64,000 nt of DNA, from the NCBI RefSeq assembly GCF_004803895.1, contig NZ_CP021978.1, forward strand, positions 2,852,001-2,916,000, written 5' to 3'. Origin of the DNA: Streptomyces hawaiiensis. Lineage in GTDB: Bacteria > Actinomycetota > Actinomycetes > Streptomycetales > Streptomycetaceae. Under the pieces are notes generated by a model. That model ran no database searches, had not been told where the DNA came from, and was given only the letters and a program-made list of their open reading frames with translations. The translations under genes and the position numbers were made by a program. Shown piece by piece: positions 1 to 64,000 of this stretch (positions within the stretch are counted from its first letter, which is position 1; every line of letters starts with the position of its first letter).

Positions 1-632
1 ACCTGCGCCTCGAAGCAGATACGGGTGCCGGGGGCGTCCTTGCGGAGCCAGTCGAAGACCGGGCGGTCGTCCTCGTAGACGCCGAACTTGTTCGAGGCCG
101 GGTCGGTGGGGTGGGCGCCGCGGGGCCAGGGGTACTTGGTGGCGGCGTCGAGGGCGGCGCGGGTGAGGTTGAGGCCGACGGAGCCGTCCGGGGTGAACCG
201 TTTGGGCTCGATGCGGGTGAGGAGCCTGAGGGACTGGGCGTTGCCCTCGAAGCCGCCGCAGTCGGCCGCGAACTCGTTGAGGGCCTGTTCGCCGTTGTGG
301 CCGAACGGCGGGTGGCCGAGGTCGTGGGAGAGGCAGGCGGCTTCCACGAGGTCGGGGTCGCAGCCGAGGGCCAGTCCCAGCTCGCGGCCGACCTGGGCGC
401 ATTCGAGGGAGTGGGTGAGGCGGGTGCGGGGGCTGGCGTCCCAGGCGGGGCCCCGGGTGCCGGGCGTTACCACTTGGGTCTTGCCGGCGAGACGGCGCAG
501 CGCCGAGCTGTGCAGGACCCGGGCTCGGTCGCGCTGGAAGGCGGTGCGGCCGGGGCGTTTGTCGGGTTCCGGGGCCCAGCGGTCGACTGACGTCGGGTCG
601 TAGGCGGTGGGGGTTTGTGCGGTGCCTGCCAT
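1..632 (-). CDS. dgt: deoxyguanosinetriphosphate triphosphohydrolase (dGTPase), 3' end cut off by window
   Basis: About 210 N-terminal residues of a dGTPase-type HD-superfamily phosphohydrolase, which hydrolyses dNTPs to deoxynucleosides and triphosphate in the cytoplasm. The metal-binding HD signature is visible: His74 in RLTHSLE, then His103-Asp104 in [19 protein letters not shown], followed by [11 protein letters not shown], which is typical of the family. The start is the ATG read leftwards from 632 ([12 protein letters not shown]). The gene continues beyond base 1, so the C-terminal half and stop are not seen. In many actinomycetes dgt lies close to dnaG and recO, but here recO is 53 kb away and I see no dnaG. 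The family call is secure; substrate preference cannot be read from sequence. Confidence 0.9.
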
Positions 633-692
633 GTGTCGAACAGTAGGCGCCCATGGGTGTGGGGGGCTCTGTTTTCGGGCGTGTGCGGGTGG

Positions 693-730
693 TGTGTGGC
701 TTGTCGCGCCGTTCCCCGCGCCCCCTAGGG
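693..730. repeat. short dispersed Streptomyces intergenic repeat-like segment
   Basis: The non-coding stretch between dgt and the chelatase gene contains a segment of the form GTGGCTTGTCGCGCCGTTCC followed by CCGCGCCCCCTA. From memory, this resembles a short GC-rich sequence found in many intergenic regions of Streptomyces genomes. A related segment occurs at 51587-51645. No function is assigned. Confidence 0.4.
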
Positions 731-732
731 CA

Positions 733-1503
733 TCAAGCCGAAGCCAGTTCAGGAACCACGGGCGACGCCGTCAATGCCTCGTCATAGCGGTGGAGGAGGA
801 GCTGGGCCATCGCCGGGTGGGTGCCCAGGGGGGCCGCTGCTATCCAGGGGGCCGCCTGGGTGCACTCCGTGGCGAAGCGGCCGGGGGCTGTGAAGTAGGA
901 GGCCAGGGCTATGTGGCGGCGGCCCCTGGCGAGGAGGGTGCGGACGGCCGTGGGGACCGTGGGGGTCGCCGCCGAGGCGTAGGCCGGGATCACGGGGACG
1001 CCGAGGCGGGCGGCCAGGAGGTGGGCCGTGCGGGCGGTGTCCGTCTTGGCGTCCGGGTCGCGGGAGCCCGCGGCGGCGAGGACCACCGCGCTGGTGCGGC
1101 GGGGTGTGGCACCCCAGCCGGCTTCCAGGAGGCGGGCCTGGAGGGCGTCCACCAGGAGGGGGTGGGGGCCCAGGGGGGCCGCCAGGTGGATGCGGGCCGG
1201 GGAGGCCGCGGCCATCTCGGGGATGTCCTGCTTGACGTGGTAGCCGCGGCTGAGGAGGAGGGGGACGAGGACCGCCTCCGTGTCTCCGAGGGCGGCGAGC
1301 GTGTCGGGGAGCAGGGGGGCGTTGAGTTCGATGTGGCCCAGGTGCACCGGCACGTCGGGGCGCAGGGCCCGGACCCGGTCGAGGAGTGCGCTCACGGTGC
1401 TCAGCGCGCGGGGGTCGCGGCTGCCGTGCGCCACGACCACGAGGGCGGGCGGGGCCGGGCGGCGCGTGGCGGGCGGCGGGACGAGGCTGAGCTGACTGGG
1501 CAT
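733..1503 (-). CDS. sirohydrochlorin chelatase / CbiX-like protein
   Basis: A 256-residue CbiX/SirB-family protein, which inserts Fe2+ (or Co2+) into sirohydrochlorin. The first half has the family hallmark [11 protein letters not shown], with the metal-binding His, at about residues 25-35, and [13 protein letters not shown] carries the second conserved His. The second half repeats the fold ([24 protein letters not shown]), but the His of the N-terminal AHGS motif is Ala there, so only the first half looks fully metal-liganding. Siroheme is the cofactor of the NirB nitrite reductase encoded at 16.7 kb, so this gene probably serves nitrite (and sulfite) assimilation. It starts with the ATG at 1503 after a 215-bp gap from a divergent gene. 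Fe versus Co specificity is undetermined. Confidence 0.85.
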
Positions 1504-1718
1504 GTACCGATGGTCGTGGCGCCACGTTGCCTTCCCGTTGCATGGGCGTCACGAGTGTTTTCCAGCGGTTCACGATGCGGGACGGGGGGTGTGTGAGCTG
1601 ACTTGACCTGCGGTTTCCGTGAACAGGGTGAACCTGGTCACGTGGCTGCGGGTGAACCGGGCGGGTCGGGAGGGCGTCCCTGACTGTCGAGGGGGTCGAC
1701 CTGGGGAGGGACCGTCCG

Positions 1719-2417
1719 ATGCGCATACCGGCGTTTCGCAGACTGCGGCTGCCGCGTACCCGGCGTGGGCAGCGGAGGCTGGTGCAGGCCGTGATGGCCG
1801 GGTGCGTGCTCGCGCTGCTTCCGGCGACGTGGATGTACACCGTGGCGGGTGACCGGCTGCGTACGGCGGCGGATGTGCCGCGTACCGATGTGGCCGTGGT
1901 GTTCGGTGCCGGGCTGTGGGACGGGGAGCCCTCGCCGTATCTCGCGCACCGGCTCGACGCGGCGGCGAAGCTGTACCGGGAGGGGCGGGTGGAGGTGGTG
2001 CTCGTCACCGGGGACAACAGCCGCGAGGACTACGACGAGCCGGACGCGATGCGCGTGTACCTGACGCGGCACGGGGTGCCCGACGGGCGGATCGTCAGTG
2101 ACTACGCGGGGTTCGACACCTGGGACTCGTGCGTGCGCGCGAAAAAGATCTTCGGGGTGGACGAGGCCGTGCTGATCAGCCAGGGCTTCCACATCCGGCG
2201 GGCCGTGGCGCTGTGCGAGGCGGCGGGGGTCACCTCGTACGGGGTCGGGGTGGACGCCGTGCACGACGCGACCTGGTACTACGGGGGCGCCCGGGAGATC
2301 CTCGCCGCCGGGAAGGCCGCTCTGGACGCGGTGTTCCGGCCGGATCCACGGTTCCTCGGGCCGCGGGAGCCAGGGGTGCACAGGGCGTTGGCCAAGGCCG
2401 AAGGGACGCTCGGATGA
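1719..2417 (+). CDS. SanA/YdcF-family membrane-anchored protein (DUF218)
   Basis: A 232-residue protein with a basic N-terminus and one membrane segment (about residues 28-45, VMAGCVLALLPATWMYTVAG), followed by a DUF218 domain. Family features are DVAVVFGAGLWDG, the LDAAAKLYREGRVEVVLVTGDNS block, TRHGVPDGRIVSDYAGFDTWDSCVRAKKIF and QGFHIRRAVALCE. E. coli SanA, of the same type, affects envelope permeability to vancomycin at high temperature; the biochemical activity is not well defined. The domain should face outwards. The gene stands alone and divergent from the chelatase gene, with a hairpin downstream. The family is certain, the function is not. Confidence 0.8.
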   Translation: MRIPAFRRLRLPRTRRGQRRLVQAVMAGCVLALLPATWMYTVAGDRLRTAADVPRTDVAVVFGAGLWDGEPSPYLAHRLDAAAKLYREGRVEVVLVTGDNSREDYDEPDAMRVYLTRHGVPDGRIVSDYAGFDTWDSCVRAKKIFGVDEAVLISQGFHIRRAVALCEAAGVTSYGVGVDAVHDATWYYGGAREILAAGKAALDAVFRPDPRFLGPREPGVHRALAKAEGTLG

Positions 2418-2575
2418 ATCCGGGCTTTCCCCGCCGGCGGGTTGCGCCGGTGATGGCCGCCGCGGGTGCGCCGGAGCCGGATGCGCCAAGCTCGGCGCTT
2501 TCGGCGCCGGGTGGGCGGACACCATACGAGTGCTGATCCGGGGCGTGTCCTGACCGGGCACGGCCCCTGAACGCG

Positions 2576-2623
2576 GCCGGGGGCGGGAGCGCGGCCGGTG
2601 TGCTCCGCGCGTCCCGCCCCGGC
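2576..2623. terminator. shared terminator-like hairpin between converging genes
   Basis: The inverted repeat GCCGGGGGCGGGA (2576-2588) pairs with TCCCGCCCCGGC (2612-2623), with one bulged G. It lies between the stop of the SanA-like gene and the stop of the leftward enoyl-CoA hydratase gene, so it could serve both transcripts. Confidence 0.5.
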
Positions 2624-2625
2624 TG

Positions 2626-3393
2626 TCAGCGCCCTCGGAAGGCCGGTGGGCGCTTCTCCAGGAACGCCGTCATCCCCTCCTTCTGGTCGTCGGTGGCGAA
2701 CAGGGCGTGGAAGACGTGGCGTTCGAAGCGGACGCCGTCGCGCAGGCCGGTCTCCAGGGCCCGGTCGACGCACTCGCGGGCCGCCCTGACCGCCGCGCGG
2801 CCGTAGGAGGCGATCGCCGCCGCCGCTTCGAGGGCCTCGGGCAGGACCCGGTCGTCCGGGACCACGCGGGAGACGAGACCGCAGCGTCCAGCCTCCCGTG
2901 CGTCCATCGTGCGGCCGGTGAGCACCAGGTCCATGGCCTTGGCCCGGCCGACGAGGCGGGTCAGCCGCTGGGTGCCGCCGATGCCGGGGATCACGCCCAG
3001 CTTGATCTCGGGCTGGCCGAAGACCGCCGACTCCCCCGCGACGACCAGGTCGCACATCATGGCCAGCTCGCAACCGCCGCCCAGGGCGTGTCCGTTGACG
3101 GCCGCGATCTTCGGGGTGCGGAGGTCCGCGAACTCCTCCCAGCCGGCGAAGTAGTCCTCGGCCGCCATGTCGGCGGCCGACTTCCCGGCCATCTCCTTGA
3201 TGTCGGCGCCGGCGGCGAAGACCGTGTCCGAGCCGGTGACGACGAAGCAGCCGGTTCCGGGGTCCGTGTCCAACGGGCGGAGCACGTCGAGGAGTTCGGT
3301 GAGGAGCTCACTGCTGAGCGCGTTGCGGACGTGCGGGCGGTGCAGGCGCACGGTCACCACTCGGCCGTGCCGTTCCACCTTCAGATGGTTCAT
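2626..3393 (-). CDS. enoyl-CoA hydratase/isomerase (crotonase) family protein
   Basis: A 255-residue crotonase. The oxyanion-hole and acyl-CoA signatures are present (AAGADIKEM near residue 60; GHALGGGCELAM near 100). Both acidic residues expected of a true syn-hydratase are there: Glu in GGGCELAM and Glu in FGQPEIKLGVIPGIGGTQRL. It should hydrate 2-enoyl-CoA thioesters in the cytoplasm. It starts 34 bp after the membrane flavoprotein gene on the same strand and is therefore probably the third gene of the operon beginning at 6201. Its placement with an adenylating enzyme suggests work on a CoA- or carrier-bound acyl chain, but this is inference; it may simply be a beta-oxidation enzyme. Confidence 0.85.
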   Translation of the reverse strand: MNHLKVERHGRVVTVRLHRPHVRNALSSELLTELLDVLRPLDTDPGTGCFVVTGSDTVFAAGADIKEMAGKSAADMAAEDYFAGWEEFADLRTPKIAAVNGHALGGGCELAMMCDLVVAGESAVFGQPEIKLGVIPGIGGTQRLTRLVGRAKAMDLVLTGRTMDAREAGRCGLVSRVVPDDRVLPEALEAAAAIASYGRAAVRAARECVDRALETGLRDGVRFERHVFHALFATDDQKEGMTAFLEKRPPAFRGR

Positions 3394-3427
3394 CCGTCTT
3401 CTCCTTCCAAGCGATGACGAGTCGAGG

Positions 3428-4684
3428 TCACGAGTCCCAGATCGCGCCGTACGCCGGGATGCCCCGCCGTTCCAGGCCGTGGACCACCTGCCAGGTCAGC
3501 TTCTTGTTGGAGATGCAGATGACCGCCTCCGCGCCGGAGTCCCGGTAGGCCTCGTGGGCGAGGCGCATCATGTCGGGTTTGCCGTGCCGGGAGGTGTCCC
3601 AGACCAGGGCGTGCGGCTGGACGGCGAGGATCTCGTCGACCAGGGCGTCGCCGTAGGTGGCTCGGGGGTCGCGGGTCGCCCAGACCAGTCGGGAGGGCAC
3701 CTGGGCGGCGAGCAGGTGGGGCAGGCAGGGGCCGATGCCGCTGCCGGTGGCGACGTAGACCACCTTGGTGAACAGGACCTCGATGTTGGCGACGCCGGCC
3801 GTGGTGATGCCCTTGACCCATATCCGCTCGGGCAGGTCGTCGATGAAGGAGCCGGTCCAGTCGCCGGCCCGGGAGATCGTGAGCCGGAAGCCGGACTCGC
3901 CGGGGGTGGGGACGTTGGCGAAGGAGTGCCATTCCTTCAGCGGGTGGCGGCTGATCGCGGTGGAGGAACCCGCGAAGGGGGTCTCGCCGTGGTCGAAGCG
4001 GGCCAGGACGACGTGGGAGGAGGGGCGTTCGAGGCGGACGTTCACCTTGCGCAGCCGCAGCCAGGGCAGGGCGACGCTGAAGGTGACCAGCGCGAGCACG
4101 CCGACCTCCCAGGGGCCCGGCGACGACAGCAGCGTGTGCGTCCAGAACAGGGCCAGGGCCGCCCAGCCGCCGAAGCGGTGGATCTTCTCGAAGTGGTCGT
4201 GGTGGCGGGAGCGGAAGGGCGGCAGGGCGGTGGCGATGACGAGCGCGAGGAGGGCGATCAGCGTCCAGCCCACGGCCATGAGGGGGCCGCTCGGCGTGGT
4301 GATCGTCAGCGCCAGGAACCAGGCCGTGCCCGCCAGCGCCCCGCCGACGTGCAGTCCGCCGAAGTGGTACACCTTGCCGAGCGTCCAGCGGACCCGCAGC
4401 GGCCAGCTCGTCGGCGCCGAAGTCGCCAGCCGGAACAGCAGGTTGACAACGTACTGCTGGCGTACGAGGACGGCGAGGGCGAGGTTGGCGAGGGCCGCGT
4501 GCCCGAGGGTGGGCGCGGACAGCGGCCAAGCGGTCGCCGCGAAGGCCGCGTTGGCCAGCAGGACCAGGGCCGCCAAGCGGTTGTAGTGCATCAGCCGGGG
4601 GTGCTTGAGGAGGCGGCGGTGGGCGGGGAGGAGCGGCGGGAGTGCGCCGGTGCCCGGGTGGGTCCGAGGAGGGGACGTGGTCAT
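3428..4684 (-). CDS. TmpA/TmpL-like membrane flavoprotein (ferric-reductase-like TM plus FAD/NAD domain)
   Basis: A 418-residue protein starting at ATG 4684, which overlaps the stop of the upstream adenylation gene by 4 bp (ATGA). Residues about 40-195 hold several hydrophobic helices with histidines suited to heme ligation (KVYHFGGLHVGG; HHDHFEKIHRFGGWAALALFWTHT). The soluble C-terminal half contains an FAD/NAD-type module with VVYVATGSGIGPCLPHLL near residue 310 and ends in AVICISNKKLTWQVVHGLERRGIPAYGAIWDS. This resembles, from memory, the C-terminal half of the fungal redox-developmental proteins TmpA and TmpL, which are transmembrane flavoproteins. In TmpL an AMP-binding domain is fused upstream; here it is the preceding gene. 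Electron transfer across or at the membrane is likely; donor, acceptor and physiological role are unknown. Confidence 0.7.
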   Translation of the reverse strand: MTTSPPRTHPGTGALPPLLPAHRRLLKHPRLMHYNRLAALVLLANAAFAATAWPLSAPTLGHAALANLALAVLVRQQYVVNLLFRLATSAPTSWPLRVRWTLGKVYHFGGLHVGGALAGTAWFLALTITTPSGPLMAVGWTLIALLALVIATALPPFRSRHHDHFEKIHRFGGWAALALFWTHTLLSSPGPWEVGVLALVTFSVALPWLRLRKVNVRLERPSSHVVLARFDHGETPFAGSSTAISRHPLKEWHSFANVPTPGESGFRLTISRAGDWTGSFIDDLPERIWVKGITTAGVANIEVLFTKVVYVATGSGIGPCLPHLLAAQVPSRLVWATRDPRATYGDALVDEILAVQPHALVWDTSRHGKPDMMRLAHEAYRDSGAEAVICISNKKLTWQVVHGLERRGIPAYGAIWDS

Positions 4685-6201
4685 CGCGCCACCGCCACGC
4701 GCTCCTCGATCATGTGCAGCAGCGCCTGTTTGTCGACCTTGCCGCGGTCGGTCCCGGGGAGGAAGGCCAGCGGCAGGACCTGCTCGGGGACGCAGTAGTA
4801 GGGCAGGGCGTCCGCGACCGCGCGGCGTGCCGCCTCCGGGTCGACATCCGCCGGGCAGACGAAGGAGACCAGGGTGCGGGCGTCGCGTTTCAGGGTGACG
4901 GCCCGGGTGCAGCCGGCGGCCGACTCCAGGACCGAGGAGACGGAGTCCAGCTCGACGCGGAAGCCGCGCACCTTGACCTGGTCGTCGGTGCGGCCCAGGT
5001 GCTCCAGCTCGCCCCCGGGGGTCCAGCGGCCGAGGTCGCGGGTGCGGAACATGCGGCGGCCACCGCCGAGGAACGGGTCGGGGGCGTAGCGCTCGGCGTT
5101 GAGGGCGTCGTCGCCGAGGTAGCCGGCGGAGACGCAGTCGCCGCCGGCCCACATCTCGCCGGGCTCGCCGACGGGCAGGGGGCGGCGGTCGGCGTCGAGG
5201 ACGTAGACCGTGTTGTTGGGCGTGGGGCGGCCGATGGTGAGCAGTGGGGCGGACGGGTCGTGGCGGCTCATCGTGTTGACGATCGTCGTCTCCGTCGGGC
5301 CGCAGCCGTTGAAGAAGGCGGCGTGCCGGGCCCACCGGTCGGCCAGCGGGCGCGGGCAGGGCTCCCCGGCGACGGCGACCGTGCGCACCCGCGGGCAGGC
5401 GGCCGGGTCGAGGCCGGACAGCACGGTCGGCGTCGCGACGATCACGTCCGCCGTGCGGGCCGCGGCGGCGGGGTCCTTGCCGCGGATGAGGAGCGTGCCG
5501 CCCTGGGTGAGGCAGCCGAGGATCTCCCAGGCGGCCATGTCGAAGGCGATGTTGAGGAGCTGGGCGACCCGGTCGCCGGGCCGGACGCCCAGGCCGCCCG
5601 GGGCGGTGAGCAGGAGGTTGGCGACGTTGCGGTGGGTGACCTTCACGCCGTTGGGGTGGCCGGTGGTGCCGGAGGTGAACAGGACGTAGCAGCCGTCGTC
5701 GCCGGTGACCCGGACGCGCGGGGGCGGGGCGTACGGCAGTGGCTCGTCGAGCGGGAGCAGCAGATGGCCGTCCGGCAGGGGCACGCGGTGGGCGTGCTCG
5801 GCGACTGTGAGGACGACCCGGGTCCGGGCGGTGCGGATGACGTGGGTGAGCTGGGCCGGGGGCGTGAGGCCGATGTCCTGCGGGACGTAGGCGGCGCCGG
5901 CCTTCAGGATGCCGAGCAGGCCGACCAGCATCGGGATCGAGCGGCGGACGAACAGGCCGACGTGGTCGCCGGGGCGGACGCCCTCGCGGACCAGGCGGGC
6001 GGCGAGGGCGCCGGCGTGCCGGTCGAGCTCGCCGTAGGTGATGCGGGCGCCCTGGTGCTCGGCGGCCATGGCGTGCGGGGTGGCCGTGGCGTGCCGGGCG
6101 ACGGCGTGGTGCAGGAGCGGGTCGGGGACGGGGACGGTCGGGCCCCGGCCGTACTGCCGGAAGAGCCGCTGGTCGTGGGGGGTCAAGTGGCGCAGAGGCA
6201 T
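4681..6201 (-). CDS. stand-alone NRPS-type adenylation (AMP-binding) enzyme
   Basis: A 506-residue adenylate-forming enzyme with the core motifs in order: A3 TSGTTGHPNG near residue 178 (the usual PKG Lys is Asn), A4 FDMAAWEI near 216, A5 FFNGCGPTETTI near 296, A7/A8 FRTRDLGRW and GRTDDQVKVRGFRVEL, and A10 GTDRGKVDKQ near 488 with the catalytic Lys. Asp in FDMAAWEI aligns with Asp235 of GrsA PheA, which in NRPS domains binds the alpha-amino group, so an amino acid is the likely substrate. There is no carrier, condensation or reductase domain. The SD-like AGGAGG lies 10 nt before ATG 6201. It is first gene of a coupled operon with a membrane flavoprotein, and divergent from nasA. Confidence 0.85.
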   Translation of the reverse strand: MPLRHLTPHDQRLFRQYGRGPTVPVPDPLLHHAVARHATATPHAMAAEHQGARITYGELDRHAGALAARLVREGVRPGDHVGLFVRRSIPMLVGLLGILKAGAAYVPQDIGLTPPAQLTHVIRTARTRVVLTVAEHAHRVPLPDGHLLLPLDEPLPYAPPPRVRVTGDDGCYVLFTSGTTGHPNGVKVTHRNVANLLLTAPGGLGVRPGDRVAQLLNIAFDMAAWEILGCLTQGGTLLIRGKDPAAAARTADVIVATPTVLSGLDPAACPRVRTVAVAGEPCPRPLADRWARHAAFFNGCGPTETTIVNTMSRHDPSAPLLTIGRPTPNNTVYVLDADRRPLPVGEPGEMWAGGDCVSAGYLGDDALNAERYAPDPFLGGGRRMFRTRDLGRWTPGGELEHLGRTDDQVKVRGFRVELDSVSSVLESAAGCTRAVTLKRDARTLVSFVCPADVDPEAARRAVADALPYYCVPEQVLPLAFLPGTDRGKVDKQALLHMIEERVAVAR

Positions 6202-6395
6202 GGTCGGGTGGCCTCCTGGCTGTTTCGAGGTCGGATTGCCACCTGCGGCGGAGCCGCGGGTGGATGCAGCCGTGAGCGGCGGGCATGCCCGGGTGTCGAA
6301 CGCCGTGCGGAGTCGTGCGAGCGCTGCGCGTAGCGAGAGCGTAGTGCGGCTGCTTCAACTCTCAACGAGGTTGGATCGGCCAAGAAAGGAACGCA

Positions 6396-6458
6396 ATGAG
6401 CCACATGTGGCGTTTCTGGTCCCAGGGGCAACGTCAGTGCCGGTCGGCGACGACCTGA
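6396..6458 (+). CDS. possible 20-residue leader peptide upstream of nasA
   Basis: A short ORF, ATG 6396 to TGA 6456-6458, encodes a 20-residue peptide beginning MSHMWRFWSQGQRQCR. It is preceded by AAGAAAGGAACGCA, a purine-rich Shine-Dalgarno at good spacing and better than many start sites in this window. It ends 113 bp before nasA. The peptide carries two Trp and one Cys but no obvious run of a regulatory amino acid. It may be a leader peptide, a small protein, or chance. Confidence 0.3.
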   Translation: MSHMWRFWSQGQRQCRSATT

Positions 6459-6510
6459 AGGTGGGCAGGCGTGTGCCTCACGCGGGCGGGGCGGTGGCGG
6501 GGAGGTTGCC

Positions 6511-6559
6511 GTCCCGGCCGCGTAACAGGGAACCGTCCCGGGCGTAACACGGCCGACGC
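6511..6559 (+). promoter_or_regulatory. candidate GlnR-binding site upstream of nasA
   Basis: Two GTAAC pentamers at 6522-6526 and 6544-6548 are spaced exactly 22 bp, the period of the a- and b-halves of actinobacterial GlnR boxes (gTnAC-n6-GaAAC repeats). Partial half-sites sit in register: GTCCC at 6511-6515 and GACGC at 6555-6559. The site ends 12 bp before the nasA ATG. The intervening GAAAC half-site is poor (CCGTC), so this is a plausible rather than perfect match. Confidence 0.5.
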
Positions 6560-6571
6560 ACGCTGAACGGT

Positions 6572-8710
6572 ATGCAGAGCACCGTGACGCCCACGCACTG
6601 CCCGTACTGCGCCCTGCAGTGCGGGATGAACCTGACGCCCGTGCCGGACGGGACCGTCGAGGTGAGCGAGCGCGCGGATTTCCCGGTGAACAGGGGCGCG
6701 CTGTGCGGCAAGGGCCGTACGGCGGCGGCGGTGCTCGCGCGCGAGGCCCGTCTGAACTCCCCGTTGGTGCGCGACGAGGGCGGCTCGCTGGTGCCCGCCT
6801 CCTGGGACGAGGCGCTGGACCGGATCGCCGCGGGGCTGGGCGGCACGCGCGCGCGGTACGGGCCGGACGCGGTCGGCGTGTTCGGCGGAGGCGGGCTGAC
6901 GAACGAGAAGGCGTACACGCTCGGCAAGTTCGCGCGGGTCGTGCTCGGCACGTCCCAGATCGACTACAACGGGCGTTTTTGCATGTCGTCGGCGGCGGCG
7001 GCCGGCATCAAGGCGTTCGGGCTGGACCGCGGGCTGCCCTTCCCGCTGGAGGACATCCCGAAGTCCGGCTGCGTGATCCTGGTCGGGTCGAACCTCGCGG
7101 AGACCATGCCGCCGGCGCTGCGGTTCTTCACCGAGCTGAAGGAGAACGGCGGCACGCTGATCGTCATCGACCCGCGCCGCACGAAGACCGCCGAACACGC
7201 GGACCTGCACCTGGCGCCCCGGCCGGGCACGGATCTGGCCCTCGCCCTGGGTCTGCTGCACCTGGTGATCGCCGAGGGGCGGGTGGACGAGGAGTACGTG
7301 CGGGAGCGCACGGCCGGCTGGGAGGACGCGCGGGCGGCGGCGATGGCGCACTGGCCGGAGTACGTGGAGCGGATCACGGGGGTGTCCGTTCCCGAACTCC
7401 GGGAGACCGTACGACTGTTCTGCGAGCCGGAGTCGGCGATGGTGCTCACCGCCCGGGGACCCGAGCAGCAGTCCAAGGGCACGGACACGGTCGGCGCGTG
7501 GATCAACCTGTGCCTGGCGACCGGCCGGGCGGGCCGCCCGCTGTCCGGGTACGGCTGTCTGACCGGCCAGGGCAACGGGCAGGGCGGGCGCGAACACGGG
7601 CAGAAGGCCGACCAGTTGCCGGGCTACCGCAAGCTCGACGACCCGGCCGCGCGGGCGCATGTCGCCGGGGTGTGGGGTGTCGACCCGGACAGCCTGCCCG
7701 GCCCGGGGCGCAGCGCGTACGAGCTTTTGGACGCGCTGGGCACCGACATCAGGTCGCTGCTGCTGATGGCGTCCAACCCGGTGGTGTCGGCGCCGCGGGC
7801 CGCGCACATCGAGGAGCGCATCCGGTCGCTGGACTTCCTGGCGGTCTGTGACGTGGTGCTGTCGGAGACGGCGGCGCTCGCGGACGTGGTCCTGCCGGTC
7901 ACCCAGTGGGCCGAGGAGACGGGCACGACGACGAACCTGGAGGGCAGGGTCCTGCTGCGGCGCCGGGCGATCACCCCGCCCGAGGGCATCCGCAGCGACC
8001 TGGAGGTGCTGCACGAACTCGCCGCCCGGCTGGGCGTGGAGAAGGGCTTCCCGACCGACCCGGAGGAGGTCTTCGAGGAACTGCGCCGCGCGTCGGCGGG
8101 CGGGGCGGCGGACTACTCGGGGATCACGTACCGCAGGCTGGTGGAGGAGGACGGGGTGTTCTGGCCGTGTCCGGCGGCCGTGGAGGCGGCCGGAGAGGGC
8201 GCGGACACCCTTCCCGACGCCCCCGCCGGGCAGACACCGGGCGTGCACCCGGGCACGCCCCGGCTCTTCCTCGACCGTTTCGCCACGGCGGACGGCCGGG
8301 CGCGGTTCGTCCCCGTCTCGCACCGTGCGATCGCCGAGGAACCGGACGAGGAATACCCCGTGCTGCTCACCACCGGGCGGGTCGTGGCGCAGTACCAGTC
8401 CGGGGCGCAGACCCGGCGCGTGGCCGAGCTGAACGCCGCCGCCCCCGGGCCGTTCGTGGAGCTGCACCCCCGGCTGGCGGCCCGGCTCGGAGCCGCCGAG
8501 GGGGATCCGGTGGCCGTCGTGTCGCGGCGGGGCCGGGCCGTGGCGCCCGCGAGGATCACGAACGCCATCCGGCCCGACACGGTCTTCATGCCCTTCCACT
8601 GGCCGGGCGAGGGCCGCGCCAACACCCTCACCAACCCCGCGCTCGACCCGACGTCCCGGATGCCGGAGTTCAAGGCGTGCGCGGTACGGCTGGAGGCGGT
8701 CCGGCGGTAG
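6572..8710 (+). CDS. nasA: assimilatory nitrate reductase catalytic subunit (molybdopterin oxidoreductase)
   Basis: A 712-residue cytoplasmic molybdopterin-bis-guanine-dinucleotide oxidoreductase. The N-terminus binds one [4Fe-4S] cluster through Cys10, Cys13, Cys17 and Cys45 (THCPYCALQCGM ... RGALCGKG). The body has the Mo-cofactor domains (DYNGRFCMSSAAAAGIKAFGLDRG; ILVGSNLAETMPP; GPEQQSKGTDT). The C-terminal molydop_binding domain begins near YPVLLTTGRVVAQYQSGAQTRR. Length and lack of a Tat signal match assimilatory NasA/NarB, reducing nitrate to nitrite with a ferredoxin- or NADH-linked donor. The product feeds NirBD at 16.7-19.7 kb. The upstream GTAAC repeats suggest GlnR control. The gene stops 3 bp before the convergent protease gene. 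Formate dehydrogenase-like enzymes are relatives, but context favours nitrate reductase. Confidence 0.88.
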   Translation: MQSTVTPTHCPYCALQCGMNLTPVPDGTVEVSERADFPVNRGALCGKGRTAAAVLAREARLNSPLVRDEGGSLVPASWDEALDRIAAGLGGTRARYGPDAVGVFGGGGLTNEKAYTLGKFARVVLGTSQIDYNGRFCMSSAAAAGIKAFGLDRGLPFPLEDIPKSGCVILVGSNLAETMPPALRFFTELKENGGTLIVIDPRRTKTAEHADLHLAPRPGTDLALALGLLHLVIAEGRVDEEYVRERTAGWEDARAAAMAHWPEYVERITGVSVPELRETVRLFCEPESAMVLTARGPEQQSKGTDTVGAWINLCLATGRAGRPLSGYGCLTGQGNGQGGREHGQKADQLPGYRKLDDPAARAHVAGVWGVDPDSLPGPGRSAYELLDALGTDIRSLLLMASNPVVSAPRAAHIEERIRSLDFLAVCDVVLSETAALADVVLPVTQWAEETGTTTNLEGRVLLRRRAITPPEGIRSDLEVLHELAARLGVEKGFPTDPEEVFEELRRASAGGAADYSGITYRRLVEEDGVFWPCPAAVEAAGEGADTLPDAPAGQTPGVHPGTPRLFLDRFATADGRARFVPVSHRAIAEEPDEEYPVLLTTGRVVAQYQSGAQTRRVAELNAAAPGPFVELHPRLAARLGAAEGDPVAVVSRRGRAVAPARITNAIRPDTVFMPFHWPGEGRANTLTNPALDPTSRMPEFKACAVRLEAVRR

Positions 8711-8713
8711 GAG

Positions 8714-10360
8714 TCAGCGCACGGCGACCGCGTTCCAGGCCGCCGCCACCGCCTTCTGCTCGGGGCCGGCGGCGCCGTAGAGGTCCTTCGCCGCGTTCAG
8801 GGTCGCCGTGCGGGCGTCCGCGTAGTCCGTCGAGGACGTCATGTAGACCGTCAGCGCGCGGTACCAGATCTTGCCCAGCTTGGGCCGGCCGATGCCGGTC
8901 ACCGTGGAGCCGTCGCAGGTCGGGGAGTCGTAGCCGACGCCGTTGAGGGTCTTCTTGCCGCTGCCCTCGGCGAGCAGGTAGGCGAAGTGGTTGCCGACGC
9001 CGGAGGAGTAGTGCACGTCGAGGTCGGCCAGCCCCTCGCTCCAGCAGTCCGCCGACTTCCCGTCCCTGGACGGCTTGTCCATGAAGCGCAGGGCCTGGCG
9101 GCCGAGGCCGGAGCGGACGACCTTCTCGCCGATGAGCCAGTCGCCCCGGTCCTCGGCGTTGGCCGCGTGGAATTCCACCAGCGTGCCGAAGACGTCCGAC
9201 GTGGCCTCGTTCAGGCCGCCGGACTCGCCCGAGTACGTCAGCGCCGCCGTCTTGGACGTCACGCCGTGGGACATCTCGTGCCCGGCGACGTCCAGCGACA
9301 CCAGCGGGCCCATCACCTTGCCGTCGCCGTCGCCGTACGTCATGCAGAAGCAGTTGTCGTCCCAGAAGGCGTTGTTGTAGGCCTTGCCGTAGTGGACGCG
9401 GTTGAAGGAGCCCTTGCCGTCGCCGGCGATGCCGTCGCGGCCGTGCACCTTCTTGTAGTAGTCCCAGGTGACGTCGGTGCCGTACTGGGCGTCCACCGCC
9501 ACCGTGGACCGGTCGGCGGTCGCGCCCGTGCCCCAGTGGTTGTCGGCGTCCGTGAACACCGTGGCGGGGGCTCGGGTCAGACAGACGGTCAGCAGGCACT
9601 GGTCCGTCTTGTTCTCCGCGTCGCCGGTGTACGTGCCGCCGCGCGTCGCGTCCTTCAGCCGGTACGACGAGCCGGACGCCGTCGTCTCCAGCGGGACCGT
9701 GCCGCCGTAGAGGGACTTGCCGTCGCCCGACGCCGACTCCATGGAGTCCCAGGCGTCGATCCGGGCGCCGGTGGTCGCGTCGGTCAGCACCGTGCGCCCG
9801 ACCGGGTTGCCGAGCTCGTCGTGTGCCACCGCGTCGGTCTGCCAGGCCAGCTTCGGGGCGCCGTGCAGGGCGTCGACGACCAGCCGCGGCTTGGCGGTCA
9901 GCTTCTTCAGGGTCTCGCCGAGGTGCGCGGCGCGCAGCAGGTTCGCCGCGAGGTCGGCGGCCTTCGGGGCGGCCACCTTCGGGGTGACGCCGGCCAGGGA
10001 GAGCGCGGACTTCGTCGCGCGGCTCGTGCCGCGGTACGTGCCGTCCGGGTTCAGGTGGAGCACGAAGTCGCCGCCGAGGACCGGGAGCCGGTGGTAGGTG
10101 CGGTCGTAGCGGACGTGCCGGGTGCCGTCCTCGTCGACGACGACGTCCCGGACCTCCGTCTCCTGGGCCGAGGTGAGGCCCAGGGCTCCGGCCCGGTCCG
10201 CGAGCACCGCCTCCGCGTCCTCGATCGCGCCCGACCTGGTCGGCTGGTCCGCAGCGCCGGCGACCGGGGAGAGAACGGCGGCCAGCAGGGCGGTGGTACC
10301 GGTGACGGCCACACCGGCGAGGGCGAAACGGGAACCGCGGACCTGACGTATCCGACTCAT
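8714..10360 (-). CDS. secreted neutral zinc metalloprotease (M4, thermolysin family)
   Basis: A 548-residue pre-pro-protease starting at ATG 10360; GAGGAG lies just upstream, which favours it over the in-frame ATG at 10372. A Sec signal peptide covers residues 1-36 (core AVTGTTALLAAVLSPVAGA). It is followed by a propeptide with FTP/PepSY-like features (RYDRTYHRLPVLGGDFVLHLN) and the M4 catalytic domain: zinc site HEMSHGVT near residue 360, third ligand in GGLNEATSDVFG, and catalytic His in DVHYSSGVGNHFAYLLA. It should be exported, autoprocessed and degrade extracellular protein. It is monocistronic. Confidence 0.93.
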   Translation of the reverse strand: MSRIRQVRGSRFALAGVAVTGTTALLAAVLSPVAGAADQPTRSGAIEDAEAVLADRAGALGLTSAQETEVRDVVVDEDGTRHVRYDRTYHRLPVLGGDFVLHLNPDGTYRGTSRATKSALSLAGVTPKVAAPKAADLAANLLRAAHLGETLKKLTAKPRLVVDALHGAPKLAWQTDAVAHDELGNPVGRTVLTDATTGARIDAWDSMESASGDGKSLYGGTVPLETTASGSSYRLKDATRGGTYTGDAENKTDQCLLTVCLTRAPATVFTDADNHWGTGATADRSTVAVDAQYGTDVTWDYYKKVHGRDGIAGDGKGSFNRVHYGKAYNNAFWDDNCFCMTYGDGDGKVMGPLVSLDVAGHEMSHGVTSKTAALTYSGESGGLNEATSDVFGTLVEFHAANAEDRGDWLIGEKVVRSGLGRQALRFMDKPSRDGKSADCWSEGLADLDVHYSSGVGNHFAYLLAEGSGKKTLNGVGYDSPTCDGSTVTGIGRPKLGKIWYRALTVYMTSSTDYADARTATLNAAKDLYGAAGPEQKAVAAAWNAVAVR

Positions 10361-10499
10361 CGGTCTCCTCATACGGGCGCACCCGGTCGCGTGGGGTCGA
10401 CCGGGGGCGGCGTTGATGTTGACCGCGAGTCAAGTCGGCACGGACATGGCATGTCCATAGCCCCGCTGTGGAGGAGTGTGAGGGTGCAGAATCGTTCCT

Positions 10500-10916
10500 G
10501 TGACCCTCCCTTTCTTCGTCTACGGCACCCTCCGTCCGGGGGAGGTCAACCACGGCCTCTTCCTGCGTGGCCGCACCCGCTCCGAGGAGCCGGGGAGGCT
10601 CGCGGACGCGGTGCTGTACGCGGGGCCGGGCTACCCGTACGCGGTCGAGGAGCCGGGCGGCGGCGTGGTCAGCGGGGAGCTGGTGACCGCGTCACCGGAC
10701 GCGTACGAGGAGCTGCTCGCCGAGCTGGACCGGCTGGAGGAGTACGTGCCGGGGGATCCGCGCAGCCTGTACCTGCGCGTCGAGCGGAAGGTCGTACGGG
10801 AGACCGACGGGGCGGCCGTGCGGGCGTGGGTGTACGTGGCCGCGCCCGCCGTCGCCGCGCGGCTGCGGGCCCGGGGGCGGGCGATCGCGGGCGGGGACTG
10901 GCGGGCGCGGGTGTGA
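10500..10916 (+). CDS. gamma-glutamylcyclotransferase-fold (GGCT/AIG2-like) protein
   Basis: A 138-residue GGCT-fold protein. The family substrate loop is seen at the N-terminus (FVYGTLRPGEVNHGLF) and the conserved acidic residue lies in LDRLEEYVPGDP near residue 80. Such proteins release 5-oxoproline from gamma-glutamyl amines, but many small bacterial members have unknown substrates. The start is GTG 10500. The gene is divergent from the M4 protease, with a 139-bp gap. Confidence 0.75.
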   Translation: MTLPFFVYGTLRPGEVNHGLFLRGRTRSEEPGRLADAVLYAGPGYPYAVEEPGGGVVSGELVTASPDAYEELLAELDRLEEYVPGDPRSLYLRVERKVVRETDGAAVRAWVYVAAPAVAARLRARGRAIAGGDWRARV

Positions 10917-10982
10917 GGGGGCCGGTGCGAAGGGCCTCACGGGAGAGGCCCGGCGCGAAGGTCAGGTGTGTCTGAAGCGGGG

Positions 10983-11600
10983 TCAGCCCGTGTACGGCCG
11001 CCTCCCCCGGGCCTCCCGCAACGCGTGGCCCCACCACACCAGTTGGTCCAGCATGGTCTTCGCCGCCGCGTCCGGGCCGGACGGGTCACGCAGGGCGCCC
11101 CGGTCGTCGAAGGAGGCGCCGGCGTTGTGGAAGGAGACGGTGTCGCGGACCGTCACGGCGTGGAGCTCCGCGAAGACCTGACGCAGGTGCTCCGCGGCGC
11201 GCAGGCCACCGGCCAGGCCGCCGTAGGAGACGAGTCCGACGGGCTTGGCCTGCCATTCGGTGAAGTGCCAGTCGACGAGGTTCTTCAGGCCCGCCGGGAA
11301 GGAGTGGTTGTACTCGGGGGTGAGGACCACGAACGCGTCGGCGCGGGCCAGCTTCGGGGTGATGCCGGACAGCGCGGCGGTCGCCTCCGGGGTCGGTTCG
11401 AGGGACATGGGCAGCGCGGCCTCCGCGACGTCCACGACCTCGGCGACCAGGTCGTCCCGGTCCCGGACGCGGCCGAGGAGCCAGTCGGCGACGACGGGGC
11501 CGAAGCGGCCGTGCCGGTTGCTGCCCACGACGAGGGTCAGCCGGAGCTGGTCGGCGGCGGTCTGCTGAGGGGCGGCTGGATCGGTAGCGGTTGTCTTCAT
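10983..11600 (-). CDS. NADPH-dependent FMN reductase, SoxR-regulated
   Basis: A 205-residue flavodoxin-fold FMN reductase: VGSNRHGRFGPVVADW near residue 26 binds the FMN phosphate, and LTPEYNHSFPAGLKNLVDWH near residue 105 is the family signature. It should reduce flavin or quinone-like compounds with NADPH. Immediately upstream is a near-perfect SoxR box placed as in classical SoxR promoters. This fits S. coelicolor, where SoxR responds to redox-active metabolites and, as I recall, controls an FMN reductase (SCO2478) in this part of the chromosome. The inferred transcription start coincides with ATG 11600, so the mRNA may be leaderless. Confidence 0.88.
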   Translation of the reverse strand: MKTTATDPAAPQQTAADQLRLTLVVGSNRHGRFGPVVADWLLGRVRDRDDLVAEVVDVAEAALPMSLEPTPEATAALSGITPKLARADAFVVLTPEYNHSFPAGLKNLVDWHFTEWQAKPVGLVSYGGLAGGLRAAEHLRQVFAELHAVTVRDTVSFHNAGASFDDRGALRDPSGPDAAAKTMLDQLVWWGHALREARGRRPYTG

Positions 11601-11607
11601 GCGGCAC

Positions 11608-11638
11608 AGCCTCGTACCTCAACCATTCTTGAGGTCAA
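11608..11638 (-). promoter_or_regulatory. SoxR-type promoter of the FMN reductase gene
   Basis: ACCTCAACCATTCTTGAGGT (11616-11635) is a 20-bp inverted repeat with perfect 7-bp arms, matching the SoxR box CCTCAA-n6-TTGAGG. On the minus strand it lies between a -35 (TTGACC, 11638-11633) and a -10 (GAGGCT, 11613-11608). The spacer is 19 bp, the over-long spacing that MerR-family activators such as SoxR correct by DNA distortion. Only 7 bp separate the -10 from the ATG. Confidence 0.85.
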
Positions 11639-11869
11639 GCACCGGTGCGCACACCCGGGTCACCCGTTCACACGCGCGCCCCGCGTAATTTCGCCTCCTG
11701 CCCGTCCAGACACCCGTGACCTGCCGAAACGGCTGCGGGGCACCGCCGGTTCATCCCTGCCTACCCACCCGTTCATCCCAATTCTGACGCCCCCTCAGCA
11801 AGCGCGGCCGTCCCGCTGCCCGTTACCTCGGAAGGGCAGGCGCAGACCGAACCGCTCGAAGGAGCACCG

Positions 11870-12391
11870 ATGCGACGTACCGCCCGGCCGCTGACCGGTA
11901 CCGCGCTCGCCGTCGCCGCCGCGGCTCTCGCCGCCGCCCCCGCGTTCGGCGCGTCCGCCGGCGGCCTGGAGGTGTCCCCGGCCTCGGTCGTGCCCGGCGG
12001 TCAGGTCACGGTACGCACGGCGGCCTGCGGCGACGGCGGCTCGGCGACGGGTGACGCCGGCGCGGTCGGGGCGGGTTCCCTCAGCCTGGCGCCGGACGCG
12101 CACGGGCAGGAGGCGAGCGGGCGGTTCAGGGTGCCGCCGAGCGCGCAGCCGGGAACGTACGAGATCACCGCGACCTGCGGCGGCAGCGGCCGGCGGATCA
12201 CCGGGGACCTGGTGGTCACGCTGACGCCGGTGCGCGAGCAGGTCCATCCCCGGGGGAGTGTGAAGACGGGGGTCGGCGGCGCCCTGGGCCCCGACCCCGT
12301 GCAGACCGCGGCCGGTGTGGCGGCTCTCGCCGTCGCCGCCGCGGGCGGTACCTGGCTCCTGCATCGCCGGGCGAGAGGCGACGGGATCTGA
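11870..12391 (+). CDS. secreted protein with C-terminal membrane anchor, beside a sortase
   Basis: A 173-residue protein with a signal peptide (residues 1-30, RTARPLTGTALAVAAAALAA then APAFGA), an Ig-like/all-beta middle ([48 protein letters not shown]) with two Cys that could form a disulfide, and a C-terminal hydrophobic segment with a basic tail (GVAALAVAAAGGTWLLHRRARGDGI). No LPXTG-like motif is obvious before the anchor, so sorting by the neighbouring sortase is uncertain. It is followed 110 bp later by the class F sortase gene on the same strand, a pairing common in Streptomyces. Function unknown. Confidence 0.75.
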   Translation: MRRTARPLTGTALAVAAAALAAAPAFGASAGGLEVSPASVVPGGQVTVRTAACGDGGSATGDAGAVGAGSLSLAPDAHGQEASGRFRVPPSAQPGTYEITATCGGSGRRITGDLVVTLTPVREQVHPRGSVKTGVGGALGPDPVQTAAGVAALAVAAAGGTWLLHRRARGDGI

Positions 12392-12501
12392 CGGACACCC
12401 TCCGCTGTCCGTCGCCGGTACCGCATGTCCCCTCCCCCTCCGGGTCCGACGCCCCTCGCGGCCCGGAGGGGGGCACGGGGCCGGATCAGAAAAGGGTGGG
12501 T

Positions 12502-13179
12502 ATGCGCAGGTTCCGCAGGTTCGGCAGCGGCGTCCGCAATCCCGCGAACGCGGCCATGGCGGCCGTGACGGTGTTCGCCCTGTGCTCCGGGGTGTGGCTG
12601 CTGCGCGACGGGGCCGGGACGCACGCCCCGCCGCAGCCGTCCGCCGCGCAGGCCCGGGCCGGGCTGGACGAGCGGGCGGGGCTGGACGGCCGCGCCGGTG
12701 AGCGGCCCGGCGTGCCCGCGCTGCCGCCCTCGCCGCCCGACCGCATCCGCATCCCGGCGATCCGGGTGAACGCGCCGCTGACCGGGCTGGGCCTGACGAA
12801 GACCGGCAGCCTCGACGTACCGCCCGCCGCGGACGAGAACCTCGCCGGCTGGTACGAGGCCGGCACGACCCCCGGCGAGCGGGGAACCGCGATCGTCGCC
12901 GGCCATGTCGACAACGCCGACGGCCCCGCCGTCTTCTACGACCTCGGTGCCCTCGCCAAGGGCAGCACGATCGAGGTGGACCGGCGGGACGGCGGCGTCG
13001 CGGTGTTCACCGTGGACGCCGTCGAGGCGTACGCCGCGAAGGACTTCCCCGACGCGAAGGTCTACGGCGCGGCCCACCGCCCCGAGCTGCGGGTCATCAC
13101 GTGCGGCGGCGGCTACTCACGCGGCACCGGTTACCAGGGGAACGTCGTCGTCTTCGCCCACCTGACCGGCAGCCGGTGA
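12502..13179 (+). CDS. class F sortase
   Basis: A 225-residue sortase with one N-terminal membrane helix (about 17-35) and a proline/alanine-rich linker, then the catalytic domain from DRIRIPAIRVNAPLTGLGL. The catalytic His is in AGHVDNADG (about residue 134), the Cys in RVITCGGGYSRGTGYQGNVV, and the transition-state Arg is likely the one in YSRG. Class F enzymes are actinobacterial transpeptidases whose targets are mostly undefined. I chose ATG 12502 over the in-frame GTG 12496 because AAAGGG lies just before it. The last 63 bp overlap the tail of the convergent HxlR gene. Confidence 0.88.
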   Translation: MRRFRRFGSGVRNPANAAMAAVTVFALCSGVWLLRDGAGTHAPPQPSAAQARAGLDERAGLDGRAGERPGVPALPPSPPDRIRIPAIRVNAPLTGLGLTKTGSLDVPPAADENLAGWYEAGTTPGERGTAIVAGHVDNADGPAVFYDLGALAKGSTIEVDRRDGGVAVFTVDAVEAYAAKDFPDAKVYGAAHRPELRVITCGGGYSRGTGYQGNVVVFAHLTGSR

Positions 13180-13515
13180 CCCACCGAGGATGTTGGCCCT
13201 CCCCCAGGCGCCCAGCGGCTCCAGCGCCTCGTTCAGGGACGCGCCCCGGGCCGTCAGCGAGTACTCCACCCGCGGCGGCACCTCGTCGTACGCCTCACGG
13301 TGCACCAGGCCGTCGGCCTCCATCTGCCGCAGGTGCGAGGCGAGCACCTTCTCGGTGACGCCCGGCAGCTCGCGGCGCAGTTCCCCGAAGCGGCACGGCC
13401 GCTCGTTCAGCGCCCAGAGGATCAGCACCTTCCACTTGCCGCCGATGACGTCCATCGCGGCGTCGGTCCCGCACACGTACGCCCCCGGCCGCCGTCCTGT
13501 CGTCCCCATGCCCAT
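13117..13515 (-). CDS. HxlR-family transcriptional regulator
   Basis: A 132-residue winged-helix regulator: CGTDAAMDVIGGKWKVLILWALNERP, RFGELRRELPGVTEKVLASHLRQMEADGLVHREAYDEVPPRVEYSLTARG are classical HxlR features, with Cys near residue 15 as the possible redox or aldehyde sensor. ATG 13515 is preceded by AGGAGG at 7-nt spacing and removes an unsupported upstream extension. It is divergent from an imine-reductase-like gene and shares with it a palindromic operator at 13562-13579, so it probably represses that gene and itself. Its 3' end overlaps the sortase gene by 63 bp on the opposite strand. Confidence 0.88.
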   Translation of the reverse strand: MGMGTTGRRPGAYVCGTDAAMDVIGGKWKVLILWALNERPCRFGELRRELPGVTEKVLASHLRQMEADGLVHREAYDEVPPRVEYSLTARGASLNEALEPLGAWGRANILGGSPAAGQVGEDDDVPLVTGAA

Positions 13516-13561
13516 CCCTCGCCCTCCTGCTGCCTGGACCCTTCCCCCGAGGTAACCACCC

Positions 13562-13579
13562 ACTTCGAAGTACGTACTT
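13562..13579. promoter_or_regulatory. HxlR-type operator (overlapping palindromes)
   Basis: ACTTCGAAGTACGTACTT contains two overlapping perfect palindromes, ACTTCGAAGT (13562-13571) and AAGTACGTACTT (13568-13579). It lies between the divergent HxlR gene (start 13515) and the imine-reductase-like gene (start 13615). HxlR proteins bind as dimers to such ACTT/AAGT half-sites, so this is probably the operator for both promoters. Confidence 0.65.
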
Positions 13580-13614
13580 GAGCAGGGGCTTCCTCTACGA
13601 CGAGCCTAAACGCC

Positions 13615-14508
13615 ATGACCGACACCGCAGTTGCTTCCCGTACCCCTCTCACTCTGCTCGGTACCGGTGCCATGGGCACCGCCCTCGCCCGCGTCTGGCT
13701 GGCCGCCGGGCACGAGGTGACCGTCTGGAACCGCACCGCCGCCCGTGCCGAGCCCCTCGCCGCCGAGGGCGCCACGGTGGCCCGGACCGCCGCGGAGGCG
13801 GTGGCCGCGAACCGGCTCGTGATCGCCTGCCTGCTCGACGACGCCTCCGTGAGCGAGGCCTTGGACGGGGCCGGTCTCGCCGGGCGGGATCTGGTGAACC
13901 TGACGACCGGCACCCCGGGCCAGGGCCGTGCCCGCGCCGCCTGGGCCGAGGCGCGCGGCGCCCGCTTCCTGGACGCCGGGATCATGGCCGTCCCGCCGAT
14001 GATCGGCGCCCCGGACTCCGGCGGCTACGTCTTCTACAGCGGCTCCCCCGAGCTGTTCGAGGAACACCGCGACACCCTCGCCGTCCCGGCCGGCACCCAC
14101 TATGTCGGGGCCGACCCGGGGTTCGCCGCGCTGCACGACGTGGCGCTGCTGAGCGCGATGAGCGGCATGTTCGCGGGCATCACCCACGCCTTCGCGCTGA
14201 TCCGCCCGGAGGACATCGCACCGAAGGACTTCGCACCGCTGCTCGCGGACTGGCTGACCGCGATGGCCCCGGCCGTGCACCAGAGCGCCGACCAGCTCCA
14301 GAGCGGCGACTACACCCGGAACGTCGTCTCCAACCTCGCCATGCAGGCCGCGGGCAACACGACCCTGCTGCGCACGGCCGAGGAGCAGCGGGTCAGCCCG
14401 GAGCTGCTGACGCCGTACGTGGAACTGATGGGGCGCAGGCTCGCCCAGGGGCACGGGGAGGAGGACGGGACGGGGATGGTCGAGCTGCTGGACCTGCGAG
14501 GGCGCTAG
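13615..14508 (+). CDS. imine-reductase-like NADP-dependent oxidoreductase (6PGDH/HIBADH fold)
   Basis: A 297-residue enzyme with the IRED-type Rossmann signature LLGTGAMGTALARVWLAAGHEVTVWNRT (residues 14-41; Arg40 suits NADP), a dinucleotide-domain motif DAGIMAVPPMIGAP, and the helical C-terminal dimerisation domain. ALHDVALLSAMSGMFAGI, with Asp175, matches the conserved DxALL segment of imine reductases, which reduce cyclic imines and often act on wide substrates. Beta-hydroxyacid dehydrogenases are relatives, but their catalytic Lys motif (GxxGxGxxxK) is not evident, favouring IRED. It is divergent from and probably regulated by HxlR. The physiological substrate is unknown. Confidence 0.82.
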   Translation: MTDTAVASRTPLTLLGTGAMGTALARVWLAAGHEVTVWNRTAARAEPLAAEGATVARTAAEAVAANRLVIACLLDDASVSEALDGAGLAGRDLVNLTTGTPGQGRARAAWAEARGARFLDAGIMAVPPMIGAPDSGGYVFYSGSPELFEEHRDTLAVPAGTHYVGADPGFAALHDVALLSAMSGMFAGITHAFALIRPEDIAPKDFAPLLADWLTAMAPAVHQSADQLQSGDYTRNVVSNLAMQAAGNTTLLRTAEEQRVSPELLTPYVELMGRRLAQGHGEEDGTGMVELLDLRGR

Positions 14509-15287
14509 GCGAGCCACTGCTCGTACGCGAGGTTCCCCACCAGGGCGAAGACGACCGTCAGCAGTACGACGCGGACGAAGCCGCTGCCCTGCTTGAGGGC
14601 CGTGTGGGCGCCGAGGGTGCCGCCCGCCAGGTTGAAGACGGCCATCAGGGCGGCCAGTTGCCACAGGACCGCGCCCTGCCAGGCGAAGGTGGCCAGCGCG
14701 CCCGCGTTGGTGCAGCAGTTGACGATCTTGGCGGTGGCGGAGGCCGTGACGAGGTCGAGATGGAGGACGGCGGTGAGCGCGAGGACCAGGAAGGTGCCGG
14801 TGCCGGGGCCGATGAGGCCGTCGTAGAAGCCGATGCCGAGGCCGGCGAGGCCGATCGCGGCGAGGATCTGCCGGCGGGTGGCCGGGCCGGTCGCGGGGGC
14901 CGTGCCGAAGGCGGGGCGCAGGATCACGAAGGCGGCGACCCCGAGCAGCACCACCATGATCACCGGCTTGAGGACCTCGGTGCTCATCCCGGCCGCGAAG
15001 AAGGCCCCCGCGGAGGATCCGGCGAGGGCGGCCAGTCCGATGCGGACGGCGGTGCCGACGTCCACCGGGGCCTTGCGGGCGTACGTCACGGCCGCGCCCG
15101 TGGTGCCGACGATGGCGACGGCCTTGTTGGTGCCCAGCGCGTGCGCGGCGGGCGTGTTCGCCGGCAGTCCGAGCAGCAGCACCGGCAGCAGCAGGAGGCC
15201 GCCCCCGCCGACCACGGCGTCGATCCAGCCGGCGGCGAGGGCCGCGACGCAGAGCAGGACGATCACGGTCAGCGATATGTCGGGCAT
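14505..15287 (-). CDS. TauE/SafE-family permease
   Basis: A 260-residue integral membrane protein with about eight hydrophobic helices and the family features GWIDAVVGGGGLLLLPVLLLGLPANTPAAHALGTNKAVAIVGT near the start and a related FYDGLIGPGTGTFLVLALTAVL in the second half. Members export sulfite, sulfoacetate or other organosulfur anions. Substrate cannot be inferred; location beside the nir operon makes nitrogen or sulfur oxyanions conceivable. Its stop overlaps the convergent imine reductase stop by 4 bp. Confidence 0.85.
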   Translation of the reverse strand: MPDISLTVIVLLCVAALAAGWIDAVVGGGGLLLLPVLLLGLPANTPAAHALGTNKAVAIVGTTGAAVTYARKAPVDVGTAVRIGLAALAGSSAGAFFAAGMSTEVLKPVIMVVLLGVAAFVILRPAFGTAPATGPATRRQILAAIGLAGLGIGFYDGLIGPGTGTFLVLALTAVLHLDLVTASATAKIVNCCTNAGALATFAWQGAVLWQLAALMAVFNLAGGTLGAHTALKQGSGFVRVVLLTVVFALVGNLAYEQWLA

Positions 15288-15330
15288 GATCGCGACCCTA
15301 TGCGAGGCCGGTGCGACACCGGTGCGACGT

Positions 15331-15404
15331 CCCTCACAGCCCGCCGTCGCCGCACTTCAGGAACCCTCACAGCCCGCCGTCGCCGCACCTCGGGAACCCT
15401 CACA
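15331..15404. repeat. 33-bp tandem repeat, two copies plus a fragment
   Basis: Unit 1 (15331-15363) and unit 2 (15364-15396) both begin CCCTCACAGCCCGCCGTCGC and differ at only two positions near their ends. A third start (CCCTCACA, 15397-15404) then diverges. A direct repeat of CGGTGCGAC lies just before it (15309-15328). All are in the non-coding gap between the TauE gene and the nir operon, upstream of the GlnR-like site. Confidence 0.85.
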
Positions 15405-15432
15405 CCCACCGCCCCTCCCCGCTGAGGGCAGC

Positions 15433-15470
15433 GTTCCCCGCGGGAAACAGAGGTGATGCTGCCGGGTAAC
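15433..15470 (+). promoter_or_regulatory. GlnR box upstream of the nir operon
   Basis: Four half-sites are spaced at exactly 11 bp: GTTCC (15433-15437), GAAAC (15444-15448), GATGC (15455-15459) and GTAAC (15466-15470). This is the layout of the actinobacterial GlnR box (gTnAC-n6-GaAAC repeated). It ends 23 bp before the first ATG of the operon. GlnR activation of nirB is established in S. coelicolor; the match here supports nitrogen-starvation control. Confidence 0.75.
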
Positions 15471-15493
15471 ACCGGCACCGCACGCTCGAGTGC

Positions 15494-16711
15494 ATGACCT
15501 CGAATGAGCGTGTGGTGGTGATCGGCACCGGCCTGGCGGGCGTACGGCTCGCCCGGCGGCTCGGTGAGCTCGGCACGCCCGCGCTGCTGATCGGCGAGGA
15601 GGAGCACCCGCCGTACAACCGGGTGCTGCTCGCCGAGGTGCTGGCCGGACGGTACAGCCCCGAGGTGATCGCCCTGCCGGCGCCGGCCCGGATGATGCGC
15701 GGCCGGGTCCTCGGTGTCGACCGCGGGCAGCGGACCGTGACGTGCGCGGACGGGGCGGTGATCGCATACGACCGGCTCGTCCTCGCGACCGGCTCCAACG
15801 CCGTACTGCCGCCGCTGCGCGGGCTGTTCACCGAGAATCACGAACTTCCCGAGGGCGTCCACGCGTTCCGGACCATGGACGACTGCCTGGGGCTGTCGAA
15901 GGCGGTCCGGCCGGGGGCGCGGGCCGTCGTGGTCGGCGGCGGTCTCCTCGGGGTCTCCGCGGCGCGGGCGCTCGCCCTGCGCGGCGCCCAGGTCGTGCTC
16001 GCCCAGCAGTCCGAGCGGCTGATGGAGCGCCAGCTCGACCCGGCCGCGTCGAAGCTCGTCAAGCGGCACCTGACCGACCTGGGCGTCGAGGTGCACACCG
16101 AGTGCCGCGTACGGGACGTGCGCTGCGTCGGCGGCGCGGTCCGCTCCGTGGAGATGGCCGACGGGTACGCGCTCGACGCCGACCTGGTGGTCGTCGCCTG
16201 CGGGGTCCACCCCCGGGTCGGTCTCGCGCAGGCCGCGGGACTCGAGGTCCGCAAGGGCGTCGTCGTCGACGACGAGCTGCGCACCTCCGACCCGTACATC
16301 CACGCGATCGGCGACTGCGCTCAGCACGACGGCGTCCTGTACGGCCTCGCCACTCCGGCGCTCGAACAGGCCGACGCGCTCGCACAGCTGCTCGCCGGTG
16401 ACGCGGACGCCCGCTACACCGGCACACGCTCCCTGACCCGGCTCACGCTGAACGGGCACGACAGCCCCTTCGACCTCGCCGCGTTCGGGGAGACCGAGGC
16501 GCTGCCGGGCGACGACGTCGTCCAGCTCGCCGACGCCACCCGCGGCACCTACCGCAAGGTCGTCGTCCGCGACGACCGCCTGGTCGGCGGGGTCCTCGTC
16601 GGCGAACTCGGCACCGTCGGCGCGCTCGCCCGCGCCTGGGAGGGAGCAGAGCCGCTCCCCTCCGACGGCGGCCCGCTGCTCCACCTGCTCACCAACGATG
16701 GAGGCTCCTGA
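15494..16711 (+). CDS. NirB-like FAD-dependent pyridine nucleotide-disulfide oxidoreductase
   Basis: A 405-residue flavoprotein resembling only the N-terminal reductase module of NirB: FAD site VVVIGTGLAGVRLARRL (residues 6-22), NAD site AVVVGGGLLGVSAARALALRGAQVVLA near 138, and FAD motif DPYIHAIGDCAQHDGVLYG near 268. It lacks the 2Fe-2S and siroheme domains. It is the first gene of the nir operon, overlapping nirB by one base (TGATG). It may supply electrons to NasA, as the separate reductase subunit does in some bacterial assimilatory nitrate reductases, or assist NirB. Role inferred from position; family assignment is firm. Confidence 0.82.
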   Translation: MTSNERVVVIGTGLAGVRLARRLGELGTPALLIGEEEHPPYNRVLLAEVLAGRYSPEVIALPAPARMMRGRVLGVDRGQRTVTCADGAVIAYDRLVLATGSNAVLPPLRGLFTENHELPEGVHAFRTMDDCLGLSKAVRPGARAVVVGGGLLGVSAARALALRGAQVVLAQQSERLMERQLDPAASKLVKRHLTDLGVEVHTECRVRDVRCVGGAVRSVEMADGYALDADLVVVACGVHPRVGLAQAAGLEVRKGVVVDDELRTSDPYIHAIGDCAQHDGVLYGLATPALEQADALAQLLAGDADARYTGTRSLTRLTLNGHDSPFDLAAFGETEALPGDDVVQLADATRGTYRKVVVRDDRLVGGVLVGELGTVGALARAWEGAEPLPSDGGPLLHLLTNDGGS

Positions 16712-19320
16712 TGACGGCCACCCCGGGGGCGACCCCCACGATCGTGCTCGTCGGCCACGGCATGGTCGGCCAGCGCTTCCTCGAAGCGCTCGCCGAACGC
16801 GGCCTGACCGCCACGCACCGCGTGGTCGTACTCTGCGAGGAGCCGCGCCCGGCCTACGACCGCGTCGCCCTCACCTCGTACTTCTCGGGGAAGACCCCCG
16901 AGGACCTGTCCATGACGGACATGGAGTTCATCAGCACGCACGGCATCGAGCTGTACGTCGGCGATCCCGCGCAGACCATCGACCGCGAGGCGAAGAAGGT
17001 CACCGCCAGGTCCGGTGAGGTCTTCGAGTACGACACCCTCGTCCTCGCCACCGGCTCCTACCCCTTCGTCCCGCCCGTCCCGGGCAAGGACGCCGAGGGC
17101 TGTTTCGTCTACCGCACGATCGAGGACCTGTTCGCGATCGAGGCGTACGCGAAGAGCAAGGCCCAAGTGGGTGCCGTGGTCGGCGGCGGTCTGCTCGGAC
17201 TGGAGGCCGCGGGGGCGCTGAAGGGCCTCGGACTCACCTCCCACATCGTGGAGTTCGCGCCCCGGCTGATGCCCGTCCAGGTGGACGACGGCGGCGGCGC
17301 CGCGCTGCTGCGCACCATCGAGGAGATGGGCCTGAGCGTCCACACAGGCGTGGGCACGCAGGAGATCCTGGTCGACTCCGAGGGCGCCGTCACCGGCATG
17401 AAGCTCTCCGACGGCTCCGAACTCGCCGCCGACATGGTGGTCTTCTCCGCCGGTGTCCGCCCCCGCGACCAGCTGGCCCGCGACTGCGGTCTGACGGTCG
17501 GCGAGCGCGGCGGCATCACCGTCGACGAGCAGTGCCGTACGGTCTGCGACCCGCACGTCTTCGCGATCGGCGAGTGCGCGCTGGCCTCCGACGGCCGGGT
17601 GTACGGCCTGGTGGCGCCGGGCTACGAGCAGGCCGAGACGGCGGCGGCCACGATCGCCTCGGACGAGGCGTCCTTCACCGGCGCGGACCTCTCCACCAAG
17701 CTGAAGCTGCTCGGCGTGGACGTGGCGTCCTTCGGTGACGCGCACGGCACCGCCGAGGACTGCCTGGACGTCGTCTACTCCGACTCCCGCGCGGGCCTGT
17801 ACAAAAAGCTGGTCATCGGCCGCGACGGCACGCTGCTCGGCGGCATCCTGGTCGGCGACGCGGAGGCGTACGGCACGCTGAGGGCCTTCACCGGCTCGGT
17901 CCCGCCGGTCGCCCCCGAGTCGCTCGTGCTGCCGGCCGGCGCCGGTGAGTCCGTCCAGCTCGGCCCCTCCGCCCTGCCGGACGACGCGATCGTCTGCTCC
18001 TGCCACAACGTCTCCAAGGGCGCGATCCGCGGCGCGGTCACCGACCACCAGTGCACGACCGTGCCCGAGGTGAAGAAGTGCACCAAGGCCGGTACCGGCT
18101 GCGGCTCCTGCGTCAAGGTCCTCGGTCAGCTCGTCAACGCCGAGCTGGAGGCGAGCGGCGTCGAGGTCGACAAGGGCCTGTGCGGCTGCTTCTCGCAGAC
18201 CCGCGAGGAGCTGTACGAGATCGTCCTCGCCCTGCGCATCAACTTCTACCAGGATCTGCTGGACCGTCACGGCCGTGAGGGCGCCCGGGGCGGTGACGGC
18301 TGCGAGGTCTGCAAGCCGGCCGTCGGCTCGATCATCGCCTCCCTCGCCCCGGCGATCGGCGCGAGCGGCTACGTCCTGGACGGCGAGCAGGCGGCCCTGC
18401 AGGACACCAACGACCACTTCCTGGCCAACCTGCAGAAGAACGGCTCGTACTCGGTCGTGCCGCGGATCCCCGGCGGCGAGATCGCCCCGGAGAAGCTGAT
18501 CGTGATCGGCGAGATCGCCCGGGACTTCGGCCTCTACACGAAGATCACCGGCGGCCAGCGGATCGACATGTTCGGCGCCCGCGTCGAGCAGCTGCCGCTG
18601 ATCTGGGCCCGGCTGGTGGACGCCGGCTTCGAGTCCGGCCACGCCTACGGCAAGTCCCTGCGCACGGTGAAGTCCTGCGTCGGCCAGACCTGGTGCCGCT
18701 ACGGCGTCCAGGACTCCGTCCGGATGGCGATCGACCTGGAGCTGCGCTACCGGGGCCTGCGTTCCCCGCACAAGCTGAAGTCGGCCGTCTCCGGCTGCCA
18801 GCGCGAGTGCGCCGAAGCCCAGTCGAAGGACTTCGGCGTGATCGCCACCGCCAACGGCTGGAACCTCTACGTCGGCGGCAACGGCGGCGCCACGCCCCGC
18901 CACGCGGACCTGCTCGCGCAGGACCTGTCGGACGCCGAACTGGTCCGCCTGATCGACCGGTTCCTGATGTTCTACATCCGCACGGCCGACCGCCTGGAGC
19001 GGACCTCGACCTGGCTGGAGCGGATCCCGGGCGGCCTGGACCACGTGAGGGACGTGGTGGTGCACGACTCGCTCGGCATCTGCGACGAGCTGGAGCAGCT
19101 GATGCAGGCGCACGTCGCGCACTACCGCGACGAGTGGTCCGAGACCATCAACGACCCCGAGAAGCTCGCCCGGTTCGTGTCCTTCGTGAACGCGCCGGAC
19201 ACCCCGGACCCCGTCGTCGCCTTCGTGCCCGAGCGCGACCAGATGAAGCCCGACCTGCCGCTGCTGGCCATCGGCATGCGACCCGCCGCTGACGTACTGG
19301 AAGGAAGCGCCCAGCGATGA
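16711..19320 (+). CDS. nirB: nitrite reductase [NAD(P)H] large subunit
   Basis: An 869-residue assimilatory nitrite reductase that reduces nitrite to ammonium with six electrons in the cytoplasm. Modules in order: FAD/NAD reductase (VLVGHGMVGQRFLEAL from residue 13; VVGGGLLGLEAAGALKGLG near 156), BFD-like [2Fe-2S] region (CSCHNVSKG near 430; CTKAGTGCGSC near 456; further Cys in LCGCFSQTREE and GCEVCKP), then the siroheme/[4Fe-4S] domain with cluster cysteines in SCVGQTWCRYG near 653 and SGCQRECAEAQ near 695. All are present, so the enzyme should be complete. Starts one base inside the preceding stop and overlaps nirD by 4 bp. Confidence 0.95.
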   Translation: MTATPGATPTIVLVGHGMVGQRFLEALAERGLTATHRVVVLCEEPRPAYDRVALTSYFSGKTPEDLSMTDMEFISTHGIELYVGDPAQTIDREAKKVTARSGEVFEYDTLVLATGSYPFVPPVPGKDAEGCFVYRTIEDLFAIEAYAKSKAQVGAVVGGGLLGLEAAGALKGLGLTSHIVEFAPRLMPVQVDDGGGAALLRTIEEMGLSVHTGVGTQEILVDSEGAVTGMKLSDGSELAADMVVFSAGVRPRDQLARDCGLTVGERGGITVDEQCRTVCDPHVFAIGECALASDGRVYGLVAPGYEQAETAAATIASDEASFTGADLSTKLKLLGVDVASFGDAHGTAEDCLDVVYSDSRAGLYKKLVIGRDGTLLGGILVGDAEAYGTLRAFTGSVPPVAPESLVLPAGAGESVQLGPSALPDDAIVCSCHNVSKGAIRGAVTDHQCTTVPEVKKCTKAGTGCGSCVKVLGQLVNAELEASGVEVDKGLCGCFSQTREELYEIVLALRINFYQDLLDRHGREGARGGDGCEVCKPAVGSIIASLAPAIGASGYVLDGEQAALQDTNDHFLANLQKNGSYSVVPRIPGGEIAPEKLIVIGEIARDFGLYTKITGGQRIDMFGARVEQLPLIWARLVDAGFESGHAYGKSLRTVKSCVGQTWCRYGVQDSVRMAIDLELRYRGLRSPHKLKSAVSGCQRECAEAQSKDFGVIATANGWNLYVGGNGGATPRHADLLAQDLSDAELVRLIDRFLMFYIRTADRLERTSTWLERIPGGLDHVRDVVVHDSLGICDELEQLMQAHVAHYRDEWSETINDPEKLARFVSFVNAPDTPDPVVAFVPERDQMKPDLPLLAIGMRPAADVLEGSAQR

Positions 19321-19667
19321 CCCTGGCACTCGAGACCACCGACCTCAAGATCGAAATCGCCCTGGACGACGACTGGTTCACGGTCTGCGACCTGAGCACG
19401 CTGTTCCCGGGCCGCGGGGTGGCCGCACTGCTGCCGGACGGCCGGCAGGCCGCGATCTTCCGCGACCGCTCCGGCGACCTGTTCGCCATCGACAACCGCG
19501 ACCCCTTCACCGGCGCCGCAGTCCTCTCCCGGGGCCTCACGGGCACCCACCAGGGCCGCCCCTTCGTCGCCTCGCCCCTGCTGAAGCAGCGCTTCGACCT
19601 GGCGTCGGGGCAGTGCCTGGACGACGAGGCGGTACAGGTGGCGACGTACAAGGTGCGCACCGCGTAG
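19317..19667 (+). CDS. nirD: nitrite reductase small subunit
   Basis: A 116-residue NirD with the Rieske-like beta fold (FTVCDLSTLFPGRGVAALLPDGRQAAIFRDRSGDLFAIDNRDPFTGAAVLSRGLTG) but without the Cys-X-His pairs that bind a Rieske cluster, as is normal for NirD. It partners NirB in NAD(P)H-dependent nitrite reduction. The ATG lies in ATGA overlapping the nirB stop, so translation is coupled. A hairpin follows at 19689-19712. Confidence 0.93.
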   Translation: MTLALETTDLKIEIALDDDWFTVCDLSTLFPGRGVAALLPDGRQAAIFRDRSGDLFAIDNRDPFTGAAVLSRGLTGTHQGRPFVASPLLKQRFDLASGQCLDDEAVQVATYKVRTA

Positions 19668-19688
19668 GAACGCGAACGCCCGGCTCGG

Positions 19689-19712
19689 AACGCCCCTCCC
19701 CGGAGGGGTGTT
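19689..19712 (+). terminator. terminator-like hairpin after nirD
   Basis: AACGCCCCTCC (19689-19699) pairs with GGAGGGGTGTT (19702-19712), with one G-T pair and a tight loop, followed by TCCGTTTG. It lies 22 bp after the nirD stop and ends the nir operon before the next gene at 19741. Confidence 0.6.
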
Positions 19713-19740
19713 TCCGTTTGCCGCCTGGCAGGCTGGGGCC

Positions 19741-20583
19741 ATGGTTGCGCAGCCGAACGACAGGCCCGGCCTCTCCTGGCTCGGCCCCCCGATCGACGCC
19801 CGCCCGCTGTTCGAGCCGGAACTGGAAGCGCTGCTGGGGCTGTTGCGGGGCCTGCGGCCCGGGCAGTGGAGCGAGACGGCCGTGCCGGGCTGGACCGTGC
19901 ACGACGTCGCCGCACACGTCCTCGGGGATTACTGCGCCCGCCTCGGCCGCAGGGAGCTCGGCGCCTTCGCGCCGGGCGAGACGCTGGAGGCGTTCATCCA
20001 CCGCGCCAACCAGGAGTGGGTCGACCGCCACCGGGACACGGACCCGGCCTCGCTCGTCGACGCCCTGGAAGAGGCCGGCACCGAACTGGCCCGCCGCTTC
20101 GCGCGCGCCGACCCGGACGCGCCGTCCCTGGGCGTGTCCTGGGCCGGGGTGGACCCGGCGCCCATGTGGCTGGACTGCGCACGGGAGTTCACCGAGTACT
20201 GGACCCACCGCCAGCAGATCCGGCACGCGGCCGGGCTGGGCACCGACACCGAGCCGCGCGCCCTGTCCATGGTCCTGGACACGTTCATGCGGGCCCTGCC
20301 CCACACCCTGCGGGACACCGCCGCCCCGGCCGGCACACGGGTGGCGCTGACGGTCACCGGCCCCGGCGGGGGCACCTGGACCGTGACCGCCGGGCCGGAG
20401 GGCTGGTCCCTGGCGCAGGACCCCGGCGGCCGGCCGGCGGCCGGTGTGGAGCTGGACACGGAGACCGCCTGGCGGCTGTGCACGCGGGGTGTCCAGCCGG
20501 CCGACGCCCTCGCGAGGGCCCGGATCGAGGGGGACCGGCGGCTCGCAGGGGCCGTGTGCCGGATCGTGTCGATCGTCTACTGA
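19741..20583 (+). CDS. maleylpyruvate isomerase-type mycothiol-dependent (DinB-like) protein
   Basis: A 280-residue protein with an N-terminal DinB/MDMPI helical bundle, including the signature PGWTVHDVAAHVLGDYCARL around residues 43-63 whose His is a metal ligand in the family, and a C-terminal SCP2-like domain (DPGGRPAAGVELDTETAWRLCTRGVQPADALARARIEGDRRLA). Such proteins use mycothiol as thiol cofactor for isomerisation or detoxification; most paralogues lack a known substrate. ATG 19741 is preferred over the upstream in-frame ATG at 19708, which lies inside the nirD terminator. Confidence 0.8.
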   Translation: MVAQPNDRPGLSWLGPPIDARPLFEPELEALLGLLRGLRPGQWSETAVPGWTVHDVAAHVLGDYCARLGRRELGAFAPGETLEAFIHRANQEWVDRHRDTDPASLVDALEEAGTELARRFARADPDAPSLGVSWAGVDPAPMWLDCAREFTEYWTHRQQIRHAAGLGTDTEPRALSMVLDTFMRALPHTLRDTAAPAGTRVALTVTGPGGGTWTVTAGPEGWSLAQDPGGRPAAGVELDTETAWRLCTRGVQPADALARARIEGDRRLAGAVCRIVSIVY

Positions 20584-20702
20584 TCAACTGCCTTGCCGTG
20601 CTGTCGAGTTGCTGTCGAGTTCGCAGACTCGGCTGCCGCGCCGGGGGTACTTCGCGTTTCATCGAGTCACACCCCCACCTTCCTTCCACGGAGGCCCCCA
20701 CC

Positions 20703-21641
20703 ATGACTCGGAACCACCCCCGGCCGTCCCGGCGGACCGTCCTCGGCGGGACCGTCGCCGCGCTCGCGGTGGCCGCCGGCACCGGCACGGCACAGGCCGC
20801 TCCCGGGACCCGCTGGCCGACCGAGTTCCCGCTGCCCGACGGCTGGCTCCCTGAGGGGATCACCATAGGCGGCAGGCCGTACGCGTACATGGGCTCACGC
20901 GCCGACGGCGCGATCTACCGCACCGACCTGCGCACCGGCAAGGGCGGTGTCCTGCACGAGGGCGCCGCCGGTCTCGCGTCCATCGGCCTGAAGCTGGACG
21001 GGGACGGCCTGCTGTACGTGGCCGGCGGCGCCTCAGGCACCGCGAGGATCGTCGACTCGCGCACCGGCGAGCTGCTCACCACGTATCGACTCACCCGGGA
21101 CGCGGCCCCGTTCATCAACGACGTCGTCCTGCACGAGGACCGCGCCTGGTTCACCGACTCCCGTGCCGCGGTCCTCCACGGCGTCCCGCGCGGCCGGCGG
21201 GGCCGGGTCCGCGCCCTGCCGCTGACCGGTGAGTGGGTGCAGGCGCCCGCCGGGACCAACAGCGCCAACGGCCTGGTCGCCACGCCGGACGGCCGCGGCC
21301 TGATCGTCGTCAACGCGGGTCAGCTGTACCGCGTGGACCTCAGGACCGGGCACGCCGCCAAGGTCACGTTGCGGGGCGCGGCGGACGTGGCGGGCGGCGA
21401 CGGCCTGGTCCGGCTCGGCCGCACCCTGTACGTCGTCCAGAACCGACTCAACAAGATCACCGTCTGGGACCTCGACAGGAAGGTCACCACCGCAACCCTG
21501 ACCAGGACGATCACCGACCCCCGCTTCGACGTCCCCACCACCGCCGCCCGCCACGGCGACCGCCTCTACCTGGTCAACGCCCGCTTCACCAGCCCGCAAG
21601 TGCCTCAGACGACGTTCAACGCGGTGGCCGTGGCCCTGTGA
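20703..21641 (+). CDS. Tat-exported beta-propeller protein (SMP-30/NHL-like)
   Basis: A 312-residue protein with a twin-arginine signal: PSRRTVLGGTVAALAVAAGTGTAQA (residues about 8-33). The mature part is a six-bladed-propeller-like sequence with repeating strands (RADGAIYRTDLRTGKGGVL; DGLLYVAGGASGTARIVDSRTGELL; INDVVLHEDRAWFTDSRAAVLHGVP; NSANGLVATPDGRGLIVVNAG). Propellers of this kind include lactonases and binding proteins; metal-binding Glu/Asn/Asp positions are suggestive (PEGITIG, FINDVV, NSANGL) but enzymatic activity is unproven. An 11-bp tandem repeat (TGCTGTCGAGT, 20599-20620) lies upstream. It converges on the SDR gene with a 3-bp gap. Confidence 0.78.
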   Translation: MTRNHPRPSRRTVLGGTVAALAVAAGTGTAQAAPGTRWPTEFPLPDGWLPEGITIGGRPYAYMGSRADGAIYRTDLRTGKGGVLHEGAAGLASIGLKLDGDGLLYVAGGASGTARIVDSRTGELLTTYRLTRDAAPFINDVVLHEDRAWFTDSRAAVLHGVPRGRRGRVRALPLTGEWVQAPAGTNSANGLVATPDGRGLIVVNAGQLYRVDLRTGHAAKVTLRGAADVAGGDGLVRLGRTLYVVQNRLNKITVWDLDRKVTTATLTRTITDPRFDVPTTAARHGDRLYLVNARFTSPQVPQTTFNAVAVAL

Positions 21642-21644
21642 GCG

Positions 21645-22571
21645 TCATGTCTTCAGGGCGTCGTACGTCACTCCGGTCAGCTCCTCGGATGCCGCCCACA
21701 GCCGCTGCCCCGCCACGTCGTTGAGGGTCCAGGGCGCCCGCCAGGACGGTGCGGGCGCCCCGCGCCACATGGCGAGGTGCGGGCCGGTGAAGGAGTCGGG
21801 CCGTACGCCGGGTTCTGTCGCGGCGTACAGGACCGGCAGCGCGCCCGCCTCGGCCGGCTGCGCGACGACCCGGTTGGCGATCCGCACGAGCCGCTCGGCG
21901 GCCGGGCGCCCCTCGGCGAGCGGCCCGGTGGTCTGGAGGTTGGTGGCCGCGTACCCGGGGTGGGCGGCGGCCGCCACCAGGTCCGTGCCGTGTGCCGCCG
22001 CCCGGCGCGCCAGCTCGTGCGTGAACAGCAGGTTGGCCGTCTTGGAACGGGCGTAGGCGATCCAGCGCCGGTAGCGCCGCTCGCTGTTGAGGTCGTCGAT
22101 GTCGATGTTGGCGAGGGCGTGCATCCCGCTGGAGACGACCACGACCCGGGCCTCCGGCGCCGCCAGCAGCGCGGGCAGCAGCAGGCCGGTGAGCGCGAAG
22201 TGCCCCAGGTGGTTGACGCCGAACTGCGTCTCGAACCCGTCCACCGTCGTCCCGTACGGCAGCGCCATCACCCCGGCGTTGTCGACGAGCACGTCCAGCC
22301 GCTCGTAGGGGAATCCGGCCGCGAACTCCCGTACGGAGGCCAGGTCTCCGAGGTCGAGCCGGCCCAGCTCGACCCGGGCCTCGGGCAGTTCCGCACGGAG
22401 CCGGTCCACGGCCGCCTCGCCCCGGGCCCCGCTGCGGCACGCGAGCACCACCCGCGCGCCCTTGCGGGCCAGTTCACGTGCCGTGACGTATCCGATCCCG
22501 CTGTTGGCGCCGGTGACGACGGCGACGCGGCCGCTCTGGTCCGGGATGTCCTGTGTGGTCCAGCCTGGCAT
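21645..22571 (-). CDS. short-chain dehydrogenase/reductase, retinol-dehydrogenase-like
   Basis: A 308-residue classical SDR. It has the NAD(P) motif TGANSGIG at about residues 20-27, an Arg after beta-2 (ACRSGARG) suiting NADPH, NNAG-type motif VLVDNAGVMALPYG, catalytic Ser in VVVSSGMHA and YARSKTANLLF (Tyr and Lys of YxxxK). WW-domain oxidoreductase/retinol dehydrogenase-like members of this size are common in Streptomyces. Substrate unknown. It starts at the ATG at 22571, 98 bp beyond the SulP stop. Confidence 0.87.
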   Translation of the reverse strand: MPGWTTQDIPDQSGRVAVVTGANSGIGYVTARELARKGARVVLACRSGARGEAAVDRLRAELPEARVELGRLDLGDLASVREFAAGFPYERLDVLVDNAGVMALPYGTTVDGFETQFGVNHLGHFALTGLLLPALLAAPEARVVVVSSGMHALANIDIDDLNSERRYRRWIAYARSKTANLLFTHELARRAAAHGTDLVAAAAHPGYAATNLQTTGPLAEGRPAAERLVRIANRVVAQPAEAGALPVLYAATEPGVRPDSFTGPHLAMWRGAPAPSWRAPWTLNDVAGQRLWAASEELTGVTYDALKT

Positions 22572-22669
22572 GGCAGGCTCCCTCCGTCGGTGGCGCGATC
22601 CAGCCTAAGAGGAGCCGCGCAGCCGACGGCGTGAGGGCCCGGGCCGCCACCGGGCCCTCCGGGCCGCCG

Positions 22670-25093
22670 TCAGCCCACCGGGCTCGACCGCCGGTCGTCC
22701 GGGAGGGGCCGGGTGTCGAGGTAGAACCACTCGGCGTCGGCGGTGGGCCGGGGAGAGGGTTTCGCCGCCGGTTCGCGCCATGCTTCCTCGGCCATGGCCG
22801 TGACGGGCCGCTTGGGAAGCGGTGCCGGGGCCTGCCCCGCGGGCGCCTCGGCCCGGTCACCGGCCGGCTTCGCCTCCCCCGGCATCAGCAGTTCCACCCG
22901 CAGCCCCAGCCCGCGCTGCTGGGCGGTGAACTCCTCGACCTGGTTGCGGCAGGCGTGGTCCACGTGGGTCACGCCCGTCAGGTCGAGCCGGATCCTCGGC
23001 TTCCCGGACGCGGCGGCGGCCTCCAGCGCCTCGATCACCTGCGGCAGCCGCAGGAACGTCGCGTTGCCGGCCATGACGACCTTCGCCGTGTCGTCCTCGA
23101 CGTGTTGGCGGATCGCGGTCCGGGACATCCGCAGCGCGGCCAGCACGATGCCCGCGGCGAGGCCGATCAGCACGCCCTCCAGCAGCGCGGTCACCACGAT
23201 GACCAGCGTGGTCAGCGTCATCACCGCGAACTCGCCCTTGTCCTGCCGCCACATCTTCGGGAACTCGGCGGGCCCGAACAGCTTCCAGCCACTGTGCACG
23301 AGGACACCGGCGAGCACCGAGATCGGGATCAGCGCGAGCACCTGCGGCAGCAGCAGCGCGAAGGCGAGCAGCCACAGGCCGTGCAGGGTGCGGGAGAGCC
23401 GGGTCTTGGCCCCGGCCTGGACGTTGGCCGAACTGCGGGCCACGACCGCGGTGATCGGGAGCGCGCCGAGGATGCCCGCGACGGTGTTCCCGGCGCCCTG
23501 GGCGATCAGCTCGGTGTTGTAGCGGGTGCGCGGGCCGCTGTGCATACGGTCCACCGCGGCGGCTGTGAAGAGGCTCTCGGCGGACGCGATGACCGTGAAG
23601 GTGAGGATGGCGGTGATGATCGCCCCGTCCGCGAGCCCGGCGAACTGCTCCGGCCCGGGCAGCGCCACGGACGCCAGCAGATTGCCCACCTGGAGCGTCT
23701 TCACGTCCACGCCGGGCAGCGCGGCGACCACGATGCCGATGCCCACGGCGACCAGCGCCGCCGGGATCTTCCCGGCCGGGCCCGGCACCTTCTTCCACAC
23801 GAAGCTGAGCACGATCGTGACGACACCCAGCAGGGTGGCGGTCATCGCCTGCGGGTCGGTCACGACGCCGGCCAGCAGGCCGGGGAGGCCCGCCATGTTC
23901 TCGATCGCTGTGCCGGGGGCCTTGGCGTCGGCCATCGGATAGGCCTGGCTGAACATCAGCGGCACGCCGATGCCGGCCAGCATGCCCTGGACGACGGCGA
24001 CGGAGATGGCCTGGAACATCCGGCCGAGCCGCACCAGTCCCAGGATGATCTGGAGGAGGCCGGCGAACAGCACGATCACGCCGAGCATGGCCACGCCGAC
24101 CTCGGCGACGGTCTCCGCGACGAGCGCGGCGAGTCCTGCGGCCGGCCCGCTGACCTGGAGCGTACTGCCGCGGGCCGCGCCGACGACCAGACCGCCGATC
24201 ACTCCTGAGATGATCCCCAGCTCGGCCGGCACACCGGAGGCGACGGCGACACCGATGCACAGCGGCAGGGCGACGAGGAAGACGACGAGCGAGGCGGTGA
24301 TGTCGGTGACGAGGTCGGCCTTGGTCCGCGCTGTGCCGCCCTCGCCCTTCGCGCCACCCGTCACATGGCTGATCAGCCCACCCAGCACACCGCCCACGGC
24401 ACCTCCGGCCGAGCCGCCCGCGGGTTCACCGGCCGGGCTGTCCGGCCGCCGGCTCGCGCCCCCTGCCGGGTCCCCCACCAGGCCGCCCCCGGGGCCACCC
24501 GACCGGCTGCCCGTGAAACCGCCCGCCCGACCGTCCGCCTGACGGTCGGACCGCCGACTCGCAGTGCCCCCCGACGGGCCCCCGACGGGACCACCCGACC
24601 GACCCCCCGTCAACCCGCCCGCCGGGCCGTCCGGCCCCCAGCCCTCGGCACCTCCCGACGGACCACGCACCGGCCCGCCCCCCTGCCAGTCCCCCGAGCC
24701 CCGCCAGGAGTCGCCGGCCCCGCAGTTCGCCGCGCCCTCCGCGGCACCGCCCGTCCGCCGCTGCGCGGTGTCCCCGTCGGAACCAGCGGCCCCCCAACCC
24801 GCCGCGCCCTCCCCGCGACCGCCCGGCCCCCATTCCCCCCAGCCCCCCTCGAAGCCACCCGCTCCCCGGTCCCCCGGGCCTTCGGAGGAACCGCCCGGCC
24901 CCCATTCCCCCGAGCCCCCTGCGAAGCCGCCCGGCTCCCAGCCCCCCGGGGAACCGCCGGACCCCCAGCCCGCAGCACCTCCCTCGGAACCAGCCGCTCC
25001 CCAGTCCTCCGCCGCGTCTCCCGTCGGACCGGTCGGCCGGCCACCCGGCGTGGCGCCGCCGCGTGCCCGCCCCCGCGCATGCGCCCCGCTCAC
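22670..25093 (-). CDS. SulP-family anion transporter (likely bicarbonate) with Gly-rich N-terminal extension
   Basis: An 807-residue SulP protein read from GTG 25093, which overlaps the carbonic anhydrase stop (GTGA). Residues 1 to about 255 are low complexity (Gly/Ala/Pro/Ser, with recurrent Trp-Gly-x-Gly-Gly and GGxxGG units). The Sulfate_transp domain then begins (VTDITASLVVFLVALPLCIGVA) with some ten to twelve helices and family motifs (TLQVSGPAAGLAALVAE; GALPITAVVARSSANVQAG), followed by a C-terminal STAS domain (IRLDLTGVTHVDHACRNQVEEF). Coupling to a carbonic anhydrase argues for bicarbonate as substrate. Alternatively translation starts internally near 24366 (VTGGAKGEGG), giving a standard-sized protein; the sequence does not decide. 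Confidence 0.82.
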   Translation of the reverse strand: MSGAHARGRARGGATPGGRPTGPTGDAAEDWGAAGSEGGAAGWGSGGSPGGWEPGGFAGGSGEWGPGGSSEGPGDRGAGGFEGGWGEWGPGGRGEGAAGWGAAGSDGDTAQRRTGGAAEGAANCGAGDSWRGSGDWQGGGPVRGPSGGAEGWGPDGPAGGLTGGRSGGPVGGPSGGTASRRSDRQADGRAGGFTGSRSGGPGGGLVGDPAGGASRRPDSPAGEPAGGSAGGAVGGVLGGLISHVTGGAKGEGGTARTKADLVTDITASLVVFLVALPLCIGVAVASGVPAELGIISGVIGGLVVGAARGSTLQVSGPAAGLAALVAETVAEVGVAMLGVIVLFAGLLQIILGLVRLGRMFQAISVAVVQGMLAGIGVPLMFSQAYPMADAKAPGTAIENMAGLPGLLAGVVTDPQAMTATLLGVVTIVLSFVWKKVPGPAGKIPAALVAVGIGIVVAALPGVDVKTLQVGNLLASVALPGPEQFAGLADGAIITAILTFTVIASAESLFTAAAVDRMHSGPRTRYNTELIAQGAGNTVAGILGALPITAVVARSSANVQAGAKTRLSRTLHGLWLLAFALLLPQVLALIPISVLAGVLVHSGWKLFGPAEFPKMWRQDKGEFAVMTLTTLVIVVTALLEGVLIGLAAGIVLAALRMSRTAIRQHVEDDTAKVVMAGNATFLRLPQVIEALEAAAASGKPRIRLDLTGVTHVDHACRNQVEEFTAQQRGLGLRVELLMPGEAKPAGDRAEAPAGQAPAPLPKRPVTAMAEEAWREPAAKPSPRPTADAEWFYLDTRPLPDDRRSSPVG

Positions 25094-25695
25094 GCGGCAT
25101 GCACCCGGAACGCGCCGTCGTCGCCGAGTTCGTGGACAAAGCCCGTGTCGATCTCGTAGTACCAGCCGTGCAGCCGCAGCCGGCCCGCGTCGAGCCGCCG
25201 GCGCACCACCGGGTAACTCCGCAGGGCGGTCAGCTGGTTGACGACGTTGCCCTGGGAGACTTCCGGCAGGGACGGGTCGTCCGGCGCGGACTCCAGGACG
25301 GGGGCCAGTTCGGGGCGGGCGATGTGGAGCCAGGCGTCCACGCCGGGCAGGGCGGACAGGTCGTCGCCGGACTTCAGCGCGCCCATCGCGCCGCAGTGTG
25401 AGTGACCGCACACCACGATGTCCTGAACCCCGAGCACTTCCAGTGCGTACTCGATGGTGGCCGCCTCCCCGGAGGCCCCGGGCCGTCCGTGGGGCGGCAC
25501 GATATTGCCCGCGTTGCGCAGCTCGAATATCTCCCCGGGCCGTGCGCCCGTGATGAGTGCGGGTATGACCCGGGAGTCCGAGCAGGTAATGAACAGCACC
25601 TCCGGATATTGCCCTTCGGCCAGTTTCCGGAATTCGCTGCTGTCGAAATCGGCGCGCGCCCTGAACGTGCGGGCACGGTTCAGCAATGCTTTCAA
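25090..25695 (-). CDS. beta-class carbonic anhydrase
   Basis: A 201-residue beta-carbonic anhydrase interconverting CO2 and bicarbonate. Zinc ligands and catalytic dyad are visible: Cys-x-Asp-x-Arg in ITCSDSRVIPALI near residue 38, and His-x-x-Cys in VVCGHSHCGAMGALK near residue 95. ELRNAGNIVPPHG is also typical. No signal peptide, so cytoplasmic. Its stop overlaps the GTG of the SulP gene by 4 bp, a common CA-SulP partnership that would hydrate CO2 or manage imported bicarbonate. Divergent from a two-component system 219 bp away. Confidence 0.94.
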   Translation of the reverse strand: MKALLNRARTFRARADFDSSEFRKLAEGQYPEVLFITCSDSRVIPALITGARPGEIFELRNAGNIVPPHGRPGASGEAATIEYALEVLGVQDIVVCGHSHCGAMGALKSGDDLSALPGVDAWLHIARPELAPVLESAPDDPSLPEVSQGNVVNQLTALRSYPVVRRRLDAGRLRLHGWYYEIDTGFVHELGDDGAFRVHAA

Positions 25696-25913
25696 GGATG
25701 CCTCCTGAGCTGCGATTTCCCTCTATGGGCCCCCACCGTAGACGGACGACTTACAGAGGAAGGTTAAGCAAACTCCAGAACCCGGACAGGAATTGAACAT
25801 TCTTTGTCCGGATACCCAGACGGTCGGTCATCTTGTAGCGTGTGAAGTCCCGGGCGGGCAATGCGAATTCACGCTGCCCGGATTCATGCCGGCTTCACGG
25901 AGAGACGGGACGT

Positions 25914-26762
25914 ATGGGCCTACGAGTGCTGCTCATCGAGGACGACGAGACGATCGCCGAGCCGCTCACCGAAGGGCTCGGACACTTCGGGCTGACGGTG
26001 GACCACGTGGCCACTGGGGCGGAGGGGCTGAGAGGCCCGTACAACGACGTCGTCCTGCTCGACCTGGGACTGCCGGACATGGACGGCATCGACGTCTGCC
26101 GCGGTATCCGGCAGGTCTCGGACGTGCCCATCGTCATCCTCAGCGCCCGCGGCGAGGAGGCCGACCGTGTGCTGGGCCTGGAGCTGGGCGCCGACGACTA
26201 CCTGGCGAAACCCTTCAGCGTGCGGGAGCTGGTGGCCCGGGTCCGGGCGGTGACCCGCCGCACGCAACGCACCCGGCAGACCTTCCCCGAGCCCCCGGGC
26301 ACACCGGGCACGCCCGCCGCACCCGGCACCCCCGAGCCGCTGCCGCCCTACGAACCGGCCCCCTCCCCCACGTACGAGCCGGCCCCGGCCCTCGCCTACG
26401 ACCCCCCTGCCCCACCGTCGTACGACCCGGCCCCCGGCCCCCCGCACGACCCGGGCCCGCTCGTGGTGGACCGCCGTACCCGCCAGGTCTGGGTCGGTGA
26501 CTCCCCCGTGCCGCTCACCCCCAAGGAGTTCGACCTGCTGGCGCTCCTCAGCGAGGACCCGGGCGCGGTCTACTCGCGCCAGCAGATCCTCGACCGCGTC
26601 TGGGATCCGCACTACGACGGCCCGACCAAGACGCTGGACGTCCATGTGGCCGCGCTGCGCCGCAAGCTGGGGCACCCGGCGTGGATCAGGACACTGCGGG
26701 GCGTCGGTTTCCGGCTGGCGGTGCACACCGGGCCGAACGCCCCGCAGGTGGCCTCTCCATGA
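25914..26762 (+). CDS. OmpR-family response regulator with long Pro-rich linker
   Basis: A 282-residue regulator: receiver domain 1-115 with phosphoacceptor Asp50 (VVLLDLGLPD) and Lys99 (LAKPF), and a C-terminal winged helix from about 183 (DRRTRQVWVGDSPVPLTPKEFDLLALL ... TLDVHVAALRRKLG). Between them residues 122-181 form a Pro-rich linker with repeated Tyr-Glu/Asp-Pro-Ala-Pro units, far longer than the usual 5-15 residues. ATG 25914 begins the conserved receiver strand; the longer upstream reading adds unrelated sequence. It overlaps the kinase gene by 4 bp (ATGA). TTCATG and TTCACG direct repeats 11 nt apart (25883, 25894) lie just upstream. Target genes unknown; the PhoX-like gene downstream is a candidate. 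Confidence 0.92.
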   Translation: MGLRVLLIEDDETIAEPLTEGLGHFGLTVDHVATGAEGLRGPYNDVVLLDLGLPDMDGIDVCRGIRQVSDVPIVILSARGEEADRVLGLELGADDYLAKPFSVRELVARVRAVTRRTQRTRQTFPEPPGTPGTPAAPGTPEPLPPYEPAPSPTYEPAPALAYDPPAPPSYDPAPGPPHDPGPLVVDRRTRQVWVGDSPVPLTPKEFDLLALLSEDPGAVYSRQQILDRVWDPHYDGPTKTLDVHVAALRRKLGHPAWIRTLRGVGFRLAVHTGPNAPQVASP

Positions 26763-28249
26763 CCCGACGGCTGTTGATCGGTTACCTCAGCCTCGCCGCG
26801 CTGGTGCTGCTCTGCCTGGAGATCCCGCTGGGCTTCGTCTACTCGCGCGGGGAGCGGGAGCAGGTGGTCAACGCGGCGAAGGACGAGGCCGAGTCGGTCT
26901 CCGCGTACGCCGCGCTGTCCCTCGCGGCGGGGCGGGCCGAACGGGACCTGCCCGCGCGGGTGGCGCACTGCGCCAAGCGCATCGGCGGCAAGGTGGTGAT
27001 CGTCGGCGCCTCGGGCGCGCCGCTCGCCACCTCGCACCCCATGGACCCCTCGGTGTCCGGCGCCCTGGCCGACCGGCCGGGCATCGCGGCCGCGCTGCGG
27101 GGCACCTCCACGGTGGATGTGCGGACCTCCACGATCGGCGGGGTCGAGTACCTGTCGGTGGCCGCGCCGGTCGGTCACGAGGCGCAGCCGGTGGGCGCCG
27201 TGTGGCTGACGGTGCCCACGCGAACGGTGCACGAGCGGGTCCACCACGTGTGGCTGCTGCTCGCCCTGGGCGGGCTGGCCGTGCTGACGGCGGTGGCCGT
27301 GGTCGGCTTCGCCTTCGCCCGCTGGGCCGGCCGCCCCATCCGCGAACTGGAGCGGGCGACGCACGAGTTGGCGGAGGGCGGCGGCCGGTTCACCCCGGTG
27401 ACGATCACCAAGGGCCCGCCGGAAGTGCGCAGTCTGGCCGCCGCGTTCAACCGCACCGCGGCCCGTCTCGCCCATCTGCTCGCCTCCCAGCGGGCGTTCG
27501 CCGGCGAGGCCTCGCATCAGCTGAAGACCCCGCTCGCGGCGCTGCGGCTGCGCCTGGAGAACCTGGAGCCGCACGTCGCCACCCGGGCCCAGGGCAGCCT
27601 CACCGCCGCCGTCACGGAGACGGACCGGCTCGCCCGGATGGTCGAGCACCTGCTGGCGATGGCCCGGCTCGAGGAGCACGCGGCGATCCCCGCCACCGTC
27701 GACCTGGGCGCGGTCTGCGCGGAACGGCACCGCACCTGGCAGCCGCTGTTCGCCCGGGAGGACGTCTCGCTCGTGCTCTTCGCGGGCGGCGTCGGCCCGG
27801 TGCTCGCGGTGCCCGGAGCCCTCGAGCAGATCATGGACAACCTGCTGTCCAACGCCCTGCGGGCGTCCCCGCCCGGCAGCACCGTCACGATCGAGCTGCG
27901 GACGCCGGCCCCGCCCCGCCGCGCCCTGCGCGACAGCCGTCCCCGCTGGGTCGACCTGCACGTCACCGACGAGGGCCCCGGCATGACGGAGGAGCAGCGG
28001 GCCCGCGCCTTCGACCGTTTCTGGCGCGCCCCGGGCGCTCCCAAGGGCGGCTCGGGGCTCGGCCTCGCCCTGGTGCAGCGTCTCGCCCACGCCGGCGGCG
28101 GCGAGGCGACCCTGCACACGGCGGCGACGGGCGGCCTGGACGTGGTGATCCGGCTGCCGTCCGTACGGCCACCGGCCGCGGGACCCGGACCGGGCACGGA
28201 CCGGCCGAGGGGCGGCCGGAGACGGGAGGCCCCGGCGCTGCCGGCGTAG
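26759..28249 (+). CDS. two-component sensor histidine kinase
   Basis: A 496-residue membrane kinase partnered with the preceding regulator. TM1 is at residues 5-25, an extracellular sensor of about 130 residues follows (VVIVGASGAPLATSHP), TM2 lies near 165-187 (VWLLLALGGLAVLTAVAVVG), then HAMP, HisKA with the phosphorylated His in FAGEASHQLKTPLAALRLRL, and the HATPase domain (N box MDNLLSNALRASP, G1 VTDEGPGM, G2 GGSGLGLAL). The signal is unknown. The C-terminal tail is Pro/Arg-rich. Coupled to the response regulator by ATGA. Confidence 0.93.
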   Translation: MTRRLLIGYLSLAALVLLCLEIPLGFVYSRGEREQVVNAAKDEAESVSAYAALSLAAGRAERDLPARVAHCAKRIGGKVVIVGASGAPLATSHPMDPSVSGALADRPGIAAALRGTSTVDVRTSTIGGVEYLSVAAPVGHEAQPVGAVWLTVPTRTVHERVHHVWLLLALGGLAVLTAVAVVGFAFARWAGRPIRELERATHELAEGGGRFTPVTITKGPPEVRSLAAAFNRTAARLAHLLASQRAFAGEASHQLKTPLAALRLRLENLEPHVATRAQGSLTAAVTETDRLARMVEHLLAMARLEEHAAIPATVDLGAVCAERHRTWQPLFAREDVSLVLFAGGVGPVLAVPGALEQIMDNLLSNALRASPPGSTVTIELRTPAPPRRALRDSRPRWVDLHVTDEGPGMTEEQRARAFDRFWRAPGAPKGGSGLGLALVQRLAHAGGGEATLHTAATGGLDVVIRLPSVRPPAAGPGPGTDRPRGGRRREAPALPA

Positions 28250-28412
28250 GGGGTGTCCGCCGTAGGACAGGCGGCACACAGCATGCCGTCCCACGGCCAC
28301 GAGTTGTCCATGCCCCGTCAACCCTGTCCGCCTAGCGTCCCTCCCGCCTCCCCCCGCGCACAACCCTGCCGTCGACCGGCGGCAGGGCGGTACGGCACCT
28401 CTTGGAGTGAGA

Positions 28413-29570
28413 GTGGAACGTCGTAGCCTCCTGCGTGCGGCCGTCCTCGGCGGCACCTCGGCCGCCCTGGGCGGAACCCTGTGGCGCGGCGCCGCGTACG
28501 CGGCCCCCGCCCAGCCCGGCACCGGACCCTACGGGCCGCTGGGCGCCCCGGACACCAACGGCATCAGACTCCCCGGCGGCTTCACCAGCCGGGTGATCGC
28601 CCGGTCGGGCCAGCGGGTGGGAACCACGTCGTACACCTGGCACAACGCCCCGGACGGCGGCGCCTGTTACGCCGACGGCACGGGCTGGATCTATGTCTCC
28701 AACTCCGAAATCAATCCGTCGGGCGGCGCGAGCGCGGTGAGGTTCTCCTCGACCGGCGCGATCACCGGCGCGTACCGCATCCTGTCCAATACCCGCCAGA
28801 ACTGCGCCGGCGGCAAGACGCCGTGGAACACCTGGCTGTCCTGCGAGGAGGTGGACCGGGGTTACGTCTACGAGACCGACCCCTGGGGCGCGAAGGCGGC
28901 GGTGCGCCGCGACGCCATGGGCCGCTTCAAGCACGAGGCGGCGGCCGCCGATCCCGTCCGCCGGGTCGTCTACCTGACCGAGGACGTCACCGACGGCTGC
29001 TTCTACCGCTTCCGCCCGACGACCTGGGGCGACCTCTCCTCCGGCACGCTGGAGGTCCTGGTCGCGGGCAGCGGCACGAGCGGCCCGGTCACCTGGTCCC
29101 GGGTCCCCGACCCCACCGGCGCGACGGCCACCCGCAACCAGGTGTCCGGCGCCAAGCGCTTCAACGGCGGCGAGGGCTGCTACTACGCGAACGACACCTG
29201 CTGGTTCACCACCAAGGGCGACAACCGCGTCTGGCAGTACAACGCCGCCGCCCAGACCGTCGAACTCGCCTACGACGACTCCCTGGTGACCAGCGGCACG
29301 GCCCCGCTGACCGGCGTCGACAACGTCACCGGCTCCGCCTCCGGCGACCTCTTCGTCGCCGAGGACGGCGGCAGCATGGAGATCTGCGTCATCACCCCGG
29401 CCGACGTGGTCGCCCCGTTCCTCCGCGTCGACGGCCAGTCCGGCTCGGAGATCACGGGCCCGGCCTTCTCCCCGGACGGCACCCGCCTCTACTTCTCCAG
29501 CCAGCGAGGCACCAGCGGCGGCTCCTCGGGCGGCATCACGTACGAGGTGACGGGCCCGTTCCGGGCGTAG
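28413..29570 (+). CDS. Tat-exported PhoX-like (DUF839) protein
   Basis: A 385-residue protein with a Tat signal (ERRSLLRAAVLGGTSAALGG, residues 2-21) and a PhoX/DUF839-type beta-propeller: GIRLPGGFTSRVIARSGQ, YVSNSEINPSGGASAVRFS, NTWLSCEEVDRGYVYETDPWG, GRFKHEAAAADPVRRVVYLTEDV and NRVWQYNAAAQTVELAYDD. The ENF- and EE-type metal-binding segments suit the PhoX Ca/Fe site, but at this size some members are not phosphatases. I chose GTG 28413 over GTG 28407 because GGAG sits 6 nt upstream. Follows the two-component genes after 163 bp, so could be their target or a phosphate-starvation gene; no clear PHO box seen. Confidence 0.8.
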   Translation: MERRSLLRAAVLGGTSAALGGTLWRGAAYAAPAQPGTGPYGPLGAPDTNGIRLPGGFTSRVIARSGQRVGTTSYTWHNAPDGGACYADGTGWIYVSNSEINPSGGASAVRFSSTGAITGAYRILSNTRQNCAGGKTPWNTWLSCEEVDRGYVYETDPWGAKAAVRRDAMGRFKHEAAAADPVRRVVYLTEDVTDGCFYRFRPTTWGDLSSGTLEVLVAGSGTSGPVTWSRVPDPTGATATRNQVSGAKRFNGGEGCYYANDTCWFTTKGDNRVWQYNAAAQTVELAYDDSLVTSGTAPLTGVDNVTGSASGDLFVAEDGGSMEICVITPADVVAPFLRVDGQSGSEITGPAFSPDGTRLYFSSQRGTSGGSSGGITYEVTGPFRA

Positions 29571-29673
29571 CCGCCCGACCCGGTTTCACATAACCATCAC
29601 AGATCGGTCACACCTCCCCCGCGCAGGGCCGCGCGGTCCTACGGTCATCCCCTCACGTACCGCCCCCGGGGGG

Positions 29674-30186
29674 ATGACCATGACCAATCCGTACACCGGC
29701 CCGTACCCTGCTCCGCCCGCACCGCAGCCCGGCAGACCGGCGCCCCGCTGGGCCCGGAAGCGCTACGTGCTGCCCGCGCTCGGGCTGGCCCTGTTCCTCG
29801 GCATCGGTATGGGCGCGAGCGGCGGGGAGACCGGGAGCGACGCCAAGCGGGCGTCCGCCGAGCCGCGGCCGACCGTCACGGTCACCGCGACGGCCACCGC
29901 GACACCGCCCGCGCCGGAGCCGGAGCCCGCTCCCACCGTCACCGCCACGAAGACCGTCAGGGCCACCACCACGGTCACCGCACAGCCGGCGGCGGGCGGC
30001 GGCTCCGACGGCAACGGCTCGGGGGGCGGCGGCTCCGACGACAACGGCTCGGGCGGCGGCGGGGACGTGTACTACGCCAACTGCGACGCCGTCCGGGCCG
30101 CCGGTGCCGCCCCCATCCGCCGGGGTGAGCCGGGGTACGCCTCCCACCTGGACCGGGACAACGACGGGGTCGCCTGCGACACCTGA
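29674..30186 (+). CDS. membrane-anchored excalibur (calcium-binding) domain protein
   Basis: A 170-residue protein: Pro-rich cytoplasmic N-terminus, one membrane segment (about residues 32-50, VLPALGLALFLGIGMG), a Thr/Val/Pro-rich extracytoplasmic stalk with TVTVTATATATPP, then Gly-Ser-Asp linkers, and a C-terminal excalibur domain YYANCDAVRAAGAAPIRRGEPGYASHLDRDNDGVACDT. The DRDNDGVAC loop is the EF-hand-like calcium site with the two expected Cys. Probably cell-wall-proximal; role unknown. Confidence 0.88.
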   Translation: MTMTNPYTGPYPAPPAPQPGRPAPRWARKRYVLPALGLALFLGIGMGASGGETGSDAKRASAEPRPTVTVTATATATPPAPEPEPAPTVTATKTVRATTTVTAQPAAGGGSDGNGSGGGGSDDNGSGGGGDVYYANCDAVRAAGAAPIRRGEPGYASHLDRDNDGVACDT

Positions 30187-30279
30187 AGCCCGACATGCCG
30201 GTGACCATCGGCGCGTCCGGCCGTTCCACCGTTCGGGCAGCTCGTCCCGGGCTGCCCGGCCGACGGAAGGAACTCCACC

Positions 30280-30798
30280 GTGGACACGAGCGTGCCCGCC
30301 ACCGACGTACAACGCGTGCTGCCGCGTGACGAGTGGGTCAAGACGCTGCCCCAGACCATCGTCGCGTCGTGCGTGCTGCTCCTCGACGCCGAGGACCGGA
30401 TGCTGCTGCTGCGCTACGCGGACGGCCAGCCCGCTGCGGGGCTCTGGGGACTGCCGGGCGGCATGCTCGACCACGGCGAGGACCCCGTCGGCGCCGCGCG
30501 CCGGGAGCTGCACGAGGAGACCGGCATCTGCCTCGCAGGGGACCTGCGGTTCATCGGGTACGACCACCGGGCCGATGTGCTGGGCACGGGCCCGGTGATC
30601 GACTTCTACTTCCACGGCGGCCGGCTCCCGGCCGGGCAGCCCGTCCGGCCCAGTTCGGAACACGACCGCCACGGCCTCTTCGCCCTCGCGGACCTGGGAT
30701 CCACCCCGTTGACGACCCGCGTGCCCACCCTCACCGCGCTGCTGACGGCGGCCCGGACCGGCACCGTCGTATGCCTGCGGGACGGTCTGCCGCAGTGA
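30280..30798 (+). CDS. Nudix hydrolase
   Basis: A 172-residue Nudix hydrolase, which cleaves a nucleoside-diphosphate-linked substrate. The Nudix box GMLDHGEDPVGAARRELHEETGI near residues 66-89 has all of the REUxEExGU residues. Start is GTG 30280 after AAGGAA. Substrate unknown. It ends 32 bp before a strong bidirectional hairpin. Confidence 0.9.
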   Translation: MDTSVPATDVQRVLPRDEWVKTLPQTIVASCVLLLDAEDRMLLLRYADGQPAAGLWGLPGGMLDHGEDPVGAARRELHEETGICLAGDLRFIGYDHRADVLGTGPVIDFYFHGGRLPAGQPVRPSSEHDRHGLFALADLGSTPLTTRVPTLTALLTAARTGTVVCLRDGLPQ

Positions 30799-30830
30799 CC
30801 GTCGCCAGGCCCTGAACGCACATGCGCGAA

Positions 30831-30867
30831 AGCGGGGCGGCACCTCCGCACAAGGTGCCGCCCCGCT
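30831..30867. terminator. bidirectional intrinsic terminator
   Basis: AGCGGGGCGGCACCT (30831-30845) and AGGTGCCGCCCCGCT (30853-30867) form a perfect 15-bp stem with a 7-nt loop, followed by CTTCTTCG. It lies between the converging Nudix and ppdK genes. Confidence 0.85.
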
Positions 30868-30943
30868 CTTCTTCGTGCTCCGGAGCCGCCGCGATCGGTG
30901 AGGGTCGGGGACCGTCGGCGGCTCCGGGTTCTGTGGGCCCTGG

Positions 30944-33691
<2,748 letters not shown>

Positions 33692-34097
33692 GGGTCTCGA
33701 CTCCTCGAGGACGCGGTGGCTGCCCTGACGGCCAGGAACATACCCAGATCAAAGGCGTCTGGGTACGTCCACTCGCGCGTCATACGCCTGTAACCACTCG
33801 TCCGCCAGCGGATCGAAAGTCAAGGCTCGGCAAGCGATCACAGGCTCGTGTTTTCACTTCTTGAACACAAGAACCTTCTCAGACCCTCCTGAGCGCTCAT
33901 GTGAGCAGTGATTCCGCCCATTTGATTTCGCTCGATGAACGATCAAAGGGTGGCACTCAGTGCCACCCTTTGGAGAAGTGCAGTCGCCCAAGATCCGCTC
34001 ATCTGAGCGCAACCCTCATCAGGGGTGGCGAGAATCACGCTGCCACAGCCGCCGGGATTTCACCATGCGGACGCGTCCCGGGACCGAAACGCGGCCG
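33692..34097. promoter_or_regulatory. 406-bp gap upstream of ppdK
   Basis: No gene fits. Bases 33780-33910 are AT-richer than the surroundings and probably hold the ppdK promoter; TTGACT on the minus strand (33823-33818) is a possible -35. A stretch CTCGTGTTTTCACTTCTTG then AACACAAGAAC (33844-33872) contains imperfect GTGTT/AACAC inverted elements that might be an operator. The terminator of the ROK gene is at 33945-33971. Confidence 0.45.
33945..33971 (-). terminator. terminator hairpin downstream of the ROK gene
   Basis: AAAGGGTGGCAC (33945-33956) and GTGCCACCCTTT (33960-33971) form a perfect 12-bp stem with a 3-nt loop. Read leftwards it is followed by GATCGTTC, moderately T-rich. It lies 126 bp after the ROK stop at 34098. 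Confidence 0.75.
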
Positions 34098-35300
34098 TCA
34101 CACCCCGAGCGCGCGCAACCGCTCCTCGACCCGCTCGGGCGCGTAGAGATGCTCCACGACCATCGCACCGGCCCCGACCAGCGCGGCCCGCTCACCCAGC
34201 CGCGCGGTCACCACGTCCAGGTGGGCGGTGGAGCGGGGCAGAGCCCGCTGATAGAGCAGTTCGCGTACGCCCGTCAGGAAGGGAGTTCCGGCCAGATCCC
34301 CGGCGATCATCAGGACGCCGGGGTTGAGCAGGGTCACGACGGTCGCGAGGACGTCCCCGACCCGGCGCCCGGCCTCCCGGGCGAGCCCGACCGCCTCGGG
34401 GTGCCCGGACGCCAGCAGGTCCCGTACGTCCGAGCCGGAGGCCGCCGGCACCCCGGCCTCCGCCAGCCGCCGTGCCACCGCGCCGCCGCTCGCGACGGCG
34501 GCCAGACAGCCGTACGCACCGCACCGGCACAGCGCCTCGGCGCCCTCCGGCACCCGGATGTGCCCGATGTCGCCGGCGCCGCCGTCGACGCCCCGGAACA
34601 CCGAGCCGTCCACCACGACCCCGGCGCCGATGCCGGTGGAGACCTTGACCAGCACGAAGGCGGAGCAGTCGGGGTGGCCGGCGCGCTGTTCGCCGTACGC
34701 CATGAGGTTGGCGTCGTTGTCCACCAGCACCGGCACCCCGGCGGCGCCCGCGTGCTCGGTGAGCGCCCGGGCCAGCCGGCCCCTTATGTCGTAGCCGTCC
34801 CAGCCGGGCATGATCGGCGGCTGGACGACGCGGCCCGTCTCGGTGTCGACCGGGCCGGGCACCGCGAGGCCGACCCCGCAGACCGCCTCGGCGCCGTGCC
34901 CCGTCTTCTCCAGCAACTCGGCGAACCAGCGGCCGAGTTCGCCGAGTACGGCGTCCGGCCCGTCCTCGACGACCAGGGTGCCGGACTGTTCGGTGAGGAT
35001 CTCGCCGCTCAGCGACAGCACGGCCGCCCGGGCGTGCCGGGTGTCGAGGTCGGCGGCGAGGACCACCGCGTGCTCGTCGTCGAACTCCAGGGTGATGGAG
35101 GGCCGGCCGCCGAGCGGGGAGTCGACCGGCCCCCCGGCGCCCTCGCGCAGCCAGCCCGCGCGGAAGAGCCGGTCCAGCCGCTGCCCGACGGTGGCCCGGG
35201 ACAGTCCGGTCGCCTGTTGCAGCGCACCCCGGGTCACGGCGCGGCGACTGCGCACCAGTTCGAGCAGATCGCCGGCGCTCGCCTGAACGCGTCCCGTCAT
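34098..35300 (-). CDS. ROK-family transcriptional repressor
   Basis: A 400-residue ROK protein: N-terminal winged helix (LLELVRSRRAVTRGALQQATGLSRATVGQRLDRLFRAGWL), then the sugar-kinase-like fold with the zinc motif CRCGAYGCLA near residue 260 and VDNDANLMAYGE near 195. The phosphate-binding DxGGT loop of active ROK kinases is degenerate here (AADLDTRHARAAVL) and the Glu after GCL is Ala, so it is probably a regulator that senses a sugar rather than a kinase. ATG 35300 follows AAGGGGG at good spacing. Divergent from a two-gene glycosidase operon with AACCC/GGGTT half-sites in between. Confidence 0.87.
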   Translation of the reverse strand: MTGRVQASAGDLLELVRSRRAVTRGALQQATGLSRATVGQRLDRLFRAGWLREGAGGPVDSPLGGRPSITLEFDDEHAVVLAADLDTRHARAAVLSLSGEILTEQSGTLVVEDGPDAVLGELGRWFAELLEKTGHGAEAVCGVGLAVPGPVDTETGRVVQPPIMPGWDGYDIRGRLARALTEHAGAAGVPVLVDNDANLMAYGEQRAGHPDCSAFVLVKVSTGIGAGVVVDGSVFRGVDGGAGDIGHIRVPEGAEALCRCGAYGCLAAVASGGAVARRLAEAGVPAASGSDVRDLLASGHPEAVGLAREAGRRVGDVLATVVTLLNPGVLMIAGDLAGTPFLTGVRELLYQRALPRSTAHLDVVTARLGERAALVGAGAMVVEHLYAPERVEERLRALGV

Positions 35301-35318
35301 GCGCACCCCCTTGTGTTT

Positions 35319-35374
35319 CCCAACCCTGCATTACATATTGGGTTTTGCGTGTTAAATAGACGTAACCCTACGGT
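35319..35374. promoter_or_regulatory. ROK operator region and promoter of the glycosidase operon
   Basis: An AT-rich island. CCCAA (35319-35323) and TTGGG (35338-35342) form an inverted repeat with a 14-bp spacer. AACCC/GGGTT half-sites recur at 35322, 35340 and 35364, and GTTA/TAAC arms at 35351/35363. A rightward promoter TTGCGT (35345-35350), 18-bp spacer, TACGGT (35369-35374) overlaps them, so binding would repress transcription. Assigned to ROK by position only. Confidence 0.55.
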
Positions 35375-35421
35375 AGCCCCTGCCGATCCTGGTCAGGAGT
35401 ACGTCTTTGGGAGAGCCCCGA

Positions 35422-36888
35422 GTGGATCGCAACGCCCAGCTCACCACGCGTCCCGCGAGGCGCGGTATCGCATACGATCCGGCCGCCGCGCCGCCTTCCC
35501 TGCAGGCCAGGGCCGCGCAGGTGCTGGAGGGCAACTGGACGGGCAGGTCCACCGTGCCCTCGCGCGGTCTGTATCCGCACCAGTGGTCGTGGGACTCGGC
35601 GTTCATCGCGATCGGCCTGCGGCACCTCTCGCCGTTACGGGCCCAGACGGAACTGGAGACGCTGCTGGCGGCCCAGTGGGCGGACGGGCGGGTCCCGCAC
35701 ATCGTCTTCAACCCCTCCGTCCCCCTCGACGCCTACTTCCCGAGCCCCGACTTCTGGCGCTCGTCGGCCGCCGGGCGCACCGCCGGCGCCCCGCGCACCG
35801 TACAGACCTCCGGGATCGTGCAGCCACCGGTGCACGCCCTGGCCGCGTGGCTGGTGCACCTCGCCGACCCCGGCCTGTCCAGGGCGCGCGGCTTCCTCAC
35901 CCGGGCGTACCCCCGGCTGGCCGCCTGGCACGGCTACCTCCTGCAACGGCGCGACCTCGGCGGGGGCGGACTGGTCTCCGTCGTGCACCCCTGGGAACAG
36001 GGGATGGACAACAGCCCCTGCTGGGACCGTCCGCTGTCCCGGGTCACCCCGGCCCCGGCCCGCTCCTTCCGCCGCGCCGACCTCGACCACGGCGCCCCCG
36101 ACGACCGTCCGACGGATCTGGACTACGGGCGGTACGTGCGGCTGGCGGCCGACTACCGGGACCGCGGGTATGCCGACGGTGGAATCGGAGGGGCGGCCCG
36201 CAGGACCGCGGTTGAGGGCGGTGGGGGGAGACGGGCGGGCGACTTCGCCGTGGAGGACCCGGCGTTCAACGCGCTGCTCGTCGCCTCCGAGTACGCCCTG
36301 GCCCGGATCGCCCACGAGTTGGGCGCGCGGGACTCGGCACGGGAGGTCCGCGCGGAGCGCCTGACGGCGGCCCTGGTGGAGCGGCTGTGGGAACCGGCGG
36401 CGGGGATGTTCCTGTGCCGGGACGTGCGCGCCGGGGAGCTGATCCCCGAGCGCGGTGTCTCCGGCCTCGTCCCCCTGCTGCTGCCCGCCCTGCCCGGCGA
36501 CCTCGCGGCCACCCTGGTCCGCACGATGTGCGGCCCGCACTTCGGCCTCGGCGGCACGACCCGCCTGGTCCCGAGCTACGACCTGCTCGGCGAGGCCTTC
36601 GATCCGCACCGCTACTGGCGCGGCCCGGCCTGGTTCAACACCAACTGGCTGCTGGAGCGCGGGCTGCGGCTGCACGGCGAGCGCGGCCGGGCCGACGCCC
36701 TGCGCAAGGGCATGCTGCACACCGCCGGCGCCTCCGGCTTCGCGGAGTACGTCGACCCGTACACGGCACAGGCCTGCGGCGTCACCGGCTTCGGCTGGAC
36801 CGCCGCGCTCACGCTCGACCTGCTGCACGACCGGCCCGCACGGGGCGGGAGCGGCCTCACGGCGATCAAGGGAGGGGACCGGGGATGA
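35422..36888 (+). CDS. GH63-like glycosidase (mannosyl/glucosylglycerate hydrolase-type)
   Basis: A 488-residue (alpha/alpha)6-barrel hydrolase. Recognisable blocks are SRGLYPHQWSWDSAFIAIGLRHL near residue 50, LAAQWADGRVPHIVFNPSVPLDAYFPSPDFW near 85, TSGIVQPPVHALAAW, HPWEQGMDNSPCWDRPL near 195 and YDLLGEAFDPHRYWRGPAWFNTNWLL near 400. These match GH63-type glycosidases, whose bacterial members hydrolyse mannosylglycerate or glucosylglycerate; the acidic residues in SWDSAF and MDNSPCWD are candidates for the active site. A Gly/Arg-rich insert (ADGGIGGAARRTAVEGGGG) interrupts the domain near 252-271. GTG 35422 is preceded by GGGAG; a TTG at 35407 is the alternative. ATGA overlap with the next gene. 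Confidence 0.75.
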   Translation: MDRNAQLTTRPARRGIAYDPAAAPPSLQARAAQVLEGNWTGRSTVPSRGLYPHQWSWDSAFIAIGLRHLSPLRAQTELETLLAAQWADGRVPHIVFNPSVPLDAYFPSPDFWRSSAAGRTAGAPRTVQTSGIVQPPVHALAAWLVHLADPGLSRARGFLTRAYPRLAAWHGYLLQRRDLGGGGLVSVVHPWEQGMDNSPCWDRPLSRVTPAPARSFRRADLDHGAPDDRPTDLDYGRYVRLAADYRDRGYADGGIGGAARRTAVEGGGGRRAGDFAVEDPAFNALLVASEYALARIAHELGARDSAREVRAERLTAALVERLWEPAAGMFLCRDVRAGELIPERGVSGLVPLLLPALPGDLAATLVRTMCGPHFGLGGTTRLVPSYDLLGEAFDPHRYWRGPAWFNTNWLLERGLRLHGERGRADALRKGMLHTAGASGFAEYVDPYTAQACGVTGFGWTAALTLDLLHDRPARGGSGLTAIKGGDRG

Positions 36889-38822
36889 CGGACCGGCATC
36901 ATCTGCTCGTGCACGGCCGGACGTTCGCCGCCGTCGGCGACCGCGGCGACATCAGCGGCTACCGGGGCGGCAGCGCCCCGGACGGCATGTTCGTACGGGA
37001 CGCCCGGCATCTGAGCCGGTGGCAGCTCACCGTCGACGGGGCGGTGCCCGACACGCTGACTCCGGTGGCGGACGGGGACACCGCGCGCTGTGTGCTCGTC
37101 CCGCGCGGTGGCCGCGACGAGCCGCCCGCGTACACGCTCTTCCGGGAACAGGCCGTCGGGGACTCCTCGTTCGTGGAGTCGCTGCGCGTCACCAGCAACC
37201 GCCCGGTGCCGACGACGGTCCGTCTCGCGGTCACCGCCGACGCCGACTTCACCGACCAGTTCGAGCTGCGCTCCGACCACCGCACCTACACGAAGGCCGG
37301 CGCCGTCCGCTCCCGCCGAGTGCTCGGCCACGGAGTGGAATTCGCCTACCGGCGCGGCGAATGGCGTTCCGTCACGACCGTGACGGCCGATCCCCGGCCG
37401 GACGCCGTGGAGGAGACCGGCACCGGCGCCCGCCGCCTGGCCTGGAGCCTGGACCTCGCACCGCACGGCACCGCCGAGCTGACCCTGCGGGTCATGGCCC
37501 GCCCGCACGGCGACCGGCGCGCCCTGCGCGTTCCCCGCTCCCCCGCCGCCGTCCAGGAGCGACTCCGCGACCGCGAGGGCGATTTCGTCCAGGGCGTGGC
37601 CTTCCCGAGCGGCTGGCCCGAGCTGGCCGCGGCCTGCACCCGGGGTCTCGCCGACCTCGCGGCCCTCCAGGTCCCGGCGACCGGCCCGGACGGCGAGGAG
37701 CTGCGCGTCCCGGCCGCCGGCGCCCCCTGGTTCCTGACGCTGCTGGGCCGGGACGCCCTGCTGACCTCGTTGTTCGCCCTGCCCTACCGGCCGCGGCTGG
37801 CCGCCGCCACGCTGCCCGCGCTCGCCGCGACCCAGGCCACCCAGGCCGGCGCCGACGGGATCGCGCAGCCCGGCAAGATCGTGCACGAGGTGCGGCACGG
37901 CGAGCTGGCGCACTTCGGCCAGGTCCCCTACGGCCGCTACTACGGCTCGGTCGACGCCACCCCGCTGTTCCTCGTCCTGCTCGGCGCGTACACCGAGCAC
38001 ACCGGCGACACCGCCCTGGCCCACCGCCTGGAACCCCACGCCCGGGCCGCGATCACCTGGATGCTCGACCACGGCGGCCTGACCTCGCGCGGCTACCTCG
38101 TCTACCGCGCCGACCAGGGCGGTCTCGCCAACCAGAACTGGAAGGACTCCCCCGGCGCCATCTGCTCCGCCGAAGGCACCCGCCCGCACGGCCCGGTGAC
38201 GGCCGCGGGCGCCCAGGGCTACGCCTACGACGCCCTGCGCCGCACGGCGGGCCTGGCCCGCACGGTGTGGCAGGACGCGACGTACGCGCATCTGCTGGAG
38301 CAGGCGGCCGGAGACCTGCGCGACCGTTTCCAGCGGGACTTCTGGATGCCGGAGCACTCCTTCCCGGCCCTCGCGCTCGACGGCCGGGGCAAGCAGGTCG
38401 ACGCGCTGGCCTCGGACGCCGGGCACCTGCTGTGGTCGGGGCTGCTGGACAAGGAGTACGGCGAACTCGTCGGACGGCGGCTCCTCGAACCGGACTTCTT
38501 CTCCGGCTGGGGCGTGCGCACCCTCGCCGCCGGGCAGCCGGCGTACCACCCGCTCTCCTACCACCGCGGCTCGGTCTGGCCGCACGACAACGCGCTGATC
38601 GCCCTGGGCCTGGCCCGCTACGGGCTGCACGACGAGGCCCGCGCGATCGCCCACGGCCTGGTCGACGCGGCGGGCACGACCGGCCACCGGCTGCCGGAGG
38701 TCCTCGCGGGCTACGGCCGCGACACTCACCCGGAGCCGGTGCCGTACCCGCACGCGTGCGTGCGTGAATCCCGTTCGGCGTCGGCCCCGCTGGCGCTGCT
38801 CACGGCGGTCGGCGTGGTCTGA
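36885..38822 (+). CDS. amylo-alpha-1,6-glucosidase / glycogen-debranching-type protein
   Basis: A 645-residue protein with an N-terminal GDE_N_bis domain (ISGYRGGSAPDGMFVRDARHLSRWQLTVDG) and a C-terminal (alpha/alpha)6 barrel (GAPWFLTLLGRDALLTSLFALPYRPRLAAATLPALAATQ; GQVPYGRYYGSVDATPLFLVLLGAY; DSPGAICSAEG; SYHRGSVWPHDNALIALGLARYG). These are typical of the amylo-1,6-glucosidase-like family, but many members do not debranch glycogen. Translationally coupled to the GH63-like gene and probably controlled with it by the divergent ROK protein, suggesting joint breakdown of a small glucoside or compatible solute. Cytoplasmic; no signal peptide. Confidence 0.8.
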   Translation: MTDRHHLLVHGRTFAAVGDRGDISGYRGGSAPDGMFVRDARHLSRWQLTVDGAVPDTLTPVADGDTARCVLVPRGGRDEPPAYTLFREQAVGDSSFVESLRVTSNRPVPTTVRLAVTADADFTDQFELRSDHRTYTKAGAVRSRRVLGHGVEFAYRRGEWRSVTTVTADPRPDAVEETGTGARRLAWSLDLAPHGTAELTLRVMARPHGDRRALRVPRSPAAVQERLRDREGDFVQGVAFPSGWPELAAACTRGLADLAALQVPATGPDGEELRVPAAGAPWFLTLLGRDALLTSLFALPYRPRLAAATLPALAATQATQAGADGIAQPGKIVHEVRHGELAHFGQVPYGRYYGSVDATPLFLVLLGAYTEHTGDTALAHRLEPHARAAITWMLDHGGLTSRGYLVYRADQGGLANQNWKDSPGAICSAEGTRPHGPVTAAGAQGYAYDALRRTAGLARTVWQDATYAHLLEQAAGDLRDRFQRDFWMPEHSFPALALDGRGKQVDALASDAGHLLWSGLLDKEYGELVGRRLLEPDFFSGWGVRTLAAGQPAYHPLSYHRGSVWPHDNALIALGLARYGLHDEARAIAHGLVDAAGTTGHRLPEVLAGYGRDTHPEPVPYPHACVRESRSASAPLALLTAVGVV

Positions 38823-38975
38823 GGGCCGGTTGGCCCGCCGTTTGCCGGGTGTTTGCCGAGCGCCGGCCCGGCGGGCTGAACACACCTGAGGACCGTCCCG
38901 TACGGAACGGTGGCGGACCCGCACCCCCACGCGGGTCCGCCACCTCACCGGGCTTTGAACGGGAAGGACCTCCGG

Positions 38976-40775
38976 GTGCCTGTCTTCACACGCTTCCACC
39001 AGTCGTCGCGGCCGGGCGACGGGAGGTCCGGGGCCGAGCCCCAGCCGGAGCGTGCCCAGAAGGCGGACGTCCCGGAGGAGGCGGAGACCGCCGGAGCCGG
39101 GACCCGACTCAGCCGCCTCCGCACCTGGCGCACCCGCCTCCCCCGCGCCGCCCGCGCCCTCCACCTGACCACCACCGCCCTCGCCGCCGTCCTGGTCCTC
39201 GGGGCCCTGCTGCTGCCCAACACCCTCCCGGCGCTGAAAGCGGTCAGCTTCGCGCGGATCCCGGCCGAGGCGGTCATCGGGGCCGTCGTCGTCCTGGCGC
39301 TGCCGCCCCGGCCCCGGCTGGCGGCGGCGGTCCTGTACGGGCTCGGCCTCACCGCCCTGACCACGGTGAACCTGCTCGACATGGGGTTCAACGAGTACCT
39401 GGGCCGGGGCTTCAACGCCGCGCTCGACTGGGATCTGCTGCCCGACGCGCAGGCGTACGTCGAGGACACGCTGGGCGGGGGCGTCGCGACCGCCGCCGCC
39501 GTCGGCGCGGTGCTGTTCGTCCTGCTCGTGGCGGCCGTCATGGTCGCGGCGGCGGTCCGGCTCGCGAGCGTGCTGGCCCGCCACCGGGTGCGGGCGACCA
39601 AGGGCGCCCTGATCGCCGGCACCGCCTGGGTGACCTGCTCCGCACTGGGCCTGACGCTGTTCGGCGGCCCGGTCGCCTCCGAGCGCGGCGCCGGGGCCCT
39701 CAGGGTGCACGCGCAGCGGACGGTGGAGTCGCTGCGGGACGAGGCGGCGTTCGTGAAGCAGTCGAAGGCGGACACCTTCGGCAACACCCCGCCCGGCCAA
39801 CTGCTCCCGGATCTGCGCGGCAAGGACGTGATCTTCACGTTCATCGAGAGCTACGGCCGCAGCGCGATCGAGGACCCGGTCATGGCCCCCGGCGTCGACC
39901 GCACCCTCGACACCGGCACCAGGGCCCTGGAGAAGGCCGGCTTCGCCGCCCGCAGCGGCTGGCTGACCTCGGCGACCTACGGCGGCAGCAGCTGGCTCGG
40001 CCACTCCACGACCATGTCCGGCCTGTGGATCGACAACCAGCGCCGGTACCGCACGGTCAGCGCCGGCGACCACCTCACCCTCACCAAGGCGTTCCAGAAG
40101 ACCGGCGCGTGGGACACGGTCGGCGTCATGCCGGGCGTGCAGAAGGGCTGGCCGGAGGAGAAGTGGTACGGCCTCGACAAGCTCTACGACGCCTTCGACC
40201 TGGGCTACCGGGGCCCGAAGTTCAGCTGGTCGACGATGCCCGACCAGTACGCGCTGGAGGCGTTCCAGCGGCAGGTGCACGGAAAGAAGCGCGACAAGCC
40301 GCTGATGTCGTTCGTCATCCTGACCTCCAGCCACCAGCCCTGGGCGCCCATCCCGAAGATGGTCGGCTGGGACGAACTCGGCGACGGCTCGGTCTTCGAC
40401 GCGATCCAGAAGGCCGGCAACCAGGCCTCGGACGTCATCACCGACACCGCCAAGTCCCGCCAGGAGTACGGCAAGTCCATCCAGTACTCGCTCACCAGCC
40501 TCACCCAGTGGCTTCAGCGCTACGGCACCGACGACACCGTCCTGGTCTTCCTCGGTGACCACCAGCCCATCGCCCGGGTCAGCGGGACCGGCGCGAGCCG
40601 GGACGTGCCGGTGTCGATCGTGGCGAAGGACCCGAAGGTCCTGGACAAGGTCGCCGACTGGAACTGGACGGAGGGTCTCAAGCCCGGCCGCGAGGCGCCC
40701 GTGTGGAAGATGAGCGCCTTCCGCGACCGCTTCCTGAAGGCGTTCGGCTCGACACCGCACCCCTCCACGGGCTGA
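38976..40775 (+). CDS. LTA-synthase-like membrane sulfatase / phosphoglycerol transferase-type protein
   Basis: A 599-residue protein with a charged cytoplasmic N-terminus, four to five membrane segments between about residues 62 and 240 (LTTTALAAVLVLGALLLPN; AVIGAVVVLALP; AAAVGAVLFVLLVAAVMVAAAV), and an extracellular alkaline-phosphatase-superfamily domain (DVIFTFIESYGRSAIEDPVMAPG; TSATYGGSSWLGHSTTMSGLW; VLVFLGDHQPIARVSG). Asp/Thr/His metal ligands of the fold are suggested by FIESYG and LGDHQP. It may transfer or hydrolyse phospho-groups on envelope polymers. GTG 38976 after GGAAGGA is preferred; the longer in-frame reading from 38910 lacks a good RBS. Adjacent stop-to-stop with dusB. Confidence 0.78.
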   Translation: MPVFTRFHQSSRPGDGRSGAEPQPERAQKADVPEEAETAGAGTRLSRLRTWRTRLPRAARALHLTTTALAAVLVLGALLLPNTLPALKAVSFARIPAEAVIGAVVVLALPPRPRLAAAVLYGLGLTALTTVNLLDMGFNEYLGRGFNAALDWDLLPDAQAYVEDTLGGGVATAAAVGAVLFVLLVAAVMVAAAVRLASVLARHRVRATKGALIAGTAWVTCSALGLTLFGGPVASERGAGALRVHAQRTVESLRDEAAFVKQSKADTFGNTPPGQLLPDLRGKDVIFTFIESYGRSAIEDPVMAPGVDRTLDTGTRALEKAGFAARSGWLTSATYGGSSWLGHSTTMSGLWIDNQRRYRTVSAGDHLTLTKAFQKTGAWDTVGVMPGVQKGWPEEKWYGLDKLYDAFDLGYRGPKFSWSTMPDQYALEAFQRQVHGKKRDKPLMSFVILTSSHQPWAPIPKMVGWDELGDGSVFDAIQKAGNQASDVITDTAKSRQEYGKSIQYSLTSLTQWLQRYGTDDTVLVFLGDHQPIARVSGTGASRDVPVSIVAKDPKVLDKVADWNWTEGLKPGREAPVWKMSAFRDRFLKAFGSTPHPSTG

Positions 40776-41909
40776 TCAGCCGCCGGAGGTGTCGAGCTCG
40801 GCGTCCTCGCCGACCCCGGCGCAGTCGTAGGGGTCCTTGAGCCAGCCGTCCGGCAGCACCACCCGGTTGTTGCCGGACGTACGGCCCCGGGGCCCGTCGG
40901 CGCCGGCGGGCCAGGGCTGGTCGAGGTCCAGCTCGTCCAGGCCGGAGCGCAGTTCCTCCAGCGAGGAGGTGATGGCCAGGCGCTTGCGCATCTCGGAGCC
41001 GACCGCGAAGCCCTTGAGGTACCAGGCGACGTGCTTGCGGAAGTCGATCACGCCCCGGGCCTCGTCCCCGATCCACTCCCCGAGCAGGGTGGCGTGCCGG
41101 ACCATGACGTCGGCGACTTCCCGGAGGGCGGGCCGGGCGATGTCCTGGGGGCGCCCCTCGAAGGCCGCCACGAGGTCGGAGAACAGCCAGGGCCGCCCCA
41201 GGCACCCGCGCCCGACCACCACCCCGTCGCAGCCGGTCTCGCGCACCATCCGCAGGGCGTCCTCGGCCGACCAGATGTCGCCGTTGCCGAGCACCGGGAT
41301 CTCCGGCACGTGCTCCTTCAGCCGGGCGATGGCCTCCCAGTCGGCGGTGCCGCCGTAGTGCTGGGCGGCGGTGCGGCCGTGCAGGGCGATGGAGGTGACG
41401 CCCTCCTCGACGGCGATCCGGCCGGCGTCGAGGTAGGTGATGTGGTCGTCGTCGATGCCCTTGCGCATCTTCATCGTCACGGGCAGCTCGCCGGCGCCGC
41501 TGACGGCCTCGCGCAGGATGGCCCGCAGCAGGTTCCGCTTGTACGGCAGCGCGGAGCCGCCGCCCTTGCGCGTGACCTTCGGCACCGGGCAGCCGAAGTT
41601 CAGGTCGATGTGGTCGGCGAGGTCCTCCTCCGCGATCATGCGGACGGCCTTGCCGACGGTCGCGGGGTCCACGCCGTACAGCTGGATGGAGCGGGGCCGC
41701 TCACTCGCGTCGAAGTGAATGAGCTGCATGGTCTTCTCGTTGCGTTCGACCAGCGCCCTGGTGGTGATCATCTCGCTGACGAACAGGCCCTTGCCACCGC
41801 TGAACTCCCTGCAGAGCGTGCGGAAGGGCGCGTTGGTGATCCCGGCCATGGGGGCCAGGACGACGGGTGGCTGGACGGTGTGCGGACCGATCTGGAGGGG
41901 CGCGGACAT
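40776..41909 (-). CDS. dusB: tRNA-dihydrouridine synthase
   Basis: A 377-residue flavin-dependent enzyme reducing uridine to dihydrouridine in tRNA with NADPH. TIM-barrel signatures: VVLAPMAGITNAPFRTLCREFSGGKGLFVSEM, FGCPVPKVTRKGGGSALPYKRNLL with the catalytic Cys, LPVTMKMRKGIDDDHITYL, TSIALHGRTAAQHYGG and GNGDIWSAEDALRMVRETGCDGVVVGRGCLGRPWLF. ATG 41909 begins at the conserved barrel (MSAPLQIGPH); longer readings run into the promoter region. The DusB subgroup is by actinobacterial convention. Confidence 0.92.
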   Translation of the reverse strand: MSAPLQIGPHTVQPPVVLAPMAGITNAPFRTLCREFSGGKGLFVSEMITTRALVERNEKTMQLIHFDASERPRSIQLYGVDPATVGKAVRMIAEEDLADHIDLNFGCPVPKVTRKGGGSALPYKRNLLRAILREAVSGAGELPVTMKMRKGIDDDHITYLDAGRIAVEEGVTSIALHGRTAAQHYGGTADWEAIARLKEHVPEIPVLGNGDIWSAEDALRMVRETGCDGVVVGRGCLGRPWLFSDLVAAFEGRPQDIARPALREVADVMVRHATLLGEWIGDEARGVIDFRKHVAWYLKGFAVGSEMRKRLAITSSLEELRSGLDELDLDQPWPAGADGPRGRTSGNNRVVLPDGWLKDPYDCAGVGEDAELDTSGG

Positions 41910-41978
41910 GCCTCCATTGTGCCGTGCAATGAGATGGCAAAATTCATTAGTTAGCCACACTATCGAAGTCGGCGTACG

Positions 41979-43433
41979 ATGAAGCCCATGCCCGAGCCCA
42001 GTCCCCGCCGCCGGATGCTGGTGCTCGCGATCTGCTGCATGAGCCTGCTGATCGTGAGCCTGGACAACACGGTCCTGAACGTGGCCCTGCCGTCCATGCA
42101 GCAGGACTTGCACGCCAGTACGTCGGGTCTGCAGTGGACGATCGACGCGTACACGCTGGTCCTGGCCTCGCTGCTGATGCTCGCGGGTTCCACGGCCGAC
42201 CGGATCGGCCGCAAACGGGTCTTCATGGCGGGCCTGGTCGTCTTCACGATCGGCTCGGTGCTGTGCTCCCTCGCACCGAACCTTCAGGCGCTGGTCGCGT
42301 TCCGGATGGTGCAGGCGGTGGGCGGCTCGATGCTGAACCCGGTCGCCATGTCGATCATCACCAACACCTTCACCGACCCCCGCGAGCGGGCCCGGGCGAT
42401 CGGCGTCTGGGGCGCGGTCGTCGGCATCTCCATGGCCGCCGGCCCTCTTGTCGGAGGCCTGCTGGTCGACTCCGTCGGCTGGCGCTCCATCTTCTGGATC
42501 AACCTGCCGGTGGGCCTGGCGGCACTGCTGCTCACCCTGCGCTTCGTGCCCGAGTCCCGCGCGCCGCGCGCCCGCCGCCCCGACCCGGTGGGGCAGGTGC
42601 TGGTGATCGCGCTGTTCGGCTCGCTCACGTACGCGATCATCGAGGCGCCGAGCACGCCGTTCACGTCCATCGCCCCGCTGGTCGTCGTGGCCGTGGCGGC
42701 CCTCGCCGGCCTGCTCCGCTACGAGCCGCGCCGCACGGAGCCCCTGATCGACCTGCGCTTCTTCCGCTCGGCGCCGTTCAGCGGGGCGACGGTCATCGCG
42801 ATCAGCGCGTTCGCCGCGCTCGGCGGCTTCCTGTTCCTGTCCACGCTGTACCTGCAGAACGTACGCGGCCTGACCGCCCTGGAGGCGGGCCTGTGGATGC
42901 TGCCGATGGCGGTCCCGACGTTCCTGTGCGCGCCGCTGTCGGGCCGTCTGGTGGGCACGCGCGGCCCGCGCCCGCCCCTGCTGATCGCGGGCTTCGCGAT
43001 GACGGCGAGCGGTGTCCTCTTCGCCGCGTTCGAGGCGGAGACCTCGAACGTCACGCTCTTCGCCGGCTACGTCCTCTTCGGCATCGGCTTCGGTTTCGTC
43101 AACGCGCCCATCACCAACACGGCGGTCTCCGGCATGCCGCGCGCCCAGGCGGGCGTGGCCGCCGCGGTCGCCTCCACGAGCCGGCAGCTCGGACAGACGC
43201 TGGGAGTGGCCGTGGTGGGCGCGGTCCTCGCCTCGGGCGTCGGCTCGTCCTCGTACCGGGAGACGTTCGTGTCCGCGGCACGGCCCGGGTGGTGGATTCT
43301 GGCGGTGTGCGGGTTCGCGGTGCTGGCGCTCGGGGCGGTGACGAACGGACGGTGGGCTCGCGGGACCGCCGAGCGGGCGGCGGAGCGGCTGGAGTCGGCG
43401 GAGGTGCGGCAGACCGTCGGGACGGGCGGCTGA
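41979..43433 (+). CDS. MFS transporter, DHA2 (14-TM) drug exporter type
   Basis: A 484-residue major facilitator with about 14 helices. Motifs of the DHA2 family are seen: SLDNTVLNVALPSMQQDLHAS in TM1, ADRIGRKRVFMAGL (motif A), and GIWGAVVGI-like segment GVWGAVVGISMAAGPLVGGLLVDSVGWRSIFWINLPVG (motif C). It should use proton motive force to export a small molecule. The 69-bp gap to the divergent dusB is AT-rich. ATG 41979 or 41988 are both possible starts. No regulator gene adjoins it. Confidence 0.88.
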   Translation: MKPMPEPSPRRRMLVLAICCMSLLIVSLDNTVLNVALPSMQQDLHASTSGLQWTIDAYTLVLASLLMLAGSTADRIGRKRVFMAGLVVFTIGSVLCSLAPNLQALVAFRMVQAVGGSMLNPVAMSIITNTFTDPRERARAIGVWGAVVGISMAAGPLVGGLLVDSVGWRSIFWINLPVGLAALLLTLRFVPESRAPRARRPDPVGQVLVIALFGSLTYAIIEAPSTPFTSIAPLVVVAVAALAGLLRYEPRRTEPLIDLRFFRSAPFSGATVIAISAFAALGGFLFLSTLYLQNVRGLTALEAGLWMLPMAVPTFLCAPLSGRLVGTRGPRPPLLIAGFAMTASGVLFAAFEAETSNVTLFAGYVLFGIGFGFVNAPITNTAVSGMPRAQAGVAAAVASTSRQLGQTLGVAVVGAVLASGVGSSSYRETFVSAARPGWWILAVCGFAVLALGAVTNGRWARGTAERAAERLESAEVRQTVGTGG

Positions 43434-43592
43434 GCCGTCACGCGGGGGCGTCTTTGTCCGGGGCTGCCTTCACGCTGTTCCTGATACGGCCTGATAACCG
43501 CCTTCCGGGGAAACCCTGTTGATGTTGGTCCTGCTGCACACTCCTTGCTGCGAGCGGACCGGACCGCCGGACACCTCGACGCGGGAGGCGAT

Positions 43593-43799
43593 ATGACGCA
43601 GATCGACACGAGCAAGGTCAGCCGGTGGGACCAGCACGGCCGGGAGCATGTGGTGCGGGTGCAGCGGACGGGCGTTCAGCGCACGATCAGATGTGACACC
43701 TGCGGCTGGCACAGAGGCGCCCAGTTCCTGCCCTGGCTGAAGGCGGAGGAACACCTGGCGGAGGCCCACCAGGCCACGGTGGATCCGACGGCGGCGTGA
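43593..43799 (+). CDS. small Cys/His protein, possible zinc finger
   Basis: A 68-residue protein starting at ATG 43593 behind GGGAGG. The middle has RTGVQRTIRCDTCGWHRGAQFLPWLKAEEHLAEAH: a CxxC pair followed at about 20-25 residues by His-x(4)-His, a C2H2-like arrangement that could bind zinc. No close functional family recognised. It stands alone between the MFS gene and the unusual leftward gene at 43911. Good SD and G/C-biased codon use support translation. Confidence 0.65.
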   Translation: MTQIDTSKVSRWDQHGREHVVRVQRTGVQRTIRCDTCGWHRGAQFLPWLKAEEHLAEAHQATVDPTAA

Positions 43800-43910
43800 C
43801 GCACGAGCGGCTCGGGCCGTGGAAGCGGGCGCGGTGATCCGTACGGGCAGAGCGAAGGCCCGTCGCAGCGGTGCGCCGGACGGGCCCTGGTGTCGTGCGG
43901 CCGGGCGGCG

Positions 43911-44702
43911 TTACGGAGTCGCGGTGGGGGCGAGGACGTCCGTGAGGAGCTCGTCCTCCGCGCCTATGCACTTGTAGCGGGTGTGCTCGACGATGCTTTC
44001 GTCGGTCGCCGCCTCCTTGTTGCCGACCTCACGTGCGATGTCGTGGAGCGTCTTCTTCTGGAAGGCGGTGTCCATGTCCAGGAACTGACGGCAGGTCCTG
44101 ACCTCCCCGCCGTCGGTGATGCCGTCCCAGGCGCCGCCGTAGGCGAGGCCCGTGATGGCACCGGCCAGGACGAGGACGCCCAGGGTGCCCACGAGCAAGC
44201 GGGGGCGGGCGCCGCCCGTCTGCCCCGACGAGGGCGCCTGCGTGCCCCGGTTGGCGAGAGCGCCGGTTTTCATGCGGCCGTCGTTGATGACGCCGTCGTT
44301 GACCGTCCCGTGGTTGACGCTGCCCGCTGCGGCGGTGGCGCCGGGCGCTGCGGCGATGATCGAGCCCACGTTCCCGTGGATGTGCATGCTGTTGTCCTGG
44401 GATGCCGTGGTGGGGAACCCGTTCGACAGGCTGACCAGCAACTGCCGGAGGTCTGCCTCGGCGTCCGGACGGCTCTGGGCGTACCGGCGGAAGCGGTGGG
44501 CGAGGCGGGCCTCCACACGGCCGGCGTCGCCGGCCCGGACGGCGGCGCGGTCCCGGTCGAGGAGTACGAGGAGGTCGTCGCGGTCGGCGGCGTTGTCCGT
44601 GAGCGTGCGGGCGACGCGGTCACGAGCGGCGGCCCATGCGTCCGATGTCATCGCCTGAGTTACTCCGGAAATGAGCCCGACAATGATCAGCTCGATTCCC
44701 AT
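43911..44702 (-). CDS. unknown one-TM protein with Gly/Asn/His repeat motif
   Basis: A 263-residue protein of unknown function. Residues 1-18 are a hydrophobic N-terminal helix (MGIELIIVGLISGVTQAM). Residues 20-95 are a charged helical region (RDDLLVLLDRDRAAVRAGDAGRVEARLAHRFRR). Residues 104-143 are a short Gly/Asn/His-rich stretch containing SMHIHGNVGSII, GSVNHGTVNDG and VINDG, resembling rungs of a small beta-solenoid. A single TM helix follows at 168-189 (RLLVGTLGVLVLAGAITGLAYG), and the C-terminal 70 residues (two Cys) lie on the other side of the membrane. The layout recalls Streptomyces proteins with short signalling or amyloid-like motifs, but this is only a resemblance. Confidence 0.7.
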   Translation of the reverse strand: MGIELIIVGLISGVTQAMTSDAWAAARDRVARTLTDNAADRDDLLVLLDRDRAAVRAGDAGRVEARLAHRFRRYAQSRPDAEADLRQLLVSLSNGFPTTASQDNSMHIHGNVGSIIAAAPGATAAAGSVNHGTVNDGVINDGRMKTGALANRGTQAPSSGQTGGARPRLLVGTLGVLVLAGAITGLAYGGAWDGITDGGEVRTCRQFLDMDTAFQKKTLHDIAREVGNKEAATDESIVEHTRYKCIGAEDELLTDVLAPTATP

Positions 44703-45056
44703 GATGCTGTCCCTTTCGCCTGCCGGAGCGGCCGAAAAAAGCGGCAGGCAGAGCGATATCTATCAGGCAGCTGTGCGACTCGTAATCACTGGAGCGGCTG
44801 GGGTGACAGGTATCACATCGCCGCCACATGTCGGGATCTACCAGGGCCTCCACGGGTTCCACCGAAGCGGACAGGATGTTCGAAGGCGTTTTGTAGGAGC
44901 GCGACGAACGCCCGCCTCGACGTCAGGTCGTCTATTTTCGGCCACTATCTCGCCGCCGAAATAAATACACAGATCACAACCCCGGGCGTGGCCGAATTCC
45001 TGCACATTAGGGCAGCCTTGGTCTATACATGCAGCGATATTGAATACGGCATACCG
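44703..45056. other. 354-bp non-coding, AT-richer stretch
   Basis: No convincing gene. Bases 44885-45056 are markedly richer in A+T than the window average (for example CGAAATAAATACACAGATCA at 44957-44976 and TCTATACATGCAGCGATATT). The promoter of the 263-residue gene lies at the left edge. No inverted repeat pair, tRNA end or transposase fragment was recognised. It borders a truncated gene, so it may be a relic of a rearrangement. Confidence 0.5.
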
Positions 45057-45464
45057 CTAGCGCGGCGTGAACGCCAGCTTCGCCCCCAGTGCCACGAACG
45101 AGCCCGCGAAGCCCCGCCGCAGCCAGGCCATCACCCGCGGCCGGCCCACGACGTGCCGGCGCACCGACGCGGCCAGCACGCCGTACGCGGCGAACACCAC
45201 GAAGGTCGCCAGCATGAAGACCCCGCCGAGCCCCGTCATCCGCAGCAGCGCGTGCGGCTCCCCGGGGCTCACGAACTGCGGCAGGAACGCGAAGAAGAAG
45301 ATCGTCAGCTTCGGGTTGAGGATGTTGATCAGCACCCCGCGCACGATCACCCGCCGCGCCGGCACCTCCGGGGCGGCCTCCGGCTCCTCCACCACGAGCG
45401 CCTCCTTGTCCCGCACCGTCGCCCACGCCATGTACAGCAGGAAGGCGATGCTCATGCACGTCAC
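45057..45464 (-). pseudogene. truncated LysE-family amino acid exporter
   Basis: The 135-residue reading frame (GTG 45464 to stop 45057) covers only the C-terminal two thirds of a LysE/RhtB exporter: LLYMAWATVRDKEAL, RRVIVRGVLINILNPKLTIFFFAFLPQFVSPGEPHALLRMTGLGGVFMLATFVVFAAYGVLAASVR and GFAGSFVALGAKLAFTPR. Family members are about 205-215 residues; the first 70 or so, including the NLTPGP signature helix, are missing and I do not find them upstream in any frame. Probably a pseudogene left by an internal deletion; two MocR-like direct repeats lie immediately upstream at 45489-45524. Confidence 0.72.
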
Positions 45465-45488
45465 CCTGGCGCGGTCCCCGCCCCGGGA

Positions 45489-45524
45489 ACAGGACCAATC
45501 GGCCCCGGCGCTACAGGACCAGTC
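45489..45524. promoter_or_regulatory. direct repeats ACAGGACCA(A/G)TC, possible MocR-type operator
   Basis: ACAGGACCAATC (45489-45500) is repeated as ACAGGACCAGTC (45513-45524), start-to-start 24 bp with one mismatch. Direct repeats of this kind are the usual target form of MocR/GntR-aminotransferase regulators, which often control LysE exporters. They lie about 25 bp before the truncated LysE reading frame. No such regulator is in the window. Confidence 0.45.
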
Positions 45525-45668
45525 CCCCGCACCCCAAAGACCTCAAGACCCCCACCGCTCGACACACTTCACACCCGCTCCGACAATGGAAGTGCCGGCG
45601 AGCGGTCTCCCCGGCGGCGCCTGCCCACCGGTCGCGCGGAACTCCTGCGCCGCCCGAGGGAGCGCGCC

Positions 45669-46772
45669 ATGACGATCCGTATCGCCACCTTCAACACGGA
45701 GAACCTCTTCCGCCGCCCCAAGGTCTTCCGCCTGCCGGGCGACAAGCAGCGCCGCGAGATCCTCGACGACTACACCGAGCTGGTCTCCCTCCTGGAGCAG
45801 AAGACCTACGACGACGGCACCAAGGCCCGTATCGCCGAACTCCTCAAGAAGCACCGGGCGCACGACTCGCGCAAGGACAGGCCGTTCTTCGTCAACGAGA
45901 CGCGCGGCCAGGGCACGCTGTTCAAGACCAGAGGCAGCGGCGAGCACGTCACCTTCGAGATCGTCGCCAAGGGCCGCCCGGGGTGGACGGGCTGGGTGGA
46001 GCTGGTCCGTGACGACCTCGACTGGGAGGCCGTGCACAACACCGGCCGGGTGATCGCCGAGGTCGACGCCGACATCCTGCTCACCGTGGAGGTGGAGGAC
46101 CGCACGACCCTGCGCCGCTTCAACGAGCAGGTGCTGGGCGCCGGCCTGAAGAAGACGCCGTACCCCTACGACATGGTGATCGACGGCAACGACCCGCGCG
46201 GCATCGACGTGGGGATCCTCAGCCGCCATCCGATCACGTCCATGCGGTCCCACGTGTTCGACCCCGACCCGGACCGTCCGGGCGCGTACCTCTTCAGCCG
46301 GGACTGCCCGGAGTACGAGATCCACATCGGCGGCACGCCGCTGTGGATGCTGGGCAACCACCTCAAGAGCCAGAGCGGCGACGACCCGGAACTGCGCGTC
46401 GCCCAGGCCCGGCGGGTGGCGTCGATCTATCAGGCCGCCCTGGAGCGCTCCCCGTACGTCGTGGTCGCAGGCGACCTCAACGACGAGCCGTCCAGCGAGG
46501 CGATCCGGGCCCTGCTGGGCACGGGCCTGCGGGACGTGATGAGTCACCCGTCCTACCGGGGCGCCCCGGGCACGCACGGCACAGGCAACTCCGAGAGCCA
46601 GAAGCTCGACTACGTGATGCTGCCGCCGCCGCTGTGGGAGCAGGTGCAGCACGTGGAGGCCGAACGGCGCGGCATCTGGGCGCCCTCGACCGTCAAGTCC
46701 TTCGACACGGTCACCTCGAAGTTCAACCGCGCCTCGGACCACGCGGCCGTCTCCGTCGATCTGGACCTGTGA
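45669..46772 (+). CDS. endonuclease/exonuclease/phosphatase (EEP) family protein
   Basis: A 367-residue cytoplasmic EEP-fold hydrolase. Metal and catalytic signatures: IATFNTENLFRRP at the N-terminus, LLTVEVEDRTTLRRFNEQVL (Glu of the metal site), GIDVGILSRHPI, LWMLGNHLKSQSGDD, VVVAGDLNDEPSSEAI and the terminal ASDHAAVSVDL. It could be a nuclease or phosphodiesterase; substrate unknown. It starts at ATG 45669, and a convergent terminator follows. Confidence 0.87.
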   Translation: MTIRIATFNTENLFRRPKVFRLPGDKQRREILDDYTELVSLLEQKTYDDGTKARIAELLKKHRAHDSRKDRPFFVNETRGQGTLFKTRGSGEHVTFEIVAKGRPGWTGWVELVRDDLDWEAVHNTGRVIAEVDADILLTVEVEDRTTLRRFNEQVLGAGLKKTPYPYDMVIDGNDPRGIDVGILSRHPITSMRSHVFDPDPDRPGAYLFSRDCPEYEIHIGGTPLWMLGNHLKSQSGDDPELRVAQARRVASIYQAALERSPYVVVAGDLNDEPSSEAIRALLGTGLRDVMSHPSYRGAPGTHGTGNSESQKLDYVMLPPPLWEQVQHVEAERRGIWAPSTVKSFDTVTSKFNRASDHAAVSVDLDL

Positions 46773-46778
46773 AACGCG

Positions 46779-46816
46779 GCGGTGCCGGGCCCCTCCGAGG
46801 AGGAACCCGGCACCGC
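46779..46816. terminator. shared hairpin terminator between EEP and glyQS genes
   Basis: GCGGTGCCGGG (46779-46789) pairs perfectly with CCCGGCACCGC (46806-46816), loop 16 nt. It lies between two converging stops (46772 and 46834). Confidence 0.7.
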
Positions 46817-46833
46817 GGCCCGGCGAAACCCGA

Positions 46834-48216
<1,383 letters not shown>

Positions 48217-48364
48217 GGTGCTCTCTTCATTACGACGACGGGCGACGAAGCGAGATGCTTCCAGCGAATGCTTCAGGTTACCGGCGGGGGCGCCCCCTCA
48301 ATCAAATCGCTCCCCCTCGGGCCACCGCCGGCCCCCTCGGGATCCCGCTCTTCAGCCGGTTTGT

Positions 48365-48402
48365 TGACAACGGTTTCCATATTTGTTGAAAATGAGTGTC
48401 AT
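48365..48402 (+). promoter_or_regulatory. znu promoter with tandem Zur boxes
   Basis: TGAAAATGAGTGTCA (48388-48402) matches the actinobacterial Zur box TGaaAatgatTttCA. A second, weaker copy, TGACAACGGTTTCCA, lies at 48366-48380; the two are 22 bp apart, on the same DNA face. A promoter TTGACA (48365-48370), 18-bp spacer, GAAAAT (48389-48394) is buried in them, so Zur-Zn would block polymerase. The predicted +1 falls at the znuA ATG. Confidence 0.78.
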
Positions 48403-49366
48403 GAACGTACGACGACGCCTCATACCCGCCGCCCTGGCCTCCGCTCTCGGCCTCGGCGCCCTGACCGCCTGCTCCAGCGACAGCGCGGCCTCGGGCAACA
48501 CGGACAAGTTCGACGTCGTCGCGTCGTTCTACCCGATGGCGTTCCTCGCCGAGCAGATCGGCGGCGACCACGCGAACGTCACCAGCCTGACCGAGCCCGG
48601 CCAGGAGCCGCACGACCTGGAGATCAGCACCAAGCAGCGCGCGCAGCTGGAGGAGGCCGACGCGGCGCTCTACCTCAAGGGCCTCCAGCCCGCCGTCGAC
48701 GAGGCCGTCGGCCAGACGGGCATCAAGACCAAGATCGACGCGGCCGGCCTGACCCACCTCGAGGACCACGGCACCGGCGGCCACACCCACGAGGGCGAGG
48801 AGGGCCACTCCGAGGAGGAAGGCCACTCCGAGGAGGAGGAGCACGGCCGCGACCCGCACGTCTGGCTCGACCCGGTGAAGTACGCCGAGATCGCCCAGGG
48901 CGTCGGCAAGGCCTTCGAGAAGGCCGACCCGGACCACGCGGCCGACTACAAGAAGAACACCGAAGCCCTGGTCACGAAGCTGAAGGGCCTGGACAGCGAC
49001 TTCGAGAACGGCCTGAAGAACTCCAAGTCCAAGGTCTTCTTCACCAACCACGCCGCCTTCGGCTACCTCGCCGAGCGCTACGGCCTCACCCAGGAGGCCA
49101 TCTCCGGCATCGACCCCGAGAGCGAGCCCAGCGGCGCCCGGGTCCGGGAGCTCCAGCAGGAGGCCAAGGCCGACGGCGTCACCACCGTCTTCTACGAGAC
49201 ACTGGTCTCCGACAAGACCGCGAAGACCCTCGCCCGCGACGCGGACCTGAAGACGGACGTCCTCGACCCGCTCGAGGGCATCACCGACAAGTCCCGCGGC
49301 GACGACTACTTCCAGGTCATGGAAGCCAACCTCAAGGCCCTTCAGGCGGCCCTGGGAGCCAAGTGA
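48402..49366 (+). CDS. znuA: zinc ABC transporter substrate-binding lipoprotein
   Basis: A 321-residue cluster A-I metal-binding protein. The lipoprotein signal MNVRRRLIPAALASALGLGA ends in lipobox LTAC (Cys24). Zinc ligands of the family are seen: His in QEPHDLEISTKQR, His in DPHVWLDPVKYAEI, His in FFTNHAAFGYLAERYGL and Asp near the C-terminus. A His/Glu-rich loop (HTHEGEEGHSEEEGHSEEEE) between the first two ligands is typical of high-affinity zinc rather than manganese proteins. ATG 48402 is chosen; in-frame ATGs at 48393 and earlier lie inside the Zur box. First gene of znuA-znuC-znuB. Confidence 0.93.
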
Positions 49367-49386
49367 TCGACCCATCGGAGGACGGC

Positions 49387-50154
49387 ATGACCGAGCCCGT
49401 CGTATCCCTGCGCGGCGTCCGCGCGGACCTGGGCTCGCGCCCCGTGCTGCGCGGCATCGACCTCACCGTGCGCCGCGGCGAGGTCGTCGCCCTGCTCGGC
49501 GCGAACGGCTCGGGCAAGTCGACGGCCGTGCGCGGCATCATCGGCCAGGTGCAGACCGCCGCCGGCGAGATCGAGCTGTTCGGCACGGACCGCGGGCGGT
49601 TCCGCGACTGGCACCGCGTGGGCTACGTCCCGCAGCGCACCACGGCCGCGGGCGGCGTGCCCGCCACGGTGACCGAGGTGGTCTCCTCCGGCCGCCTGTC
49701 CCGGGCCCGCTTCGGCGTGCTGCGCAAGGCCGACCACGCGGCCGTACGGCGTGCCCTGGACCTCGTCGGCATGGCCGACCGGGCCAAGGACTCGGTCGAC
49801 GCCCTCTCCGGCGGCCAGCACCAGCGCGTCCTGATCGCCCGCGCGCTCGCCTCCGAACCCGAGCTGCTGATCATGGACGAGCCGATGGCCGGCGTCGACC
49901 TGGCCAGCCAGGAGGTCCTCGCGCACACCCTCCGGGAGCAGGTCTCCCAGGGCTCCACGGTCCTGCTCGTGCTGCACGAACTGGGCCCGCTGGAGCCCCT
50001 CATCGACCGGGCGGTCGTCCTGCGCGACGGCTGCGTCGTCCACGACGGCCCGCCCCCGAAGGCCGTCGGGCAGCACGCGCTTCCCGGCCACGACCACGTG
50101 CACCCGCACGCACCCGCGGGCCACGAACCGATCCGCACGGGACTGCTGAGCTGA
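49387..50154 (+). CDS. znuC: zinc ABC transporter ATP-binding protein
   Basis: A 255-residue ABC ATPase: Walker A GANGSGKST, signature LSGGQHQRVLIARAL, Walker B LLIMDEPMAGVD and switch His in VLLVLHELGPL. The C-terminus has a His-rich tail (GQHALPGHDHVHPHAPAGHE), often seen in zinc importers. It starts at ATG 49387 after CGGAGG, 20 bp beyond znuA, and shares one base with the znuB start (TGATG). Confidence 0.93.
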   Translation: MTEPVVSLRGVRADLGSRPVLRGIDLTVRRGEVVALLGANGSGKSTAVRGIIGQVQTAAGEIELFGTDRGRFRDWHRVGYVPQRTTAAGGVPATVTEVVSSGRLSRARFGVLRKADHAAVRRALDLVGMADRAKDSVDALSGGQHQRVLIARALASEPELLIMDEPMAGVDLASQEVLAHTLREQVSQGSTVLLVLHELGPLEPLIDRAVVLRDGCVVHDGPPPKAVGQHALPGHDHVHPHAPAGHEPIRTGLLS

Positions 50155-51056
50155 TGGACTTCCTCGACTACGCCTTCATGCAGCGGGCCCTGCTCGCCGC
50201 CGTCCTGGTCGGCATCACCGCCCCCGCGGTGGGCATCTACCTGGTCCAGCGCCGTCAGGCCCTGATGGGCGACGGCATCGGCCACGTGGCGATGACCGGC
50301 GTCGGCCTCGGCTTCCTGCTGACCTGGTCCCCGGTGTGGATGGCGACCCTCGTCTCCGTCCTCGGCGCGGTCCTCATGGAGCTGATCCGCTGGTACGGCA
50401 AGACCCGCGGCGACCTCGCCCTCGCGATGCTGTTCTACGGCGGCATGGCCGGCGGTGTGATGTTCATCAACCTCGCGCCGACGGGCTCCAACGCCAACCT
50501 GACGTCGTACCTGTTCGGCTCCCTGTCGACGGTGTCCGAGTCGGACGTCACGGCCATCTGCGCCCTGGCCGCCTTCGTCGTGCTGGTCACCCTCGGCCTG
50601 CGCCGGCAGCTGTTCGCGGTCAGCCAGGACGAGGAGTTCGCCCGGGTGACGGGCCTGCCGGTGCGCGCCCTGAACCTGCTGACGGCGGTCACCGCGGCCG
50701 TCACGGTGACCGTGGCGATGCGCGTGGTGGGCCTGCTGCTGGTCAGCGCGCTGATGGTGGTGCCCGTCGCGGCCGCCCAGCAGATCGGCCGCAGCTTCGC
50801 CGCGACGTTCGCGATCGCCGTCGCCATCGGTGTGAGCGTGACGATCGGCGGCACGGTCACCTCGTACTACCAGGACGTGCCGCCCGGCGCGACGATCGTG
50901 CTGCTGACCATCGGCGCGTTCATCGTGCTGACGGCGCTCGCGGCCCCGCTGGCCCGCCGCCGCGCCCGCTCGGCGGCTGCCGCGAATCCGACGGCCGACC
51001 CCGCCGAATGCGCCATCCCGGGCAGCCGGGCGGCAGCGGACGAAGTCGGCGTCTGA
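50154..51056 (+). CDS. znuB: zinc ABC transporter permease
   Basis: A 300-residue ABC-3 family permease with about eight helices (YAFMQRALLAAVLVGITAPAVGIYLVQRRQALMGDGIGHVAMTGVGLGF is the family N-terminus). It completes the ZnuACB importer under Zur control. Its ATG overlaps the znuC stop, and zur follows after 58 bp. Confidence 0.93.
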   Translation: MDFLDYAFMQRALLAAVLVGITAPAVGIYLVQRRQALMGDGIGHVAMTGVGLGFLLTWSPVWMATLVSVLGAVLMELIRWYGKTRGDLALAMLFYGGMAGGVMFINLAPTGSNANLTSYLFGSLSTVSESDVTAICALAAFVVLVTLGLRRQLFAVSQDEEFARVTGLPVRALNLLTAVTAAVTVTVAMRVVGLLLVSALMVVPVAAAQQIGRSFAATFAIAVAIGVSVTIGGTVTSYYQDVPPGATIVLLTIGAFIVLTALAAPLARRRARSAAAANPTADPAECAIPGSRAAADEVGV

Positions 51057-51114
51057 CCGCCCCCACCCCGGACTGGCACAATGGCCCGGGCAAGGCAGAC
51101 GTGAGGAGGCAACG

Positions 51115-51534
51115 GTGACGACCGCTGGACCGTCCGTGAAGGGCCGCGCCACCAAGCAGCGGGCCGCTGTGTCGGCGGCCCTGCAGGAGGTCGACGAGTT
51201 CCGCAGCGCGCAGGAACTGCACGACATGCTCAAGCACAAAGGCGACTCGGTCGGGCTCACCACGGTCTACCGCACCCTGCAGTCCCTCGCCGACGCCGGC
51301 GAGGTCGACGTCCTGCGCACCGCCGACGGCGAGTCCGTCTACCGCCGCTGCTCCACCGACGACCATCACCACCACCTCGTGTGCCGCAGCTGCGGCAAGG
51401 CCGTCGAGGTCGAGGGGCCGGCCGTGGAGAAGTGGGCCGAGTCCATCGCCGCGGAGCATGGTTATGTGAACGTGGCGCATACGGTTGAGATCTTCGGCAC
51501 GTGCGCCGGCTGTGCGGGGGCCTCCGGCGGTTGA
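51115..51534 (+). CDS. zur: zinc uptake regulator, FUR family
   Basis: A 139-residue FUR-family repressor: winged helix (KGRATKQRAAVSAALQEVDEFRSAQELHDML; VGLTTVYRTLQSLADAGEVDVLRTADGESVYRRC), metal-binding DDHHHHLVCRSCGKAVEVEGPAVEKWAES and a C-terminal CAGC structural zinc pair. Linked to znuACB and Zur boxes, so a zinc-responsive repressor rather than Fur or PerR. GTG 51115 follows GAGGAGG at 5-nt spacing. Confidence 0.95.
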   Translation: MTTAGPSVKGRATKQRAAVSAALQEVDEFRSAQELHDMLKHKGDSVGLTTVYRTLQSLADAGEVDVLRTADGESVYRRCSTDDHHHHLVCRSCGKAVEVEGPAVEKWAESIAAEHGYVNVAHTVEIFGTCAGCAGASGG

Positions 51535-51586
51535 GCCGTTTCGCTCCCCGCCGTGGGGGTGAGGTCGCGTTGCCCGCCGCGGGTGT

Positions 51587-51645
51587 GTGGGGGTTGTCGC
51601 GCCCCGCGGCGGAGCCGCAAATCGGCACAGCCCCGCGCCCCTGGG
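51587..51645. repeat. dispersed GC-rich intergenic repeat (Streptomyces type)
   Basis: The gap after zur holds GTGGGGGTTGTCGCGCCCCG then CGGCGGAGCCGCAAATCGGC and ACAGCCCCGCGCCCCT. From memory this is a short sequence found between genes in many Streptomyces chromosomes; it shares the TTGTCGCGCC core with 693-730. The GGCGGAGCCGC part is a small hairpin. No function known to me. Confidence 0.45.
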
Positions 51646-51672
51646 GTGGGTGGCGCTGAGGCCGGGAGCCGG

Positions 51673-53061
51673 CTAGAGGCCCCTTGGGCTGAGTTTGTGG
51701 CGGGCGAGGAGGGACAGGGCGGTTGAGGTCAGGATCACGGTGCCGCCGACTCGCAGGATGAGGTCGTAGGCGTGCTCCGGGCCGGTCTCCGGGGTGAGCG
51801 AGGTGATGGCCGCCGCTACGGCCGCGAGGCCGATGGCGCCGAGCGTGACGAGGGCGGTGAGGACGACGCCCGAGGCCTCTCCGGCGCGGGCGGGTGAGAC
51901 GACCTGCTGGGTGGCCACGCTGGCGAAGGTCCAGCCCAGGCCGAGCCCGAGCGCGCACCAGGTGAAGACCGGCAGGTAGAACCACCAGGACCAGGCCCAG
52001 CTCAGCCCGATCATGCCGGTGCCGGCGATGAGCCCGGCCAGGGCCATGACGCTGGTGGCGCGCATTCGGCCGGACAGCCAGGCGCCGATGGGCCCCGAGC
52101 AGGCCACCATGACGGCCGGGGCGAGGAACACCGTGCCGGACAGGATCGCCGACAGTCCGCGCACCTGCTGCAACTGCAGGGTGGCGAGGAACACGGTGAC
52201 GGCGTAGCCCATGTTGGCGACCGATCCCATCACGGTGACGAGGTCGAAGCGGATGTTGCGGAAGAGCCGAAAGTCCACCAGCGGATGCGGGCAGGTCCGC
52301 TCCCGCAGGACGAAGAGGCCGCCGGCCACCACGGCGACCCCGAACAGGGCGAGCGTGCGGGCGTGGTCCCAGCCCCAGGCGCTTCCCCGCTCCACGGCCA
52401 GGGTCAGGGCGGCCAGGCTCGTCACGACGGCCAGACAGCCGGGCAGGTCGATCTGGCGCGGGGCGCTCTCGTCCCGCGAGTCGGGGACGTACCGCAGGGC
52501 GATCAGCAGGGAGAGGGCGCTGAGCGGGGCCAGCAGCCAGAAGATCCACCGCCAGCCGGGCCCGTCGGTGAAGCCGCCGCCGACGAACGGCCCGAGGGCG
52601 GTGCCGACGTTGGCGATCCCGAACATCGCCCCGAGCGCCCGGGCCCGGGTCTCCCCGGGAAAGGCGTTCGTGATCACGGAGACCGACACGGGGAAGATCA
52701 GCGCCGCGCCCGCGCCCTGCACGATCCGGGCCACGACGAGCACACCGAGGCTCGGCGCGAGAGCGCAGCCGACGGAGGCGGCGGCGAACAGCCCGGTCCC
52801 GGCCAGCAGGACCGGACGCCGGCCGAGGAGATCTCCCAGCCGCCCACCGACGATGAACAGGCAGCCGACGGCGAGCATGTAGGCGGAAAGGGTCCACTGC
52901 GCCGCGGAGACCGTCGTGTCCAGCTCGTCGGAGATCCCGGGGATGGCCAGGTTGAGCGCGAAGAAGTCCAGCTGGATGCAGAACAGGGCCAGCGAGGCCG
53001 CGAGGAAGACCCCGGTCTGTTTCGTGGTCCGCCGAGGTGCGCTGACGGCAGTGGAACCCAT
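51673..53061 (-). CDS. MFS transporter, DHA2 family
   Basis: A 462-residue major facilitator with about 14 helices: FALNLAIPGISDELDTTVSAAQWTLSAYML near TM1-2, GGRLGDLLGRRPVLLAG (motif A) and NVGTALGPFVGGGFTDGPGWRWIFWLLAPLSALSLL (motif C). Probable proton-driven exporter of a drug or metabolite. ATG 53061 (MGSTAVSAPRRTTKQTG) starts just before TM1; the longer open frame upstream is not needed. It stands alone, running towards zur. Confidence 0.88.
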   Translation of the reverse strand: MGSTAVSAPRRTTKQTGVFLAASLALFCIQLDFFALNLAIPGISDELDTTVSAAQWTLSAYMLAVGCLFIVGGRLGDLLGRRPVLLAGTGLFAAASVGCALAPSLGVLVVARIVQGAGAALIFPVSVSVITNAFPGETRARALGAMFGIANVGTALGPFVGGGFTDGPGWRWIFWLLAPLSALSLLIALRYVPDSRDESAPRQIDLPGCLAVVTSLAALTLAVERGSAWGWDHARTLALFGVAVVAGGLFVLRERTCPHPLVDFRLFRNIRFDLVTVMGSVANMGYAVTVFLATLQLQQVRGLSAILSGTVFLAPAVMVACSGPIGAWLSGRMRATSVMALAGLIAGTGMIGLSWAWSWWFYLPVFTWCALGLGLGWTFASVATQQVVSPARAGEASGVVLTALVTLGAIGLAAVAAAITSLTPETGPEHAYDLILRVGGTVILTSTALSLLARHKLSPRGL

Positions 53062-53122
53062 GCCACCAGCACACCGCCGCTGTGGCCCGGCTGCCACCCG
53101 AGGGCTGCCGGGCCTTCGCGCG

Positions 53123-53956
53123 CTACGGCTGCTCGCCCTCCACGGCCAGCAGCTCCTCGTTCGGGACGGCCCCGCCGAAGCGCCGGTCCCGCGAGGCGAA
53201 CTCCAGGCAGGCCCGCCACAGGTCACGCCGGTCGAAGTCCGGCCACAGCACGTCCTGGAAGACCATCTCGGCGTAGGCGCTCTGCCAGATCAGGTAGTTG
53301 GAGGTGCGCTGCTCACCGCTGGGGCGCAGGAACAGGTCCACGTCCGGCATGTCCGGGTAGTACATGTACTTCGCGAAGGTCTTCTCGCTGACCTTGGACG
53401 GGTCGAGCCTGCCGCTCTTCACGTCCTCCGCCATCGCCTTGGCGGCGTCGGCGATCTCGGCCCGGCCCCCGTAGTTCATGCAGAAGTACAGGGTCAGCCG
53501 GTCGTTGTCCTTGGTCTGCTCCTGGGCGATCTGGAGCTCCTTGGCCACGGACCGCCACAGCTTCGGCATCCGTCCGACCCAGCGCACCCGGATACCCAGC
53601 TCGTCCAGCTGGTCCCGGGTCTTGCGGATGAAGTCCCGGTTGAAGTTCATCAAGAAGCGCACCTCTTCGGGCGAGCGCTTCCAGTTCTCGGTGGAGAAGG
53701 CGTACAGGGAGATGGCGCCCACGCCCATCTCGACGGCCCCCTGGAGCACGTCCAGCACCCGTTCGGCACCGACCTTGTGCCCTTCGGTGCGCGGCAGGCC
53801 CCGGTCCTTGGCCCAGCGGCCGTTGCCGTCCATGACGATCGCCACATGCTGCGGTACGAACTCCCCGGGGATCTTCGGGGGCCGCGCGCCGGACGGGTGC
53901 GGCTCCGGCGTCCTGTACTCCCGGCGCTGGCGCCCCAGGATCCCGCGTACTGCCAT
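53123..53956 (-). CDS. uppS: isoprenyl transferase (undecaprenyl/polyprenyl diphosphate synthase)
   Basis: A 277-residue cis-prenyltransferase making the polyprenyl diphosphate carrier for cell wall synthesis. Signatures: [31 protein letters not shown] (catalytic Asp), [72 protein letters not shown]. Chain length (C50 or C55) cannot be read. Lies just downstream of recO on the same strand (67-bp gap), an arrangement conserved in actinobacteria. Confidence 0.96.
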
Positions 53957-54022
53957 GTGTTTCTCGTCTCCTCGTGCTCGCTTGTTTCTCTGCTGCTGTG
54001 TTTCCGCTGCCCTGCCGCCGCG

Positions 54023-54769
54023 CTACTTCTCGACGTAGCGCAGGGAGCGCAGCCCGCGCTCCATGTGCCAGTGCAGATACGCGGACACCAGCCCGCTGCC
54101 CTCCCGGACGTAGCGCGCCTCGCACGCGTCCGCGGTCTCCCAGTCTCCCGTAAGCAGGGCGCCGAGGAGTTCCAGGGCCTGGGGCGAGGGTACGACGCTG
54201 CCGGGCACGCGGCAGTCCACGCAGACGGAACCGCCCGACGCGACCGAGAAGAACCGGTTCGGCCCGGGCATCCCGCACTTCGCGCAGTCGGTGAAGCTCG
54301 GGGCGTACCCGTTGACGGCGAGGGAGCGGAGCAGGAACGCGTCGAGCACGAGATGCGGCGCGTGCTCCCCCCGGGCGAGGGTCCGCAGCCCTCCGACCAG
54401 CAGCAGGTACTGCTGCACGGCCGGCTCCCCCTCATGGTCGGTGAACCGCTCGGCGGTCTCCAGCATGACGGTCCCGGCCGTGTACCGGGCGTAGTCGCTC
54501 ACGATCGCGCCGCCGTACGGCGCGATGGTCTCGCTCTGAGTGCACAACGGCAGGCCCCGCCCGACGAGCTCGCTCCCCTTGGCGAAGAACTGCACGTCGA
54601 CATGGGAGAACGGCTCGAGGCGCGCACCGAACTTCGACTTCGTCCGGCGCACGCCCCGGGCTACCGCGCGTACCCGTCCATGACCGCGGGTGAGCAGCGT
54701 GATGATCCGGTCCGCCTCACCCAGCTTCTGGGTGCGCAGCACGATGCCGTCGTCGCGGAACAGACTCAT
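54023..54769 (-). CDS. recO: DNA repair protein RecO
   Basis: A 248-residue RecO, which loads RecA on SSB-coated DNA with RecF/RecR. N-terminal OB fold (LFRDDGIVLRTQKLGEADRIITLLTRGHGRVRAVARGVRRTKSKFGARLEPFSHVDVQF) and helical domain with a zinc-binding quartet (FTDCAKCGMPG ... SVCVDCRVPGS). Full length. Probably co-transcribed with uppS. Confidence 0.96.
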   Translation of the reverse strand: MSLFRDDGIVLRTQKLGEADRIITLLTRGHGRVRAVARGVRRTKSKFGARLEPFSHVDVQFFAKGSELVGRGLPLCTQSETIAPYGGAIVSDYARYTAGTVMLETAERFTDHEGEPAVQQYLLLVGGLRTLARGEHAPHLVLDAFLLRSLAVNGYAPSFTDCAKCGMPGPNRFFSVASGGSVCVDCRVPGSVVPSPQALELLGALLTGDWETADACEARYVREGSGLVSAYLHWHMERGLRSLRYVEK

Positions 54770-54795
54770 GGAGCCATTCTGGCAGGGTCGTCACG

Positions 54796-55011
54796 TCAAG
54801 GGACCTCGCCCCTGCTGCGGGCGTTGGCGTACGCGGTCGCCGCGCGCAGCCGCTCGGCCGGGGTGGCGTGCCGGACGGCTCCGGGGTCGGCGTCCCACTC
54901 CCTGCCGCCCCCGTACGGCCTCAGCTGCACGTAGGGCCCCTCATGCCCCATCACGATGCCGATGCGACCACTGCGGGTGTCCACGACATACGCGCCGACC
55001 GGAGGCTTCAT
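54796..55011 (-). CDS. conserved small hypothetical protein
   Basis: A 71-residue protein, MKPPVGAYVVDTRSGRIGIVMGHEGPYVQLRPYGGGREWDADPGAVR..., looking like one small beta barrel (KOW/SH3-like turn GRIGIVMGHEG) followed by a short helix. Its ATG overlaps the stop of the 68-residue gene upstream by 4 bp. No function recognised. Lies just upstream of recO on the same strand; the 26-bp gap suggests an operon. Confidence 0.7.
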   Translation of the reverse strand: MKPPVGAYVVDTRSGRIGIVMGHEGPYVQLRPYGGGREWDADPGAVRHATPAERLRAATAYANARSRGEVP

Positions 55012-55214
55012 CGCCGCACCGCCGCGAGCCGCCGGGCGGTCCGTACGGAACACCGGCGCAATTCGATGAGCGGGCAGGGCGCTTCCCGCGCAAAACTCAC
55101 CGGGTCGAGTCCCCGTGAGGGCAGGATAATTCCGGCCTTGGCGAGTTCTGCCCGCAATTCTTTCACCGCGTCCTCCGCTTCTTCGGCACAGAGCGCCGAG
55201 TGTCGTGCCTCCAC
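55008..55214 (-). CDS. small hypothetical protein, coupled to the next gene
   Basis: A 68-residue protein (MEARHSALCAEEAEDAVKEL ... LIELRRCSVRTARRLAAVRR) from GTG 55214, preceded by AAAAGGAGGGGGAGCAC, an excellent SD. Mostly helical with an amphipathic first half and a basic C-terminus. The two genes 55008-55214 and 54796-55011 form a coupled pair. Function unknown. Confidence 0.65.
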   Translation of the reverse strand: MEARHSALCAEEAEDAVKELRAELAKAGIILPSRGLDPVSFAREAPCPLIELRRCSVRTARRLAAVRR

Positions 55215-55431
55215 CGTGCTCCCCCTCCTTTTGCGGTTTCACTCTTCGCGCCTCCGCGGTGACGCTCCGCGACTACACTCGGGAAGGGTCTGTGCCCTAC
55301 AACTGCGGCGCGGCACAAAGGGGTTCGGCACCGAGAGCGGTAAACCCGCGTTATCCGGGTGCGCTTGGCAGGAAGCCGATGACGGCGATGCCGATAAGCG
55401 GTATGCCGCCGGCCGTTGAGACAATCCGGCC

Positions 55432-55944
55432 GTGGAAGCATCAGAGGGGCACTCGGTACCGGAATGGGTCGTGCGCCCCGCGCAGTCGGCGGATGTCGAG
55501 GCGATAGCGGAACTACGGGCCGTGGTGATGCGCCCGGACCTGGAGCGGCTGGGCCGCTACGACGCACACCGCGTGAGGCAGCGCTTCCGGGACGGTTTCT
55601 CCCCGGGGCACACGTCGGTCATCACGGTGGCCGGGGCCTTCGCGGGCAGCGTCGCACTGCGCCCCCGCGATGACGGCCACTGGCTGGAGCACTTCTACCT
55701 CGCCCCGGCGCTCCAGGGTCGTGGCCTGGGCTCGGCGGTCCTCGCGACCCTGCTGAGCAGGACGGACACCTCCGGCGACGTCGTCCGCCTGAACGTCCTC
55801 CAGGGCAGCCCGGCCCGCCACCTCTACGAACGCCACGGTTTCAGGGTGGAGACGCAGGACGCGATCGACGTCTTCATGCTGCGTCCGGCGCTCACCCGTC
55901 GCCCACCCGCGCCGCAGCCGGCCGCCCCGGACCCCTGGGGGTAA
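55432..55944 (+). CDS. GNAT-family N-acetyltransferase
   Basis: A 170-residue GNAT: VVRPAQSADVEAIAELRAVVMRP start, strand WLEHFYLAPALQGRGLGSAVLATLLSR with the acetyl-CoA loop QGRGLGS near residue 97, and RLNVLQGSPARHLYERHGFRVETQD at the C-terminus. Substrate unknown. Start is GTG 55432. A GGGGG-TAAT-CCCCC hairpin overlaps the stop (55937-55950). Confidence 0.88.
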   Translation: MEASEGHSVPEWVVRPAQSADVEAIAELRAVVMRPDLERLGRYDAHRVRQRFRDGFSPGHTSVITVAGAFAGSVALRPRDDGHWLEHFYLAPALQGRGLGSAVLATLLSRTDTSGDVVRLNVLQGSPARHLYERHGFRVETQDAIDVFMLRPALTRRPPAPQPAAPDPWG

Positions 55945-56010
55945 TCCCCCTGCGGCAATGGGGAGTTACCCGGATGTGGCCGTCCGCCGAAGTCGGCCAG
56001 GCTGCTCGTC

Positions 56011-57486
56011 ATGAAGCAGATCACGAAACACGCGGCGCTGGTCGCCGCCGCAGGAGTCGTTCTCGGGCTTGCCGGGCCCGGTGGGGCGTCCGCTGCCGAT
56101 GGCGAGTCTCTCGAGTGGGGCACGTGCGCGGGCTCGGGCCTCGACCCCAGACAACAGTGCGCCACCCTCGACGTCCCCATGGACTACTCCGACCCGGACG
56201 GGCAGAAGATCCAGATCGCCGTCTCCCGCATCCCCAGCGAGAAGCCCTCCGCCCGCCGCGGCTCACTGTTACTCGTCCCGGGCGGTCCCGGCGGGGACAG
56301 CCTCGCCGATCCCTCCGGCAAGGGGCAGAAGCTGCCGCAGAAGGTGCGGGACGCCTACGATCTCATCGGGTTCGCGCCGCGCGGGATGGCGCCCTCCACC
56401 GCCGTCGACTGCCGGCTCGACCCCGCCGACCTCAGCATGACCAGGCTCCTGCCCTGGCCCGCCCCGGACGGTTCCGTCGCCGAGAACATGGCCACCGCCC
56501 GGCGTACGGCCGAGGCCTGCGCCCGCAACGGCGGTGAGCTGATCCGGCACATCAGCACCGCCAACGAGGCCCGTGACCTCGACCGCGTCCGGGCCGCGCT
56601 CGGAGAGCGGAAGATCTCCGCGTGGGGCGTCTCGTACGGCACGTACGTCAGCGCCGTCTACAGCCAGCTGTTCCCGCACCGCACCGACCGCATCGTGCTG
56701 GACAGCAACGACGACCCCGACCCCACCCGGGTGACCCGCGGCTGGCTGGCCGCCTTCGAGGTCGGTGTCGAGGACAACTTCCCCGAGTTCGCCAAGTGGG
56801 CGTCCCGGCCCGGGAATCCGCACCGGCTCGCCCGCACCCCCGCCGAGGTGCGCTCCGACTTCCTGCGCCTCGCCGCCCGGCTGGACCGCCATCCCCTCCC
56901 CTGGCCCGGAGTCAACCCGCCGCACCTGGACGGCAACACGCTCCGCCAGACCATGCTGACCAACCTCTACGACCCCGACGACTACCCGAACCTGGCCAGG
57001 ACGATCCTGGCCGCCCGCAAGGGGACCGTGCCGCCCGCGCCCCAGTCCCCGCCCGAGTCGGTCCTCCAGAACGTCGCCGCGGTCGCCGTCGGCACCATCT
57101 GCAACGACGTCGACTGGCCCGGGTCCGCCGCCGAGTACCAGAAGGACGTCGACGAGAGCCGGGGGAAGTTCCCGCTCACCGCGGGCATGCCGCGCGGGCC
57201 GATGGTGTGCGCCGCCCTGTCGTACGGACCGAGGGAACCGGCCGTACGGATCACCGACCGCGGACCCTCCAACATCCTGCTCGTGCAGAACGAGCGGGAC
57301 GTCGCCACCCCGCTCGCCGGGGCCCGCAAGCTGCGTCAGGCCCTCGGCGAGCGGGCTGTCATGGTCACCGTGAACTCCACCGGCCACGACTCCTACCTCG
57401 ACAACGGCAACGCCTGCGGCGACCGGACCGTCTCCCGTTTCCTGGCCACCGGGAAGCGGCCCGGATCCGACGTCTACTGCGAGTGA
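56011..57486 (+). CDS. secreted alpha/beta hydrolase, tripeptidyl-aminopeptidase type (S33)
   Basis: A 491-residue exported hydrolase. Signal peptide residues 1-29 (ITKHAALVAAAGVVLGLAGP, then GGASAADG). Alpha/beta-hydrolase elements: LLLVPGGPGGDS (oxyanion), nucleophile Ser in AWGVSYGTYVSAVYSQLFP near residue 210, Asp in LLVQNERDVATPLAGARKLRQAL and His in VNSTGHDSYLDNGNACGDR near 456, with the TAP-like C-terminal domain. Streptomyces tripeptidyl aminopeptidases (SlpD/SlpE type) share this layout, so peptide cleavage at the cell surface is likely. A strong terminator follows. Confidence 0.9.
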   Translation: MKQITKHAALVAAAGVVLGLAGPGGASAADGESLEWGTCAGSGLDPRQQCATLDVPMDYSDPDGQKIQIAVSRIPSEKPSARRGSLLLVPGGPGGDSLADPSGKGQKLPQKVRDAYDLIGFAPRGMAPSTAVDCRLDPADLSMTRLLPWPAPDGSVAENMATARRTAEACARNGGELIRHISTANEARDLDRVRAALGERKISAWGVSYGTYVSAVYSQLFPHRTDRIVLDSNDDPDPTRVTRGWLAAFEVGVEDNFPEFAKWASRPGNPHRLARTPAEVRSDFLRLAARLDRHPLPWPGVNPPHLDGNTLRQTMLTNLYDPDDYPNLARTILAARKGTVPPAPQSPPESVLQNVAAVAVGTICNDVDWPGSAAEYQKDVDESRGKFPLTAGMPRGPMVCAALSYGPREPAVRITDRGPSNILLVQNERDVATPLAGARKLRQALGERAVMVTVNSTGHDSYLDNGNACGDRTVSRFLATGKRPGSDVYCE

Positions 57487-57489
57487 GCG

Positions 57490-57529
57490 GTGCGGTGGCC
57501 CGCCGCCCCGTATCGGCGGGCCACCGCAC
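57490..57529. terminator. strong bidirectional hairpin terminator
   Basis: GTGCGGTGGCCCGCC (57490-57504) and GGCGGGCCACCGCAC (57515-57529) form a perfect 15-bp stem with a 10-nt loop, 4 bp after the peptidase stop. No U-tract follows, usual for high-GC actinomycetes. The 90 bp between it and the next stop contain nothing obvious. Confidence 0.8.
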
Positions 57530-57619
57530 GGAACACCGCCTTCGGCTCCCAGGCCGAGGCGGGGCGCGTCCGGGCAGACGCAGCGGCCGGTCCTCGCGGC
57601 CCCTGCGGCGGTGAGGGGT

Positions 57620-58057
57620 TCATCCCTCGCCGAACCGGCGCACGTACCGCCGCTGCCAGGGCGTTTCCACCGCGTGCCGGTCGTGATGCCGTCGGACGAA
57701 CCCCACCGCCTCTGCTGCCGGCACCCCGTCCAGCACCGCCAGGCAGGCCAGGGCCGTGCCCGTGCGGCCGCGTCCGCCGCCGCAGGCGATCTCCACCCGC
57801 TCCCCGGCTGCCCGTTCCCATACGCCCGCCAGCACCGCGCGGGCGGCCGCCCGGTCCGACGGGAGGCGGAAGTCGGGCCAGCGGATCCAGCCCGACTCCC
57901 AGGGGACCTCGGGCGGTTGCCGGCCGAGCAGGTAGACGCCGAAGGAGGGACGGGGCGCGGTCGGGTCCAGGGGGTGGCGCAGGCCCCGGCCCCGAACCAG
58001 CCGGCCGGACGGCAGTCGCAGGACGCCGGCGTCGCTCTCGTTCCACAGCTCGCTCAC
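57620..58057 (-). CDS. protein-tyrosine-phosphatase-like protein
   Basis: A 145-residue single-domain phosphatase of the DSP/PTP type. The P-loop CGGGRGRTGTALACLAVL (Cys near residue 91, CX5R-T) is intact, and the WPD-like segment WIRWPDFRLPSD near residue 58 provides the general acid. GTG 58057 starts it. Cytoplasmic; substrate unknown. It lies downstream of, and on the same strand as, the remnant FCD regulator. Confidence 0.82.
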   Translation of the reverse strand: MSELWNESDAGVLRLPSGRLVRGRGLRHPLDPTAPRPSFGVYLLGRQPPEVPWESGWIRWPDFRLPSDRAAARAVLAGVWERAAGERVEIACGGGRGRTGTALACLAVLDGVPAAEAVGFVRRHHDRHAVETPWQRRYVRRFGEG

Positions 58058-58064
58058 GCCCTCA

Positions 58065-58465
58065 TCATGCGCCGCGTCCGCCCGCCCGGTGGCGGAATCG
58101 GCCCACCCCCCCCCGCGACTCCTGGCCCGCCCGCGCCTCGATCCCCCGGAAGTGCGCCGCCATCGCCCGCTGCGCTCCCTCCACGTCCCGCGCCCGCAAT
58201 GCCGTGAGGATGTCGCGGTGGCGGCGGACGGTGCTCTCGGGGGACGGGTCGTCGGGCCGGCCGCGGGCGCCGGAGACCCGGCGCAAGACCGTCCAGAACG
58301 CGGCGAGGAGCTGGGGGACGAGGTCGTTGCCCAGGGACGCGTACAGCACCTCGTGGAACTCGCGGTCCAGTTCGGCGGTGGAGCGGCCCGTGCCGGGCGC
58401 GGACTCCATGCGGGTCAACACGTCCTCCGGCCTGTCCAGTTCCGCCTCGGTACGGCGGATGAGCG
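58065..58465 (-). pseudogene. truncated GntR-family regulator, FCD domain only
   Basis: About 130 residues of a FadR-type ligand-binding domain: RRTEAELDRPEDVLTRMESAPGTGRSTAELDREFHEVLYASLGNDLVPQLLAAFWTVLRRVSG, then TVRRHRDILTALRARDVEGAQRAMAAHFRGIEARAG. The N-terminal winged helix and first FCD helices are absent: reading upstream the sequence turns at about 58451-58465 into the other strand's ABC ATPase C-terminus. Without a DNA-binding domain it cannot act as a regulator. Confidence 0.8.
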
Positions 58466-58818
58466 ATCGTGTGATCACCATGTATCTGGGCCGGATCGTG
58501 GAGGAGTCCCCGGCCGCCCTGGTCACCGACCGCGCCCGGCACCCGTACACCCGCGCCCTGTTCTCCGCCACACCCGGCCTGCTCGACCCGATCGACCCGA
58601 TCCCGCTGGCCGGCCCGGTCCCGTCGGCGACCCGCCCGCCGAGCGGCTGCCCGTTCCGCACCCGCTGCTGGAAGGCGGACGGGAGGTGCGCGGACGAGAT
58701 GCCGTGCTTCTCCGCCGCGTCGGCACCCGCGCACCGCTTCCGCTGCCACCATCCTGTCCAGGAGGACGAGTCGACCCGCGACCTCGTCCACCGGCGCGAC
58801 CCGATGGAGGCTCCATGA
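58451..58818 (+). pseudogene. C-terminal fragment of an oligopeptide/dipeptide ABC ATPase (DppF/OppF type)
   Basis: About 120 residues matching the end of DppF/OppF: VRRMSDRVITMYLGRIVEESPAALVTDRARHPYTRALFSATPGLLDP, then the cysteine-bearing tail PPSGCPFRTRCWKADGRCADEMPCFSAASAPAHRFRCHHP, diagnostic of these ATPases. Walker A, signature and Walker B parts are missing. The stop overlaps the next ATG by 4 bp (ATGA), so it was once coupled to the DapA-family gene. The left end joins a GntR remnant. Confidence 0.85.
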
Positions 58819-59747
58819 CTTTCACCCCGCTGACCGGTGTCATCCCGCCCGTCTGCACACCCCTGACATCGGACGGCGAGGTGGACGTCCCCTCGCTGAC
58901 CGGGCTCGTCGACCATCTCGTGGCCGGCGGGGTGCACGGACTGTTCGTGCTCGGCTCCACCTCGGAGGCCGCGTATCTGCCGGACCGACAGCGCAGGCTG
59001 GTCGTCGAGTCGGTGACGGGTCATGTGGGCGGGCAGCTCCCGGTGCTGGCCGGGGCGATCGACATGACGACGCCCCGGGTCCTGGACCATGTCGCGTCGG
59101 TGACGGCGGCGGGCGCGGACGCGGTCGTCGTCACCGCCCCGTTCTACGCCCGCACCCACCCGGCGGAGATCGCCCGCCACTACCGCGCGGTCGCCGCCGC
59201 CAGCCCGGTCCCGGTCATCGCCTACGACCTTCCCGTCGCCGTCCACACGAAGCTGCCGGCCGACGTGGTCCTGGAGCTGGCCGCCGACGGAGTCGTGGCC
59301 GGGCTCAAGGACTCCAGCGGCGACCTGGCCGCCTTCCGCCAGGTCGTGACCGGCGCCCGGGAACACCGGGGCATCAGCGGCTTCAGCGTGCTGACCGGCT
59401 CCGAGCTGATCGTCGACGCGGCCCTCGCGATCGGCGCGGACGGCACGGTGCCGGGCCTCGCCAACGTCGACCCGCACGGCTACGTCCGCCTGGACGGCCT
59501 GTGCCGGGCCGGGGACTGGGACGGGGCCCGTACCGAACAGGAGCGACTGTGCGCGCTGTTCGGCATGGTGACCGTCGGCGACCCGGCCCGGATGGGCCCG
59601 AACTCCTCGGCGATCGGCGCCTTCAAGACCGCGCTGCACCTGCGCGGCGTGATCGACTGCCCGGCGACGGCGGAGCCGCAGATCCCGCTGTCGCCGGACG
59701 AGGTGGAGCAGGTCGGGAAGTACCTGGCGGCGGCCGGGCTGCTCTGA
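58815..59747 (+). CDS. dihydrodipicolinate synthase (DapA)/N-acetylneuraminate lyase family protein
   Basis: A 310-residue class I aldolase: GVIPPVCTPLTSDGEVDVPSLTGLVDHLVAGGVHGLFVLGSTSEAAYLP (substrate carboxylate loop GSTSEA), Tyr in VIAYDLPVAVH near residue 137, Schiff-base Lys in VVAGLKDSSGDLAAF near 166. All catalytic positions are intact. In operons with peptide-type ABC transporters such paralogues usually catabolise keto-sugar acids or 4-hydroxy-2-oxo acids rather than make lysine. Its transporter has been lost, and its own promoter is not evident. Confidence 0.88.
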   Translation: MTFTPLTGVIPPVCTPLTSDGEVDVPSLTGLVDHLVAGGVHGLFVLGSTSEAAYLPDRQRRLVVESVTGHVGGQLPVLAGAIDMTTPRVLDHVASVTAAGADAVVVTAPFYARTHPAEIARHYRAVAAASPVPVIAYDLPVAVHTKLPADVVLELAADGVVAGLKDSSGDLAAFRQVVTGAREHRGISGFSVLTGSELIVDAALAIGADGTVPGLANVDPHGYVRLDGLCRAGDWDGARTEQERLCALFGMVTVGDPARMGPNSSAIGAFKTALHLRGVIDCPATAEPQIPLSPDEVEQVGKYLAAAGLL

Positions 59748-59766
59748 GGCGGACGGTGCCGGTCCG

Positions 59767-60429
59767 TCAGACGCTCCCCGGCGTCACCATTCCGGACTCG
59801 TAGGCGACGATGACCAGCTGCGCCCGGTCCCGGGCCCCCAGCTTGCCCATGATGCGGCTGACATGGGTCTTCGCGGTGAGCGGGCTCAGGCGCAACGCGT
59901 CGGCGATCTCCGTGTTGTTGAGGCCGCGCGCGACCAGCGCGAGCACCTCCCGCTCCCGGCCGGACAGGCACTCGGGCCCGCCGGTCTCCGGTGCGCAGGG
60001 GCTGCGCAGGAACCGCTCGATCAGCCGTGCCGTGGGTCCGGGCGACAGCAGGGACTCCCCGGCGGCGACCGTGCGGATGGCGTCGAGGAGTTCGGCCGGC
60101 CTGGTGTCCTTGACCAGGAACCCGGAGGCACCGGCGCGCAGGGCGTCGACGATGTTCTCGTCCGTGTCGTACGTGGTGAGGACGAGCACCCGTACGCCCG
60201 CGAGGTCCTCGTCGGCCGCGATGAGCCGGGTCGCCTCGATGCCGTCCAGGTCGGGCATGCGGATGTCCATCACCACGAGGTCGGCGCGGGCGCCGCGGGC
60301 CAGCTCGACGGCCTGCCGGCCGGTGGCGGCCTGGCCGACGACCTCCATGTCCCGGGCCGACTCCACGAGCATCGCGAACGCCTCCCGTACCAGGGTCTGG
60401 TCGTCCGCGAGCAGCACTCGGATGGTCAT
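59767..60429 (-). CDS. NarL/LuxR-family response regulator
   Basis: A 220-residue regulator: receiver domain with phosphoacceptor Asp in DLVVMDIRMPDLDG near residue 54 and Lys in GFLVKDTRP, then a LuxR-type HTH (LSGREREVLALVARGLNNTEIADALRLSPLTAKTHVSRIMGKLG). The ATG overlaps the stop of the kinase gene by 4 bp. It probably controls the MMPL gene transcribed ahead of it. Confidence 0.93.
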   Translation of the reverse strand: MTIRVLLADDQTLVREAFAMLVESARDMEVVGQAATGRQAVELARGARADLVVMDIRMPDLDGIEATRLIAADEDLAGVRVLVLTTYDTDENIVDALRAGASGFLVKDTRPAELLDAIRTVAAGESLLSPGPTARLIERFLRSPCAPETGGPECLSGREREVLALVARGLNNTEIADALRLSPLTAKTHVSRIMGKLGARDRAQLVIVAYESGMVTPGSV

Positions 60430-61667
60430 CCGTTTCTCTCCCCCGTCGTATTCAGCGGCAGGACCGCCGTCACCTCGAATCCGCCCCCGGTACGTGGTCC
60501 GGCGTCGAGTGTGCCACCGACGCTGCGGGCCCGCTCCCGCATCCCGACGAGTCCGAAGCCCGGGGTGCCGCCCGGGGCGGGTCCGGTGCCGTCGTCGCGG
60601 ACCGACAGGTGCAGGGCGCCCTGCCGCTCGTCCAGTTCGACGTGGACGGCCGGTTCGGGTCCCGCGTGCCGTACCGCGTTCGTCAGGGCCTCCTGCACGA
60701 TGCGGTAGGCGGCGGCGCCGACCGCGGGCGGTGCCTGCCGTATCCGTACGGTCTGCTCGACCCGGGCGCCGGCCAGCCGCGCGGCCTGCGCCAGGTCGGG
60801 CAGCCCGTCGAGTCCGGGCAGCGGGCCGCGGGCCTCCGGGCGGCCGTGCTCGCGCAGCACCTCCAGGGTCGTACGGAGTTCGCCGCGGGCGCTGCGGCAG
60901 GTCTCGGCGATGTCGTCGAGAGCCTTGGCCACCGTCTCCCGGTCGAGCCGCTCCGGGTCGGCGGACAGCACATGGGCGGCGACGGAGGTCTGCACGCCGA
61001 TGAGGGTGATGGTGTGGGCGAGCAGATCGTGCAGGTCCCGGGCGATCCGCAGCCGCTCCTCGGCGACCCGCCGCCGGGCCTCCTCCTCGCGGGTGCGTTC
61101 GGCGCGTTCGGCGCGTTCCACGATGGAGGTGACGTACTGGCGGTAGAAGCGCACGTCGACGCCGAGGAACAGCACGGCGACGACCCAGCCGGAGGCCCTC
61201 AGCAGCCCCAGCGCCTCGTGGGCGCTGATGGTGAGCATCACGCCCACCGACAAGGCGATGACGCCGATGCCGACCAGGACGGTGCGCAGCGCCCGGCCGG
61301 TGACGGCGACGGTGTAGAGGGCGACGTACGCGGCCTGGGTGGCCGCGGTGTGCGGGTAGTCGAGGAAGTGGTAGGGGAACACGCAGGTGATGACCGCGAC
61401 CAGGACGAGCACCGGACGGCGGCGGCGCCACACCAGCGGCACGTGGGAGGCGAGCAGCAGGGCCCAGCCGAGCGCGTCGGGCCTGCGGCCGTCGTCGACG
61501 AACAGCGCGAGCGCGGCGGAGACAGCGGCCACCGGAACGGCGAGCAGCGCGTCGTTGCGGAGGGCGTGCGGGGCGGTCAGGGGGTCGCGGTTGATCGCGG
61601 CAATGATCCGCTCGGCGGACCGCGACCAGGTCGCCTGCGGGGTGGTGGGTGCCTGCACGGGCATCAT
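60426..61667 (-). CDS. NarL-type sensor histidine kinase
   Basis: A 413-residue kinase with N-terminal membrane helices (DALLAVPVAAVSAALALFVDD; AYVALYTVAVTGRAL; VGIGVIALSVGVMLTISA), HisKA_3 with the phosphorylated His in RLRIARDLHDLLAHTITLIG near residue 215, and HATPase (IVQEALTNAVRHAGPEP; GFGLVGMRERARSVGG). Starts at ATG 61667, ATG 61664 or GTG 61658 are all possible; the SD-like GAGG fits GTG 61658 best. It begins only 12 bp after a strong hairpin that ends the MMPL transcript. Confidence 0.9.
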   Translation of the reverse strand: MMPVQAPTTPQATWSRSAERIIAAINRDPLTAPHALRNDALLAVPVAAVSAALALFVDDGRRPDALGWALLLASHVPLVWRRRRPVLVLVAVITCVFPYHFLDYPHTAATQAAYVALYTVAVTGRALRTVLVGIGVIALSVGVMLTISAHEALGLLRASGWVVAVLFLGVDVRFYRQYVTSIVERAERAERTREEEARRRVAEERLRIARDLHDLLAHTITLIGVQTSVAAHVLSADPERLDRETVAKALDDIAETCRSARGELRTTLEVLREHGRPEARGPLPGLDGLPDLAQAARLAGARVEQTVRIRQAPPAVGAAAYRIVQEALTNAVRHAGPEPAVHVELDERQGALHLSVRDDGTGPAPGGTPGFGLVGMRERARSVGGTLDAGPRTGGGFEVTAVLPLNTTGERNG

Positions 61668-61678
61668 CCTCGGCCAGG

Positions 61679-61710
61679 AAGGCGCCCCTCCGGGAGAGGA
61701 GGGGCGCCTT
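61679..61710 (-). terminator. strong hairpin between MMPL and kinase genes
   Basis: AAGGCGCCCCTCC (61679-61691) and GGAGGGGCGCCTT (61698-61710) form a perfect 13-bp stem with a 6-nt loop. It begins 4 bp after the MMPL stop and ends 12 bp before the kinase start. Probably a terminator or partial attenuator that lowers kinase expression relative to MMPL. Confidence 0.8.
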
Positions 61711-61713
61711 CGG

Positions 61714-63807
61714 TCAGCGAGCGTCGGCGGCCACGGGCTTCCGTTCCTTGGGCGGGGCCGTCCGCTCCGGTGCGCGGGAGAGCTTCCCCGGCCACCACAT
61801 CCGCCGCTTGAGCAGCACACTCGCGGTGGTCACCAGGTACGTACGCACCAGGAACGTGTCCAGCAGCACCCCGACCGCGATGACGAACCCGAGCTCGACC
61901 AGCCCGACCATCGGCAGCGTGGTCAGCACCGCGAACGTCGCCGCGAGCACCACCCCCGCCGAGGCGATGACCCCACCGGTCGTCCGCAACGCGGTGAGCG
62001 CCGCGGCCTCCGGCTCGGCCCCGCGCACGGACTCCTCCCGCATCCGGTGCATCAGGAAGATGCCGTAGTCGACACCGAGGGCGACCAGGAACACGAAGGA
62101 CAGCAGTCCGAGCCCGGGATCGTTCCCGGCGAACCCGAACACCGGCTCGAACACCAGCCCGCCGATGCCGAGAGCGGCGCCCCAGACCGCCACCACCGCC
62201 GCCAGCAGCAGCAACGGCGCGACGAGGCTGCGCAACAGCCCGACCAGGATGACGAACACGGCCCCGAGCACCAGCGGCACGATCACCTTCCGGTCCCGCG
62301 ACTCGCTGTCGGCCAGATCCATCTGCTGCGCACTGGGTCCGCCGACGTACGCGCCCCGGGGGTCGAGCCCGGCCCGCAGCGTCTCGATGGTGCGGGTCTC
62401 GGCCGGCGACTCGGGGGCCGCGGTGGTGAAGACGGCGATCTCGGTCCAGCCCGCGCCGCTGCGTCCGGACTTCACCTCGGCGACGCCCTCGGTCGTACGG
62501 GCCCGGTCGGCGGCCGCCTCGGCCCGCTCCTCGGGCGCGATCACCGTCACGGGCCGGCTGCTGCGCTCGGGATACTCGCGCGCCAGCGTCTGCATCGCGG
62601 TGATGGACTCGGGCCGCTCGGTGAAGGAGTCCTCCTGCTTGATGCTCCCGGACAGATTCAGCGTGCCGAGCGCGAGCGCCCCGAGCAGCGCGGCACCGCC
62701 CACGAGCACGGTGACGGGCCGCCGCGTCGCCGAGGTGCCCATCGCGGCGAACAGCGACCGCCGGGCCTTCGGCTCACTGCCGAACGCGGGGATCAGCGGC
62801 CAGAAGACCCGCCGTCCCAGCAGCACCAGAACAGCCGGCAGCAGGGTCGTCATGGCGACCAGCGCGGCGAGCACTCCGATCGTGCCGACCGGGCCCATGC
62901 CCCTGCTGCTGTTGAGGTCGGCGGCGAGCAGACACAGCAGCCCGGCCGCGACCGTCCCCGAGGAGGCGAGGATCGCCGGCCCGCAGCCGCGCAGGGCGGT
63001 GCGCATGGCGTCGTACGGCCGCTCGTGACGCCGCAGTTCCTCGCGGTAGCGGGAGATGAGGAGCAGCGCGTAGTCGGTGCCGGCGCCGAGAACCAGCACG
63101 GTCATCACGCCGCCGCTCTGTCCGGTGACGGTGACGTCGAACAGTTCGTGCAGCCCGTACCCGGCGGCCATCGACACGGTGGCGGCGACCCCCGCCACGG
63201 CGAGCGGCACCAGCCACAGGAAGGGGCTGCGGTAGATGAGGATGAGCAGCACGGTGACGACGCCGAGGGTGGCGAGCAGCAGCGTGGCGTCGAGCGTCTC
63301 GAACACCTTGTTCATGTCGGTGTTCAGCGCGCCGGGCCCGCCGACCTCGACGCTCAGCCCGCCGTCGCCGTCGGCGATGTCCCGCACCCCGTCGACGAAG
63401 GCGTCCCGGGCCTTCTCGTCCTGGCCGGGCTGGGTGCTGGAGACCGGGTACATCAGGGTGGAGCCGTCCTTCGACGGGATGCCCCGCGGCTCCCCCGCCA
63501 GGTCGTAGGCGCCGCTCACCTCGGTGATCTGCTCGTCGGCGGTGCGCCGGTCGGCGTCGGTCAGACCGCCGTCCCGGTGGTAGACGAGCACCACGTCGGT
63601 CGACTCCCCGCCGGGCAACCGGTCCTGGATCCGCGCCACCTGCGTCGAGTCGGCGCTGTCGGGCAGGTAGTCGACCGCCCGGTTCTGCTGGACGTCGGCG
63701 AACTTGCCGGCGAGCGGCCCGACCAGCACGAGCGCGGCGAGCCACAGCCCGACCACCGCCCAGGGCACGGCCCGCTTCCGCCCGGTACGCGTCCTTACGG
63801 CCCCCAT
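61714..63807 (-). CDS. MMPL-family (RND-type) membrane exporter
   Basis: A 697-residue MMPL protein with two similar halves: TM1 (AVPWAVVGLWLAALVLVGPLAGKF), a large extracytoplasmic domain, a five-helix bundle (LDATLLLATLGVVTVLLILIYRSPFLWLVPLAVAGVAATVSMAAG; VLVLGAGTDYALLLISRYREELRR), then a second TM and domain (AVFVILVGLLRSLVAPLLLLAAVVAVWG; FLVALGVDYGIFLMHRMREE). The Gly-Thr/Val-Asp-Tyr motifs are the proton-relay positions. Export of lipids or hydrophobic compounds is likely. Followed by a two-component pair; a 20-bp palindrome lies 120 bp upstream. Confidence 0.93.
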   Translation of the reverse strand: MGAVRTRTGRKRAVPWAVVGLWLAALVLVGPLAGKFADVQQNRAVDYLPDSADSTQVARIQDRLPGGESTDVVLVYHRDGGLTDADRRTADEQITEVSGAYDLAGEPRGIPSKDGSTLMYPVSSTQPGQDEKARDAFVDGVRDIADGDGGLSVEVGGPGALNTDMNKVFETLDATLLLATLGVVTVLLILIYRSPFLWLVPLAVAGVAATVSMAAGYGLHELFDVTVTGQSGGVMTVLVLGAGTDYALLLISRYREELRRHERPYDAMRTALRGCGPAILASSGTVAAGLLCLLAADLNSSRGMGPVGTIGVLAALVAMTTLLPAVLVLLGRRVFWPLIPAFGSEPKARRSLFAAMGTSATRRPVTVLVGGAALLGALALGTLNLSGSIKQEDSFTERPESITAMQTLAREYPERSSRPVTVIAPEERAEAAADRARTTEGVAEVKSGRSGAGWTEIAVFTTAAPESPAETRTIETLRAGLDPRGAYVGGPSAQQMDLADSESRDRKVIVPLVLGAVFVILVGLLRSLVAPLLLLAAVVAVWGAALGIGGLVFEPVFGFAGNDPGLGLLSFVFLVALGVDYGIFLMHRMREESVRGAEPEAAALTALRTTGGVIASAGVVLAATFAVLTTLPMVGLVELGFVIAVGVLLDTFLVRTYLVTTASVLLKRRMWWPGKLSRAPERTAPPKERKPVAADAR

Positions 63808-63927
63808 GTGTAGGGCTCCCTCCGGTCGGGTGTCTGGATCGGTTTCCAGACTCCCGTCGGACGGGGGCCGTTGCGTCGGGCGTGAGGTCGAGCCGGGGAG
63901 TACTGCCGGGGGCGGTCCCGGCCGTGT

Positions 63928-63947
63928 GTTACTCCCCGGGGAGTAAC
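63928..63947. promoter_or_regulatory. perfect 20-bp palindrome upstream of MMPL gene
   Basis: GTTACTCCCCGGGGAGTAAC (63928-63947) is a perfect palindrome, 120 bp upstream of the MMPL start. A related half-site, GGGGAGTAC, lies at 63894-63902. The lack of a loop suits protein binding better than termination. A TetR-type dimer or the linked regulator could bind it. Confidence 0.5.
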
Positions 63948-63960
63948 GCGGTGGTGTGCC

Positions 63961-64000
63961 TCACGAAGGCGTGCGCGCCGCCGCTGCCAGCAGCCGTGTC
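63961..64000 (-). CDS. possible C-terminal end of a gene entering from the right
   Basis: Reading leftwards from 64000, one frame gives TRLLAAAARTPS and stops at TGA (63963-63961), a common-looking actinobacterial C-terminus. Another frame runs to a TAA inside the palindrome. Only 40 bp are visible, so this is a guess that a leftward gene lies upstream of the MMPL gene. Confidence 0.25.
   Translation of the reverse strand, partial: TRLLAAAARTPS

Follow-up and report, generated by a model that had tools for sequence, protein, structure and literature searches.

Organization of the Locus

The window analyzed here, a 64,000-nucleotide stretch of the Streptomyces hawaiiensis genome, contains three genes on one strand that encode, in order, an adenylation (A) enzyme (P0003), a membrane flavoprotein (P0002), and an enoyl-CoA hydratase of the crotonase family (P0001) (Table 1). 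The stop codon of the A gene overlaps the start of the membrane gene, and a spacer of 34 bp (3394–3427) separates the latter from the hydratase gene; the coordinates given for this arrangement in a first-pass annotation all check against the sequence. The intergenic region 5′ of the trio includes the sequence AGGAGG at 6212–6217. Ribosome-binding-site-like sequences precede the first and third genes, and the TTA (bldA) codon is absent from all three. A conserved upstream regulatory motif was considered and rejected: over 73 rows, upstream conservation is weak outside the ribosome-binding site and some short stretches about 150–210 bp upstream.

Table 1. Features of the A enzyme–membrane flavoprotein–hydratase locus (positions in the window)
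Feature	Position	Strand	Basis
A gene P0003, 506 aa	4681–6201	minus	
Membrane flavoprotein gene P0002, 418 aa, TmpA-like half	3428–4684	minus	
Enoyl-CoA hydratase/crotonase gene P0001, 255 aa	2626–3393	minus	
ATGA overlap, A gene stop/membrane gene start	4681–4684	minus	sequence
Intergenic region 5′ of trio, divergent from molybdopterin oxidoreductase gene	6202–6571	none	
Asp221 codon of P0003	5539–5541	minus	
Lys488 codon of P0003	4738–4740	minus	
H107-FGGL-H112 of P0002, start of TM3, proposed cytosol-side heme ligand region	4349–4366	minus	alignment and model DSSP
H162 to H169 of P0002, start of TM5; H169 proposed heme ligand	4178–4201	minus	alignment and profile comparison
GSGIGP NAD(P)-binding motif, P0002 residues 314–319	3728–3745	minus	sequence and family alignment
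Trp416 of P0002, aromatic third from C-terminus	3437–3439	minus	invariant, 104/104 rows
Glu109 codon of P0001	3067–3069	minus	
Glu129 codon of P0001	3007–3009	minus	

Conservation of the Trio

The first-pass annotation had staked its interpretation on conservation of the A gene–membrane gene pair. The pair is conserved, and the conserved unit is in fact a trio. Among 245 genomes of the order, P0002 is found in 27 (E to 1e-5), P0003 orthologs in 27 (E to 1e-120), and P0001 at a level of at least 72% in 25 (E to 1e-90); all three occur together in 25. In the best 80 of 272 relatives, which are the closest ones and nearly all from Streptomyces, the A gene lies upstream of the membrane gene in 77 loci and the hydratase gene downstream in 79 (partial in L033); A-gene matches are partial in three loci (L033, L070, and L077). 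Of 102 loci examined, 99 have both genes, and in 93 of these the two could share a 4-bp overlap. Because the arrangement is found again in many genomes, it is not due to chance, and the three genes form a genuine unit.

Distance matrices of the three genes agree closely (Mantel r 0.905–0.936, 0 of 999 permutations, for 95 of 103 loci, the other eight having been dropped as they are without one near-full-length gene), and this agreement may partly reflect species descent. The surroundings of the trio, compared by eye, differ among Streptomyces, Catenulispora, and the genus of G441; neighboring genes were called with a simple GC-frame caller that overlooked P0002 of the window as well as the hydratase gene of L103. 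The hydratase gene was not found next door in L096, nor in L146 and L147 of the G441 genus, and P0002-type proteins occur without an adjoining A gene in L111–L114, L116, and L163–L165. One locus, L026, lies at a contig end.

The Adenylation Enzyme and Its Salinispora Counterpart

P0003 is an NRPS-type adenylation enzyme, as had been proposed. It scores 343.4 bits against the amino acid adenylation domain family TIGR01733 (cut-off 317.4) and 230.4 bits against AMP-binding. Asp221, Trp225, and Lys488, the equivalents of NRPS Asp235, aromatic residue 239, and Lys517, are all present. The pocket code was read as D M W T A A G I V K from a 138-row alignment (136 distinct rows from 137 matches, to which P0003 and the Salinispora enzyme were added) that retains two odd rows with the codes DLWAAACVV- and EPWAATCLV-.

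A characterized relative is available from Salinispora arenicola. The two published sare0718 primers both match a single place, L141 (L140 is the same place), where an A gene of 1671 bp (556 aa), 64% identical to P0003 over 508 columns, is followed by an ATGA-overlapping P0002 homolog (63%) and then by a P0001 homolog (70%). Judged by sequence, gene order, and overlap, all of which are alike, the trio in the window is the ortholog of sare0718-0717-0716, and Sare0717, labeled “hypothetical,” is its membrane protein. Of 20 amino acids, Sare0718 activates only L-Ala; its gene belongs to none of the NRPS clusters predicted for that genome, and the genes beside it are annotated as hypothetical and as enoyl-CoA hydratase (PMC3360062). 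In the available part of that report only the A enzyme of the trio is studied, as an orphan NRPS part, and no connection to TmpL is drawn.

In our alignment the Salinispora pocket differs from that of P0003 at one of ten positions: residue 322 is alanine in the Salinispora enzyme and glycine in P0003, and the substrate may therefore differ. At position 278 the Salinispora code reads T in our analysis and I as printed. By analogy with the activity shown for the Salinispora enzyme, P0003 would activate a small L-amino acid.

The first reading of the DNA had noted that no carrier gene is visible nearby, and a wider survey agrees. A motif search of 87 loci, extending up to 8 kb or more on each side and shortened in several cases by contig ends, located a crude carrier motif in only two, L055 and L077; in L077 it falls inside a long open reading frame just before the membrane gene, at the position of the A gene. 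The PPTase motif FSAKETIYK was found only at the Salinispora place, where the gene upstream of the trio is printed as a PPTase, sare0719 (PMC3360062); the open reading frame is also seen here. A PPTase or carrier as a fourth conserved part was rejected on these counts.

The PPTase gene beside the Salinispora trio nevertheless hints at a carrier protein somewhere. It is possible that the A enzyme supplies NRPS assembly in trans, loading a carrier encoded elsewhere, while the flavoprotein and hydratase tailor a peptide or hybrid product. The match to TIGR01733 is consistent with such a role, as are a further AMP-binding gene that immediately follows the trio of a Catenulispora MAG (L138) and the 47 AMP-binding matches in the host genome, several inside very long open frames. 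The rarity of carrier and PPTase motifs, the varied surroundings of the trio, and the location of sare0718 outside predicted NRPS clusters argue against this explanation, which we consider unlikely.

The Membrane Flavoprotein

Family libraries do not name P0002. In Pfam nothing exceeds its cut-off (Ferric_reduct scores 12.8 bits, or 17.4 in the genome search, against 28), NCBIfam gives no match, and neither the single sequence nor a 32-row profile finds a relative among PDB sequences; naming from these libraries was accordingly abandoned. An AlphaFold2 model (pLDDT 83.4, pTM 0.78) predicts six long membrane-type helices and a C-terminal FNR-type domain, which supports the transmembrane and FAD/NAD architecture suggested earlier. 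The closest fold match, to the NADPH oxidase of Streptococcus pneumoniae (SpNOX), spans nearly the whole protein (Z 22.7, 354 aligned residues, rmsd 4.5, 13% identity) and is followed by human phagocyte NADPH oxidase. A P0002 profile matches two FRE-like proteins of the same genome with a probability of 86.8. Thus P0002 is predicted to adopt the NOX/ferric-reductase fold.

The family alignment comprises 104 rows (128 full-length, stop-free matches with 25 repeats merged, plus P0002). At the position of the FAD motif P0002 has LARFD, relatives have LAHFD, and Pantoea has LLHFN. SpNOX and the NOX/FRE proteins share with the predicted P0002 structure an aromatic residue third from the C-terminus; Trp416 is likely the counterpart of the SpNOX gating residue Phe397 (PMC11564096).

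His112, His162, and His169 are each present in all 104 rows and His107 in 101. In contrast, position 126 is not histidine in 102 rows, and position 183 is histidine in only 84. No second TM3 histidine lies 13–15 residues past His107 or His112 in P0002, which thus lacks the four-histidine set of bacterial long forms, where TM3 and TM5 each carry a pair at a spacing of 13–14. Whereas SpNOX holds two hemes on four histidines (H69 with H129, H83 with H142), P0002 and its relatives are predicted to conserve only the cytosol-side ligands, an assignment that depends on the predicted helix boundaries. The TM3 column is ambiguous, because the profile alignment to the ferric-reductase-like proteins of the same genome sets His112, with a gap, opposite the outer TM3 histidine.

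The arrangement would be the opposite of that in STEAP. Like P0002, STEAP and YedZ have a ferric reductase domain with probably a single heme, but they keep the outer heme pair (PMC3591440, PMC10659578), whereas P0002 appears to keep the inner one. A ferric-reductase-domain type with the inner heme only is absent from the published classification in the available portion of PMC3591440.

With conservation confined to the histidines of the cytosolic side, the membrane part is unlikely to be a complete ferric reductase or an ROS-producing oxidase. The near whole-length match to SpNOX might still be taken to mean that P0002 is a plain NADPH oxidase or a ferric or cupric reductase serving redox balance, with the other two genes as separate passengers; fungal TmpL is reported to be needed to control intracellular ROS (PMC2766074). 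Missing outer heme ligands do not fit such an enzyme, and separate passengers would hardly keep their gene order and possible overlap across so many loci. We regard this explanation as improbable.

Proposed Relationship to Fungal TmpL and TmpB

Fungal TmpL and TmpB consist of an A domain, six transmembrane helices, and an FAD/NAD domain, and the bacterial trio has the same order, given the predicted fold of P0002; neither the fungal proteins nor the bacterial pair has a T or C domain. The GSGIGP motif is identical in TmpL and P0002, while the FAD motif of TmpL is RLHFD (PMC2766074). The TmpB pocket shares Asp, Trp, Gly, Ile, and Lys with the bacterial A enzymes, and at position 322 it has cysteine, as do 88 of the 138 bacterial rows but not P0003. 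In contrast to the single fungal polypeptide of about 1000 residues, which resides in the peroxisome/Woronin body or plasma membrane, the A enzyme and membrane protein of the window are products of two genes, and they are described here as a split counterpart rather than TmpL itself.

Two published observations strengthen the parallel. Stand-alone A domains of Salinispora nest in the fungal ChNPS12 (TmpL) clade (PMC2823734); we infer that the domains in question belong to Sare0718 and to its ortholog in S. tropica. In Aspergillus nidulans, moreover, tmpB is adjoined by an enoyl-CoA hydratase gene (PMC4804170). The proposal of a split TmpL is therefore well supported, the fungal proteins having been compared here by domain order, printed motifs, the published clade, and the neighboring hydratase gene. 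The first interpretation is thus supported in part, with the membrane part unlikely to be a complete ferric reductase or oxidase. What is new here is the link between the trio and TmpL, together with the prediction that the membrane protein has heme ligands on the cytosolic side only.

In fungi, TmpL and TmpB affect redox balance, virulence, or sporulation. Activation of L-Ala by the Salinispora enzyme suggests what TmpL may act on. Using a PheA-based model, the authors of the TmpB study proposed a hydrophobic amino acid rather than alanine, and they reported that ΔtmpB conidia are not sensitive to oxidative stress (PMC4804170). A bacterial group with a characterized soluble member and a separable membrane partner makes the question of the fungal substrate testable. 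It also brings together, as one defined module, a family of orphan “NRPS” genes and a family of membrane proteins that has had no name.

Proposed Reaction Sequence

P0001 is a crotonase with both catalytic glutamates, as first described: it scores 260.5 bits against ECH_1, and the two residues are present in all 99 loci that have the hydratase gene among the 102 examined. Its closest family is the generic enoyl-CoA hydratase PRK05862, where its score of 371.1 bits falls under the equivalog cut-off of 396, and its best paralog in the host genome is only 46% identical.

It is probable that the operon is a split, three-protein counterpart of TmpL/TmpB, orthologous to sare0718-0716, that runs the following sequence. 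The A enzyme would form the aminoacyl-AMP of a small L-amino acid, with L-alanine or something closely related the likeliest substrate. The acyl group would then pass to an acceptor, most likely CoA, given that the trio comes with no carrier gene and ends in a hydratase of the CoA type. P0002 may carry electrons from NAD(P)H by way of FAD to a single b heme on the cytosolic side, held by TM3 and TM5 histidines. The activated amino acid, or else a membrane acceptor, would receive them, and not oxygen across the membrane; the heme and this role are extrapolated from the predicted fold. The hydratase could add or remove water at the resulting unsaturated thioester. The overall chemistry of activation, redox, and hydration, probably as a CoA thioester, would yield a small metabolite derived from an amino acid, which might serve as a developmental signal, a role also suggested for TmpB.

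The succession of ligase, redox flavoprotein, and hydratase copies the logic of beta-oxidation, and with the generic character of P0001 and its distant paralog it might suggest a catabolic module in which activation of an amino acid or a similar carboxylate to a CoA thioester, flavin-linked oxidation, and hydration deliver electrons from P0002 to the respiratory chain, but such a module is very doubtful: the best fold matches of P0002 are FNR/NOX dehydrogenases and not acyl-CoA dehydrogenases, the three neighboring genes scanned in the window (CbiX, DUF218, and molybdopterin oxidoreductase) include no thiolase or hydroxyacyl-CoA dehydrogenase, and the distribution is patchy (27 of 245 genomes).

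A bolder extension of the split-TmpL proposal, which we offer as speculation, is that the trio represents an ancient, carrier-free pathway from alanine or a relative to a signal, shared by filamentous actinomycetes and fungi. After activation by a stand-alone adenylating enzyme, a NOX-fold enzyme with only the inner heme would turn electrons of NAD(P)H away from oxygen and toward the activated substrate at the inner face of the membrane, the hydratase would finish the product, and fungal TmpL would be a fused form of the first two proteins. Fungal TmpA is a separate transmembrane and FAD/NAD protein, whereas the membrane gene of the window overlaps its A gene; bacteria also have relatives of P0002 with no A enzyme, in Pantoea (49.6%), cyanobacteria (about 32%), and some actinomycetes (52–57%).

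Organization and Conservation of the Operon

The A enzyme, the membrane flavoprotein and the crotonase are encoded in one gene unit of the 8.88-Mb, single-contig S. hawaiiensis genome. The three-gene operon described in the first-pass annotation, with its ATGA overlap and 34-bp gap, is confirmed on the minus strand. Since a molybdopterin oxidoreductase gene points away from the operon on one side and a DUF218 gene points towards it on the other, no co-directed fourth gene adjoins the trio.

Features of the operon and its flanks
Feature	Position	Orientation	Basis or remark
A enzyme P0003, 506 aa	4681-6201	minus	ORF and TIGR01733
Membrane protein P0002, 418 aa	3428-4684	minus	start overlaps A gene stop by ATGA
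Crotonase P0001, 255 aa	2626-3393	minus	34 bp after membrane gene
Molybdopterin oxidoreductase gene (Fe4S4, molybdopterin and dinucleotide-binding domains)	6572-8710	divergent from operon	domain scan
DUF218 gene	1719-2417	convergent with operon	domain scan
CbiX gene	733-1503		beyond DUF218 gene; domain scan

The gene pair singled out earlier is conserved, in fact as a trio. When one set of 245 genomes from the order was searched for all three proteins, P0002 was found in 27 (E to 1e-5), an orthologue of P0003 in 27 (E to 1e-120), and P0001, at 72% identity or above, in 25 (E to 1e-90); the complete trio is present in 25. Two genomes have P0002 only, one on a 3.4-kb contig (G064) and one as a fragment with a stop (G136), and two have only incomplete A matches (G142 and G199). 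What is left in G142 and G199 (loci L132 and L133), part of an A gene, and in G136 (L134), a stop-containing piece of the membrane gene, adjoins by eye the same CbiX-type neighbour as in the window, which suggests that loss of the operon is in progress in these Streptomyces-like genomes. A crotonase at 58-63% occurs in 31 further genomes of the 245, none of which has P0002.

Among the best 80 of 272 P0002 relatives, the nearest of which are from Streptomyces, 77 have an A gene immediately upstream (three of the matches are partial) and the other three are contig ends; the hydratase gene lies downstream in 79. P0002 is present in 3 of 396 genomes of a phylum sample, in 8 of 61 genomes of G441 and its relatives, and, within the G441 genus, which includes the Salinispora match, in 25 of 160; in these 25 the A gene falls within the 1.5-kb flank in 22 and the hydratase gene in 20. 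Of 99 loci, 93 allow the 4-bp overlap of A and membrane genes. Across 95 of 103 loci the three proteins show concordant pairwise distances (Mantel r 0.905, 0.910 and 0.936, with 0 of 999 permutations as high), an agreement to which species descent contributes.

In Streptomyces lasiicapitis an FMO-like flavin monooxygenase gene takes the usual hydratase place (L096:9368-10858), and the trio of a Catenulispora MAG is succeeded by another, co-directed AMP-binding gene (L138:13890-15755), possibly for an extra step.

The Adenylation Enzyme and the Crotonase

P0003 is indeed an NRPS-type adenylation enzyme, scoring 343.4 bits against TIGR01733 (cut-off 317.4). In the PDB it matches best, over a single stretch, tyrocidine synthase 1 (247.4 bits), followed by Txo2 (245.5) and gramicidin synthetase 1 (236.6). 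Aligned to the PheA landmarks, its ten-residue pocket code reads DMWTAAGIVK. In an alignment of 138 rows eight pocket positions are nearly constant (D 137, M 136, W 138, A299 138, A301 137, I 136, V 138, K 135 with a gap in 3) and position 322 varies (C 88, S 22, G 14, A 14). In P0001 the two catalytic Glu residues noted at first sight are kept in 99 of 99 loci having the gene (102 examined); its best paralogue in its own genome shares 46% identity.

A Salinispora Counterpart

L-Ala activation has been published for a Salinispora orthologue. Sare0718 is a stand-alone A domain, encoded by 1671 bp outside predicted NRPS clusters, which activates L-Ala out of 20 amino acids (Km 0.116 mM, kcat 12.6 per min) and has the printed pocket code DMWIAAAIVK; its gene neighbours are published as a hypothetical protein and an enoyl-CoA hydratase (Xia et al. 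2012, PMC3360062). Within the G441 genus (160 genomes) the published forward primer finds a match in G689 alone, with 0 mismatches, and the gene that it hits has the reverse primer site close to its end. This gene, also 1671 bp, encodes 556 aa with 64% identity to P0003, and the trio shares genes, order and ATGA overlap with that of S. hawaiiensis: the overlapping gene encodes a 460-aa protein (63% identity to P0002) and the third a 254-aa protein (70% to P0001). The computed mass of the A protein is 60.17 kDa, against 60.29 kDa printed for Sare0718 (PMC3360062), and G689 is probably another strain than that of Xia et al. Position 278 is T in our code where I is printed. The G689 pocket differs from that of P0003 solely at position 322 (G in P0003 for A). 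A further genome, G801, also carries the trio (L154).

Predicted Fold and Haem Content of the Membrane Protein

Sequence searches of Pfam, NCBIfam and the PDB found no named family for P0002. An AlphaFold2 model built from a 32-row alignment (mean pLDDT 83.4, pTM 0.78) has as its top Foldseek match the S. pneumoniae NADPH oxidase, SpNOX (E 6.4e-11), which VIA-align superimposes over 354 residues (Z 22.7, rmsd 4.5, 13% identity); human phagocyte NADPH oxidase comes next (Z 19.4). When profiles were compared globally, two ferric-reductase-like proteins encoded in the S. hawaiiensis genome matched P0002 with a probability of 86.8 (E 4.9e-7). By these matches P0002 is predicted to be a NOX/FRE-fold protein, in keeping with the ferric-reductase-like helices and FAD/NAD domain first assigned to it.

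SpNOX holds its inner haem on H69 and H129 and its outer haem on H83 and H142 (PMC11564096). In an alignment of 104 rows (P0002 and 103 distinct sequences, the window's own locus included, with identity down to ~32% in cyanobacteria), H112, H162 and H169 of P0002 are invariant and H107 is kept in 101. In the model H107 and H112 stand at the start of TM3 and H162 and H169 at that of TM5, which would face the cytosol provided that the dehydrogenase domain does so too. About 14 residues deeper the positions are not conserved: only 2 of 104 rows have His at position 126, and at position 183 His is present in 84 rows, the other 20 having Gln, Asn or Leu. Because the cytosol-side His residues are kept and the deeper positions are not, we infer that P0002 carries one haem, the inner. 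In the profile alignment H169 lies opposite the first TM5 His of the ferric-reductase-like protein, and H112 opposite the second TM3 His with a gap; this leaves the TM3 match ambiguous and makes the haem count no more than a prediction. The arrangement would be the reverse of STEAP, in which the outer haem pair is kept (PMC3591440; for STEAP4 also PMC10659578).

Proposed Relationship to Fungal TmpL

The reading of the A and membrane genes as a split TmpL-like system probably holds in its broad lines; the third gene and the Salinispora trio add to its support. In TmpL, a protein of 1025 aa that lacks T and C domains, the A domain is joined to six TM helices and then to a FAD/NAD(P) domain; its orthologues are stated to occur only in filamentous fungi (PMC2766074). 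Of the TmpL motifs RLHFD and GSGIGP (PMC2766074), the latter is identical in P0002, and the RLHFD position reads LARFD in P0002 and LAHFD in relatives. Bushley and Turgeon grouped Salinispora single A domains, presumably Sare0718 and its sister, with ChNPS12, which itself includes a ferric reductase domain; the available portion of their paper does not mention a bacterial partner gene (PMC2823734). In A. nidulans an enoyl-CoA hydratase gene adjoins tmpB (PMC4804170), and each of the three bacterial parts therefore has a counterpart at one fungal locus. No publication tying the bacterial trio to TmpL was found among the open-licence papers searched.

Simple transfer of function is disfavoured, because a hydrophobic amino acid is proposed as the TmpB substrate and delta-tmpB conidia, unlike tmpL mutants, are not sensitive to oxidative stress (PMC4804170). 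To judge from the Salinispora orthologue, the S. hawaiiensis A enzyme may activate L-Ala. CoA would be the acceptor of the activated amino acid, on which P0002, with its putative single haem, might use its electrons; P0001 could contribute a hydration step, and the pathway product may be a signal.

Relatives without an A Gene

Bacterial P0002 relatives that lack a neighbouring A gene occur beside the trio type, mirroring fungal TmpA beside TmpL. They are found on Pantoea piersonii plasmids (49.6% for the one read of two), on Calothrix and Fischerella plasmids (~32%), and in an actinomycete subgroup (L116 and L163-L165, 52-57%). The Pantoea homologue is annotated as hypothetical, with an aerobactin-type siderophore cluster at a distance of several kb (L111:11734-13089). 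On the cyanobacterial plasmids the next gene after the distant membrane homologue is similar in length, and no A gene lies nearby (L112:9848-12599, L113:9848-12563, L114:6475-9078); in the one scanned, L112, this gene is HlyD-type. In genome G676 an A-less homologue (L130, 56%) has PBP and FtsW/RodA-type genes before it and a radical SAM gene after it.
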